Position numbers and translations under genes: made by a program | Assembly: GCA_000310025.1 (NCBI GenBank) | Contig: FN649732.1 | Coordinates: forward strand, 1,071,712 to 1,135,711 | DNA: 64,000 bases | Reading direction: 5' to 3' | Origin: Ectocarpus siliculosus | Taxonomy: Eukaryota; Sar; Phaeophyceae; Ectocarpales; Ectocarpaceae | The notes under the pieces: generated by a model | The model's input: the letters and a program-made list of their open reading frames with translations, nothing else | What the model was told of the DNA's origin: nothing | Databases searched by the model: none | Shown here: one piece after another, positions 1 through 64,000 of the stretch | Position numbering within the stretch: the stretch's first letter is position 1 | How the letters are laid out: the number at the start of each line of letters is the position of its first letter

Positions 1-158
1 TCTCCCGCGGAAGTTGCGGCAATGGCGAGGAAACGGACACCCTTCAGACAAGTTTCAATCGTTTTCTATCTGTACCTCTCCAAACATCAACACTGACCCG
101 TCGATGACGATCTCCTTCCGAACGATGGGAATTTGGATATGTTGACTGCGCTCTTCAG

Positions 159-989
159 GGACTCAAGACAGACGTGTACGTGGCCGGCAGCAAGAAGGCG
201 ATGTGGTACGACGACAGGTCTTGGGACGGGAGCACCGAAAGCGCTGGGTGAGCTGCAACTGAAACGCTTTCTACGCGCGCCGGTACTACACTAGGTTCGG
301 CATGTGGCCTGAGCCGTGAATCGATTCTACAACCGTCGAGCATGACTTGCAGCCCATGCCACTGGCGATTGTTCGTCACAGGGGATGTTTAGTCCGTGGC
401 TGGCCGTTCCACTCGCCGCCGTCATGCTCACTTTGCTAATGTTATGGATGGATACAAGCCACAAAGTCAGCGCCTGAGCTCACGAGTACCGGCGGTGTAG
501 TCTTCACCCTAGACGCTGCGTTGTGGATGCTCCTTGTACCTGTGCATGACCGAGTGCTTCGTACCCAGCGCATACCCCGTCCAGACCTGCCTCGAACTCA
601 CGAGGGCAAGGTACAGTAGGTTTGTCGCCCTATCCCGTCGCATCATTTTTTCTCTCTTTTTCTGTGCCAGATGGCCTTGTCTCTGCTTGCGTTGTGAAGT
701 ACCAAGATTGAACCAAGGGGGTGTACCTCTTTCTCTCCGGCCCATGATAGATAGTGACTGCTAATCTCAGTTGATACCTCGCATAGCGCGAAGTGGGAGC
801 GGAGGATCCCAGAATATCTGTCGTTGATTTCTATTGACTTGCGGACCCCTCGGGGCCAGTTTATTTGAGTGTACCTTTTTAGGGTAAGTTAACCTGTGAC
901 CACGGGAATCGACCGCGTCGAGTGTTGGATCAGTACGGACATACGAAGGTACTGGGTAGAGAGAGATCGGAACGGTTTTTAATGTGAAG

Positions 990-1034
<45 letters not shown>

Positions 1035-4000
1035 TTGCGGCCCCTCTCGTTCATAGATCCCACTCACAAGTGCCATCCCTCTCGTTTACGACCACCGGAC
1101 GTACTCTAAACGGTTGACAAGGCGGTCATTTGTGTACCCACCGACGAAACTAAGCCCACGAAAAGCTTTGAGAACTTTGTAGGCGCTTACCCTCGCAACT
1201 CGTATCGGCGGAGGATCTCATAGCTCCTCTCCCCCCTGTTTTTGAACAGCGTCTGTGTGAACGCGGTGGACTTCACTTCCCCTGCCAAGGAAATGCGCAC
1301 CATGCTCGACAAGCAGTACATCAGGCACGTCTTCATCCTGCTGGTACGTGAAGCTGGGAAAAGACGGCAGTATAAACACAGACAGTGCATTGGTCAAATG
1401 GCGTAACCTGCTGCTCGTCTTCCCGCAGATGTGGAGCGAAACGCGCGTGCCCCGGCAGAGAAAAGGCAGCGCAACCACGTTGGAAGGGCCTTGAATTGTG
1501 GTTGGCTCAGAAAGTGCCAACGGGAAACTGCACTACCTGGTGGATTACAAAAGTAACGGCCTTGACCAACCCCGTTCACCCACCTGTCCGCCACGCAGGA
1601 GAACGGCAAGCTGCTGTACACGTCGCAAGACCCCGAGGAGGGCAGCAAATTCGATGAGCCTATCGATATCCTGCCCAACGTTGAGGCGTTCAGCTGCCAC
1701 ATAGACTCCATCGGAAACGTCCACGTCAACAACATCAACAGTAAGTGCACGCGCGCGCGTTTTTATAGCCCACGCACGCCGTAGGAGGGTATCGGGGACC
1801 GGTGCTTTGGGATCATCATGGATGGCAGCATAGTAGAAATGTTCTTCTCGGTTGTGACCCAAGGTGAACTAGACATTCCGGCGTTCGCCACGTAACACAG
1901 AATGTCAACAAGGAAGCGGTTGCTCGGTATATCAATCCCTGACTAGGGAGAAAGCCTCATGAAGAAGCACCCAGTAGTCCCGCCCTAAAGAATCGCTGTG
2001 GGCGTACACTGGCGCTGTCCGTTACTCCTCGGAACTGCTTCTTTCTGAATTTCCCTTCCTTATCCCACACCCAACACCCGTCGACAACCTGCAGAGAACG
2101 GGAACCTAATGCACCACATGATGGACCAAGGCACGGGCCTGTGGATGCAGAAAGAAGTCATGGTGTCTGGGAGGGACGCTAGGGAGCACCTCCTGTGAGT
2201 CCTGGCAACCCTGGCCCACCCACCTGGGCTAGCTATGCCAGACATGATTATGGACACATGGACCCACGGTTAAAAGTCGTTGAGTTTTGGAAGAACTGGA
2301 ATTGTGTCGCGTTCGAGGCGTAGTTTTCGAATCGAATGAGAACTCTGACCGCACCTGGAATACGGCAATCTCTTGTGCCTTCGAGGACGGGCTCGAAATT
2401 TGTTCGCTTCGCGCCCCATTTTTCCATTGGGGCGAATCTGCAGAGGAAATTGAAACGGTGTATCCAACTCGGCCGAAACCCTTGACCGCCACCGATGCAC
2501 GCTCAAATGGGCCTTGAGTTTTTTCTTTCAAAAAAGCGAGATTTTTAGACTTCTCTGCATGTGTTTGACAATGTTTTTTGTCTGTGATTTTTGTTCCTAC
2601 TCGGCTCTGGCGCACATGCGCATGAAGATCGGTTGTCGACCTCAAGGTGACGTCCCTCAAGAAAACAGCCGGCAAGAAGACTGCGAAAGACCTCATGGAT
2701 GATGCGGAAGCCGACCTTCCCACCATATCCCTCTCGTGCGGATCGGGGGCGATGTTCCGCATCAACGGCAAGGGGCATCTCATGCACAAGGATAAGTGAG
2801 TTGTGTTGTGTTCCTCGCTGTTGTTAACGGTTGCGGAACTGTTGGCACATACAAACCTGGTTATGGTGAGCAACGCCCCCCCCGGCAGTGATTATCAGCG
2901 GGAGAAACGGGGGCCGGAAGCTGGTACCGGATCGAAAGTATGTCTGACGGGGCATGATGGGAGGAGCAGGGTCAGACGAAACGAGCCGTCCAGACGCTTC
3001 AGATACGACATGATAGGATGGATTCTGAATGTTCTTCACAAGCAAGGTTTCGCTACATTGTACTAGTCACGTTCTCTCTCTCTCTCTCTCGCTCTCGTCT
3101 CCCAACGCTGAGTGGTAGTGCGCGCGCATCATAGTCTACGTCGGGGACAACGTACATAGTGACGCCACAGCCCGCTGCCTTCGTCAAAACATGCAAACTC
3201 GACTCGTTCCCATCCGTGGTGTGTATCCAGGATCGTGAACGTGCAGCCGAACATGAATGGCTCGGTGAGAATCGGCCAGTTCGTGGACTCCTTCAGCGTG
3301 CCTCACGTGGCGATCCGCATGGAAGGCTTGGACAGGCCTCTGGAGATCATGTGCGGCAACATCCTGACCAAAAAGCTGGAGAAAATGGATGCATCTGCCT
3401 TGAAGGACGCCAAGTCCCGCGATGCCATGGGAGACGACGCCGAGAGGTGATTCGCCCGTTGTCTACGTGTAGGTGTGGAGCTATTATTGTCTCACCAAAG
3501 AGCCCGCACAGAATCTTTTTCTTGCTGTGTGCGTAAGGATGCTGCCCCGCAGTCGCAGGAGAAAGGTTTGTAGGTATTCCTCGTTGCCCTTCCACTACTA
3601 AACAGTGCTAACCTACATCTGTGTTCTGAAAATTCAACGAAACTACATTATAATCAAGGGAGTAAGCACGAGATACTGTAGCTTGAAACGGGGGGCTGTA
3701 CTTACCCTTCACACGTACTTGCCCTCCATACCCCGGAAAGATTCTTCCCGATCACGCAATCCTGTTTCGAATTCATTCGTATCACTGCATGTGCTCCCTG
3801 TGGAACTTACTTTGCGGAGTGAACCATCACTCGAGGAATGCACAGATAGCAATATTAGCATCACATCGTGTCGCTGATGATGGCCGTTAGACTCACGTCC
3901 TGTCTCCACCCCTCTTCCCTCTTCCCTCTTCCCTCGTTTGAACACCGCATCCAACGATCGACAACCAGCTTAATCGACGACCCCGATGATGGCGACTTGA

Positions 4001-7000
4001 ACGACTTTGTCGACGCGGTTGCTCAGCTTGCGAAGGGGTTCGAAGTCCTGTCTCCGACCGAATTTCCGAAGAAAAACGTGAGCAATACTTTCACAACCCT
4101 ACGAGAAATTGTGTAGGATTGACGTATATCTGTTTTCCTCACCAACGCTACATGTATCATGGACGACCCGTCGCAACTGACGGCCCATGCAGACAATAAT
4201 ACTTGTTGCCTTCGCAATGTAAAGCACATCCTTATTGGTGCCACTCCTTCGTTGATGTCGATGTTGACCCTCGCATGTTCACACCAAACACGACAGTAAC
4301 ACACCATCTCACCATAGACGCTATCTATTTTCACCTGTTCTTTCCTTATCGTAGGATGTGGACGGCATCTTCCGCCTGACCGGCGGGGCTTTCAACGACA
4401 AGAACAAGTTTGTCGCTTTCGTTGACGAGGGTCCCGCTTTCGAGGAGGAGGAAGTCGACGATGGCCCTCCGTCTCCAGGCTACGAATCCACCACCAGACA
4501 GATCGGAGGTGGCGTCGAGTCCATCGGTGGCGAACTGAAAGAGGTGCGAAGTGATGATGAGATGAGCACTTGTTTGGTGCGCGCAAACGAAGCAATCCTG
4601 CCTTGGTACCCTGGTGTAATTGTTGGGGCACAACCGGGGCTGCTCGTTGAGAGAGTACGATGTTCGGTGTTGGTGGGTGGTCGTGTAATATGTTTACCTA
4701 GTTGCTGAGGACGAACAGCATCGATGCCCGCTTCATGTCCGGGCTGCCAATTGTCGCAATCGTTTTCAGCTACAAATTCCTCGGCGTCGTAGTCAACAGT
4801 AGGTAAGAACAGTAGCCCCGAAGCATCCATGCTGCCACCCATTCCCTCGTGTTTGGTGCGCTTTCGCCACCTTCTACCGTAGTTTGCCTTTTGACTCGAA
4901 TATCACGTTCCCTTGTCTTCTGAGCGATTCGAAACGTCTGTTTTCACATTCGTAGGGTATCCATCTCACTACCGCGTTCTCTTTCGTCCCTGCCCCACTC
5001 GAAGATGGCTTCCCCGCAGAGGCCCACCTCGGTCTTCCGAGGCGATTCCGCGTTACGTGGGCGCGGACCGGTAGTCAGGCGTTTCACCAAGCACCGTTGC
5101 GCTCCTGACCCGTTCGGCATGGGACACATTGGCGTCGAGCGTGTGCGTCGCGTCGAGTGCCGGGTACGTGATAGATGTTTACTCTGTTGTCTTGTCAATG
5201 CTTGCCTCTGTTTGCCTCGGCTGTGTGCCAGCGCTTCTTTGAAGTCGCAATCTCGATTGCTTCCTGTCCTTTGGGGAGATACGCGACACGATCTTTGCTC
5301 AGACTAGTCGCCTAGCGCATGAAGATGTTCGTATGGCGCACGTACCTGCGGTGATGTGATAGCTGGCTGTACGGTATCTGCACGCCGGGTGGCTGCAGTC
5401 TCCCACGTAGCGTACATCCCCACACTATGAAGTTTCAACGCTTAAAGTCTTTCTTAATCGTCTTTGGATCCCTCCTCTCAATCGTTTATTTCCCCTCAGA
5501 ACATGGGAAACCTCGCCAAGAAGGCCAGAGAAAACGCTGACGAGGCCATTTACGAGACGAAAAAGCACGCGGCCGAGTCACTCAAGTAAGAGCATGAAGA
5601 GAATATCAGGAATCCTTATGTTTTGATCCCACCAGTTTTGTGTCATGTGTGCTGAAATCGTGTACCTGTTGTTCGGCTCTTCTGTGCCTTCACGGCCTCT
5701 TTTAACCGTCGGTACTGATTCAATTTCAACGTGGTGTGATGATGGTACGCCGCACGCCATGGATGTCTCAAGCTACGTCTCCCCGACACAATACCGTTGT
5801 GGGTTGTTGGTCCTTGGTCCTGCCGAGCACGTGTTGGGGGGCGTGGGACGTACGTCGCTGTAAACCTCCGTACACCCACAATGTCCGTTCACTACATGCC
5901 GCATCAGTGTCAGCGTTGGAGCTATGATGGGAAGTTGTTAGGCTTTCTAACGGAGAGAGAGTTATCTAAGGAAAACGATACCGTCGGACTTTCGCACAAC
6001 TTCATTTCAGGTCCAAGCTGAGCAACGCGGAGCGCGCTCAAGAGCAGGCCACGGAGTACGCTGCCGAGGCCACGAAGTGGGCTGGGGAGGCAAAGCAGGC
6101 GGCGGAAGCGGTTCGTTGGACGCAAGCCGCAGTCGAAGCGGCGGAGGCGGCGGTCAAAGCATCCGAGGAGGTGGAGATGAAAGCTTCACAAGACATCGGA
6201 GAGATGAAAGCTGCACAAGCTTTTGGGGCGAGGAAAGCTTCGCAAGATTCACAGGTGGACATTATTCTTGGAGTGGAAGGTCCGGAAGAGGAAGCGGCGA
6301 GGGCGATGGAAGCAGCAGCACGAGCGGTAGAAGCGGCCGGAGTTGCGCAACAGAAATCGGAGCAAGCCAAGGCCATCGAGCGGTTGCAAGGCTCGGACGG
6401 TCAACTGGTCGACGCCGGTGATTTCGAAGCTGGCGGATTCTTGTGAGTGGTAGAATAGAATGAAAATAGCCCGCCTTCCCCAAGCCGAAGTATGTTGCAG
6501 AGAAGGACGGTGCATGATTGGGTGGTAGGGGTGCCTCGGTGCAATCCCAGTTCCACGTTTCTGGGCCTCTGCAGTACATTTACCTGCTAATTGTCGTGCT
6601 TGCGTCTTGTTTGTTGATGGTGTCATCCGTGTGCTACACCTGACCAGGTCGGCCGAGTACTCCAGAGGCCGCTTCTTTGGCCCCGTGGCGAAGAAGCTGT
6701 GGCTAGCGGCAGAGGCCAAGCGGGCGGGAGCACGCCCTGGGCGTGACTCGTCATACCTGCCAGTACGTGCGAGGCACGGACAGTCGCCGGCTTGGCCTGG
6801 CCGCTCGCCGGGTTATCCTGGCCGCTCGCCGGCTATTGGTGTCCGTTACAGGCGGACGGCTGCTAGCACCCCAGCCGCACACTCTGATGTGGTCGAAGCC
6901 GTAGAAGCTGCAGGACAGGCTGTGGAAGCTGCGGCCCAAGCGATGGAGAGAGCGGAACAAGCGAAAGAAGCCCTGGGTGAGGACACGGGAGAGCCAGAGC

Positions 7001-10000
7001 GCAAAGGAGATGACCCTGACGACAATAACCCCCGGGAGTACGGGTGAGCACTACGGCGACTACCCAACGGTTGGCTGAACTCGTGAGATGGCGTCCGTTG
7101 CCCCGCCATGTCCGCGGCCCTTCTATGCAATAATAGCTCGTCTGATAACTCACAATTTTTCCATTTGTGCGCCATACACCCTGGTTAACCTGTTGTATGC
7201 CTGACAGGTCGGCGGAGCCCTCCAACAAGGGTTTCTTTGATTCCATCGCCAACGAACTTCGGGAGTTGGCAGACGAAGCAAAGCGGGAGGCTGAGAAAGA
7301 AGCTGCGCAAGCTGGGCACGGGTGGGTGAACTTGTTGCTGCTTGACGAGACTTGGATGGTTTCGTTAGTTACACACGAAAAGCAACGCGATTAGAGGTCG
7401 TCGACAGTAGGTGGGACTGGGATTGAACTGTCTTCGCCCCTGGCGCCAGTTGCGTCTGGCGATTCGTTTACCTGATGTGTGACGCTTTTTTATGTTGCCC
7501 TTGTGATATCGACTAGTCTGTTGAAGCGTACAAATGTGGCCGTGTGTCCGCTTGATTGAGATGGCACCGCCTCATGTATCGTATGGAGCCGGGAATTTAT
7601 AGTTGTTTTGGTCTCCTGCAGTGTTTAAGCGACGGTCGGGCAGTTCTCACATTAGCGAGGCTATATTTTCGCGGCGTGGGTGCGTTGGTAATGAAACCCA
7701 AAAACGTTGCGAAACATCTAGGCCCTGGTCTCGTCTGCATGAAACTTTTGCTTCCAAAAAACGTATTCCGGCAAATCGCTATAATTGTGTCCAATGCAAT
7801 GGCCACGGTTGTCCTTCTCTCATGAAACCCCAGCCGCTACGTATGAGTTGGGAAACAACATTTCAGCCTTCAAGTGTTGCGGAACACTACGGCGTCACCA
7901 AGTTTGGTTGTAAGGGGACCACATCGGTGCCATGCATCTTGCGAGTTGAAAAAGAATGTTCGCGGTGTTCTCCCCCGACGGGCCACAAATGATGTTGTTG
8001 GCAATGTTCTCAGGCCACCCGGGCACACAAGCAGTGGACTGTTTGGCTCTGAGGCCATGGAGGGTGAGACAACAACAAGGCGCCCGATCATCAACAGTAC
8101 CGCTGAGTGCCTGACGGAGCCGAGGTGGGAGGAAGCAAGGAAGAAAGCTGAGAGAACGGCCTTGGAGGCCGCCCGGCTTGTGAAGGCAGCCCAAACGGCG
8201 GCCTTTGAACTCAAAGCAGTCGAGGAGGCGGAGGCCGCAGAAGCTCTAGACTCCGAAGAAGACGAAGGGGAGGATGACATCGACGGCGATGACGGTGCCT
8301 ACGGGTGAGTTTGGAGATGCCCTCGCACCCAGCCGCAGCGTGCGCGTTCGGATAAGAATCTAGACTAAGTGCTTCTTCTTTCGAAAGGTCAAAGGACAGC
8401 CACACCCTGTATTGTTCCCCCGATGGGCCTCTGTTGTTGGTTGTGGTGGCCTGCGTTGACCAATTCCCGTGTAAAACCCTTGGACAGATCGACAGAACAT
8501 ACCAGCAGAGGTATTGGCGGCTGGGTCAAGAAAACAACCAAGAAGGCCAAGTCCGGGGTCCAGAGTGCGGCCAACAAGACGAAGAAGGCGGCCCAGACGG
8601 CCGCCCGAAAAGCCGAGGAGGCAGCTAAACAGGCGAGATAACCTGTTTATAGTTGGCTGTTTCTGCATACGTAGCATCTTATGTTGTTTGTTGATGTTTT
8701 TCGTTCTATAATAGAAACCGTTGCGGTCTCTACTCAGTATCTTCAACAGCCTACCGGTCCAAGTGACGCGGCAGACACCTTCTGTAGTCACAATGCAACT
8801 GCTCAACGTAGGTGCCGAGTAGGTAATCACCACGAACGCGGTAATAGAGCACAAACCTAAAACAAAAAGGCATTGGGAGGACCCCAGCCAGACAAAACTC
8901 AGACGTCGTAGGTGACATTTGGTATGGGGCAAAGGAGATGCATGACTACATGGTTGGACGAGAAGACGTATTACGTAGCGATAGTGATCATGGTGCGACA
9001 TGTTTTGATTGGTATCAAGCAGGCGAAGCGGGAGGCGGAGAGAATTGCCAAGGACGCAGCGCGCAAAGCTGAAGCAGCAGCCCTTCAAGCCAAGAGGGAA
9101 GCGGAGAAGGCTGCAAAGGCCGTGGCTCAAGCCGCCGAACAAACAAAGAAGGCAGGAGGGCTTGTAGCAAACGAGGTGCGTGAGACAATCGGCATGTACT
9201 GCGACATGATGTACACCACGAGGTCAAACACCTCCTACACTTGAGGGAGAAGCAACCCCCTGCTGTACGATTATCTACCCTCACTTTTGCGGGCTTTCAG
9301 AACCGTTGGCTATCGCACTAGAAATCAGACACAGCGTTTCCGGAAAACCGGTTAACTGAACTGATTTTTGCACAGTATTCGAGTTGCCGGAGTAGACTGG
9401 AAGTCGGGCAAATCAGCACTTTTTAGGGAGAGATGCACCCCCTTCCTCCTCGCTAGATTTGGCCCCCTCGCCGTGTGGATGTTGAGACAAGCACGGAGAG
9501 AGCCTTGTCGTCTCGAACCATAACAGACACACGTTCCTGTTCATGGAGCTCTACTGGTGCGCATGCATGCTTGAATACGTCCGGTCCCCGACAGGTAGCA
9601 GACAAGGCGAAGATAGCGGCGGATGTGGCGAAGCAGGCCGCGGAGGGTGCCGGGAAGCTGGCGGAAGACGCCGGGAACGAGGTGGGAGATGTGGCGGGTG
9701 ACATCAAGGACGGAGTCCAGGATGCGGCCGGCACCGTGAAGGACGGCATCGTTAACGCGGCCGACAAGGTGCCGAACGCTGTGCTTTCTTATGCCTTCCT
9801 TTCTCTTGCCTCGGGTTGAGAGTGCCTAGACAAGGAGTGGATCATGAACCGCGTGAAAAACACATACGTTGAACAAACCGTTGTCAAAGTAAGAATGCCG
9901 ACAGTGTTCGATTGTCCTTCCTCACCGAAAAACCCCACTCACAATCAAGGCAGGATCTGCGAGAGTTAATTAGTCGAAGTTGGTCTGGCAAGCATTCATT

Positions 10001-13000
10001 TCCACGCAGGTTGCTTGATGGCTCGAACGTTGGACGCCACGTGCGTGCAAACCAAGCTTCCTAACGCCACATTTACGCTTTGAAAACGCTTTTTTCACTG
10101 CTGTCCTGTGGAAAAGGTCAAGGATGTTGCCAAGGATACCGTCGAGGTCGTGGGTGATGTGACGATGAAGGTGGTCGAGGTGGTGGAAGAGGTGGTCGTT
10201 GAGGTGAGACGCAGTCGAAGAGATACGGTGCTTTACATGGTTTGGGTCCGGCGCAGCGCACCAGTCGCTGACGTTCGCGCCGCAGCGCCATCGTCAGGAC
10301 TACTGTGGATACTTGGCGGCAGTTCTCGCTCCTGAATGCCTACAACACTTGTCTGTTCCATGAGGGTGTTGATCCTGTACTTTTGCCAACCATCTCTTAC
10401 CCTTTCGTAGTCTAGATGCGTCGTCGAATCGTTCCGATCAACGTTGGGGGCTCCCCCGCCGACTAACCCTCCGTCGAACGTTCTATTCTTCTGGATACTC
10501 AGGTGTGGGAACACACTCCAGAGGGGCTGAAGAAGGTGGCCAGGAAAGTGTCGGTGAGCTACATAGTCCCTCGTCGCGTTGGAAGAGTATTCAATTTGGA
10601 TAACGAAGCCCCTCTCCTGTTTTCAAGGCGTTCCTTCTCTGAGCACCAAGTATACACGCCGTGTGCACGTGAGGTCCTGTTCTTTCGATTGTCCGCTTCG
10701 AAACAACGATGCTCCCTCTTGCACTGATACCTAGTGTATTTTCTTTCTGGTACAGGTGGGCATCACGACTGAGTTGGTTGATGAATACACCATCAACCCA
10801 TCGAGCTAGAGTATGGTAAACGTTTGATCGGTGTTTTATGTTTCGAAGGGTATTGGCTCTTACCCTGACTGAAATCAAATCCAGGGCAACAAGTTGAACT
10901 AGAGAGAAGCAAAGGCTCGCAATGAAAGGACAATCAACACGACCTGAACAGCACAGCCGTACACGGAACATGACTCCTCCTTTTTTGGCCAATGGGAGAC
11001 TTCGCACCGTCTACAGTAGATGCTCCAATTATTTATCGTTCACATCCCCCTATTTGACACTCCTCCTCCTTTGATCGAGTCTTGGAGGAAGGCGCAGGTG
11101 TAAGGGAATTGAATTGTGCGTGCTCCAGAACAACCACGACAAGACATTGATCAGTAACATCCGTCAGCAGCATATTTGCGATTGCTTCGAACCGTCCAAA
11201 TACCCCGCCCCGACGTTTCTTGCCTTGATTCCATCCCTTCCAGAAAGTTGTCAAGAAGGGGGTGGATTTTGTGGTGAAGATCGGCAAGGTGGTGTATCAC
11301 TTCGTGGAAACCAAGCTCGAGCAGCTCATTAAGGCACTCGACTGGCTGTGGGACAAAATCAAGGTTTGGACGTGCGGGTTGCGGCAGAGACAACACCAAA
11401 TCGAAAAACTGCACCGCATGTGGCTGTAGGCAGAAGGACAAGATGCATTCACGGATTCACACCTGTTACTGGCTGTAGTCCACGCCGAATCCCCTGCCAC
11501 TCATGCAGAGACGTACATCGATCTGGACCAAGGCATTCATTGCTGCATCACAATGAGGTCCAAGCTGGTGCTTGTGGTTGCCGCGGATAGTGCGAGAAGA
11601 GTGAGGTTCGCAATAGCAGTAACGTGACCACCCCTGGGTTGAGTTACACGACGATGTGGGCCACAACTGATCTTCTTGCGATTTTCATGACGCTGGAAAG
11701 CTCGAAAGCAGCCGCACTACATTTCTGCGTTGAACGCATGTGCAATCCTGCGATTGTTGATGCTACCGTACCAAACGAACAGACGGGTATCATGAAGGCC
11801 ATCGAATGGCTCGCCAATTTCTTCAAGTACAAGGAGATTTTGAAGACCGCCGAGATATTGGAAGCCCAGGTGTTGGCTGGGATGGACGAGTTCATCAAAT
11901 CAATTCCCACACAGGGAGACATCAAGGAATACTTCAACGAAATCCGCCAAATGCTGCAGAAGAAGACGTGAGCATGATCCTCCCGCTTTGGTCTTCAATG
12001 AAACCGTTAGTTGATACCCCTCTTATGGAATAGAAGCACGCGGTCAGGGTTGCACCTTAGGCTTCTACAGTATCCAATTTTGTTTTCTTCATGGCCTGTT
12101 GGATATGCCACAGAGTCTCGGGTTGGTTGTCGAACGAAACTGAAAGAAACTGTGCAACAAGGCATCATGTCCTCGAACCCATACCACCTGTGCTTCGTGT
12201 GGATCACCTATGCTCGGTCTTCGGAATGTTGGTCCTGAGATCTAGTGTCAGCAGTGTAAAGTCCCCGTGCTTTGTTAAACTAGAAACCTGAACCCAGATA
12301 GACGTGCAACGAAGACCACACGAGTTTCGGGACCGAATCAATTCTGTGAGTTGTTGTAGTAGCCAACGGCTCGCCACCTGCCAGCGTGCCGACCGGTAAG
12401 CCGCCGATCCGGGTGATACGTTCTTGGCGTGCTTCGTTCCTTACGTTCTCCGTCAACACTGGCGTTTCGTGGCTCCCCTGCAGCGGCCTTGACCTCGATG
12501 CCCAAGACATGAGCAAGGAGGACACGGCGCAGGACGACCGCGAGATCGATCCCAAGGAAAACTTCGTTCAACACCACGCCGAGTCCGGCACCTTCCACGA
12601 GTCAGCGGGCCCCGCGGATGAAGAAGGTGGGTCGATGGCATCTCTCTCGATCGCGTCCACCGACGTTGTGGGGTCCCACCCGAACCTTGCGTTACATGCC
12701 GGGCCGGCAGTGACCCTTGCTGCTGCATTTTGTAGTTGCCTGAGTTGACACGGTCAGTCAGTCTGTGCCTGCATACGATTGGACACATCGGCCATCGTGG
12801 GCGTTGGCAGGGTCCAAGTTGGGTGCTGCACGGAGCCCCAGCTGACAGCATGCGACGAACCGCCCTTTGAGTTCTACGCTCGAAAGGCCACTCAACCCTA
12901 GAATCGTCAACCATGACGCACTCCCCACCCCCACCGTACACGTCTGTCTGTCTCGAGCAGAGGATTCTTCGGACGACAGCGATGACGACGACTCCGGCAA

Positions 13001-16000
13001 GGACAGCATGGCGGACAAGCTCCAGTACCTGTACGGAAAGTTCAAAGAGGGCCTGAACGCGTTTATGTCCGCGCTCGCCGAAGGTTTCCTCGATGTTCTG
13101 GAGGTACGGTATGCCGGGGGTGAGGGGGCGAGTGAGGACAACCTTTGGTGCCTCCGCTCCTCGCGCTAGACCTGCAGCCAGTCGAGAGCACTCTTGGGTT
13201 TGTCTGTGTACGCGCACTTCCTTAAGAGATTGATTGCGAGGGGGCATGCCGAAGTTGCCCATATCGAACACCTCCCTTTGTTCGGTAAACGTTGTACATG
13301 GCGCTCTTTTCTTCAGGAAAAAAAAATTGTGTTGCGGCCACCACCTACAAAACAACAGCGAATCATTCCGCGTGCGTTCCGATGTCGCACAGGCCAGCAC
13401 CAAGGCAATGATGGACCCCCTGAAGAACGCAGCGAACGCGGTCCGTGCCTGGCTCGCCGATGGAGGCACGCAATACATCCCGGTCATCAGCGAGATCTAC
13501 AAGCTCATCACGGGGCGCAAACTCAAGCTTGCGAAAGCGTTGTTCTTCATGCTTGCCATCCCCGTAACATACGCCTCCAAGGCACTTCTAGGGAAATGGC
13601 CATCGGAGCTGGGCTTGATAGACCCAGCGATGGACACCAACAGTAGCACTATGGCGATCGTTGAAGAGGACGTCCAATCTTCTGGCACAGGTTAGTCTAG
13701 AGGGTAACCAACTGGCGTCGTTCCGCCAGCTGCCGCCAAAAATATAATAGACTATGCTGTCCTCGTCGAGGAAGGGTTACAGTACAATTTCCCTACAAGC
13801 TCGAACACAATGCACAAAGATACTGTGGTCAGTCACTGATTCGACCGTACTGAGAGTTTTTCTACCGCCCTGCTACCGTCTGGCGTGCAAGATCTGTTGT
13901 CACTACTGTATTGTCACAGCACTTCCGGCACTAAACAGGCAACTCGCGCAACCTCAATCCTTCCTCTTACAGGTGCTCCAGCGCATCTGACGAGGAGCCT
14001 TCCTGGCGATAACAGCAGCAGGTACGTAGAAGTGCTCGCTTGGGAGCTCGGAGAGATATGTTTCGTTGCGGCCCTGTCCGTGAAGACCTGGCGTCGCCAA
14101 AAATGATTTGATGAAAAATGTGACGCCGAATCGCGTGATGAATCTCACCGAATGTGAGGATGTATGGTATCACCCACCACCACCGTCTCCCGGCGAGGGA
14201 AGTGCGGCGATAAATAGTTCTCCACGCCTTTGATGGCACAAGCAAACTACACGGGACTTGCACCCGAGAAGCAGTCTTTCTTTCCCGAAACTATGAGTAA
14301 GTCTGACTCAACAATTTATTGGCTGCTGTCTTGTCCGTCGCGTCGCGTGCAGCGAGTTCGTCTACACATCGAGGTCGGGGGAAAAGGAATCAGACAAGGG
14401 CAGCGAGACGAAAAAGAAAGTATGGTGGGCCCTGCTGAAGGTTGCCTCCATCGTCATGTCTGGCATCGTAATACCTTTCCAAGGTGATGGGAAGTTCGCC
14501 CAACTCATTGGTTTCGATGCTGTCAAGCGGCAACGTTGCTCATCGTCAAGCATCTTGCGGCCAATAGCAACGGCGTACAAGACAACATGGCTAGAACGTA
14601 CTTCATGCAGTTTCTCAAGAGTGCTCTATGGGCAACGCCCCGTTGTCCCGCGGAGATGCAAACATCGAAAATACAGCCCGTTCTTCTTCTGGGTGAGAGT
14701 GGAAATGCCGCTGAGTAACAGGATGCATGTTTGTGCTAATCATCTCACTGCGGTGTTGGGGTGCGTTCATTGTCTGCTGTTTCGAATTGCAGCGGTGGTG
14801 GACGTCAGCAAGGTTCCAGGACAGAGACGCTTCCCCAGGGGCCACAGGGTATTCAAGATAATTTCTTTGGCCAAAGTAATCCAGAAGCTCCTGGACCGCG
14901 GAGCGAGCATGGTCTACGTTGGCGATTACTTCGACAAGACAAAAAACCGGGAGAACAAGAAGAAAACTGTCCTGAAGAAGTAAGAAAACGGAATGTTTTC
15001 CGTTTCCGGTTGTGTGTGCCTTCCCGTGCCCTCCCCGGCTGGCTTGTAGCGGGGCCTAGACTTTCGTCCAAACGGGATTGATCGATAGACCACGCTTGCT
15101 GATTTCCCTCCGTTGCTCAAATGGCTTCAGATCGCTGTTGTAGTGGTTGCATGTTGCTGGTACGCCGAAGTCAGTCTGTGTGTTATGCATAGACTATGCC
15201 GATACAAGGAGGTACTGTAGTATCGAGAAACCCTTCCTTGTTTTTATTGGCCCCTGCTTCTTTCAGGGGCGACAAGGGGCTCTTCTGGTTTACCTTCGCA
15301 CTCGAGGTGGGCGGCACCGTCGCCGACGCCGCTTTGGGGTTCTCCGAACAAGGGCACCCTCACGCAGGCGGTCTGGAGCACAATACTCCGCAGGGAGGGC
15401 TCACGTAAGCAAGCGGACGTGATGAGTCTCTTTTCTGTGGTCCCGGATCATTGTCGAACAACTGACTGAATCGTGCTTCTAGACGGCATCGGGCAGAGTG
15501 ACTCTCCCCTGTCGCAGGCTCGTGAAGATGTCAGCATAAAGTGCATGTACAGGTTTATCCACTGCCGATGGACGCGAAGGAAATCAACCACCGTCTAACT
15601 TGATGGAGAGCACCCCATCGCAGAAACGACTACATGTTCCTCGTACTCGCTTGACCGCCGCACCCTGCCGTAATGGCTTCATCACGTTAAGGATCGTCCA
15701 GCAGAACGATTATGCGAGCGTCACAGAATACCTTCCTTCCCTGTCTCGCTTGTCCTCGGCCAACGGTGCCGTGTGCCTTGGATTCCCTCCGCCTTTTCAA
15801 CTTTCAGGCCGGTAATTGTTTACGATGCATGCGAAGGTATCGCTGAGATCGCGAAGGGGGCAAGGTTGATGTGGCTTGCAATCGAGTTTGGCGAGGGCGG
15901 CTTCCAGCAAGGAACGATGGTGTTTCAAGGTGATGTGCCTCCCTCTGTGATGCTGAGTTTGGCCGCGTTTGACGGAGGTACTGCCCTGATGAAGCCGGTT

Positions 16001-16430
16001 ACTGGAGTCGACGGGGCTGGTGCATGCTTGAAAAGCAAGCAATCCTTTCTTCAGATGAGGGGATCCAGGCCTTCTTGTTGAATGATTCCACCAATCGTCA
16101 TCTTGAGCTGCCTGCCATGGGTCTTGGTTCTGAGCTACAACCTTCGCCCTGACAACAACAATGCCCTGCTCCACAGGTGTTCACGGGGTTTTCAAGGGAG
16201 CCTCTCAACTGGCCAAGGCGTATTCAAAGTTTCTGAAGGTCCCGCCTAACAAGCCCGAATACAAGATTATGGTCATACTTTTTGCAGCCCATATGAAGTA
16301 CAGGACGAACGTCTGGCCCCTCGGAATAGCATCGGTGGCGGTGCAGCTAATAGGTGCTGACAAGGCTGACACGGAAGACCAAGAGCAGACAAACGACGCG
16401 TACTGGACTGCTTGCCATGCGTACCTGTGA
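159..16430 (+). CDS. Giant multi-exon protein of unknown function (5' end missing) with LEA-like helical insert
   Basis: Thirty-three exons join without a frame break (1722 aa): 159-247, 1250-1347, 1511-1539, 1599-1740, 2095-2194, 2628-2795, 3231-3446, 3969-4077, 4355-4543, 4702-4802, 4956-5163, 5500-5585, 6011-6442, 6648-7043, 7208-7321, 8014-8304, 8488-8632, 9023-9175, 9595-9768, 10117-10203, 10503-10553, 10756-10776, 11244-11363, 11783-11967, 12484-12626, 12961-13103, 13393-13690, 13973-14021, 14353-14483, 14793-14979, 15267-15404, 15808-15929, 16177-16430. Least certain are the ends of exons 2 and 3 and the exon at 10756. Exons 5500-10553 encode an Ala/Lys/Glu-rich amphipathic-helix region. 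Exons 11244-11967 carry a Trp-rich helical block (ALDWLWDKIK, AIEWLANFFKYKEILKTAE). Exon 13393 carries IPVISEIYKLITG and a hydrophobic stretch, FFMLAIPVTYASKALLG. From memory, these blocks and the N-terminal part resemble large fungal and bacterial conserved hypothetical proteins. No catalytic motif is recognised, so function is unknown. The first exons lie left of the window. Confidence 0.8.
991..1034. repeat. (AAC)n microsatellite
   Basis: About fourteen CAA/AAC units lie in the first intron (248-1249) of the giant gene. Confidence 0.9.
5500..10553 (+). other. Exon block encoding the LEA/apolipoprotein-like helical insert
   Basis: Within the giant gene, ten exons (5500-5585 to 10503-10553) encode repeated charged amphipathic helix rich in Ala, Lys, Glu and Asp. 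Examples are KQAAEGAGKLAEDAGNEV at about 9637, QAKREAERIAKDAARKAEA at about 9020 and KVVEVVEEVVVE at about 10168. Such composition is typical of group 3 LEA proteins, apolipoproteins and other lipid-surface or desiccation proteins. Five consecutive exons here (5500-8304) end in phase 2, as expected if the block grew by exon duplication. That history is inference. The blocks on either side have ordinary mixed composition, so this part appears to have expanded separately. Confidence 0.7.
8633..9022 (+). other. Candidate GC-AG intron in the giant gene
   Basis: The exon starting at 8488 has no GT donor before its in-frame TAA (8639-8641). CAG followed by GCGAGA at 8633 has the shape of a GTGAGA donor with C at position 2. 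It joins at phase 0 to the acceptor CAG ending at 9022 and gives KQ-AKREAERIAKD, continuing the helix register. If the intron is retained, translation stops at 8641. Confidence 0.55.
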
Positions 16431-19400
16431 GGTGCCGCGTTCGAATCGGGCGGGGAAGTGCGCTAGGGTGCTGAGGGGGGCAAGGAGCAAGACACGGAGC
16501 TGAAAAGGCGTACCTGACGAGTTGCTGTTGTTGCTTGGTGTGGCTTTGCGTGTGGCCGTCGAATGGCATGTCGCCTTCAGGACGGGCTGGTTGGAAAGGC
16601 GGGAACCTGTGTACCTCGAGGTAGTGGAGGTAGAGAAGTGTTTTGTAGGCTTCGATGCCTCCTTGTTCTTGCTTTCACCAAGGAGTTGTATTCCGTCTGC
16701 TTGTTTTCCAGGGAACTGTCTGGACAAGTATCTCGCCAGGCGTGTTGCTTGAAGCCCTGGTTTCCCGCGTCTGAGCGATTGGGTATGTCTTGTCTGCTTC
16801 CCATTCTGTACCATCAGATCGAGGATGGGACGGTGCTTTCATCGGAATCAGTCCCTATTGATTTGTTGCACTGTTTTTTTTTCAGCAGTTACCCGGCGCA
16901 GAGAGAGAAAGCCTATTGCTTGCGCTCATGGTACAGTGTAGTATTGTCGCCGGGTCATGGAGACTAACTGCCCAATGATGTTTGCCATTGGTCCGTCAGG
17001 GTTGTTGATTTATGTTTTTCTTGTTGGCGGTGTTGCTGCACAACCGTCATCAGCGCTGCGCGCTGGTCAGTCGGCATGCCACGAAGTCGTGACAGTAAGA
17101 CGACAAAGGCGAGCATCATGAGTACGCTATTATAGAGCGGACACGACCCTCTCCCGGTGTGTGTAGAGGTTGTGGCCAGGGACAGTCGGCAAGGGGGTGA
17201 TGATGGTTTCAAGCACAGCCTATTGCAATGTGCTATACGCATGCTGCTGTCGTCTCAGACATTTCCATTTCACCAGCCGACCTTCGTTGAAAGCTTGAAG
17301 CACATTCTCTTGATGCCCGTGCTGCGGTTGTTTCAGATTTTTCGGGCTCACCAATCAGTCTTCGAAGATAGTTTGGAGCATGTGCTTTCTTCATGGCCAT
17401 GCAAGTTGTTTCAGATTATTCCATTTCACCCACTCTTGGGGCATTTTAGCATGGTTTCAATCGGTATGCCGACAATGTTGTGGGTGAGACACACAACTCT
17501 CGCCCCACTTTACGCGGATGTATGGATATCCGATTCAAGCATAAGAGCTCCAGTCCAAAATATATCGATACAAGGCCAGCTCGTGCCGTAGACGTCGCGC
17601 TGCAAGCAGTGAACGCCCAGTTTCTGCAACACGAATGCATGAGAAAAATACACGGTAGTGAAAATCCACCCCGACCAATAATGCAGTCAGGCAACTTGAT
17701 TCTTCGGATGTTCGGTGGTATTCGCTATTGCCTGTTGGCCAAAATAAAATCAACGTTGACCTGGGTGTCTTCACCGATTCGTCGATGAAACTTTGAACAC
17801 GGAATCCGGATGATGCTTCTCAATACCAGCACGACATATATTTTCCCCGCTGCGCAACTGGCTAAGCCGGAGCAGAGTTGGCTTTGGAAGGCGCAACCTC
17901 CGCCCATCGCAACAGTGTGTTTTGGTCTGAACGAACGGAAGTATCTCACATTTCTATAATTGTCTTTGTATGTGCTCGTTGCTGGTGCTCAAAACTCCCT
18001 TCCTCCAGCGAGTTGCCACTTACAGTAGAGGGCACCGTACGGGGACGAGACTTGACACGCAGCCCATGAACTGACAGCAGTTTCTTGGTGTTCCGTAGCA
18101 TCACGGCGGCGTCCATGCACTGGGAAAGTTAGCGTAAGTTGTGCAGTGTGTTGCGCCCCCAACATTGGAAATAGCTACCCCATGCGCACCTCCCGCGAGT
18201 AGCTGTGGTACCGGCGTGCGATGACAGTAAGGTTCATTGACGCTCAAGAAATTTTGTATTGTACAAAAATAACGACACATGTCCTGAACATCACATGGTG
18301 AAAACTCGAAGAAGCTAGTATCATCGCGAGAGATCCAAATACCCCCAGGTAACCCGACCATGACGCCTGCCTGAGGTGCTACATATCATCAGGTCATGGG
18401 TTGGAGCATGAACAGGAAACTTCGTGGCAGCTTCGTGAAAATCTGTCAACTCGTGAAGGCGAAGCTGCCTCCGAAGCTATCGCCACGGTCGTCATTGTTA
18501 GCAAATGCTGGGTTGGCCTCCCTCCGTCGTTGTAAATCCCCTTCCACACGCTCCAGAAAGCTCATACCTGTGGATTTTGCCGCAGTGGGTCCGGGTATCG
18601 TTGGTCAGATTGCTATCGTATAGATGGAGCCCTTGAACGGAATGTACCTTTGTCCTCTATGCAAATACACTGATGATCGTTTGCCTGATACTGCAGAACA
18701 GGGTAAAGATTCATGTCGCTGTGGTCATTGCAAGGTATCGGACCAAGTACGGTGTAAGGTATTGGTCGCCCATTGTGGAACCGTAGTGTTGCCGTAGTTT
18801 TGTTGATGGCTCATCATACAAATAGCATGCACATTCCCGGCACAGCATTGGAACTTCGATGACTGAAGAGCCCCCAAAATTCGTCACAACACGCGAACCT
18901 ATTACAAGACGAGCATGTTCTACATATTAAGCACATTCCGGTTGGTCACAACGGTGTCACTGTGGCCGTAGTATGAGTTGCGTTATCTGCTAGATTCTAC
19001 ACGAGGCCCTGTCGACTACAGGGGGGCCTGCAGAGACGATACGGGAGCCCTCCCAAGCGGTCAGCATCGCATTATTGCGGTTTCACACGCGAGAAGCACG
19101 CGGGCAGCATGCGGCGGAAGCTTGTTGTATTTCGTATCTTCTGCCCTTCACGGGATAGGGTGGGAAAGTGAATGCTGCGGAAGTGGAGAAAACTTTGATT
19201 GCCGCATCGAAAAGCGTAGAGAAAAGGGATCGAACGGGTAGCCTCTTTTTGATGGTAGACTACATCTGCAAAAATGGGACGGCCTTGATGGTGATGCCAA
19301 ATATCATCACGTTACACGCCTGCTGACCAGAATGTTCGGCAGGCGAGCAAGTGGGTACGAGTTGCTGCGAGATGTAGGGATACGTCTGCGCAAAAATTGA

Positions 19401-19814
19401 CATGCACCCCTGAATCTAGCTGCCCTGCACGTAGAGCCGGTGACAACCGAAAAGTGTACAGTAGTTCGGAGAACGAACCTGCCCATGCGCTTTCGTCTAC
19501 AACACGCTCACTAGCGGCGCTGAGCGTAGGCCGGAACGTCCAGTCCTGGTAAAGAGCCGCTGACCGAGATTCAAGAGACTCTTGCCGTCTGGCTGCATCC
19601 TCCTGCAGCCTGTGGAGCGAATGATGCGTCGAAGCGACAAGCGGAAAAACGCATGTATGTGATGGGGCCAAGAACGCACCCGAAATAACGACAACTGACT
19701 GACCTCCGCAAATAAATTGCAGCTCATCATCTAAGGGAACACGTTTGTGATCGATGGCTTTGACGTGAAGCACCTCCACACTGTATCCCCCAACAACTGT
19801 GTGAAGGGTTTGCA
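16431..19814. other. Intergenic region, probable long 3' UTRs, no complete gene
   Basis: The first several hundred bases probably hold the 3' UTR of the giant gene; long 3' UTRs are usual in Ectocarpus. On the minus strand, 19312-19814 lies just after the stop of the neighbouring zinc-ribbon gene and keeps coding-like segments. One reads YSVEVLHVKAIDHKRVPLDD; another, after a good acceptor near 19608, reads EDAARRQESLESRSAALYQD. Their phases do not join to the upstream exon. Apart from the repeat fragment near 17.2 kb nothing else was recognised. Confidence 0.5.
17157..17591 (+). pseudogene. Degenerate three-unit leucine-rich/FNIP-like repeat fragment
   Basis: One open frame contains three imperfect units of about 26 residues: GFKHSLLQCAIRMLLSSQTF, then FVESLKHILLMPVLRLFQIF, then FEDSLEHVLSSWPCKLFQII. 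Each is followed by a short Phe/His/Gln stretch such as PFHQP, RAHQS or PFHPL. The pattern (S-L-x-H-x-L then L-x-x-x-x-F) recalls the FNIP-like leucine-rich repeats that are common in brown algae. The fragment has no clear start or splice signals and stands alone, so it is read as a decayed piece of a repeat gene. The family assignment rests on memory of the motif only. Confidence 0.35.
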
Positions 19815-22800
19815 CTACCTGTAAACGAAGTCGTCCTCGATGTCTTCCCAGAACAAGCGTTCCCTCTCGGCGCCGTCGTAGCTACGATGGCTTCCAAGCG
19901 CGAACGTCCGCATCTGTGTGTCGAGCACAGGCAGGTATACAATATGTAGTCATTCTTCGAACTTCTGGATTGTTTTCCCCTGCGCGAGCGTTGCAATGAT
20001 ACTATCAAGGTGCATTGCAGTAGATCGCCTATGCAAACAAATGGCATCTTTCGCTCGGTACCTGTGTACCTGTCTTGGTCTTACCCTGCTTTGCGTAGCA
20101 GCCTGAACAGCTTCCCGTTTCGACTCTTGAAATGCCTCCACACGGTTCAGGAAATCCTTGGCGTTGAGACGGGAAAACGGGGAGCGCGAGGCAAACATTT
20201 CGCAAATTTTGGGAGAGCCGCCGAGACTAATCGACCTTAGGGCCTTCGAGTAGGCAACGCTATCATGGGAGCGAAAGTCAGACGGACGAAAAGACATCAA
20301 CACATGCCAGAGAAAAAACGCTACAATACTATTGCGGACTGTGACACTTTGAAGCCAAGACGACGTACGTTTATCCACTTGACACTCCGGACATGGCGCC
20401 CTCTGGTATTGGTCGACTACTACTGCAGTTGCTGAAAACCCATGTCTTACGCCTTGTGATGCATGTCGTCGTCTCAATCTACCCATCGCATATTTGGGCC
20501 AACTGAAATCTACAGTGTTCCCGTTACACATTACTTTTCCTCACCTTTCGGACGCTTGCCCACGTCTTCGGCTTGCGATATTCAGCCTCACAGTTCGGGC
20601 ATATCTTTCGTTTCTCCTCAACCTGAATAATAAGCATCAACGATGTGCGCAAACTAGATGCAAGTTGTCCCGTACAAAAGGCGATATCCCAGTGTTCCAT
20701 TCGCCAGCGCCCCCATCTGGGTTCGTGGCCCATGCTTAAGTTGACTCGCGGAAAATTCCCTTGCTTGATCTACGTGGGTCAGTACCAAACACCAGGAACT
20801 ATGTAGGTGTTGATCATGACTACTACTGCAGACACCAAACTCGTGATATAGCGTATGCGCTGTATTTTCGGTGTGGCGTGCTTACCCATATCAAACTGAC
20901 ACTTCGTAACGCAGCCTACCTCATCGTAGGATTGCTCGGCCCCGCAGCCTGGACAAACTCGTTTGTCCAGAACGGCCTTGTATGCCAGCTCGCCTCGACG
21001 ATGCTCCATCGCGGCGTTCCTGTTTTTGGTGACAAGCGTCGTTCGAATAGGCATCAGCAAGCAAACCCTATTCGTGGACGACGGCAGGATTACGGAAGAG
21101 GTTTCAACTACAATGTCCCGATCACAGGTATCTATCGTGTACAACATTGTTCCGACGATTTCTACGTCGCATCGTTCATTGCGAGCGCACCACACAAAAG
21201 CTGCTATTGGTATTTGCGCAAGAGAAGGCGCCTCCAGTATTACGATTTCAGCAGCTGTTTAACAATCAAAATTTACCGAGCAATCAGATGGCTCACTTGG
21301 CTCGCTCTTGGGCGCCCATTCGATAAAGGAACGCGTCAATACTTGCTCCAGGTCCTGACCCATCCTTGGCCTCCTCACCACCCCCTGTTGCACCATCACC
21401 CGCACCGCCCTTTCGGTGTCGAGCGGCTGCTGCTGCCGAACGGGTGTATGGTCGATGGGTGCACTCCTTCGCATCCGCCAAACACGCGTGTAAGAACGCT
21501 CGTTTTTCCTTGTCCGTCATTGTTTTTGTTAGCTCCTCCACCAACGCCTCGGTGGCCGAATTTCTACACGAAAAGTGATGGAGAGGACCGACCGGGGGGG
21601 AAGGGTCATGAAACTTCCCCAGAGGTTGATAAACAGGAAATCTTAGAAGCGAGTTGTCTGCGACAAACAAGATACCAACGGGTTTTCATCTGCACCTCCC
21701 TCGCAGCGAGGGCAGCTACATGCCACATGCCAGTGTCATTACTCGGTCACACCTTGTTCGCGTAGCTGGTCGGTGTTCTTTTGGTTGAGCCAGCTGTTCC
21801 GTTCGCCTCTCGGAAACCGTCCTGGGCGCGTCGCCCTCTCGACCAAGTTTCCTCGACCGTCGGAGCAGGAGAACCTGCGCCTGGCTCAGGCCGCACGACC
21901 TGCTGTCGTCGAGATGGTTGTGGTTGCTGCTGCATATTTGTGTTGCTGTTGTTATGTTGTCGCTGTTGCCGCTGTGGTAAGACAAAGCATCCATTCCGAG
22001 AATGGGAACGTTGGTGGTGCTGATGGCAAATATGTTGGCGGCAATGGTGTTGAACCATGGTCGCGGACAATCCTTGTTTTTCTGCGGTACTTGTTTTCTA
22101 CATCCTAACACACACAAGACAACGTAATTTTAATTTTCATTAACAGGTCACCGCCGACCGATTACAACAACCACGACCGACCTGGCGGCCGAGTCCTTAA
22201 CCCTCCTCGCCAAGGTAGTCCGGTGGTCATCCGGTCTCTTGCTTTTCCTTGGCGGGGAATGCGCCCTCTTGTAGGCTGTTGAGGCAAGGAGAGCAAACTT
22301 CAGCTGACAGAAGCAATCCCTTCAACAAGACGTTGGCACACCTAAAGAATGGAAAACTTTTGTATGGAGCAGTCTCCACCACATCGACCTGGCTGAGTAT
22401 TGTATGAAGACATGTTTGGAGTCGATGGCTGCCGTGTCAAGCTGTGATTGCCCGTGCTGATGGTAGAAATGTAGGGCGTGTCAACTTGGCTACACTCTAC
22501 CCTCAGAAACATGTGTTATAACATCGGCGTGGGGACTATTTTTGTTCTTCTGGGAGGTTCGGTGTGTCATTTCGTGTTTTTCCTTTTTTCCTTGTTGCCC
22601 TGACGTGCGATCACTGACGTTGTCTCACGCTGCGACAGTGATACTGTCTTAACGAAGACACCGCCAGCAACAACAGAAGCACCAAAGAGTAGCAGCAACA
22701 GCAGCAATCGTTCGACGTCGGGGTACAAATACGCCTTACGGCAGGAGCACAAAAACTAACCCTAACCGACAAAGATACGGAAGAAAAAGCAGCACAATAG

Positions 22801-25800
22801 TATGTGGGGAAAGGTTTGATTACGGTCCCACCTGGTGCTGAAGGAATTGTGCTGACTCCCCGCCGCTTGTCGGCGTGTTTCCTCCTCAACACCTCCAGGG
22901 TAAGCTCCAGTGCTCTATCCCGATCGATTTCGGCCTCTTCACGAGCCGCGAGAGCCCGCAGTGCCCGCACACGCATCTTCTCGGCTTTCTTTTTAGTCAT
23001 GCATGGGCATAGGATGCAGCAGAACATGGGATTTGAGGGAAGGGACCCCTCCCTTGTTTTTGTCCACTAACACTATGAACCTGCTCGGATCGGGCTCTTG
23101 TCGCGTGAGGTTTCGGAGCTGCTTTCCTCGCTCACCGACCTCCTCCATGCTCCCAACGCGGAAATGAATGAAAGTCAACTGGCACCCCACTCTCACAACT
23201 TACAATACACCGAAGGCAAGGCTACAATGTGCCCTACCCGGGCTCTGGCGTCTTCTTCTTTGGCAGGGTCGTCGCCGTGGTCGTCTTCAGGCCTTGGAGG
23301 GGGGGGTGATTCGGCCACCCTGTGCTCCGACTGGCGCCTTCGCTGCTCTTCTTGGTGTTTCACTTCTGCCTGTTGACGAAAACATGGAGCCAGACGCACA
23401 AGGAATGTAAATCGTGGTGTTATTCCGTGGCGTGAACTGCTCTCGGTGCCCGACACGTGGATTCGAACGGGCGGGTCTTCATGCATATGACCGGAGGATA
23501 GGGTGTACCACAACGTTGTCTCTGCACCCGTATCATTCGTCCGGCGACCGATAGTTCTTTGTAGAAGGCAGCGACTAACGAACAGGCTTTGTGAGAAACG
23601 GTTTTCATCTCACAAGTATCCGGGCGTCTTCGAGAGCTATCGCTTCTGCCGCTCTCTTCATCCTTAGAGTGGAACGGACGGACTCCTCCTGAGAGATTAC
23701 TCTGGCGGCAACCGCCACCGGGCTGCCGGGGGTCGTCGGCAGCACGGGAGACGCAGCCGCTGCTGACACCCCGCGCTTCGGTCCATATCTCCTCGGCGTG
23801 AGCGCGGGCGGTCTGAGCGAGAGAAAGGAGGGGCAAAGAACGGAAACACCAGAATCATCCGTCAAGATCGTGGTTTACACCTGGATTACTGAATTGAAGG
23901 CGGGGGTGCGCCACGATGTCGCTCCAGAGTAGACATGTGCCGTTCACGGCAGAAACGAAATTATGTAGACATGCATCAAATTCGCATCCATCCATGGCAT
24001 GAAGCCTGTTCCAAGATGCATTCCGAAAGGGCGGTTTGACTCCTGCAGATTCTCGGCCCCATCGAATGATTTCTGAACAATTTCCGCACAGAACCACATT
24101 CTTACAAGTCTAAAGTTTGGTCTTCCCACGATACTCCAGCGAGATTGGTGTTGACCTTTCAAACGTTGCCAACAGCTGGACTGGTTTTGATGTGAGGAAC
24201 AGTGACAGCGACGATGTCTTCAAGGTGGACTTCAGTTCGTACCCGTGGAGAGAAGATAATACACATTGGTCACCACCGCCCGGAGAGTCTAGACCATGTC
24301 GCTCGGTTGGTTCACCGGAACGTGAATTCCGCTCTCGCGCAATTGCTCCCTCCTCCCGTTCCTGCCTCCCACTTGTCTCTGTCACCTAAGTTCACCGCGC
24401 CCACAAGAATAAATACAACAAGCAGTGAAGAGTACTTCATCGACAACCTGTTTGTGATACTCGACATTATCACTCGGACATTTCCTAAGAAAATCCGGTA
24501 TTCAGAAGAGGTCGAGATCGTAGGCGTTTCTCCGAGTGGCCCGGTCTTCTCAGCAGGTGGTGGGCTGATTGAACTGTTGTGAGAGCATTTCAACGAGGGT
24601 GTAGGAAGACGCACCATTTCGATACTGGCACTGATTGATCGAGGTCTAGGCTAGGAGCATCGACCCTACGGGGTCATAGATCGCACGCGGATTCATAACG
24701 ACTCACCGCCTTGTCCCATCCAAGCTCTCGGTCCGACACTGCTGTGTCTCTTGCATTCCTACGAGACAACATTGGCGGAGACTGCAGCACCCCCCGGTTG
24801 TTCGATGAAGACGGTAGCTTGGTTTTTCTGACCTCGCTGTCCTCTGAAAGCTTGTCCGAAGGGAGCCCGGGCCTACCATTGACAGCAACGTTTGAATCAT
24901 TTTGAGGTTGATGCCGACTTTCCTCATGGTGCCCACCCTCGCCGGTGCGACTGTTCCTGGACTTCCGGCTGTGATGGTAAGCGTCCGTGCTGTGGCTGCT
25001 CTCTCCAACTACAAGAACAGGCTTCTCGGACTCTTGTTGGGCGACGTAGTCCGGCTCTTCCGCAACCGCTGTACCCGATCCCTCCGCCGACCCCGATCTA
25101 TCCCTCCGGTTCTTGCTCCTCGAGGTGTCCTCATCGTGACATTCCTCGCCTGTGGTAACCTGCCGCACGACCCTAGATCTGCCATCTTCACTGTTCGAAT
25201 CGCCGTCGGAGAGTGCGGAGTCCGCCGCAGTCGTGATATCCGGCGACTCGCTTTGCCGTGTGTTTGTGAAGTTACCGCCTCCTGCCGTTTCGGTCACACT
25301 GCCGGTTTCGGTTGCCCTCCGACTTCTTGTTTCCAGTGACGTTCTGCGCTCAGTGGTGGGGACTGCGGTATTTTCCACATTGGGCGACCCCGAGTCTCGG
25401 AATCGACTGCCCTTGATCTGCTCTGCAGCCTCGCCGTGTTCTCCCGGAGGATTGTCGTTGGTGCCCTTGTTGTTGCCTTCCCTCTTTGCCTCCTCGTCGG
25501 GCGGAACGTTCTCACCCCTAGGTGTTCCAGTTCCTTCTACAAGGGCGGCTGCTATTTCTTGAGCGGCAGTTGACGCAGGTGGCGACGGTGTCGAGAAATG
25601 ACGGGGCGGGTGCCGCTGGTGTTGATCGTCCTGCTCGCGAAACACATGTTCCACACCATCCTCATCGCCTCCAGGATGTCCACTTCTGGCGCGTTCACGA
25701 GAATCGGGCACACCTTCATCCCCAAGAATGGAGGGTGCTGATGTGGAGGTTTCTTGAAGACTAGGCCCGTAACCGTGTTCCTTCAGCGAATCAACATCCC

Positions 25801-26287
25801 CGTCGCCGGCCTCGCTGCGGGACTGCTCACCGTGCGTGAGGTTTTGCCCGTTTGGGTACGACCCGTTGGAGGCCTGATCAACACTTTCCGCAGAGGAGCG
25901 TGCTGCAAGCCTAGGCTGGCCGTCCGACGTATCCACCCTTCGGTCTGCGGTAACCCCTTCAAGCACCCTGGACACAGTCGAGGAAGACGAAAAGGATGGG
26001 CGTCGTGGAGTAGACTGGCCCGACGAAGGCGGCTTTTGACCTCGTGACGGATCACGTGCCGTGGTATTGCCGGCTGCCCCCTTGGCGACGCTCCTGGAAG
26101 CAGAAGGTTTTTCCACAAATCCCGCCGGGTCGTCGACCGTTGCGGAAGGGACGTCGTTTCTTCTGGACACTTCCCAGGACGGCTTTCTTGTCGCGATGCC
26201 CGGATGTGTCTGGTCTTGGACTTCGTCGCTGGCCTGGTTATTCACCGCAAAGAAATCTTTGGGTAGAGTCTTCTTTGTTCCATGCAT
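19815..26287 (-). CDS. Disordered, coiled-coil and zinc-ribbon protein of unknown function
   Basis: The first exon, 26287-24707, encodes 527 residues rich in Ser, Glu, Gly, Arg and Asp (disordered) and ends at a strong GTGAGT. Later exons: 23812-23614, 23369-23238, 23142-23081, one ending at 22832 (start near 23000, rich in Arg/Glu/Leu), 21971-21753, 21563-21297, 21019-20920, 20622-20545, 20156-20085 and 19913-19815 with stop TAG. From 21971 to the stop every phase joins cleanly. The zinc ribbon is split between two exons: VCPGCGAEQSYDE and KRKICPNCEAEYRKP, giving C-x2-C-x17-C-x2-C. The middle exons look coiled-coil. Links between 24707 and 23812, around 23000, and between 22832 and 21971 are unresolved, so the first exon could be a separate gene. 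Similar four-cysteine modules occur, as far as I recall, in other brown algal hypothetical proteins. A binding role is plausible but not shown. Confidence 0.6.
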
Positions 26288-28495
26288 GCATTAGGTGCGA
26301 GCCTCATCACGAGGCTAGGCAAGAGTTTGTAGATAGCTTTCGAAGGTATTTGGATGGATGCAGTACCAGCCGCGAGACTGGACATGGAAGTCAAGATGTT
26401 GTACGTACAGCATGGCATCTAAACTCGCCAAAACCGACCAGGATAATCCGTGCACCACGTAGTGCACCAGGGCAGCGTTGGGTGTGCCTCGACGAGAGTT
26501 TTCAAAGGTAAGTAAGTACATGTCGCCGTGTGATTGAAGCGACCGAATTGTCCCGAAATCAGTCAAGCATCCCAACTGGGGAAAACAGAAGTATTCGTCA
26601 AGTCGAGGGTCGCATGCGAATTGGACGGAGCAGATGTGCTTGAGTGGAGGATGCAATTCCTTTTCCGCATACCTGGACTCTTGAGTTCAGTTTGGCGGGT
26701 CCATTTTGCTTTGTCGTAGTCGGAGAACTTTCGTCCTCAGCGCGGTCGGCATAAATGTTATGCCTTCCACTGCCAATGCTGCTGCCTCTCTTCCTCCATT
26801 TCAACGGAGTCGTTCCTGTGCAATACGAAGAGGGGAGCAGCAGTTGAAACACAGTTGTGCCATCCGTTCCTATTCATCGGATCAGAAAGCCAGAGCCAAA
26901 TTATTTCCAGCCAAATCTGACCTCAAGACAACTAGTTTATATTTCTGGGAAAGACGGCGCAGTATATATACTATAACAACACAACTCATACCACTGAAAG
27001 GTAGGGCATCCACGGGCTCTTCTCCGCTGTTTCTTTAGGGTAGAATTTTCTAAGAGGATGTCATAGATCATGGCCTCCATAAGCCATGGGCGCAAGCAAG
27101 TTATAGTCCTCGATCAATGAGCTTCCATGCAAGCAATAATGGCTTACCAACACGCGAGCTTGAGCAATTGGTAGGGTTGGGGGTACTGCAATATCGAGAA
27201 GTGCGGCGACTTTCCAGTTACTTCCGAGAGTACACTTATTTGCATTCAGAGTGAAGATACTTCTAGTGGCGCTCATGTGGATAAAAAAATGGAACTGGGG
27301 GGGAACCTCGAGACTGTACTGAAAATCCGCCCGGAAACTTGTCATGAAGGGGCTGCTGCCAACTCTACGTGGATTGGCAGTGGTGTGAAAGGGAGAGCCC
27401 AGGATTGGCAGTGGTGGGTGTGAAACGGAGAGGGCAGGGCGTACGAGAGAACGTTGGATTGAGGTGGCCACCACAGGTTGACGCTCGGGAAGAGACAAGG
27501 ACGGAATGCTGCGTGATACCGGTATCTCGATACATACATGGATCAGAACAGCAAATAGGTGGTTCGCCTCGTGTAGGGAATGGAGTACTATGTAACAGCA
27601 GTATTGGTGGCTTGCCTGGGGTGTTCGTCAGGTCCACCCCAACAAGATCTCCTCCACCCAGCGATCTCCCTCCTTCACTCCCACTAGGACTGTAATTAAG
27701 GCTTCCCGGCATTGTAGCTGCTTTGGACGCCACAAGAGTGTTGTGCAAAGGAGTGTTGTGCAAAGATCGCACCTCGCATCTCCGTTACTCTCTACTGGCA
27801 GGATTCCACGATCTACGATCTACGGTACGATCTACCATCTACAGTGCTGTACGATCTACGATCCCACGATCCCGCAACGTCCAACACTACAGCAGTACAT
27901 ACGTACGTTCGCACGCTTCGATCTTGACGGTTTCATTACATAATTGTAATATGCACTCGCGTTGCACGTTGCACACCAAATGCGACGCTAAGACCTGCAA
28001 AGTTTCGTCACATGAAGCTACCAACTACCTGCTGCAGTTGTGCTTTCTCGATAACGGCATAGAACATGCATTCCCGCCATAGACACTCAAGACTTGAAAC
28101 AAACACAGGGGACGTCCAAAGATTGATGGGCCCGCAAATGTAGGTAGCAGGGCCCTTATGGGCGATCCTCCTACTTCCACTCAAGGCGCATGCATAGACC
28201 AGACTACAGTATCTCTGCTGTATTCTTCGGCAAATGTCACTGCCAAGAGAGCATTGAATATAACATACAACTGTGGTCAGACGTTAGCACGACGGAGCGC
28301 TCAGTCGACCAAGTCTCTTGCTCATCCCATTGGTGGTGGAATGAAACTTTTTATGCGTACCACAACAACTACAGTACACCAACGCCGAGGGAACGCTGAA
28401 GTAAAGGATCAAATCGTGCGATTGCGGGGAGGGGGCGCCATCAGAGGGGCACAAGTGAACGGCGTGTTTCGTGGTCCTACATCTGGAATGAATAG

Positions 28496-28534
28496 AGGAG
28501 CGAGCGTACCAAACAGGATACGCTCGCTTGCTCC
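28496..28534. repeat. Imperfect hairpin
   Basis: AGGAGCGAGCGTA at the left pairs with TACGCTCGCTTGCTCCT at the right, with small bulges, around a loop of about ten bases. No flanking gene explains it. Confidence 0.5.
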
Positions 28535-30252
28535 TACTCTTCTGCCCTACCCGTTCTCCGGGAGGCGAGAATGAGGCGGACGTACATTGTTAGTCCTCTT
28601 CTGTTCACAAGGCATTCGAATGGATGCATTTTAATTGCATGTGTTGCATTTATTTGTTTTGTCTGGCAATAGTCTACCCTTGACCTTACCATGCCTTTGA
28701 CCCAACGCGCTATCATCACAGCAACATGCCGCAAAGTCACACGAACGACGGGCGTGGTAGACCCCCCGAGGTCAGGCGAAAGACAACAGTCACAATAACT
28801 CCTCCATGAAACCGCGTTTGTGCTGGTGATATATTGACCGCATTGCTGAACCCCACCGCTGCAAGCTCTCGGTCTTGGCCAAAACAAAAAATAACCCTAA
28901 CCCAGACTAACGTACATGCATACCTACAGTGACGTCATCGAAGGCCACACGATGTTTTGCTGACCCCAACGCCCGACGTTTTTCGTTCATTGTTGACAAA
29001 AATGCCAATTACCTACCTGTTGTACTAACGCCCATCAACAGGGCCATGAAGAGAGAGCATCTATGGGCCAGCGTCGCCTTTGCAACAGCTGGTCGCTGGG
29101 GGCAATCCAATAATATCACTCGACAACGCCACGAGTCTTTCGGTGCTGGCGCACATACGCTGCAACACGACACGGCCATAGCAAACAACATTTTACCGTA
29201 ACACAGGCCTGTAAACCGGCGTCAGATTAGATGGGACGAACTTACACACTCCCTGTTGTTCTCTACTCTCGATCGCAAGTTTGGGGAATAATCTACAGTC
29301 CTGACCCCATGCTACCGGTGGCAACACTTCATCTGTAACCACTGAAAACGCAGCCGCAGTAAAGTAGTACTTAAACGTTTACACCAACTCTCACATGGGC
29401 GTGAAGTTCGCGATTGAAAACGAGGAAAGGCAGGCCTCTTCTTGTTAACCTCCTGGAAAGGAAGCGTGTCGCGTTGTACCCAAGCGAACGAACGACAACG
29501 GCCCCGAGGTCATAATACATGTACTCGAGAAAGAAAACTTCAGGGAATAGACTAGACTATCTCTATAACGAGAGCAGGGTATGGCCCTCTTTCTTACCAT
29601 CTGACGAAAATTACTCATGTCATGCAAGTAGAGAGAAGAAGTCTCACGTCGATCGAGAAAACGCAGTCGGAATGACGACATCGGGAGAATGGACTAACGG
29701 GGGGCAGACGTAGGGAAAACTCGAAAAAAAAAACAAGAAACACACGACACACGAAAACAGCCGTGTTTAGCGCTTTGATTTCTGGGACCTCACTAGCCCA
29801 CAACGTCCTACCGCGACCTCTCGCGACGCCTAAACCAGCGCAACACCTCCTCAAGACATACAACCAACCGGTGATTCCTCTAAACGTTTGAGCAATACAA
29901 ACAATGGAAATCACGGCGGTGGTATTCCACCCCTCGTGTTGGTGTGGAACAACGGAACACAATCTAGGCTGCTCGCAGTGTGCATGGCCTACCCGACAAA
30001 ACCCAACGCGCATTAAAACAATACGCAGCCTACAATATACTACCAGAACACGCGGCACTCGATCACGTTAGCGCAGTACTGCAGGTGTTCTTGCACAAAC
30101 GGCGGTGTGCAAGGTGATTCTCGACGGACTGACAAAAATGAAAAAACACTTTGTACACAACACATCAACGCTAGCTTTCAACTTTCATCGGCTGAAAAAT
30201 CATCCCCCGTGTGCCCCCCCCCCCGTTACACACGCAAGGTGTGTGGGTCTGT

Positions 30253-30298
<46 letters not shown>
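30253..30298. repeat. (CT)n microsatellite
   Basis: An uninterrupted or nearly uninterrupted CT run lies in the intergenic region downstream of the metallophosphoesterase gene. Confidence 0.9.
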
Positions 30299-30304
<6 letters not shown>

Positions 30305-31302
30305 AAACCTTGCCCCCCGCATCCCCTGCCTTTCTTCCCCTCCACACCCCTTCTCTTTCCCAGTCTGCCGACGTGCAAACACTAGGTAGAAGAATCCTCT
30401 TCGGCCATCAGGTCGCGTAGTCACCAGCCGCAACAGCGGCCGCGCTCGAACGCCACTCCTCACGTCCTTCGGGGTCCTCCTGCCCACTCTTTGCTCTTCG
30501 AAACGCCCTCACCACGGGATACCCCAGGCAGTACAGTACGCTCAGCAGAAGGAGGACACCGGCCGCGCCTGTTGCTCTGGTGGACTCTGTGTCGCTCGTG
30601 TCGGCGTTCGAGAACAGCTGCGCAGTTTTGCGGGGGGAATAGATACAGTGGTCACCGTCACTATCGGACGTAGTCCGTCTCTATCGCAAGTAGTCGTAGC
30701 GTAGTTTGGTAATTTTGTCGCATGCGTCCAACTCGATGAGTTGCGAGGGTTTCGACTGCTAGCCTGCGTGTTGGCGTTCACTGTTATCTTGACCGGTGTA
30801 ATGTAGTTTCTAGCCCAACAGCAACTCTCGCTGTAACCGCCGACCGCCACATGCTGCTCGTCCCACCGTCGCCCTTGCCTGTCTCTGAGTCTCTCAAAAC
30901 GAATGGAATCGTGGGCGCGACCAATCACAGCATCTACGGAAATGTTTCAGCCCATTTTTCCGCGTCTTGATTGTTCCGCTTCACAAACAGTGGTCCATAA
31001 CTCAATGTTCTAGAGGGGACAGCCTTCGCGAGAGTAATTAGTTAATGAGAAAATACAACAGGGAGGGGGGACGCAGACCGTATTCCCGAACCCTAACCCT
31101 GACCCAACTCCCCCGATTGTATGCTTTATCCAACATGTATACCGAACCGAAAAACCCTGCGTGGACGACTGGCTAGAGGGTTCGTGCGTGTGTCCTCTAG
31201 AAGGTGCGCACACGATCCCAGAACAAAAGGACGGGGGGAGTGGAGGCGATATGTTCCAGGGGTACATGTAGAATACTTGTTCCTGGCCGAAATCGGTCGC
31301 CG

Positions 31303-32657
31303 TCAACAATCAAGACTCCGTGTAGCGCCAATCACCTCGGGTGACCTCAGTATCACGAGGGTGTACTCAGTGGTGGACAAGAGACGCATGCGAGGACCCC
31401 AGCCCACCGCACCCTCCGACACGTACAGGAACGTGTCTCTCTTCTTGTGCAGGCCCGAGACATATCCCTGACATACACAAGAGAAAGAGAATGTACGTAG
31501 GGACGCTGTTACCATGACTGCAGCAGCGAGGTCTGTTTGGGTTGTGTGTGGATCGCATCGTGGCCAAGGGTAACGTGCGGTCGTGGTTGAATCAATCCGT
31601 GGGTGATCGATCCGAATCCGAGAACAAACAGAAAACCAAAAAAACATGAGCTTTCATGGCAACGCTACTACACATCTCGCGCACAGACGGGGTGTCTCCA
31701 CCTCGACTACTGATACTACTGATACTACTGATACTATACGGGACGCGCAATATCGAAACCCTTCGCCTGTAATCCCGAGCCCTGTACAGACTACTCATCT
31801 GTCGCTGTACCAACCCAATCAGAACACCCTACGGAGATGAACGCGGCAAATACCAAAGGAAACCCGCGCGACTTCGTCCTGCGAGAGACGAGGAATCTTG
31901 TCAGGTGACGAGAGTATTGAGATAATCTCCAATATACTGCTGTACAATGTACCTGGTTCAGGTAGGCCAGAACGTGGTAAGGGAAGACCTGGCCTCCGTG
32001 TGTGTGGCCGGAGAGCTGCAGGCCCACCGAGCTGTACTTGGAGGCCTCTTTCACCTAACAAGGGCAAGGCCACGCCGTGGCACGGATTGTAGGGATGTTG
32101 CCGGGGGTACACAAAGCTTCGCTAGGCGTAGGGTTCAGCATGGAGACCTAATAGTGTTCGAGTTGTGTTGAACGTCCCTTTATCACCGAATGCAACCCCA
32201 ACAGGAAGAAGAAAGATGATTGAATGAACCCACATGGTTAGGACTAAAGCTCGGGTGATACTGACGTGCTTATTCCTTCTTTCGCCTTGGTAGCCTGTGA
32301 GTTGCGTGTGACGCCATCATTGACGTCATCACTAGATGACACAAATGGTCGGCACGGACGGTATCCAGACGACACCATCCTCAGCTGATCGAACACCAAG
32401 CCCCACATGGCGCGAAAACATATACTTCTACTAAAACAGGGGGACACATGGCACAAAAGAATATAGCAGGGAGTCTGCGAGGCTATCAACAATAGTCAAT
32501 CTCGGTCAGTCAGGCTCTTCGCAAAAGACACGCCGAGCATGCCGCAGAGAATGAATGGATGAAACACACGTCGCCCGGACCGCCGCGTCACGCGGTGCTA
32601 GCACCGCCGTAGTGCTCCCAATTTGATCCAACTCAAGACAAGAACAATACCCCGGTA

Positions 32658-32732
<75 letters not shown>

Positions 32733-35700
32733 GTGAACACGTCCCACCGCAAATCACCAGTAAATGCGATTCGTCAGGCACTCCGGAAAACCTCTTGAGG
32801 CCAAAATCGCACAACAAGAGCGGTGGTGGCAACAACAACAACAACAAAGCGTTTTGCCCACCTGTATGGGCTCATGAGCCAAGAGCACTGTGGCTACGGA
32901 GTCATCCCTCCCGTCGAGCGCAGGGCCGTACTGAGGGTCAGACTCGTAATCGTTCACGCCGGCAAGGTAGAAGAAGCAGCCCTCGTTGTTGCTAGTGCTA
33001 GCGGTCTCTGCACCAGGAGGAAGGGTGATTCTCGTGTCCTGCGGCCATGGGGCATGGGGGTCCAGCAGCAGCATGGGAAGCGTGCCAAGAAAAGACGGCC
33101 GCTTACACCTTCCACGCAATTCCCTTTTATTCTTCTTTGGTTCTGTCTTCGACTCAAAATAGTACAGTATTACGACACGTCAGCTGTGATATGATCGAAC
33201 GCGTGCCAATACAATCACCCGCACCACAGGAACCTAGTCGACACGGAGGTCGGCCTACGCTACAACAACAACAAGAGGACAAAACCGCACGGGTGCCTCT
33301 GGTGCAATGCATGTCTCACGTTGAGCACTGTGAAGCCTCGGTCGGCGACGAACTCTCCCCACTTCCTCGCCTGTCCGGTGTACTCTTCGTGGTTCCCTGG
33401 CAACAAAGTTACGGTTACAGCAGCACATGTCCACATATCGCAAAAACGAACCGGAAAAACAGGGAAGAAGAAGGATTTAGTTCACAAACGAGCCATGACA
33501 CAACTTGCCGTGCCCAGCAACACAACGGGGTGCTCTTCAGGGACCAAAAGCAAAACAAGAATCGGAGATGGCGTGAATCCTCCCCCACCACAAGATACAC
33601 CTACGATACGATAGCGTTGGTTGTTCCACGTCTCCAGGTACATTTATGAGAAATTTATCACGACAATGGTCCAAAGGCGACCCGCAATCTTGCAGGAGAT
33701 CGTCCGGGTGCCTCAATACGAAACAGCTTGAACCGACCCAAATCGAAGATGAAATCCTGAACATAACGTCAATAATAGAGGAAGCAGTCGCCCCTTCGAG
33801 CTCAACCCTGCCACGCCTCCGATGAGGCCGTAGTGCTGTACGCCTTCCGCAACACAAAACAAAAAATACACACCGCCCGAAAAACAAAAAAAATAGCTAT
33901 GGTTTACGCAGGCTCCAAAAGAGCACGGGCACACGTGTACGTATCACAAGCTTGCTGCAGGAATGACAAGCTTGCGGCAGGAATCACAACCTGGCTGCAG
34001 TAAGAGTAGCGGGGCAGCAGAATGAGAGTGCCTTTCAAAAACCCAAAACCCGAACCAAGGAATACGCCAACGCTTCTACGCATAGGGTGGAAAATATAAA
34101 CGCAAACGACGTAGATCTATGCATATGCGTGTTCCTACGGCAATTCCACAACATCCGTCCGTTTGTACATTGGCAAGCCGGTTGTGTCCTAAACTCACCA
34201 TAAGCGAAAAATTGACCGTCCGGCGCGCTGAAGCCCGAAATGGGATCTACGATGGAACCGATGTCCTCCACCTGGTCATCTACGAGATCTCCGACCATCA
34301 CGATGGCGTCCGCGCCGAGCGCGTTGATGGCTTCGACGTGCCTAGACATCTGCGTTGCCGCCAAAACATACGTGAGTGTATCAGGATCGTGAGGTAGTGG
34401 CACAAGCTGCGCACCCCACATCCCAACCGTATGGGGCTTCGGGTGTCTTGAGTATCCGCGGCGTCGCCGAACATGTCCATGCCGTGGGGTTTCGTGTACA
34501 TGCTGACATTAAGACGCAGAACGTGCTACTTAGACGCAAAACGTGCGACTGTACATTAGGGCACGTCGTGATGTGAATCGTCATCATCATGACAAGCCGG
34601 TGCACAAACTAGAAACCGCGCTGCGGGGGCCTCTCGGAAGGTCAAGGTTTCCCAAACCACTTTGTGCGGGACTAAACTTGCGTTGTGAACCTATTGAAGA
34701 GGATCTGGTACGCGATCCGAACGCCGACTTGAAACACCCACACTTCCCAGGACGAGCGGAGAAAATCATGATCGATCGGGCCACAGGATGCTTCGGAACA
34801 CCCCAAAATGCTGTATCACAACCATGCTTGATTGCCTAACCAGTACACCCCAGATTGCTCGCGTCTCAACTCTGTCCCACCTGACTCTCTGATCAACGCA
34901 GCCAACAGTAGCATCACAACCACAAGAACAGACCACGGCGCAGCAGCATGCGTGGACGTCATCTCACCTCACTCTTGCCCACGGTAGGCCCGGCATGCAG
35001 ATCGCTGACCATGGCTAGGCTGTAACCGTCCAGGCACGCCGGGAGATTCGCCAAAGGCACCTGGAACAAGATCGGACAACAAGCCAAGCGCTCAAAGGTG
35101 GAGGTCACCATCAGGAAAAACAAATGCCAAAAACACCTTTAAAACTACGGTCCTTCCCAAAAGAAACAGAATGTGGTAGAAGATACTGTGTTCTGATTGT
35201 TCGTAGTGCACGCCATTTCGGGGAAGTTAGCCTGTGACCACGGAAAGATGTCCGCGTCAAATGGACCAGTGCTTCGGATGCTACAAGGTGCTGAGCAGAT
35301 ATCGGACCGATAAGAATCGTGAAGGAAACAGCAACAGCAGCAGCAACAACGTGACTGCGGGATTGACATCGCATGATACTACAATAGGGTGCCGTAACGC
35401 CATCAATACACGGCTACCACTAAGCGCAGACATACAAAACGTGCCGCCGGACGGTATCGGGCATGAACTCCAAACACCCCCCCCTCGTGTATCGAGCAGA
35501 GGAACAGAACAGATTCTACCGAGAACAGCAGTGGCAGGCTCCCCTCGCCCATGTTCCCCTCGCCATCCACCTCCAACTCTCACCTCCACCGTGCGCGTGA
35601 CGGGGTCCCTCGATCCCTGCACCGAAGCCACCGCAACCAGGATCACGAACACCACCAGCCACATCAGGGGAAACGCCAACAGTGGGAGCGCAAACTTCTG

Positions 35701-38300
35701 TTGCCCTGTGGCGGTGGCGGCGGCGGCCTGATCGCCTTTTTTCGTGAAACGTCCCCACAGGTATCGGGAAACCCGGAATGTCATGACAAAGATGTCAACG
35801 AACCAGGCCGACACGATGAGGAGGACGAAGGCTCCCGCGAACTGGAAGCTGCGGCAAGGCAGGGTTGGTTGACGCGGCACGGTGACGACGCGAGAGCAGT
35901 TGTAAGATGGGAAGAATGCGCTACATGAAGTCAGCGTAGAAACGGCAAGGAGCACGGATGGCGCGAACGAACGCGAAACCCTTGGGGCTACGGCAAAACG
36001 TTTCTGCTAACGTTTGGTCACATTTCAAGCTTGGACGCGGAGCGCTGTGAGCTCAAACGGGTCCAGGAGGAGTATCGGGAGAAAATCGGATAACTTCCCA
36101 CAGTTGACCTTAGCGTGAAATGTTTTGAAGTCGCTTGATGAAGAGCACACTGTGTGACTCGAGCGTCGAAGAGCATAAGACGAAGGTTTATAGTCCTCCT
36201 CCCTCCCTCCCTAAAACTGTTGATGGCATGCGTTACAACGTCACCCTTCCGTGCGACCACCGCTCCACCATGGAGAAGATAGGCCTTGCGATAGGTATTT
36301 AGGCATCCGCGTGTCATGGCGAGAGGCTGGACGATGCTCACAAAAGAACAAAACCGTGGGGTGATAATGTGTCGGCCCAGACGCCCGACAACAAGGTGGT
36401 ATGCCATACCTGAAGTACATCCAGGGGTGCGGGTCCCTGCCGTTGGTGGTGCCCACAAGCTGCTCCAGAGCCACGGCCGACAGCGTAATCGCGTAGATGC
36501 CTACCAACACCAACACGAACAGGGCTCTGAGAGCTCGGACCTGTTGGTAAGTTCGCGGGAGCCAAACGAACCACATGACGGCAGGCGAAGGATGTAAAAC
36601 GAAATAGCGATACAACCTATGCCACACACCAAACACATTGAAAATACGCCTGGATGACGAAAAGCGTGGAGCCAATCTTCCATCACACCACAGTAGAAAC
36701 ACCCCTCAACCAAACCAACTTTCCAAAGCCAGCCAATCGAAAAAACATGGGTTTTGCCGAACAAATATCCACACGAACAATGTTATACAGTCTAGTACTG
36801 CATACTACCCCAACCTCTCGAGAATAACGACGTCAACCAAGCAACGCCAGAGAGAGATCATCGCAGTTTATTTACACAAAGACACAAGGCGCACCTGACG
36901 GTTGTCCTGCTTACGGCAGAGGCAGCAACAGCAGCATTCCCCAGTGCCCCTTTTCACCGGCGGCATTCCCGCGAGCTGGAGCATAGGGCGGAACCTTCAG
37001 CACGCAGATAAGAAGAAAAAAACGAGCAAGGAGAAAATGATTCAATTGTTTATTGAATTATGCACATTGCTCGCAGCAGGAGTAGGGCAAGACGACCAAG
37101 CGTATGCATCCTACGTGTACAAGTATGACAGGTCGAACCAAACTATTCCGAGTAACGTGTAACATCGACAACAGTGAGCAACGAGACACGACGAATTCGC
37201 CCCAAAAAGAAAGAAAAACTGCGGGGGAAGTACTTATGCTTATCAGCGGCTAAAGTTGTTGCGATGAAAAGTGACCGACAGAGGCATTTGTAGCACGCCG
37301 CAAGGGAAGCGAGTGTGATTGCATTATCGCGAGTGCCTGCGTGCTGAACCAACGCAGCTACGAAAGGAACCCACGACGTCTCCACTGCATCTGGGATCAG
37401 AACGGACACAACGTGCACGCTCCTGGTGGAGTGATGCTTACATTCGGATCCAAATGTATCGGTTGAGGATCGCCTGCAGGACGTAGAACCGGAGCCCAGA
37501 GCACAGTTCGTGATGCGCGTGGCCATACAAAAGGGCCAGGGTTCGTGCAAAGACAACGACAGGGGTCGCGTGAGAGATGACAACAAGCACTTCAGACAGT
37601 ATCACGCACGAGCTGTTCGCGTTTCGGCTTCGAACACCCGCGGAAGGGGAAGCGGGGGAATCTACAGTGCATATCTCTCTGGGCTACGACCGCTGATTGG
37701 CTGAGCTACGCTGCTGCACGATGATGTTCATGGGAGTTAGGCGAGGGTTGTATCGCAGAACCACTACACAAGTACAAGTGTGCGAAGCTAAGGGGGGGGA
37801 AAGTTGCCGGCGGAACCCAAGTGCCGACGGGAATAGACCATGATTGTCCCGTCAAGTCTCACCACCGCAACGACCAGCATCAGGGCGAATCCCGCGGCCA
37901 TGGGCACAACGCTCCCGTACGGCGGAGCCAAAAGAAGAATCTCCAGCAGGACGAAGAGAACCACCATGATGGTGGCCTGCAGACACAGCAGTGCATGTAG
38001 ACCGGTAGTGACGGTGACGAGGGGCGGTCGGAGGGACGGACGGCTTCAGAATCGATCAGCAAAAGAAACGAACGCCCCAGGATCGTGTCCTTGGTAGGGA
38101 GTTGGAATCAGGGGAATGGGTTGACTAGTCTCATTGTTTCATTTCGACTTCTACAGGCTTCCCTGCTCTAATCCCATGTCGCCAGCAGCACCCGTACATG
38201 CATGTAGCAAACACGCATGTACGCTGTTGATCCAGCCATGGTCCCCGTGGAAGGCCGCGTAAATAAGGCCCATGGCTCCGTACAAGATCAGTGAGACCAT
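31303..38300 (-). CDS. Multi-pass membrane metallophosphoesterase (TMPPE/YkuE-like)
   Basis: Ten exons join in phase to 450 residues: 38300-38223, 37976-37863, 36540-36410, 35848-35584, 35060-34968, 34349-34199, 33396-33320, 33038-32862, 32054-31953 and 31467-31303 (stop TGA). The N-terminal half has about six hydrophobic segments, including MVVLFVLLEILLLA, LFVLVLVGIYAITLSAVAL and FVLLIVSAWFVDIFVM. The C-terminal half carries the full calcineurin-like metal site in order: SDLHAG, GDLVDD, GNHE (split across a splice junction), LLAHEP and SGHTHGG. Two divalent metals and phosphoester hydrolysis are expected from the family; the substrate is unknown. The arrangement resembles animal TMPPE and bacterial YkuE-type enzymes, with the catalytic domain after the membrane part. 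The ATG at 38300 is the first Met in the model, but an upstream coding exon between 38.3 and 39.2 kb is possible. Confidence 0.9.
32660..32729. repeat. (CT)n microsatellite in a metallophosphoesterase intron
   Basis: About 70 bases of CT repeat lie in the intron between the exons ending at 32862 and starting at 32054. On the transcribed minus strand it reads as GA. Confidence 0.9.
33945..34004. repeat. Three 20-bp tandem units
   Basis: Three adjacent units of about 20 bases begin ACAAGCTTGCTGCAGG, ACAAGCTTGCGGCAGG and ACAACCTGGCTGCAG. They lie in an intron of the metallophosphoesterase gene. Confidence 0.7.
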
Positions 38301-39309
38301 GTGACACACAAACACATGGTGCACGTCTTGGGGCAGCCAAATCCCTTGGCTTTGATCATAGTGACGTGCGGCCTACAGTACATAGGCTACAGGGACCCTG
38401 TTGAGGCAGGCTCCTACAGCAGCAGTAGCAGGAGCCGCGTGGATCTCCCGGATGAGTCGATTTCAGACAGGGTTGGTTCGGGTCCCAACGTACAGTACAG
38501 TTAGTAGCATGGGTGAACCGCAGTGCACCCAACACCCGGGGTAGGACAGCATGACAGCAGTGTGAGGTTGTGGCGCCTGAATACATTGCGAGCTTCCTGC
38601 GCCCTGAGGCAGGGAGGGTCGAACCGTAAGTGCAATACAGGAGTAACAAAAAGGTTGGTACGTATCCACAGCGGTAGGTACGCCTAGGGTCCGAGTGCGG
38701 GGTCCATGACCGATACGGCGATGCAAACCCACAGCCGTGCTTTGCGCAACGGTGACAGCACACATATGCAACGCGGCAGTAGTCCGGGAAAAAGCTGATC
38801 CCGGCATTCAGAAGAACTCGGAGATACATGTAGTCTACGATATAGCGAGGAGCGCCGGGCTACAGCCACTGTTGCACACCCGATCAAGGCATGTATGCAC
38901 ACACGCGCGTCCTCCGGCATCAGCAAAAGGAGGCGGAGCACCAAGAGATCGATCGCACACTCGCACACCCAGCAGCTGCACCTCGCTAGGTCAAAGTAGA
39001 ATACTGCCTCACTGCTGTACACACACGAGACTGAAGAACGAGGAACGCTCCGAAGAACGTCCTCTCTACAGCAGTAAACGCTGTTCTGTGTGACTCTCTC
39101 ATCTGATCTGATGCAGCATATCGGACCTTCTTGTTCGCTCGGACGACATCGCCGGTCAGCTCGCAAATGTCTCCCATGTTGCCCAGGGGCTCGTTTGCTC
39201 TTTCCGGATTCCCCCTCTCTCGCAAGCTGTGGCCCTATGCAGCAGTAGATAGCAGGAGAGGTGGGTAGTGGTAGCGGGTGGTGGGTGATACAATCGGCGG
39301 AGGAAACGC

Positions 39310-39316
39310 TATATAA
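39310..39316 (+). promoter_or_regulatory. TATA-like box in a divergent promoter region
   Basis: TATATAA lies about 170 bases before the ATG at 39484 on the plus strand. The core is palindromic and could also serve the minus-strand metallophosphoesterase gene. The region between the two divergent genes has no other strong candidate. This is sequence-motif evidence only. Confidence 0.35.
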
Positions 39317-39483
39317 TTGTCCGCTCAAAAAGAACCAGACCTTTTTTTGGTTCGCGAGGCGTTATCTGCTCCGGGGTCGAAGTGCATGGGGCTTGACGTC
39401 GGACCCATGACTTCTCTGCTTCGTCTCCTTCATCTCCTTCTCCTTCTCTCGCTCACTGTCACGCCGTGTGCTGCATCGCGAGG

Positions 39484-39594
39484 ATGGTGATGCGAAGAAG
39501 TGTTGTGGTTGTTGTTGGGCGTCTCACCTTGCAAGTGTTGCTGCTTGCAGAGGTGGCGCGGCAGGGGTCGGCGTTTCGGCCGTTCGGTGGCAGC
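39484..39594 (+). CDS. Candidate first exon with plastid presequence for the O-methyltransferase gene
   Basis: ATG at 39484 opens 37 codons. After two Arg residues comes a hydrophobic stretch (VVVVVGRLTLQVLLLAEVA) and then GSAFRPF, the signal-peptide and ASAF-type cleavage pattern of heterokont plastid proteins. The exon ends exactly at phase 0 before GTAAGG. In the methyltransferase exon a good acceptor ends at 40749 (GGGGCAG), also phase 0, so the two would join to give a 349-residue precursor. Without it, the methyltransferase would start at the ATG at 40678 and be unlikely to enter the plastid. Confidence 0.45.
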
Positions 39595-40677
39595 GTAAGG
39601 CCGCAATCAATGTGAGGGGAGGATGCTACACTACTGTTGATCTATCGTTGCTAGCAGGTGCCTGGGTTTCTGTGTGTGTTTAGCTGTAAAAACACTGGAT
39701 AGACCACAGTACTGATCTACTGATGCTGTTGACTTTGCCGTTGCTGAGTTCATGTGGTTGACATTATTCGAAATCGGCACTGCCGCCTGCCTTCCGGTCG
39801 CACCGGGGCTGCCGCAGTACACGAAGCTTTGCAACGGCTCTTTTCTGTGTGGAAGCTTGGCGTCCACGTTTGGGATGATTCCATGCCACGTGCCTATACT
39901 GCTGCTGTCTCGCACCAGCACGGACACAATTTGAATCCTGCTTCACAATACACAATATTGACTCATGTTGTAGCCCATGCGGTTGCTTATGCACTTTGCG
40001 GCAAACCTTGGTCCCGCCCAGGCCCTACGCACAGCGCAGTACATACCACGGCACATGCACACGACTAACACCAACATTCCCGACCAGGACACGATGGGAG
40101 CTAGCACTCACACCAACCTTTCGGCACGGGAGAATACGACGGCATGGCGGCCGCAGCCAAGGAACACGCAGGCGACAGCAGGGCTGCGGGGCAACCAGTC
40201 GTCGAAACGAAATCGGTATGCATACGGCTGCGCATAATATTGCACGAGAGCGCATAACGGCGCACCGCAACGTAGGCCTCTCTTGTACCCACAACGACAG
40301 CAACACACCACCGGCCCCAAGAAATAGCGGGAAGGGCGTGATGGAGGCAGTTTGTGACCAATACGGGGACACCTATTGCAGCGACGTATCTCCTTCTCTT
40401 TCGTCCCCTTTGGGAGGCTCCGAGCCCACGCTAGCCGTGTGCCGGGACACCCGAATAAGGGGCTAGCTTTTGCGCAGTGCCATCGGTGCAAGGTAGAGTG
40501 CACAGCCCGCTGCAGCGCGGCTTGCCAAGCTCTGGGTGTGGATGGTGACCTAGCGTTAGCAGATGCGGAGAGTTCTGCGAAGAAATAACGGCGCGTCGGG
40601 GGTACGTCGCCGCCTCTGAATGGCATTATTATTGACCTAGACGTTACCCGCCACGCTGCTGATGCTCCGAACGTGGG

Positions 40678-43960
<3,283 letters not shown>

Positions 43961-44818
43961 CGGGGACTTACAATTTTACTTTTTTTCGAACATTGGTAGA
44001 TGGTTCTGGGAGAGCGCCGACGTCTTTATCTTGCGGCGGTTAAATCCCGTCCCACTGGGTACGTGTGTTGGTGCTACGGCATAACTTTTTCGCGCGGCAT
44101 GCGGTTGGAGCGCACAAACACAAACGTGAAAAGGTGGCCCGTAAGGCCGACTCCCCGTGTGTGCATCTCAAGAGTTGGGCACGGCCTCGTTAGCCTGTCT
44201 TGAAGAGGAGGCTTAGCGTCAACAACCACCACCTCGCCACGGCGGAGCAAAACGGTGAAGAAAGCTGTCAGTGTGTTGTGTGCGCTAGTCTCGTCCATCG
44301 GTGCAATGTGAGCAGAAGGTATGCATACTGTGCACGCACGATACCCAGCACACCATGCACGCACATTCGGCAGGGTTTATTTTCTTCTTGTCTTTGAAGT
44401 GAATAAGCACGCCCACAACCGATTCAAAGAGGCCAACAGCTTAACCTTCCGTTGACACAACCTTATGCATATCATAGGTAAGCATGAAACAAGCGCCTCC
44501 AGCTTCTGCCGCCAGCCTGATCTTTCGTAAGAGCACGACACACCATCGCTCTGATGCAACCAAAAAAACGGCACATATAAATCTACATTGTATCTACACT
44601 ACCGTCACCCAGCTATCTAAACTACGTACGCCGCTGCTACGAGACATGTGTCTCTCAACTCATAGCTTGTGTTTCAAAAACAAGAGCAAACAAACAACTG
44701 TGATAAATAATATTACATCGACCGACGTTAGCCAGTCATGTGTGGTGAAGCCGGTCGTGGTCAATCCGATGAAGGCACGAAAGCCGTGCGATGTTTCCTC
44801 CCTACGCGTAAGAGATGC
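43961..44818. other. Region between two convergent genes
   Basis: This stretch separates the 3' ends of the methyltransferase (+) and the peroxidase (-) and should hold both 3' UTRs, which may overlap. No further exon was recognised. Confidence 0.5.
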
Positions 44819-47800
44819 TCAGGCGGATTCCTCAACAAGATCCTTGGTGCCTAGCTCGAGCAAGGTGGCGAAGGCCTTGGAGAAGTCTTCGAAGAACAGC
44901 TTGTCGTTGTCCGCGTACATGTCGACGTACCTGGAGGAAAATTTTCACAAGAAAAAAAAACAAAAACACGCAAGAACAAAATGCAGACACGTGACGTCAC
45001 AATTAGTTCCGAGAAGAATCACATGGACTGAACGACGAATACTTTCATCACGAGCACTACCAATGCCCCCAACCATGCGCTTAAACTCGAGCACAAGTAG
45101 CACGGGTCCGTCTGTCTGACGTACCAGCGAACAATGCGACAGAAATATCCCCACAGCGAGGAGCGAAAAGTGTTCTGCGTCATCCATCAGCGGCCATGTC
45201 CAAAAGCCTCATGCCAAACATGCCTCCAACCCGTCAGTCCTACCGTCGTTTACAACTGCTGCCAACTAAAGTCCGAGGTTCTGTGTTAATTGCAACTGGA
45301 GTCCCTGCTGAGTGCAGGATATACCTACATGTTTAACGCCCACTTTCCAACTCTCAGTCCCATCGAGAGCGAAAACGAAAAAAAGCACCCAAATACATTC
45401 CCACATGCCTGAAGAGCGCGAGGCAGCACATAATACTACCGTCTCTTTTGTCCTTGCAAGCTTCGTGTCCTACTTGCAACGGCAGCAGTACAGCAATCCA
45501 TACACGATGGTAAGACATGAGAAGATCGCCTTGGCGCTATTCTACAGTGTTGCTCACGGCCTGACACTACTGTAGAAGGCCGGTCAACACCCATACAGTT
45601 AGCTTAGCGCCTGCGCTGAAGAACCGTCAATTTGTGGTCGAGGCTCAACTTCTTTTCTCGTCATCAACGTCAAGCCAAGCATAGGTCATTATGTAGACTT
45701 TAATGTAGCATGCACGGCTGAGGTGTGTTCGATTTTCTTGGCTATCGTCAAATCTGAGCCTCAATTTCTTGAAGTTTTGCTTTTGAATCGCGCGCGCCAA
45801 CTGTACGATGCACTCACTTCTTAAAGCTCTTGTCTTCCAGCAGGACGATGTCGCTCGGGAGCATCATCAGGCTGCCGCTGGGGTCTTGGTACTGGAAAGG
45901 CGTGAAGTCCTGTGACACAGTCGGGAAAGGGGGGTGAATAGCGGCGTCAGAAGAGGTACAGCAGTAGCGCAATGCAGCAGCGGCCGAAGGTCAAACGGTC
46001 GCGCGGTAGCGACAACATTCGTGCTATGCATCACAGTACTAGCAGCACCTGTGACGAGCCAGCGACACTTGTCAGTGCAGCGAAAGTGGCCAGCACAGCA
46101 TGTGACCGGGCAAACGAATTGCACACACACAGCACGGCCAAGTTATTCTATCTTATCCGCGCTTGTCTCTCCTCACTGCTGTGTGGTCGTGTCTACGCAT
46201 GCTCATGCCGTAGAGCGCGGATAGGTATCTACGAGGGCGGAGGTTTGGCTCTATCGTGGAAGCGATGCGAAACAGGCAGCAACGGTTGCCCCCCTGCACA
46301 TTCGTCCCATGTGCCAACCATGCCTTCACTTCACCGAGACAAAATCTCCTGTCGTCAGCAGGTCACAATTGAGAGCGGGGCAGTTTGGGCCGCGCAAGGG
46401 GGCGGTACTTGTCTGCATGATGTTTACCGTTTACCACATGCTTGTGCCCCGCGTTGATCTGGTCTGGTCTGGTCTGTCAAGGGTGGGGTACACCTCCACC
46501 CGTCCATTTAAACCTCAAGAACTCAACAAAACGATCCTTGTCTTGTTCCATGCATAGACGTTGCGGTGCATTCGATCTATGTAGATATGACACGACGGGC
46601 CCTCTGGCCATTCGGGTACATGTCAGCTACAGACCGCAGGGCCCCCATTCCCTAGTGCAATAGATCAAGAGATGCTTTTCCTCTCGGTTCTGGCGATTAT
46701 TTCCTTTCCAGTGGACAACGCAAGTGTGTTGCCAAAGTTTATTCGCGTTTGGGGTTTACGCTCCTACCACCCTGTTGACTTCAGGGATTGCACTCGACAA
46801 CCCCGCCCCGGCGAGAGACAAAGAAACAAAACGAAAATAAACCGAAACGCTCAATTAACCCACCAGCCCCTCGCATCCGCGTTGAGATTGGTGACAAAAC
46901 ATTTCGATGCCGCTGTATGGACAAATCCGCTATTGGAAGTCGCCGCTAATTCGGGTCACCACCTATTTACCTTGCGTTCAGACCACGAGATGGACTTGAG
47001 GAGCTTGAAGTAGGTGGCTCCGGTGAAGAGGTTGGGGGTGGGCGTCCACGGACCGTCGTAGCCGGAGGCGTCAGTGTGGCACCTGCGTAACCGGTGCCGT
47101 GTGTGACGCCAGGACGGAAAGGAAGGCAAACCCGAGACAAGGGCGGTGGAGGCAACAGGATCACCGCAAGCTCAACTAACGCAAACACTCCACCGTATTC
47201 GTAGACTAGACCAGCGTCAGCTAGCTGTCTCAAGCGTGCATTAGGGTAGTTGGCGATTGCCCTCGAACTGGCTCGTGTATATGCTACAGAACCTCCCAAC
47301 ACCGTATCCATGGCATCTTTTCTATCCATGGCTGCCGACTGCGGACCGACCACGGAGGAACATGCCAGACCCCTTCGGTACCGGCACGGGAAGATACCCG
47401 CGGCAAGCCCTGCAAGCAGCGCACTAACGGCACGCCACAAATAAATGCGTGACGCACAACGGACAACAAAACCAACGGGCGCGCATACAGAACAAAAAGA
47501 CGCGCATACAGCAACACAGACACACGCACGCGCCACACACACAAAAAACACAACCACCACAACGAGTGCACACCGACTCGTGAGGGCAGCAACACAGCTT
47601 GTCGAGGCAGCTTACCACGCAACTACGTCATGTAAAAACAAGAAGGTATTTATATGCACTACAGTTTGTATATACGAAGTGAAAATCCGACCCGGTATCC
47701 CGCGGTCGGTCCGCAGTCGGCAGCCATGGATAGGGAAGATGCCATGGATACGGTGTTGGGAGGTTTTGACGGTTCTGAGACGTTCCGAGGCTATTCGATC

Positions 47801-50800
47801 TTCTGCCGTGCGGTGACGTGGAGGTCGATTTCCGCTCGATTTCCGCCGTCCGTAAGTGGACAAAAGTGGGTACAATTTGGACAAAAGTGGGTCAAAATAC
47901 AGGCACAAGTGGGTACATGAAAAAATTAGTTGACGCCGCTGGGTATACCCACCGCGATGTCGGACAGAAGTGGGCACTGTGGTGAGGCCTTGCGCGCATC
48001 GGCGGTATTAGGGCCAAAGGTGTGCCTGAAAGTGGGAAAAAATCGATGCCCGTGCTGTGTATGGTCCCTGGCTGTGTCGCCCAGGTGTCAGAATGGGGTT
48101 TTTAGTCGTTTGGGGGTCGCGCCTATGGAGGGCGCGCGCGCTGGATGTTCGAGTACCCAATTTTGTCCATTTCCCTTAAAAACAAAATGTCTGTACCTTC
48201 CGAGGGCGTGTGCGCCGGACAAGGCCACGATCTCCCTATCGTTGAAGCCCATGCGGTAGAAGACGTCCCGCAGCCCCTTAGCGGTGGCCATGGGGTTTCC
48301 CTTGTCTGCAGCCGGGAGGCGGCCTCCGGGAGGCACAGCTGCTACATCATCGTCCTTGCGGCCTGACCTCCATCTTTAGCATCGACGCAACCGCCACAGG
48401 AGCAAGAGACCAAGAGACCAAGAGAAAGAGAGATCAAATGGGAATCATGCCATGCCATGCCGTATAGGGGTAGATTCTTTGTCATGAAAAGGAAAGTACA
48501 ACGCGCTGGAAGCTTCCAATCAAAAGGTTTCGGGCGCGAACCACTCACCGAAGTAAAAAATAAAACAGAGATCATTGCAACCTATAGGGAAAGGTACACA
48601 GCAGCAGGGTGTACTCATCTCATACTCATAGTCGTGCATGCCGTAGTCGTTAGACCATTGACCTCGCACCCCTACAAAGTCGGGACGGAGCACGCCGGGT
48701 TCGCACCGGGCCAGGCTCTCACATCACCAAGCGCGAAGCGCCGTGAGGTATTCGGCGAGTCGCATGAAGGGTGCGCTGCATCCTGCTAAGGGTGTTCGGC
48801 ATCTTGTGCTTACTTCCTTGCGTACGAATGACAGCTGCGTATGACTCAGTCTATTTCCTGGTATTTTCTGGTGCTTTCACTTCCAGAGACAGTTATAAGC
48901 ACTGTGCAACTGCCTCGAGGATGCTCGACCATTTTAACACAACGTGGTGCGATCATCCCCCTTGCGCGGAGTGAGGTTTCTCGACCCCGCACAACATGAT
49001 CTACTCGACCACCATTCATGGTTACCGCAAAAAAAAACAGAGGTAAAAAAAAACAACGCTAACCTGGTTGCCGAGTTCACGAAGTAGGGGCAGGGCAAAA
49101 GCACAACATCTTCTACTTTACTTTTTTGTTTACGGCGTTTCTTCGTGCACGTGAGCTCTCACTTGATGGTAGGGCCACCCATCTTCTCAATCGCGGTAAC
49201 CCCTGCCAGCGTGTACAGATCTCCGTAGGAGATCGAGGGGTACTTCTTCTTGATGGGCTCCAACCACCTGTCCAACCAAAACAAGCACATAGAGGCACAG
49301 GGGTTGGAAGATGGCACACCTAGGCGTGTCAAAAAAGGAAAATAAAAAACACTCTCGATGGAAATGATTGCAGTTGTTACCGTCGATCGTTTGAGTCAGA
49401 ACAGCCGTCGAAGGCAAGGAAGCACGAGCAAGGCACCTCCAGTGATGTCGTCAACCGACGCAACACATCTAGCTGCCAGGCTTCACGGTATCTCCCGCCT
49501 CATTCTCATTTAATGAAGTTGTCTGGGTATTCGATGTCTTGGAGAAGGGCTTGCCTTGTGCTGTACTGGTCATTTTCAAGCAGAACTTTCTCGTTCGAAT
49601 AACCGGTTGCTACACGTGTTACTTCTTTTGCTAAATAGGGTATGTGTCTACTTGTAAAGCGCTCATTATAAGTGCTTACCCCACGGCGTTGTTGAGGCCA
49701 GCGTTGGCGCCGTCCGCGAGCTCCTGCGAGAAACGCATGGTGCCACCCTGGGAGCCTCCCGTCTTAGAGATCTTGTCGTAAGTTCCGGAAGAGTGCCACG
49801 CCAGCCTGGCCAAGACAAGACAAAGGACGAAGACAAACGGCAACAACAACAACAAAAAAAATGGAAAAGGCATGCAAGTGTGACCAACCAAGAAAGCAGG
49901 GCACAGACATGATGCAAGACCAAAAACGAGCAAGATTACATGACGCCGACACAGGAGGACGTGTTAGTCTGTTGCAACACTGCTGTTTAGGCAGTAGAGC
50001 GTTTGTACAAAAATGTAAAGGACACGAAAGTGTGACCAACCAAAAGAAGACATGAACATGACCAGCCCAAACACACGAGCAAGATTGCATGATGCCCACA
50101 AAGGAGCAAGGACAGCCTAGATCGGTTGTACCTGTAAGTGGTTTTTATATACGATACCTCCGACGAAGCGGAAGCAACCACACGACCTTGTAAGGCATGG
50201 ATGGTTGCCACATAGACCACTGCTGTTGTGAACTTGAGAGTCTCACAAGAGACACGCACCCAAAACTCTTATTCTTAACTCTTGGAGTGGTCTCGCGAGA
50301 TACATACACACGCAAACAACAAATCGAACCTTCGTTGGTGTGTCCGCTGTTACAGCAGTACCGCCGCATACAACAGTGTATGCGCAGTTCATGGTACGAA
50401 ATACCACTCCGTAAGGTATTTGAAATACGGTATTTCTAGTAATCTCTACGATGTTCTTCCACACTTCGCTCCTGCTAGCACAGCCACAACCTGCTATACT
50501 ATGTTTCCTAGGCTCGCCTGACTAGAGTGGGTCCCTTGCTGCCATCCTTGTCCATGATGCCCTCGATATCCGCCCGGACCTAACGTGGCATTGTCGCAAC
50601 AAGAAGCGCGGAATGCACAGCGAAAATATCACCGAAGGTTGGTCGTCAGATAGTTGCAAGAGGGGTTAAGGTGTTGACGTTGCCTTTGGCAAGAGCGGCA
50701 CACCAACCCTCCTATATCCCCTGTGTCTCGAGTACCAATAGATACGTGTAACTTGCACATACGTGCATGGATTATGCGTACAGCAGTCTGATATCTTGCT

Positions 50801-51672
50801 GATATCTAACTCGTGACTGCGGGGGGATAGACTTAAGATCCTAACATCTGATCATCTGATCGGATTGATCGGATGATCGGACCACTTGAACTAGATGTTG
50901 AAGAGACCCATCAACGGTCACATAAGAATTCGACACAGCAGTCACCTCTGATCCTCTGATATCTTGACCTTTCAGACACCATCGCCTCAGGACGTCCTTC
51001 TCTGCTCCACAAACCCGCGCTCTAGTTGTACAACACGCGACCCTTCTATGTATTCATCCGCAACATTGTTGTCCCTACCCGCTGTCTTGGTCTAGACGTG
51101 CTGCAAGCACAAGAGTCGCTCCGCGCGCGCTTGTGTCTGTTCCTTTGTTCTGTGTGGTGCATCATCGTTGACCGCATGTGCAACAACAACACCCGCGATA
51201 TCTACAGAACAGCTTGCGATGCCTCCTCAACACGGCACGGGGATCTCTCTCTCCTCTACGGCCGACAGCAGCTGCTACCCCTTGGTGCACAAAAGCAAAA
51301 TCCGAGCCGTCGCAGGGAGACATCGCAAGCGGGTTGGGTGCCTCCAAGCCAAGCCCGCCGTCGGCTGCTGTTCCTACAACTTGCCTTCTTGTAGTCGACC
51401 GAACTGTCGGCGAAGGATTGGGACGGGTTCGCCGAGACAAAGGCCGCCCCAAACGCGGCAGCAGCAGCGGACTGCAGCATCTGCTTGCGGCCCATCGGGA
51501 CCGAGCTCATCTCGCTTGCTCCCTGGTCCATGCCCGCTGCCATGCGCACCGTGCACATGTTGCCCTGAGCAGCGGCCGTACTTGACGTGGATCTTACAGC
51601 GTTGAAAGACGGCACGAACGCCAGGGATTCGCGTGCGGACAGGGCCGCAACCATTGCCACGGTCAGCTTCAT
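44819..51672 (-). CDS. Plastid (thylakoid lumen) heme peroxidase, ascorbate/cytochrome c peroxidase family
   Basis: Eight exons close in phase to 357 residues: 51672-51385, 50579-50518, 49805-49680, 49267-49163, 48373-48197, 47082-46971, 45909-45818 and 44930-44819 (TGA). Catalytic features: [11 protein letters not shown] (distal Arg, Trp, His), [11 protein letters not shown] (proximal His), GPWTPTP (Trp near heme) and MLPSDIVLL (Asp hydrogen-bonded to the proximal His). The N-terminus has a signal peptide ending near ESLAFVPSF, an ASAF-type motif, then after a spacer a second transfer signal: GRKQMLQ followed by [10 protein letters not shown] and a cleavage-like SFADS. This two-step presequence predicts the thylakoid lumen. 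The position of the ascorbate-binding Arg (pea APX Arg172) is Ala here ([13 protein letters not shown]), so the reductant is uncertain. The first two introns use GC donors. Confidence 0.93.
47290..47765. mobile_element. Inverted-repeat element in a peroxidase intron
   Basis: The 62 bases at 47290-47351 are the reverse complement of 47704-47765 with two mismatches, starting AACCTCCCAACACCG at the left end. About 350 bases separate the arms and contain no long frame. No clear target-site duplication is visible. It could be a non-autonomous fold-back transposon or two insertions of one short repeat in opposite directions. It lies inside the intron between the exons ending at 48197 and starting at 47082. 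Confidence 0.6.
47858..47917 (+). repeat. Three short repeats of ACAAAAGTGGGT type
   Basis: GGACAAAAGTGGGT occurs twice about 21 bases apart and GCACAAGTGGGTAC follows once. A looser copy (GACAGAAGTGGGCA) lies near 47961. All are in the same peroxidase intron, beside the inverted repeat. Confidence 0.65.
50517..50518 (-). other. GC donor of a GC-AG intron in the peroxidase gene
   Basis: On the minus strand the exon ends GTCAG at 50518 and the intron begins GCGAGC at 50517. The split Arg codon (AG+G) completes VRLAWHSSG, a conserved sequence, so the junction is fixed by the protein. Confidence 0.9.
51384..51385 (-). other. GC donor of the first peroxidase intron
   Basis: On the minus strand the exon ends TACAAGAAG at 51385 and the intron begins GCAAGT, the classical GC-donor consensus, at 51384. 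It joins in phase to [13 protein letters not shown]. Confidence 0.8.
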
Positions 51673-53237
51673 AGTGTTTTCTAATGTCAAGGGTGTATGA
51701 GCCTTGTGTGTCTCCGACAAGGAGGGTGAGGAGCGTCGAAGAGAGCTGGTCTGCTGGGTGTGGTTTGAGGTCTTGAGGTCGAGGAAGAAGAACACCACCG
51801 GGGGAGCACAAAAAAAAAAAACGGGGGTTCGTGAATTTAATGAGGTACCTTTAAAGTCAACTGTGACAACACGGAGCCCCATCTTACCATATGTTGCCTC
51901 GTACGACTCAAAGCAACAGTCACTGGTCAGCGAGCTGTGTCCGTGGTCAGAGCGGCTAGGACGCGTGAGTTATACTGCCGTATTTCCCTGTGCGCCCGAG
52001 TGTTGTGCGGTGAGTGCGACCGGGTTGATTTTTTTCGCCAGAGGATTGCTGTTCGCCGTTTCTGTTTCCTGCGAAACAATCTGATTTCTTGTGCCTACAC
52101 TTCCCTGTAACGGATGCATGCGGCTTCACGGATGTATGATACTCTCGAACGGCTTTGGTACAGCAGTAGTGTGGTAGTGTACATCGGCGCTCGTCCAACA
52201 GTTGCCCGAAAAGAAGCACTGCTGGTTGTTGGCAAAACTCGTTTTTTGCGGAGCCTCTCAAGTCAAAATGATCCATAATAAACTTCGGAGTGTCTCGGAG
52301 TAACGCTGTAGGGTGCATGAGATACCGTACCCCTTGGACAGATTTTCAAAGCCCGATTACTGTACATGTACTCCACAACAAACGACAATGTCCCAATCAA
52401 GGATCCGTTTTCGGAAATCCTCCCGGCGAAAGGGTTCCAACGCCGACGTTTTCGGCACCGTCGCCGTTTTTCACACAGACAAATCGTGCTCTGAAAAATG
52501 GATCGATCGAGGGGCATCGGGATGATGATTTCCTCCGCAGGAGGATAAAGCGGACCCAGAACGCCCCCATGATGTTCCACGTGTAGTCTAATGCAAGTTT
52601 GATTCTGCCAGGGGTTAAACCGTAAGGCCGCATGGCCGTGACCATCGTCTCGACCCTTGTTTCCTCTGTCTTTTGGTTGTTCGATTTGTTGCTTTTTTCT
52701 TGCTTCGTCCCCGGTCGGGACGGATGACACACTCGCTACCTGGGTGTTGTGATGCAAGGTAAGAGTTTTGATGACATCTGGCATACATCGATTGCATCGG
52801 TTCTTGCTCTGTTGTGACTATTCTGGAGCAACCACCCTAGCAGCAGTGTCGCCAATACGGTAGCTTCAGCGTCAGCAGCGCTGGACGCAGAATGTCCTCT
52901 TGGGTGTGATGAAGCATCCCGCAGCAGTCATGCTAATCGACCTTCCTTGTGGATGCACTATTTAATGCTGTAAGACTCACTCACGCCGTCTCTACGAATA
53001 GCTACACAGACAGCAGCGACACGTTTTGTACGTCCGCTAAGTTAACGAAGCAGCTCTTGGGGTTTCCTCGATATGTGATCATTATTTCAAAACGTCTAAT
53101 CCTCCGGCGGCTGTATCTACTCTTGGTGCGGTTTCACAGCAGTCTAGTCCAACGGACACACGGCATTGGTTCTCAGAAGTTAGAGAAAGCAAGCGGCGAG
53201 ACTTCCGCCAGCACCGCCCTTGACCATCAACGACCTC
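51673..53237. other. Divergent intergenic region
   Basis: This stretch separates the starts of the peroxidase gene (-) and the selenoprotein S-like gene (+) and should hold both promoters and 5' UTRs. A frame of 173 codons at 52263-52784 (-) has no matching splice signals or recognisable motif. Confidence 0.45.
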
Positions 53238-54192
53238 ATGGCTGCCACCGTAGCCGATGCAGCGGTTGGCTCATCTTCCGCTGGGGCCGGCGCTGACGAC
53301 GTAGGGGTGCCATCAGGCAGCGGCGGAGGGTGGGCGGAGGGGGTGGACTCCGCGAAGGAGGCAAGCGACAGGCTGGTGAGCTTCGTGGCTGACATCCTGG
53401 CGCGGCACGGATGGACTGCGGTTTTTCTCGTGATCGTGTGGTACAACTGCAAGGACGCCGTCAAGAGGCATTATCGGAAATGGCGAAAGTGAGCAGAGGG
53501 AAAGGGGGGGGGGCGTACTCTTGTTTTCCATGCCTTCGCCGTTGGACCATTTGGAGGGGGGGAGGGTACGCAGACGGGGTCGTTCCTCTGGACAATATTG
53601 TCTGCTCGAACATGGACGCTTTGAGCCATGTTGGGTGCGTGTTGGCAATCCCATCCTGTTGATTCTGGACGCCAGGCTTGCACCTTTCGGTGTGTTTGGA
53701 CGCACTAGCCGGGGCTACACAGCAAGGAAACCACAGATGTCGCTTCTCTTCCTCTCTGCAAGGCTTGCCTTGCTGTTTTCCGCGAGAAGGGTCGAGGCGT
53801 CCCTTTCCCTCGTCTCATGAAGCGGAGGTTTGTTTACTCACCTGGGAACGGTGTGCGATGCTTGGGTCAACAGATTCACACCACCGCGAACGTCATTTGG
53901 ATCATCTATCGCCTTCCATGCTATCTGTATCGCCTAGTACCTGCCGCATTTTTTGGGTGTTGACCGCATCATCACATATCATGTTTGGTGTTTGCTGCGG
54001 TACGGGGCGTGTTTGTGCCTTTTTTCGACCTGCAGCAAGAGATCGCTGGACGATGCCAACAGGGCAGACCGACGGGCCGTGCTAGATCGCGAGAGGGCTA
54101 GGTCGGTAGCAGAGAAGCAGGCGCAGGCGCTGGAGGATGCCAGGGCGGCAGAGGAAAGAAGAACGCAGCAGAAGATGCAGGTATGTAAGTAG
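53238..54192 (+). CDS. Selenoprotein S/VIMP-like membrane protein (3' end unresolved)
   Basis: Exon 53238-53488 begins at ATG in a good context (CCTCATGG) and joins at phase 2 to 54036-54180. The protein has an acidic Gly/Ser/Ala-rich start, then a single membrane segment within RHGWTAVFLVIVWYN, then a basic turn (KRHYRKWRNKR) and a long Arg/Glu/Ala coiled coil (DRERARSVAEKQAQALEDAR). One short N-terminal membrane helix with the H/Y-G-W signature followed by a cytosolic coiled coil is the layout of selenoprotein S, an ER-associated degradation partner of Derlin and p97. After KMQ there is either an intron (GTATGT at 54181) or, if retained, VCK and a stop at 54190-54192. The Gly-rich tail with selenocysteine was not found. 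Assignment rests on layout and partial resemblance. Confidence 0.5.
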
Positions 54193-54561
54193 CAGGGCGC
54201 ACACAACTGCTGTAGGGTGTCATTTTGTTGGTAGGCGCAATGTTAAAGTTTCGCAGGAAATGCAACGTTTTTCGGCTGAACGATTGTACTTGTGTTGGGG
54301 ATGTGCGTTGGTGAGTGCTGCACCTGATACTGTAGTAGCGGAAGAATAATTGATATCTAGCCTATGTGGTGTGCTGTCGTGAGAACAACTATTATACTAG
54401 GGTCACCCTGGCGGGCTCAACGATAACAACTTGTCTTTGATTGTGTTGGATGTGCTCCTTCCGGCGCCGTCATGCCTGCGTGATGAGTCGATTGCGTAGC
54501 CACTGTGGGGAGGTATTTTTATCCTCACAACGCTCTCAACCTGCCTCTCTTATCTGCCTAA

Positions 54562-54607
54562 CTGTCTGTCTGTCTGTCTGTCTGTCTGTCTGCCTGTCTG
54601 TCTGTGT
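54562..54607. repeat. (CTGT)n microsatellite
   Basis: About eleven CTGT units with one CTGC interruption. Confidence 0.9.
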
Positions 54608-54790
54608 GTATGTCTCATCGTCCACCTGTGTGCGGATCTGTCTGCTGCCGGCATCTTGGGGGGAAACTGTGTAACATGCCATAGAGCTACGCGAGAACGA
54701 CCACAAGCACAAAGGACGACTAGAATACCACCATCTGGACCTACAATAGCTGCGTTCGAGCTGTGGACAGTCTGAAACCATGATATGGGT

Positions 54791-54830
54791 TCGGATCGGA
54801 TCGGATCGGATCGGATCGGATCGGATCGGA
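54791..54830. repeat. (TCGGA)8 pentanucleotide repeat
   Basis: Eight exact TCGGA units, 40 bases in all, without mismatch. Confidence 0.95.
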
Positions 54831-57800
54831 CAACTGTGACATCTGGTGTCTTGGAGCCTTATCCGAATATGCCGCCACCCCCCTTGTTCTTTTTCGGTTG
54901 GTTGGTGAGTTTGGCATCTTGTACACGGCAATTTTTGCGAGCCGACTTGCTGCCAAATTGTGAGGGGTTTGCGCACACCAGGAGAAGGGTAATCTTTCTC
55001 ATGTTTCATCATGGTTGTTGTTGGGTGTTGGTCAAAGCGAAGCATGTTCTCTGGCATTTTTTGTTCTGCTTGTATTTGGGGAAGGCATGGACCATGTAGA
55101 CGGCAGAAAAAAGCCAAGGCGAATATTTGACATACCGTTGCGTGTCCCATGTATGTGCGAGCTGCGTGGCTGATCTCTGAAAAGTTGTGCGCGTACAGAA
55201 GAAACAGCTACCACTTGAAGAAAATAAGCTCTTGGTGCTTGGGTCCTTTCTTGTGTTTCTTTTTTTTTTCTCAGTTAGTGGCAGCGTGGCGCACTCTGTA
55301 CGCGTATGTAGCGATCTGAGCACCCGGGCCCCACGTGGTTTTATCGAATAATGGTAAACTTTTGGGTGAACGGGCGTCGAAAGAAAATAGAGGAGGCAAG
55401 AAAGAAGGTAGTTGGTGTGCATGCTGTGCGCAAACAAGGTTTCCAGAACTAGTTGTAAGCATCAACATCGGCGGGCCTTGTTATTCAGGGAACATGCGGT
55501 ACACGAGCACAGCCTCGGACCAACAACCTCAACACGAAGGATCTCACACAGCGAAGCCTACCGATGCAACCTGCTTGTCCTTTCGTGGGGGAGGCAAAGC
55601 GGTGGCAACCACGATGAAGGAGGGAGTAAGGTCAATACCCGTGTACCTCCTCTTCGATTGATTGGTGCTGGGAAGGGAAGCGTGTGCGTGTCTTTCATCG
55701 ACGCTACCATCAGATCGTGATCATTAGAAGAAGAAGAACCGCCTTAGGTTCGAGCCAAATATACACGTGCGACGCCCGTTCGATACGCGCGGTGTGTTGC
55801 GCGAACTAACTCGTGACCTCGACGTGGCGGAGACACTGTAGGTCATTGACCTGGCAACGGCGGTACTGCTGTGCGTCAAGTACAAAGAAGCGCATACATG
55901 GTGAACCGGTCGCACCAGCGGTCCAGGTTGAAACCTCTCGGAACCGTAACCTGACTCTCAAGTTGGTGGGCTCGATTACCTCTGGCGGAAAAAAATCGTC
56001 ATGAATTTAGGCGTGGAAAGTGCAAAACTGTCGGTGAATTAAAACTGCCGAATCACCTTCTCTGGTTAGAAAATGAAGGCACGCACCGCGGTGGGGAGGG
56101 CGGAGAATAAAAAAGACATCGAGTGGGTGCCCTTCATTTTCCTGTCTGTGTGACCCCGGCTGGCGCGTCGAACATTAACATTGCCGGGAGACGTACCAGA
56201 CATGGAATTGCGCCCAGACCGCTGTATCGCACGAAAATTTCACACAAATGGCACATGGATGGGACGCTCCGACCGTTGCTTCGATTAATTGTCATCTCCG
56301 CGCCGTCCACATCCTTCTTGCAGAGACTCCATCCACTCCCGACACGTACATGTACACGGGCAAAACACAACCAACCGAGACCCGTCACAGGCAGGTAGAT
56401 ACGTAAGCAACACAAAAAAATAAAACTCGGGTATTTGTTCACCACCATCATCGCGAGTTGAATGCCGCCGCTGAGGATCACGTTTTCTTATGCCGACTGC
56501 TGACAGTGTGTGCATCATATTCTGTGACAAGGGAGCGAAACGCAAGCGGCGGAAATGGCCTGGCATGGCTTGACTTGATGCCGCCGCCCGCCAAACAACA
56601 GGAAAAAACCGCACGCCGCCCCGACAGTATTAAAACCAACCGCCGACCGAAAGAAAGCAAAACAAAACGACCCACATGGCCGGCCGCCTGCCCGTGTCGC
56701 TTTCGGATGGAGGAGGCATGATCGTGGTCAAAGTCAAAAAGCCGAAAAAAAAAACGCGGCGCGACCAAGGCAACCCCAACAAGATCAGACCAACAACGGA
56801 GCCGGAGTCCGGCAAGCGCACACAAGCCACCTCTTCAGAGGTCCGACAAATACAAATCACACTTAACAGCAATCTTCACTCAACGCAAACTTTTCCCCAA
56901 AAGGTCCCCCCCCCCCCGTCTTCCCAGCCCCCCATCCGCGTGGTACCCCCTTTTCCCTCAACTCTCCTTACGACTCTGCGGACACGCGATCAAACGAACT
57001 GGGCAGTTCTTACTCAACCCAACCGTCCTCCTGCGCGATCACAAAAAGGAACAAATGGCAACGCCGCTGAGGCAGAGAAAAAAAACAGACCGCAGACAGA
57101 CGCAGATAGATGGATGGACGGATGCCGAAGACACAAAACAAACAAAGAAAAACACATCAAAGATCTCAAGAGAGAGAGAGATAGAGCGAAAACCATCCAA
57201 GCCGTAACTATCGAAGTATCTTGACACCTATTAGTACCTCCTACAGGTTGTGCGGCGACGGTTTCAAGAGCTTAAAATAGGCTCTTTCGTGCCACGGCAG
57301 GGCAGGGCCCCGCGGTCGGTATCTTTCGCACGAGAATGAGACACTAAAACCGAATCACCTCATACGAGGAGGGGCCAACACGAACAGCAAGCTACACGAG
57401 TACTACCAACTAATCCCTGGACAAAATACAGCAGAACTCTCCCTAACCGTCACCCTGCCTGTCTGTGTCCCTCCGGGCGTCTCTCGCCGCGGACGCTGCA
57501 CCAACCGCTGGAACTCAATTGTCATCGATCATCGCACGCACAACGTCATGCGACCAAAGCAGATACAACATGCAAAATACAAAATACTAGATTCCTTTCT
57601 CACGTGACCAATCAGCGCAAGCTGCCGGCCGGCAGCCGGATATGAAAGAAAGCAGATTCCGTACGTATAATACCGAATTTATGACAATTCTCTTTGACAA
57701 AAGAGAAAGAGAGAGACTCAAACAAGCCGCAGAGAAAACACAAAACGCTGTCCCGTTCCAAAGAACCAACAACGCCTAGCCGAGCCAGTTGGGGTTCTCA

Positions 57801-58714
57801 AGGAATGCAGGCGGGCTGCGCAGGCCCGACGAAATTGATGTAAAAAAAAACGGACAAACAGACGAGAGAGCAAGCACGATCTACGGTATCTACCAAGAAA
57901 AAATGAGAATTGCCCACAACAGAATTTTGACAAAAGCGACCGATACGAAGTCTCTGCAGCTAAGAGAAGCGATGCTTTTTCGGATTCACCTCCGCCAGCA
58001 CTCTCCGAACAAACGCGGCGTTGGAATCGTTCGAGAAAAACAAAAAGCTTCGCTTACGGGGAAACAGGAGCGGGACCTGAAGAGGGCGATAAGAGCGAGC
58101 GAGAGAATCACAATAAAATATGACTAAACTAAACACCTACAACATAGTATAGTTGCTCGCAGGCCACGAATGATAAAAAAAACACGCGACGGATACAGCA
58201 CTCCTACTCCTTTCTCCTCTTCCCCATCGCTGGTGGACTGCGCCCATCTGGTTGAAGTCAACCCCGGAACAGAAGAAACGCATCCAAGCCGGCATGTGGA
58301 CACTTCTGCGATCAACTATTGTTCTTTTTTTTTTCTTCTACGACTACTCCTGTTTCGGAATGGATAACTGATGGCCGCAGTGTCAAGCGACACGCTCCCG
58401 TATATTCATGAATACCTTCCTTCTCTCTCCCCGAAAAATATAAACCTTGACTAAACCCACGCACAAGTCATGGCAAGACACAAGCGGCGAGGCTGTACAC
58501 AGAAACAACCTCCATGACGGGACACCTCCCGTTTCTGTCTCACCCAATAGAGATCAGATTTCCACCGTTGAGGGGGGGGGGGGGCATGATGTACGACCCC
58601 TCCTGCCAGATTCGATCGCTACGACAGGCCCAGCCAAGCGGCATGGCTTGAATGACTGCCGCACTAGCCTCTCCCGAGTCAAACGGGCCGCTGGACAAGG
58701 CTTAAGTAAGCCTA

Positions 58715-58814
58715 TTAGCCCCTCCACATCGCCGACCTTTCTTCCTTGTCTACTAGCGCACGCAACGCCTCAGCCAAAATCTTGGCATCTCGGATGCGCT
58801 GTAGGCCAAGGTGC

Positions 58815-58852
<38 letters not shown>

Positions 58853-61362
58853 GAAAAACACATGACGAGTTAGACAACAAGGCAGGCATGCAGCCAATCA
58901 GGGTCAAAGGAGCCATTGTCGTCCAATGGAGCGAGGGAAACCGAGGACAATGTCGCAGAAGGAATCTTGGATGTAATGCAGAAGGTAGGGAACGCCCTTG
59001 AAGTGCTGCCTACGTCGCACCATCTAACATCAGTCTGTCAATGAACCGAGATCCACGGTCAAGAGAATATGCAAATGCGCATGCACTTTGCTCATGCCGT
59101 TGCCGCCTGGTATGCATGGCATACGCGCAAAACAAACCGAAATCACAGACAAGTGTGGCGTGTGTTTCGTTCAATTAATTTAATTCAATTCAAAGCTAAA
59201 GCTTTCGTATCAGCTTTGGGCAGGGTAAATCTATCTCGGCACGACAAAGGCGGTCATACGCCGTGTCAAGTATCATGCCATCTGTGTGGTTGGGGGGGGG
59301 GGGGGGGGGGGGGGGGGTCTTTACCTGCGGGTTCGAAGCCAATGGTTCCACGGCCTGCCGCAGTGACGGACACCGTGTTCCCCTCTCGACCCACGCGCTT
59401 GATGCCCACGATCGGAACGTTTGCCGATCCAGCTGATGATTGACGATTGATTGATGATTGATGATTGATGATTGACGATGCACACGGACCAACGGTGAAG
59501 GGAACAAATAAGCAACAGGGGGGCCGGGGGGCGTTCTCATTTTTTTGTACTGTACAAGTATTTGGCTAAATTTATTGAGTGGTTGGATGACAACCACGCA
59601 GCATTGTACAAGAAGGGGTCTTCAGTAGTCGAGGAAGCATGGACCATGCTCATGCTCCTGGTGTAGACACAACAATGGTCGATCGAGACGCCACTCCCTT
59701 TGGCGCATTCTGCAGACTAACCTCTTGCATCACTTCACACGTGTACATTTTCGCTCAGTCAACGTAGATGCCAATACCAACCCGCGCACTTGTCAGTATC
59801 CTCATCTCACCCCCGCGTACAGCATGCCTCACGCCCATGACGACACCCCTCAACAAAATGGTGTCTAAAAATACAGCTCGCTCATACGACTACTGCAACT
59901 GGAATGACATCTCTGCTTTGGGGAAAATCGAAAAAACACGGACCATTATTGATAAAAAAAAAAAGGGTTCACACCATAAAACCACTGAAAATTTATGTAC
60001 TTGGGCACTATAATAGGGAAAATGAAAAACCGCACCTTTCTTCATATACCGCTTGCTGTTCCAGACCAAGGCCTTTATCTCCGGGTCGTACCGGATGATG
60101 CGCATCTGGGACCCTCCCGAGCGGTTGTGCTTCACCACTCGAAGCCCTTCCCCCTTCACCATCACCTGTGGTGTCGTGTCCCACAGGAAGGACGAAATGG
60201 CAAAATGGATGTTACGTTTTACACATGATTCCTGCCATTAATACTGCTCCACATAAAAAATGCTTGTAGGTCTTCCCTTGACGAAACACTGCAACAAACA
60301 CCATCATTGAGCACTCTCTTGCCCTTTCCGGCACTGCTTCGTGGCACTTCTTACTCCCCGTATGTACAGCAACACCTCTAGGCCTCGAGGAAACCGCCGA
60401 ATGCCCCGTGAGAGAGAGACACTGGCATGAGGATCCAATCTTGCCGCGCATACCAACCTGATTTTATCCAATGTAAACCAAGCAAACGAGAGTCCAATCT
60501 TGCCGTGCATCCAAACACAACTCTATCTAATGTAAACCTATTTGTAGCAAACGAGGGTATCCAATCAGCAAGCAACCACGCACCTTGTGGAACTTCTTGA
60601 GCGCGCTTCGTTTCCACTGCAGATCCTCATTGGTCGAGTCCTCGGTGCCCGCCAGAGTGCCCAGGACCGATCCCATACCATCTTCGGACCGCAACTGGGG
60701 TTGGGTTGGGTTGGTTTGGGTTGTGCGGGTCCAATCAGAGTGTGGTGGCGGCGAGGTAGGCATAGAGCAAGAAAAAAAGAGAATCGTGCCAGCCACATGA
60801 ACACGTTCCATACAATCAGGCCCACCACCATCCGCAGCCTGGGTCTCTCTTCGCCTGCATACTTGTAACCTCCACTGCCGCAGTGAGAGGGTATGCTCAT
60901 CATCTTCATACCGCAGGGTTGGTTGATGGGAAAAAAAAAAGTTCTATTTTTGCAAAGGGCATGTTGTCGTAAGCAGCAGCAACCCAGGTCGCATGGCATT
61001 GGGTGGGGTGGTGACCTCTCCGGCCCAGAGAGCCCTTCAACAGATATCTGTTGGATGATCCCCGCTTACCTGTTGGATGTTCCGATAGCTCGACGACATC
61101 GAGTTTGCCTGTGAGTGAGACGGAGACGGGACGACATGGCCACCGCCACCGCCGTAGCTGCTGTTGTTCTCTCCTCCCGCCTCCGAACCATACTGCATCC
61201 CTCCGCCCCCGCCGGTGGAGGACATGGGCACGCCCCCCGTGCCACCACGCGAAGAGAGTCCGGTGTTGGTGTTGGAGTGGCGGCCGTCTCCCACATCGAC
61301 GTCGTGTTGCTGACGTGTTGCCACCTATGCAAAAATCGCGCCACAGCAGCACAGGAGGACAC

Positions 61363-61393
<31 letters not shown>

Positions 61394-63600
61394 TGNNNNN
61401 NNNNNNNNNNNNNNNNNNNNNNNNNNNNNNNNNNNNNNNNNNNNNNNNNNNNNNNNNNNNNNNNNNNNNNNNNNNNNNNNNNNNNNNNNNNNNNNGGGCA
61501 CAGGTAAGACCGTGATGGGGGGGGGGGGGGGCCAAGGTCACGGCAAATCCACGTGGGAGGAAGTGCATAATTTCCCGGAATTTAAAACATTCACATCGCT
61601 TGGGGGGAGCAAAACCCAGAGGGGTTCTGGATTTAATTTTCACAGGGGGGCGGGCAGGGTGGACATTTTTCCCACCCCTTGGGGGGGGGGGGGGGGAGGG
61701 GCGTGTGCGCGGTACTGACTGCTGCGCTCAGGCGACAACCCAACAACCACTGCTGCTCCATGGTAAGTACCGTAAGAGTCGGAGAGATGGCTCCCCCGTG
61801 TTAGCGTTTTTGTATAGCTTATTTTCCACAACCAGGGGGTACTGTACCACTGCCGAAAAGGGTAGTTTTGGAACCATCTCGTCGAGGGCTTTCCTGAGAG
61901 ATATCGGTTGGTGTTGACACCCTCCTAGTTGTGGAGAAATACGATACAAATTAACGCTAACACGGGGGTGCCATCTCTCCGACTCTTACGGTATTCTCCC
62001 AACCATGGCGACGGGGCGCGGACACACACGTGCGCTAGACTCACTGCTGCGCCAAGGCCATAATCCAACACCCAACAACTGATGCCGAAAGCTCATCTCG
62101 AAGGCCTTAACCACCCACCTCCACCTGAGCCGCGCGGCCCCTTGGCTCCGGAGGCCGCAAGCCTGTGGCCATCTCCATGCTGGTCGTGCCGGAAGGGGAG
62201 ATGACCGGCTGCTGCTGCTGCTGCTGCTGTCGGTGCTGTCGTCGCTGCTGTCGGTTTTGGTGCTGGTGCTGTTGCTGCTCCTGTCATCGTAGATCCATGT
62301 GCACGGAACAATCAGCATACGGGTCCAAGCCGGAACAATACAAGCAGTTGGAATTATCTTAACATGCGGGTTTCTACTTCGTGGTGTTACGAACACTGAC
62401 ATTGACATCCCCTAAGACAGGCGAGCTCGGGCCAACCGTTTCGAAATACAGCACCCCCTGCTGGGAATATTCACGTCTCCCTCCCCTTCGCAGCCAAGCC
62501 TAACCTCGACGTAGTCATCACGGCCGTCGATGTCCACGCCCAACGCCTGCTGCTGCTGATACTGCTGCTGCTGGTACTGCTGCTGCTCCTCTTGCTCCAC
62601 CGTGGTCATAGTCGACCCTATCTCCGACGACACCTCCATCTCCCGCGGAGTGAAGCGGACGCTGGAAGGGGTCGGGCCAGCCGCCCCGGCGTGTTTTGTC
62701 CGGGGATCCGACACGTCCGCCCCCGGGTTGATGGTGAGCGCGTCCGTCGCGTGAGCACGTCCCTACAGCAGCAGCGCGTGGAGCAGCGGTTCGTGTCAAC
62801 GTCAAGGTTGCATGATTGCATCAGGTGGGCTGAAGACGCGCAACAGTGCGGACAAAGCATCTATTATAGTGGGGGGGAAACACATCATGGAGCGTCACGC
62901 GACGAAACGATCGATCGCTCTTCGTGGGTGTGCATTGTTTTTGCGGACGAATAGCCTCCCAGGGGCTCCCTCTGTTTCTACTGCACGATGAACGTTGGGT
63001 TTGCTCTCGGCGCATGAAAGAAACTATTCCGATATCTGTACTACCTTTTAACATCCGTAGTACTGGTCCCCCTTCCCCCCTTCCCGTCGTCACAGGCTAC
63101 ACACAGTAACTGCCCCAAAGGTACAGCATGACAAAAACAAGGGTCCCGAAGAATCAAATCACACAAACGCGGCGGTTGAGAACACATAAACAAAAGAGAT
63201 AGATAGAGTCATGCCAACGAGAACAACATACAGCAGTACGGACTAGGTACTCAATCGTGTCGATTCAACAGCAGTACAGTAACGCCACTCACCGGCTGAG
63301 TCAATTGCTGAGCTACCGGCGTGTCAGGCTCGTACCCGGGGTATCCCTTGTATCCGTGGAAAGACTCCGACTGTCCATGGGGCCTGGCAGACTGCAGAAA
63401 TCGACAAGACAGACCATGGACGGGGTGGGGGTGGGGGTGGGGGTGGGGGGGTTACCAATGTAAAGAAGGTAGGTATTGGAGGGCATTCCCGTCCGCTGCT
63501 CCCCCTGTATCACGTCCGCTCACACATCCTACTCACTATAGTGAAGACACTGGGCACCGTTCTTGACGACCGCGTTGCTCAATAACACCTGTTGAGTCAT
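58715..63600 (-). CDS. Gln/Gly-rich protein with a C-terminal PH-like domain
   Basis: Exons: 63600-63537 (ATG; MTQQVLLSNAVVKNG), 63498-63456, 63383-63293 (rich in Gly, Tyr and Pro), 62762-62505, 62280-62125 (poly-Gln), 61324-61070 (Gly/Ser-rich), 60694-60584, 60165-60036, 59432-59325, then a last exon 58798-58715 (stop TAA). Phases close from 63600 to 59325; the junction to the last exon does not, so one exon is missing or misplaced. The C-terminal part reads as a PH-like fold: KRSALKKFHK, VMVKGEGLRVVKHNRSG, MRIIRYDPEIKALVWNSKRY, NVPIVGIKRVGREGN and a final helix RDAKILAEALRALVDKEE. PH domains bind phosphoinositides or proteins; the partner is unknown. The Gln-rich first half suggests a disordered scaffold. 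The order of exons 62125 and 61324 spans an intron with a 100-N gap. Confidence 0.62.
58816..58848. repeat. (CAG)11 trinucleotide repeat beside the last exon of the PH-like gene
   Basis: Eleven uninterrupted CAG units, CTG on the transcribed strand, lie about 18 bases before the acceptor of the last exon (58798). The words VHLGLQ continue the frame across the acceptor, so the repeat may touch coding sequence. Confidence 0.9.
59292..59317. repeat. Poly-G run
   Basis: Twenty-six G on the plus strand lie directly after the donor of the exon ending at 59325 (C on the transcribed strand). Confidence 0.9.
61364..61495. other. Poly-G run and 100-N assembly gap
   Basis: A run of 29 G (61364-61392) leads into exactly 100 N (61396-61495), a standard placeholder of unknown true size. 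More G runs follow near 61518 and 61681. The gap lies in an intron of the PH-like gene. Confidence 0.95.
61770..61991. mobile_element. 222-bp MITE with terminal inverted repeats and TA target duplication
   Basis: Both ends read inward CCGTAAGAGTCGGAGAGATG; the inverted repeats extend about 64 bases with a few mismatches and one 2-base gap. The element is flanked by TA at 61768-61769 and 61992-61993, the target duplication of Tc1/mariner-type transposases. There is no coding capacity, so it would depend on a transposase elsewhere. It sits in an intron of the PH-like gene. The high match between the ends suggests fairly recent insertion. Confidence 0.8.
63424..63450. repeat. (GTGGGG)n short tandem repeat
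   Basis: Four or so units of GGGGTG type lie in an intron near the start of the PH-like gene. Confidence 0.85.
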
Positions 63601-64000
63601 CTTTCTCTCTGTGCTCTGCCTTCATTTCCCAGGTTGTCGACGGTTTCCTTCAATATGCCGTGGTTCCATCTCGTCACACTTACGCCCATATCCTAAAACG
63701 AGAGACGTTGTGAGGCTAACATCAATCTCCCATCACCATCACCCACTACCAATGACGCCAACAGTGGAGAGTTACAAATACAGAGCTTCCGGCAAATTCA
63801 CCATTCGGTTTCGTCCGAATCTTCTGACTCGAGTTCGACTGCTGTGGTCACACGCGTATCATAACTACCTGGTTCATTGGGAACCAAACCTCGGAACGTT
63901 CTGAACATCAGGGTGTGAGTTCGAAATCTCGGCTTAGCTACACGAACTGGGAGTTTGTTGCTGACAGCAGATGTAATGTGTGCGCAAACAACACATGTGC

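What the first reader, a model, noticed from the sequence alone, without database searches (positions are those of the whole stretch)
159..16430. A composite giant protein: conserved hypothetical scaffold with a lineage-specific helical insert
Thirty-three exons give one unbroken frame of 1722 residues in the window. The N-terminal and C-terminal blocks resemble, from memory, large hypothetical proteins of fungi and bacteria (Trp-rich helical blocks, the IPVISEIYKLITG region, hydrophobic AIPVTYASKALLG). Between them lies an LEA/apolipoprotein-like segment spread over ten exons. A protein combining a possibly exchanged scaffold with a desiccation-type helix would be a new architecture, and an intertidal alga gives a plausible reason for it.
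Basis: partly seen in the sequence, partly recalled or inferred. Interest (0 to 1): 0.72.

Follow-up and report, generated by a model that had tools for sequence, protein, structure and literature searches.

The report
Giant algal protein, bacterial scaffold, metacaspase neighbour
In an alga's genome, a very large protein built on a little-known bacterial scaffold, with a long helical stretch added in its middle, lies directly behind, and may be joined to, a cell-death-type protease, and the whole unit is present twice in tandem.

Summary
The long spliced frame is real. My model has 29 exons (159-16430, 1601 residues), not 33 and 1722. A tandem copy about 32 kb upstream has a counterpart of each of the 29 exons (exon 27 uncertain) at matching splice sites, including a rare GC donor. 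The frame continues at least 4 kb upstream of the window.

Both outer blocks match unclassified bacterial proteins of about 1,070-2,270 residues (cyanobacteria, Methylocystis, Nitrospira, others), collinearly: E 4e-32, against at most 1.4 bits in 200 shuffles. A six-frame search without gene model hits only the frames of exons 19, 20 and 23 of the window. Fungal homologues could not be tested. The added segment (about 600 residues) sits where bacteria have about 85 profile columns, and belongs to the gene. It matches no Pfam family. Its downstream part is an 11-residue-repeat helix running on into the bacterial-type helix, so a lengthened helix fits better than a borrowed LEA domain.

New: directly upstream, on the same strand and duplicated with it, lies a type III (p10-p20) metacaspase. 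It can be joined in frame (44 exons, 2345 residues), but two adjacent genes are not excluded. Function (lectin-type sensor, protease, membrane-prone tail) is inferred.

The parts
159..2194 (+). Exons E1-E4 (159-247, 1250-1343, 1599-1740, 2095-2194): end of a beta-propeller-like block, bacterial-type
   Evidence: profile of four bacterial N-terminal halves matches E2-E6, E 1.8e-14, best of 200 block shuffles 3.8 bits; the aligned part of the Stanieria protein weakly matches NCBIfam beta-propeller lectin NF052348, E 9.9e-7, 28.1 bits against a cut-off of 200; the algal block itself matches no NCBIfam family
2628..4077 (+). Exons E5-E7 (2628-2795, 3231-3446, 3969-4077): Ig-like-looking block and following helix, bacterial-type
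   Evidence: profile matches reach from E2 to E6 and from E2 to E7; dN 0.057, dS 0.325 between tandem copies. 'Ig-like' is my reading of the sequence, not a tool result
4355..4543 (+). Exon E8: spacer before the added segment
   Evidence: splice sites and frame conserved in paralogue; dN/dS 0.62; no homology test of its own
5500..8304 (+). Exons E9-E13 (5500-5585, 6011-6442, 6648-7043, 7208-7321, 8014-8304): upstream part of the added segment, Ala/Glu-rich. E11, E12 and E14 open with a similar (G)-S-(A/T)-E motif in phase 2
   Evidence: conserved in paralogue at 72-100% aa; no Pfam family; none of five stretches tested has its strongest period at the hendecad value
8488..10203 (+). Exons E14-E17 (8488-8632 with GC donor, 9023-9175, 9595-9768, 10117-10203): downstream part of the added segment, hendecad amphipathic helix
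   Evidence: hydrophobic period 99 degrees per residue, 0 of 500 shuffles as strong; GC donor shared by paralogue
10503..11967 (+). Exons E18-E20 (10503-10553, 11244-11363, 11783-11967): Trp-rich hendecad helix of the bacterial scaffold
   Evidence: six-frame search with bacterial C-terminal profile hits the E19 frame (E 0.0027) and E20 frame (E 7.7e-6) in profile order; period 98.5 degrees
12484..13103 (+). Exons E21-E22 (12484-12626, 12961-13103): acidic linker
   Evidence: splice sites and frame conserved in paralogue
13393..13690 (+). Exon E23: IPVISEIYKLITG / AIPVTYASKALLG block, conserved hydrophobic core of the bacterial family
   Evidence: six-frame hit E 7.4e-11, profile 351-427; dN 0.307, dS 0.354 between copies
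13973..16430 (+). Exons E24-E29 (13973-14021, 14353-14483, 14793-14979, 15267-15404, 15808-15929, 16177-16430): C-terminal tail with stop TGA
   Evidence: splice sites conserved except uncertain E27 of the paralogue; exons diverge nearly as fast as introns; no significant profile match of its own to the bacteria

Best explanation
The window holds the C-terminal two thirds or more of a tandem-duplicated giant gene. Shown: it is a member of an unnamed family of bacterial proteins that carry a sensor block (beta-propeller, LamG or tectonin-like), an Ig-like-looking block, a long hendecad amphipathic helix and a conserved hydrophobic block. In the alga about 600 residues were added just before the helix. 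The downstream part of the addition is an extension of the helix. Most likely (inferred, about 55%) the same reading frame begins with the type III metacaspase that lies directly upstream. Proposed mechanism (inferred): the propeller binds a ligand, perhaps a glycan; the long amphipathic helix and hydrophobic tail hold the protein at, or push it into, a membrane; and the calcium-dependent metacaspase, fused or co-duplicated, acts there or cuts the Lys/Arg-rich linker to free the scaffold.
For: Gene model and paralogue. Bacterial homology: hhalign probability 99.3; HMM E 2.9e-25 for the C-terminal block and 4.1e-32 for the whole, best of 200 shuffles 2.3 and 1.4 bits; six-frame search; BLASTP E 2.9e-15 to Kovacikia, 1.8e-13 and 3e-7 to the Stanieria C- and N-terminal blocks, among 15 subject sequences; N-terminal profile E 1.8e-14. 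Hendecad period 98.5-99 degrees in E14-E20 and 98.0-98.5 in two of three bacterial relatives. Metacaspase: Pfam C14 E 2.8e-34; order p10 then p20 against solved structures; both catalytic motifs present in both copies. Type III metacaspases are described as Ca-dependent, and PtMCA-IIIc as autoprocessing and cutting after Arg (passages of PMC5756287 and PMC8455989).
Against: Fusion: the linker exon is 44 of 45 identical between copies after an internal ATG but only 27 of 39 before it, as if a second gene started there; and reading on from the last metacaspase exon both copies meet a TGA at the same place. Homology: the reversed algal protein still scores 9.9 bits (E 0.0069) with the whole-length profile, in the helical insert, so amphipathic composition adds a little to scores. 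Membrane action: at the threshold used, one TM-like segment in the scaffold part of the window copy (four in the paralogue, two or more in each of eight bacterial relatives) and no usable structure model (pLDDT 34.7). Helix: the Methylocystis counterpart has no significant period (p 0.098). The tail (E23-E29) is weakly constrained (dN/dS 0.87 and 0.58). No activity, localisation or expression evidence.
Confidence: 0.5

Rival explanations
1. Two adjacent genes: a type III metacaspase ending three codons after the last p20 exon, and a separate giant scaffold gene starting at the conserved ATG inside the linker exon, duplicated together as one segment.
For: Conservation step at the internal ATG and shared TGA after the p20 exon. 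Genome searches with the tail and the propeller block matched only C7, not the other two type III metacaspase loci on C15 and C17 (part of the fetched sequence is masked, so absence is not fully firm).
Against: Strong donor at the end of the p20 exon in the window copy (rank 42 of 43; 12 of 43 in the paralogue) and middling acceptors (rank 17 and 13 of 43) in phase 0 in both copies; gap of only 576 and 336 bases.
Confidence: 0.42
2. One reading: an exchanged scaffold into which a desiccation-type LEA/apolipoprotein helix was inserted as a foreign domain.
For: Ala/Glu/Lys-rich, 22% Ala, hendecad-like helix in E14-E17; about 600 residues more than in the bacteria at one place.
Against: No Pfam match at E up to 1. 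One hendecad period spans E16 to E20, that is insert and bacterial-type helix together (205 residues, 98.5 degrees). None of five stretches of E9-E13 peaks at that value: peaks at 95 to 108 degrees, significant at 0.05 in three of five.
Confidence: 0.12
3. The C-terminal tail (E23-E29) is decaying or under diversifying selection, and the gene may be on the way to losing or changing it.
For: Exon identity 68% against intron identity 64% there, while metacaspase exons are 95% against 70%; dN/dS 0.87 and 0.58.
Against: Frames and most splice sites intact in both copies; E24 is 92% identical and the EIYKLITGRKLKLAKALFF stretch is the same in both.
Confidence: 0.3

Closest known systems
Unnamed bacterial propeller-helix giants (Stanieria BAU67470, Methylocystis WP_165050668, Kovacikia WP_224346717, Undibacterium WP_162044878)
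   Same: Hendecad helix and hydrophobic IPxxSxLYxxITG / AIPVT block; in Stanieria, Methylocystis, G321/G597 and G565 also the collinear propeller end and following block
   Different: No metacaspase domain; about 85 profile columns where the alga has about 700 residues; intronless; beside some a further gene (471-535 residues) lies just upstream
Type III metacaspases (GtMC2, PtMCA-IIIc)
   Same: p10 domain N-terminal to p20, His and Cys motifs
   Different: Followed, fused or adjacent, by about 1,900 residues of bacterial-type scaffold plus linker; not described in the passages read, nor seen in the listings
Cyanobacterial orthocaspases with C-terminal WD40 domains
   Same: Caspase-type protease combined with a propeller (passage in PMC5756287)
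   Different: p20 without p10, WD40 propeller; no helix or hydrophobic tail mentioned in the passages read
Group 3 LEA proteins / apolipoproteins
   Same: 11-residue-period amphipathic helix in E14-E17 (that these families have such a period is recalled)
   Different: No profile match; continuous with the scaffold's own helix

Membership tests
Bacterial propeller-helix giant family (unnamed) | C-terminal hendecad helix plus hydrophobic block in order | tested here: met
   six-frame hits at profile 116-155, 156-218, 351-427 in this order along the window; E 2.9e-25
Bacterial propeller-helix giant family (unnamed) | propeller end and following block collinear upstream | tested here: met
   profile 312-529 matches E2-E6, E 1.8e-14, shuffles at most 3.8 bits; BLASTP to Stanieria E 3e-7
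Bacterial propeller-helix giant family (unnamed) | partner gene of about 471-535 residues directly upstream | tested here: not met
   partner profile hits no frame of 30 or more codons in the window or in L009, L010, L023, L024. Not a strict feature: found beside 4 of 14 bacterial gene copies, three of which built the profile
Type III metacaspase (upstream gene or N-terminus) | p10 precedes p20 | tested here: met
   query 13-105 matches MCA2 267-357 and query 93-269 matches 74-250
Type III metacaspase (upstream gene or N-terminus) | catalytic His-Cys pair | tested here: met
   HYSGHGG and DCCHSG present in both copies, aligned to metacaspase-1; that these are the catalytic motifs is recalled
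Type III metacaspase (upstream gene or N-terminus) | calcium-dependent cleavage after Arg/Lys | not testable with these tools
   needs the expressed protein
Type III metacaspase (upstream gene or N-terminus) | same polypeptide as the window gene | tested here: inconclusive
   in-frame junctions in both copies against conservation step at an internal ATG and a shared TGA
LEA / apolipoprotein | match to a Pfam LEA or apolipoprotein profile | tested here: not met
   0 families at E up to 1 for the 643-residue stretch
LEA / apolipoprotein | 11-residue amphipathic period | tested here: inconclusive
   present in E14-E20; in E9-E13 none of five stretches peaks at 98-99 degrees, though E12 peaks near it (95 degrees, p 0.002)
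   no fungal genomes in the collections

The most novel reading that the evidence does not exclude
One polypeptide of about 2,345 residues joins a type III metacaspase to a lectin-type propeller sensor and a lengthened membrane-active hendecad helix with hydrophobic tail: a self-contained sensor, protease and membrane executioner, assembled by an alga on a bacterial scaffold, whose protease may cut its own Lys/Arg-rich linker to release the membrane part.
Probability: 0.2. Interest if true: 0.85.

Novelty: new variant of a known kind. Interest (0 to 1): 0.55.

Why it matters
As far as I know (recall, not searched), no executioner of cell death has been tested in brown algae. A metacaspase duplicated together with, and possibly fused to, a bacterial-type sensor and membrane scaffold gives a concrete candidate that one transcript assay and one protease assay can test. 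The bacterial family is itself unexplored: in the members scanned the conserved helix and hydrophobic blocks have no Pfam or PADLOC family, and the profile finds no significant PDB chain. Only the sensor parts show weak lectin-propeller, tectonin or LamG matches. The algal copy links this family to at least one eukaryote.

Tried and rejected
Pfam and NCBIfam scans of the scaffold gave nothing above threshold. Pattern-based scans with the algal sequence found no relative in genome contigs (0 of 62 stretches) or viral contigs (0 of 72; 0 of 65), and tblastn found none in phages. The opening came from three plasmid tblastn hits at E 0.1-0.3, which would normally be discarded and were confirmed only by profiles built from them. 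Structure prediction of the bacterial tail from two sequences failed (mean pLDDT 34.7), so no fold search was run. PDB search with the bacterial profile found nothing significant (best E 0.45), and PADLOC nothing in 8 proteins. A first impression that E23-E29 evolve faster than introns was dropped after better alignments: they evolve at about the intron rate. A thought that the bacterial partner protein resembles TULIP/P47-type proteins is recall only; Pfam gave no such match for two of them. The own-genome search with Pfam C14 found 1 match, on C15, and missed the C7 genes, probably because they are split into exons. It was replaced by a protein query that found 27 exon matches at four loci. 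A search with an unrelated family (kinesin) served only to learn the genome's size. Rfam found nothing in the window.
Full report
What was checked. The window is C7:1071712-1135711 of a 189.5-Mb genome in 492 contigs. A brown alga of the Ectocarpus type is my inference: four type III metacaspase loci were found, and PMC8455989 (passages and part of a table) lists four metacaspases, type III present, for Ectocarpus siliculosus.

Gene model. Splice sites and frame, read by eye and checked by script, give 29 exons from 159 to 16430, 1601 residues and a TGA stop. A search of the whole genome with the C-terminal 392 residues found 12 exon matches, all on C7: seven in this gene and five in a second copy. 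The second copy starts about 32 kb upstream. A counterpart of each of the 29 exons could be placed there, with the same phases and with lengths equal or differing by multiples of three; the script demanded equal phase, so this part is not an independent test. The GC donor after exon 14 is the same in both copies. Exon 27 of the second copy is uncertain.

Upstream of the window. Peptides from upstream frames showed five further conserved blocks and a caspase-type protease upstream of each copy. Reading the DNA gave nine protease exons, an Ala-rich linker exon and the five blocks as exons. Joined, they give 44 exons and 2345 residues for the window copy and 2321 for the other, without internal stops. 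The 15 upstream exons were placed by eye, and all have equal lengths or lengths differing by multiples of three. Without the metacaspase the scaffold gene would start in or before the linker exon, about 4 kb upstream of the window; with it, about 8 kb.

The protease is a type III metacaspase. Pfam Peptidase_C14 matches at E 2.8e-34. In the solved-structure search the query's residues 13-105 match the C-terminal p10 part of metacaspase MCA2 (267-357), and residues 93-269 match its p20 part (74-250). The order is therefore p10 then p20, the type III arrangement (definition read in passages of PMC5756287 and PMC8455989). Two more loci of the same order exist in this genome (C15, C17). Genome searches with the propeller block and with the tail matched only C7, and tblastn of the whole protein in 20 kb around each of the two loci matched only the metacaspase part, apart from one chance-level hit at E 0.37.

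One gene or two. For one gene: the last p20 exon ends at a donor that ranks 42 of 43 in strength in the window copy (12 of 43 in the other), acceptors rank 17 and 13 of 43, all in phase 0, and the gap is 576 and 336 bases. For two genes: after an internal ATG in the linker exon the copies agree in 44 of 45 bases, before it in 27 of 39; and reading on from the p20 exon both copies meet a TGA after three codons. I put the fusion at about 55%.

Outer blocks. tblastn of the C-terminal 606 residues against 72,556 plasmid records gave three hits at E 0.1-0.3. They proved to lie in long open frames, annotated as hypothetical proteins in two of the three records: Stanieria (1197 aa), Methylocystis (1180 aa) and Kovacikia, without annotation. 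With Stanieria as query at E up to 0.001, four records matched, itself and Methylocystis included, adding Undibacterium (E 3e-4) and a second Kovacikia plasmid (E 5e-5). A profile comparison of the two algal with five bacterial C-terminal blocks gave probability 99.3 and E 9e-21 for that one comparison. Further members: a Nitrospira and a Methylumidiphilus genome (2 of 122 pattern matches), 2 of 398 genomes of one phylum sample (query genome included), 3 of 292 of one order (query genome included) and 3 of 198 of another phylum (query genome included). In these samples the family is sporadic.

Significance. A profile of eight bacterial C-terminal blocks scores 84.8 bits (E 2.9e-25 for 1,000 sequences) on the window protein; the best of 200 block-shuffled copies scores 2.3, and the reversed protein 2.4 (reversed paralogue 3.2). 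A profile of three long bacterial proteins (one of them cut at its start) scores 106.7 bits (E 4.1e-32), shuffles at most 1.4, reversed proteins 9.9 and 9.3 in the helical insert. Its matches lie in order: algal residues 56-290, 988-1130 and 1187-1277 to profile positions 284-505, 595-735 and 832-922. Without any gene model, the C-terminal profile run on six frames of the window hits, at E up to 1, only the frames of exons 19, 20 and 23, in profile order, and the same three exons of the paralogue. A separate profile of four bacterial N-terminal halves matches E2-E6 at E 1.8e-14, shuffles at most 3.8 bits. Direct BLASTP gives 2.9e-15 (Kovacikia) and, for Stanieria, 1.8e-13 and 3e-7 for the two outer blocks (15 subject sequences only). 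The far C-terminal tail (E24-E29) has no significant match of its own.

The added segment. Between the two outer blocks the bacterial profile has about 85 columns and the alga about 700 residues. The helical exons are at the same place in both tandem copies. The stretch matches no Pfam family at E up to 1. In exons 14-15 and 16-17 the hydrophobic period is 99 degrees per residue, near the hendecad value (0 of 500 shuffles as strong in each); over E16-E20 and over E18-E20 it is 98.5 (0 of 500; p 0.002). Two of three bacterial counterparts of E18-E20 have the same period (98.5 in G321, 98.0 in Stanieria; Methylocystis 102.0, p 0.098). So the downstream part of the insert reads as a lengthening of the helix already present. 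Of five stretches in E9-E13 none peaks at 98-99 degrees: three have a period significant at 0.05 (107.5, 102 and, in E12, 95 degrees), two have none. E11, E12 and E14 begin with a similar phase-2 motif, which suggests exon duplication; I did not test that statistically.

Constraint. Between the copies dN/dS is about 0.22 for the metacaspase, 0.52 for the linker, 0.18-0.39 for propeller and following block, 0.62 for E8, 0.19-0.35 for the insert E9-E18, 0.38 and 0.32 for E19-E20 and E21-E22, 0.87 for E23 and 0.58 for E24-E29 (Nei-Gojobori; ratios computed). Pooled exon identity against intron identity is 0.950/0.701 for the metacaspase, 0.965/0.850 for E9-E11 (perhaps a recent conversion tract) and 0.678/0.636 for E23-E29 (12 pairs of unrelated introns align at 0.44).

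Function. Inferred only. The Stanieria propeller stretch that aligns with the algal one weakly matches lectin propellers (28.1 bits, E 9.9e-7, far below the curated cut-off of 200). The Undibacterium member has a LamG match over its cut-off, and the Methylumidiphilus member a tectonin match just under it. A binding or sensing role is therefore likely. Each of the eight bacterial members scored has two or more TM-like hydrophobic segments; in the scaffold part the window copy has one and its paralogue four. Type III metacaspases are described as calcium-dependent, and one as autoprocessing and cutting after Arg. The proposed sensor-protease-membrane chain rests on these and is untested.

Literature. 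The listings of searches for type III metacaspase, p10 and Ectocarpus (15 of 28 papers listed), metacaspase, brown alga and type III (12 of 612), metacaspase with beta-propeller (9 of 11), metacaspase with Ectocarpus (15 of 17) and type III metacaspase with domain architecture (3 of 3) show no paper that by title or abstract start describes such a gene. Only passages of two papers were read. The library holds open-licence papers only.

Noticed in passing
window 5500-7321 (E9-E12) and paralogue: Exons and introns are both more alike between the tandem copies here (E9-E11: exons 0.965, introns 0.85) than elsewhere, which looks like a recent gene conversion tract.
   Followed up: partly
L025:4555-5970, L027:4289-5893, L047:8414-10018: A gene of about 471-535 residues lies directly upstream of some bacterial scaffold genes. 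The Methylocystis and Stanieria ones are related (E 2.8e-6), and the G565 one matches their profile (E 3.2e-91). No Pfam family above its cut-off in the two scanned, no NCBIfam family above its cut-off in these three, no PADLOC hit.
   Followed up: partly
L051:4346-12502: One bacterial genome (G856) carries two scaffold genes side by side and a third on another contig.
   Followed up: no
window 10756-10809: A possible alternative exon after E18, with an AG acceptor, would end the protein at TAG; it is skipped in my model and could give a short form.
   Followed up: no
L009:1941-2064 and window 8488-8632: Two GC-AG introns follow these exons, both with the GC donor kept in the paralogue.
   Followed up: partly
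L027:9547-10338: A short gene with a Pfam S8 (subtilase) match lies right behind the Methylocystis scaffold gene on the other strand.
   Followed up: no
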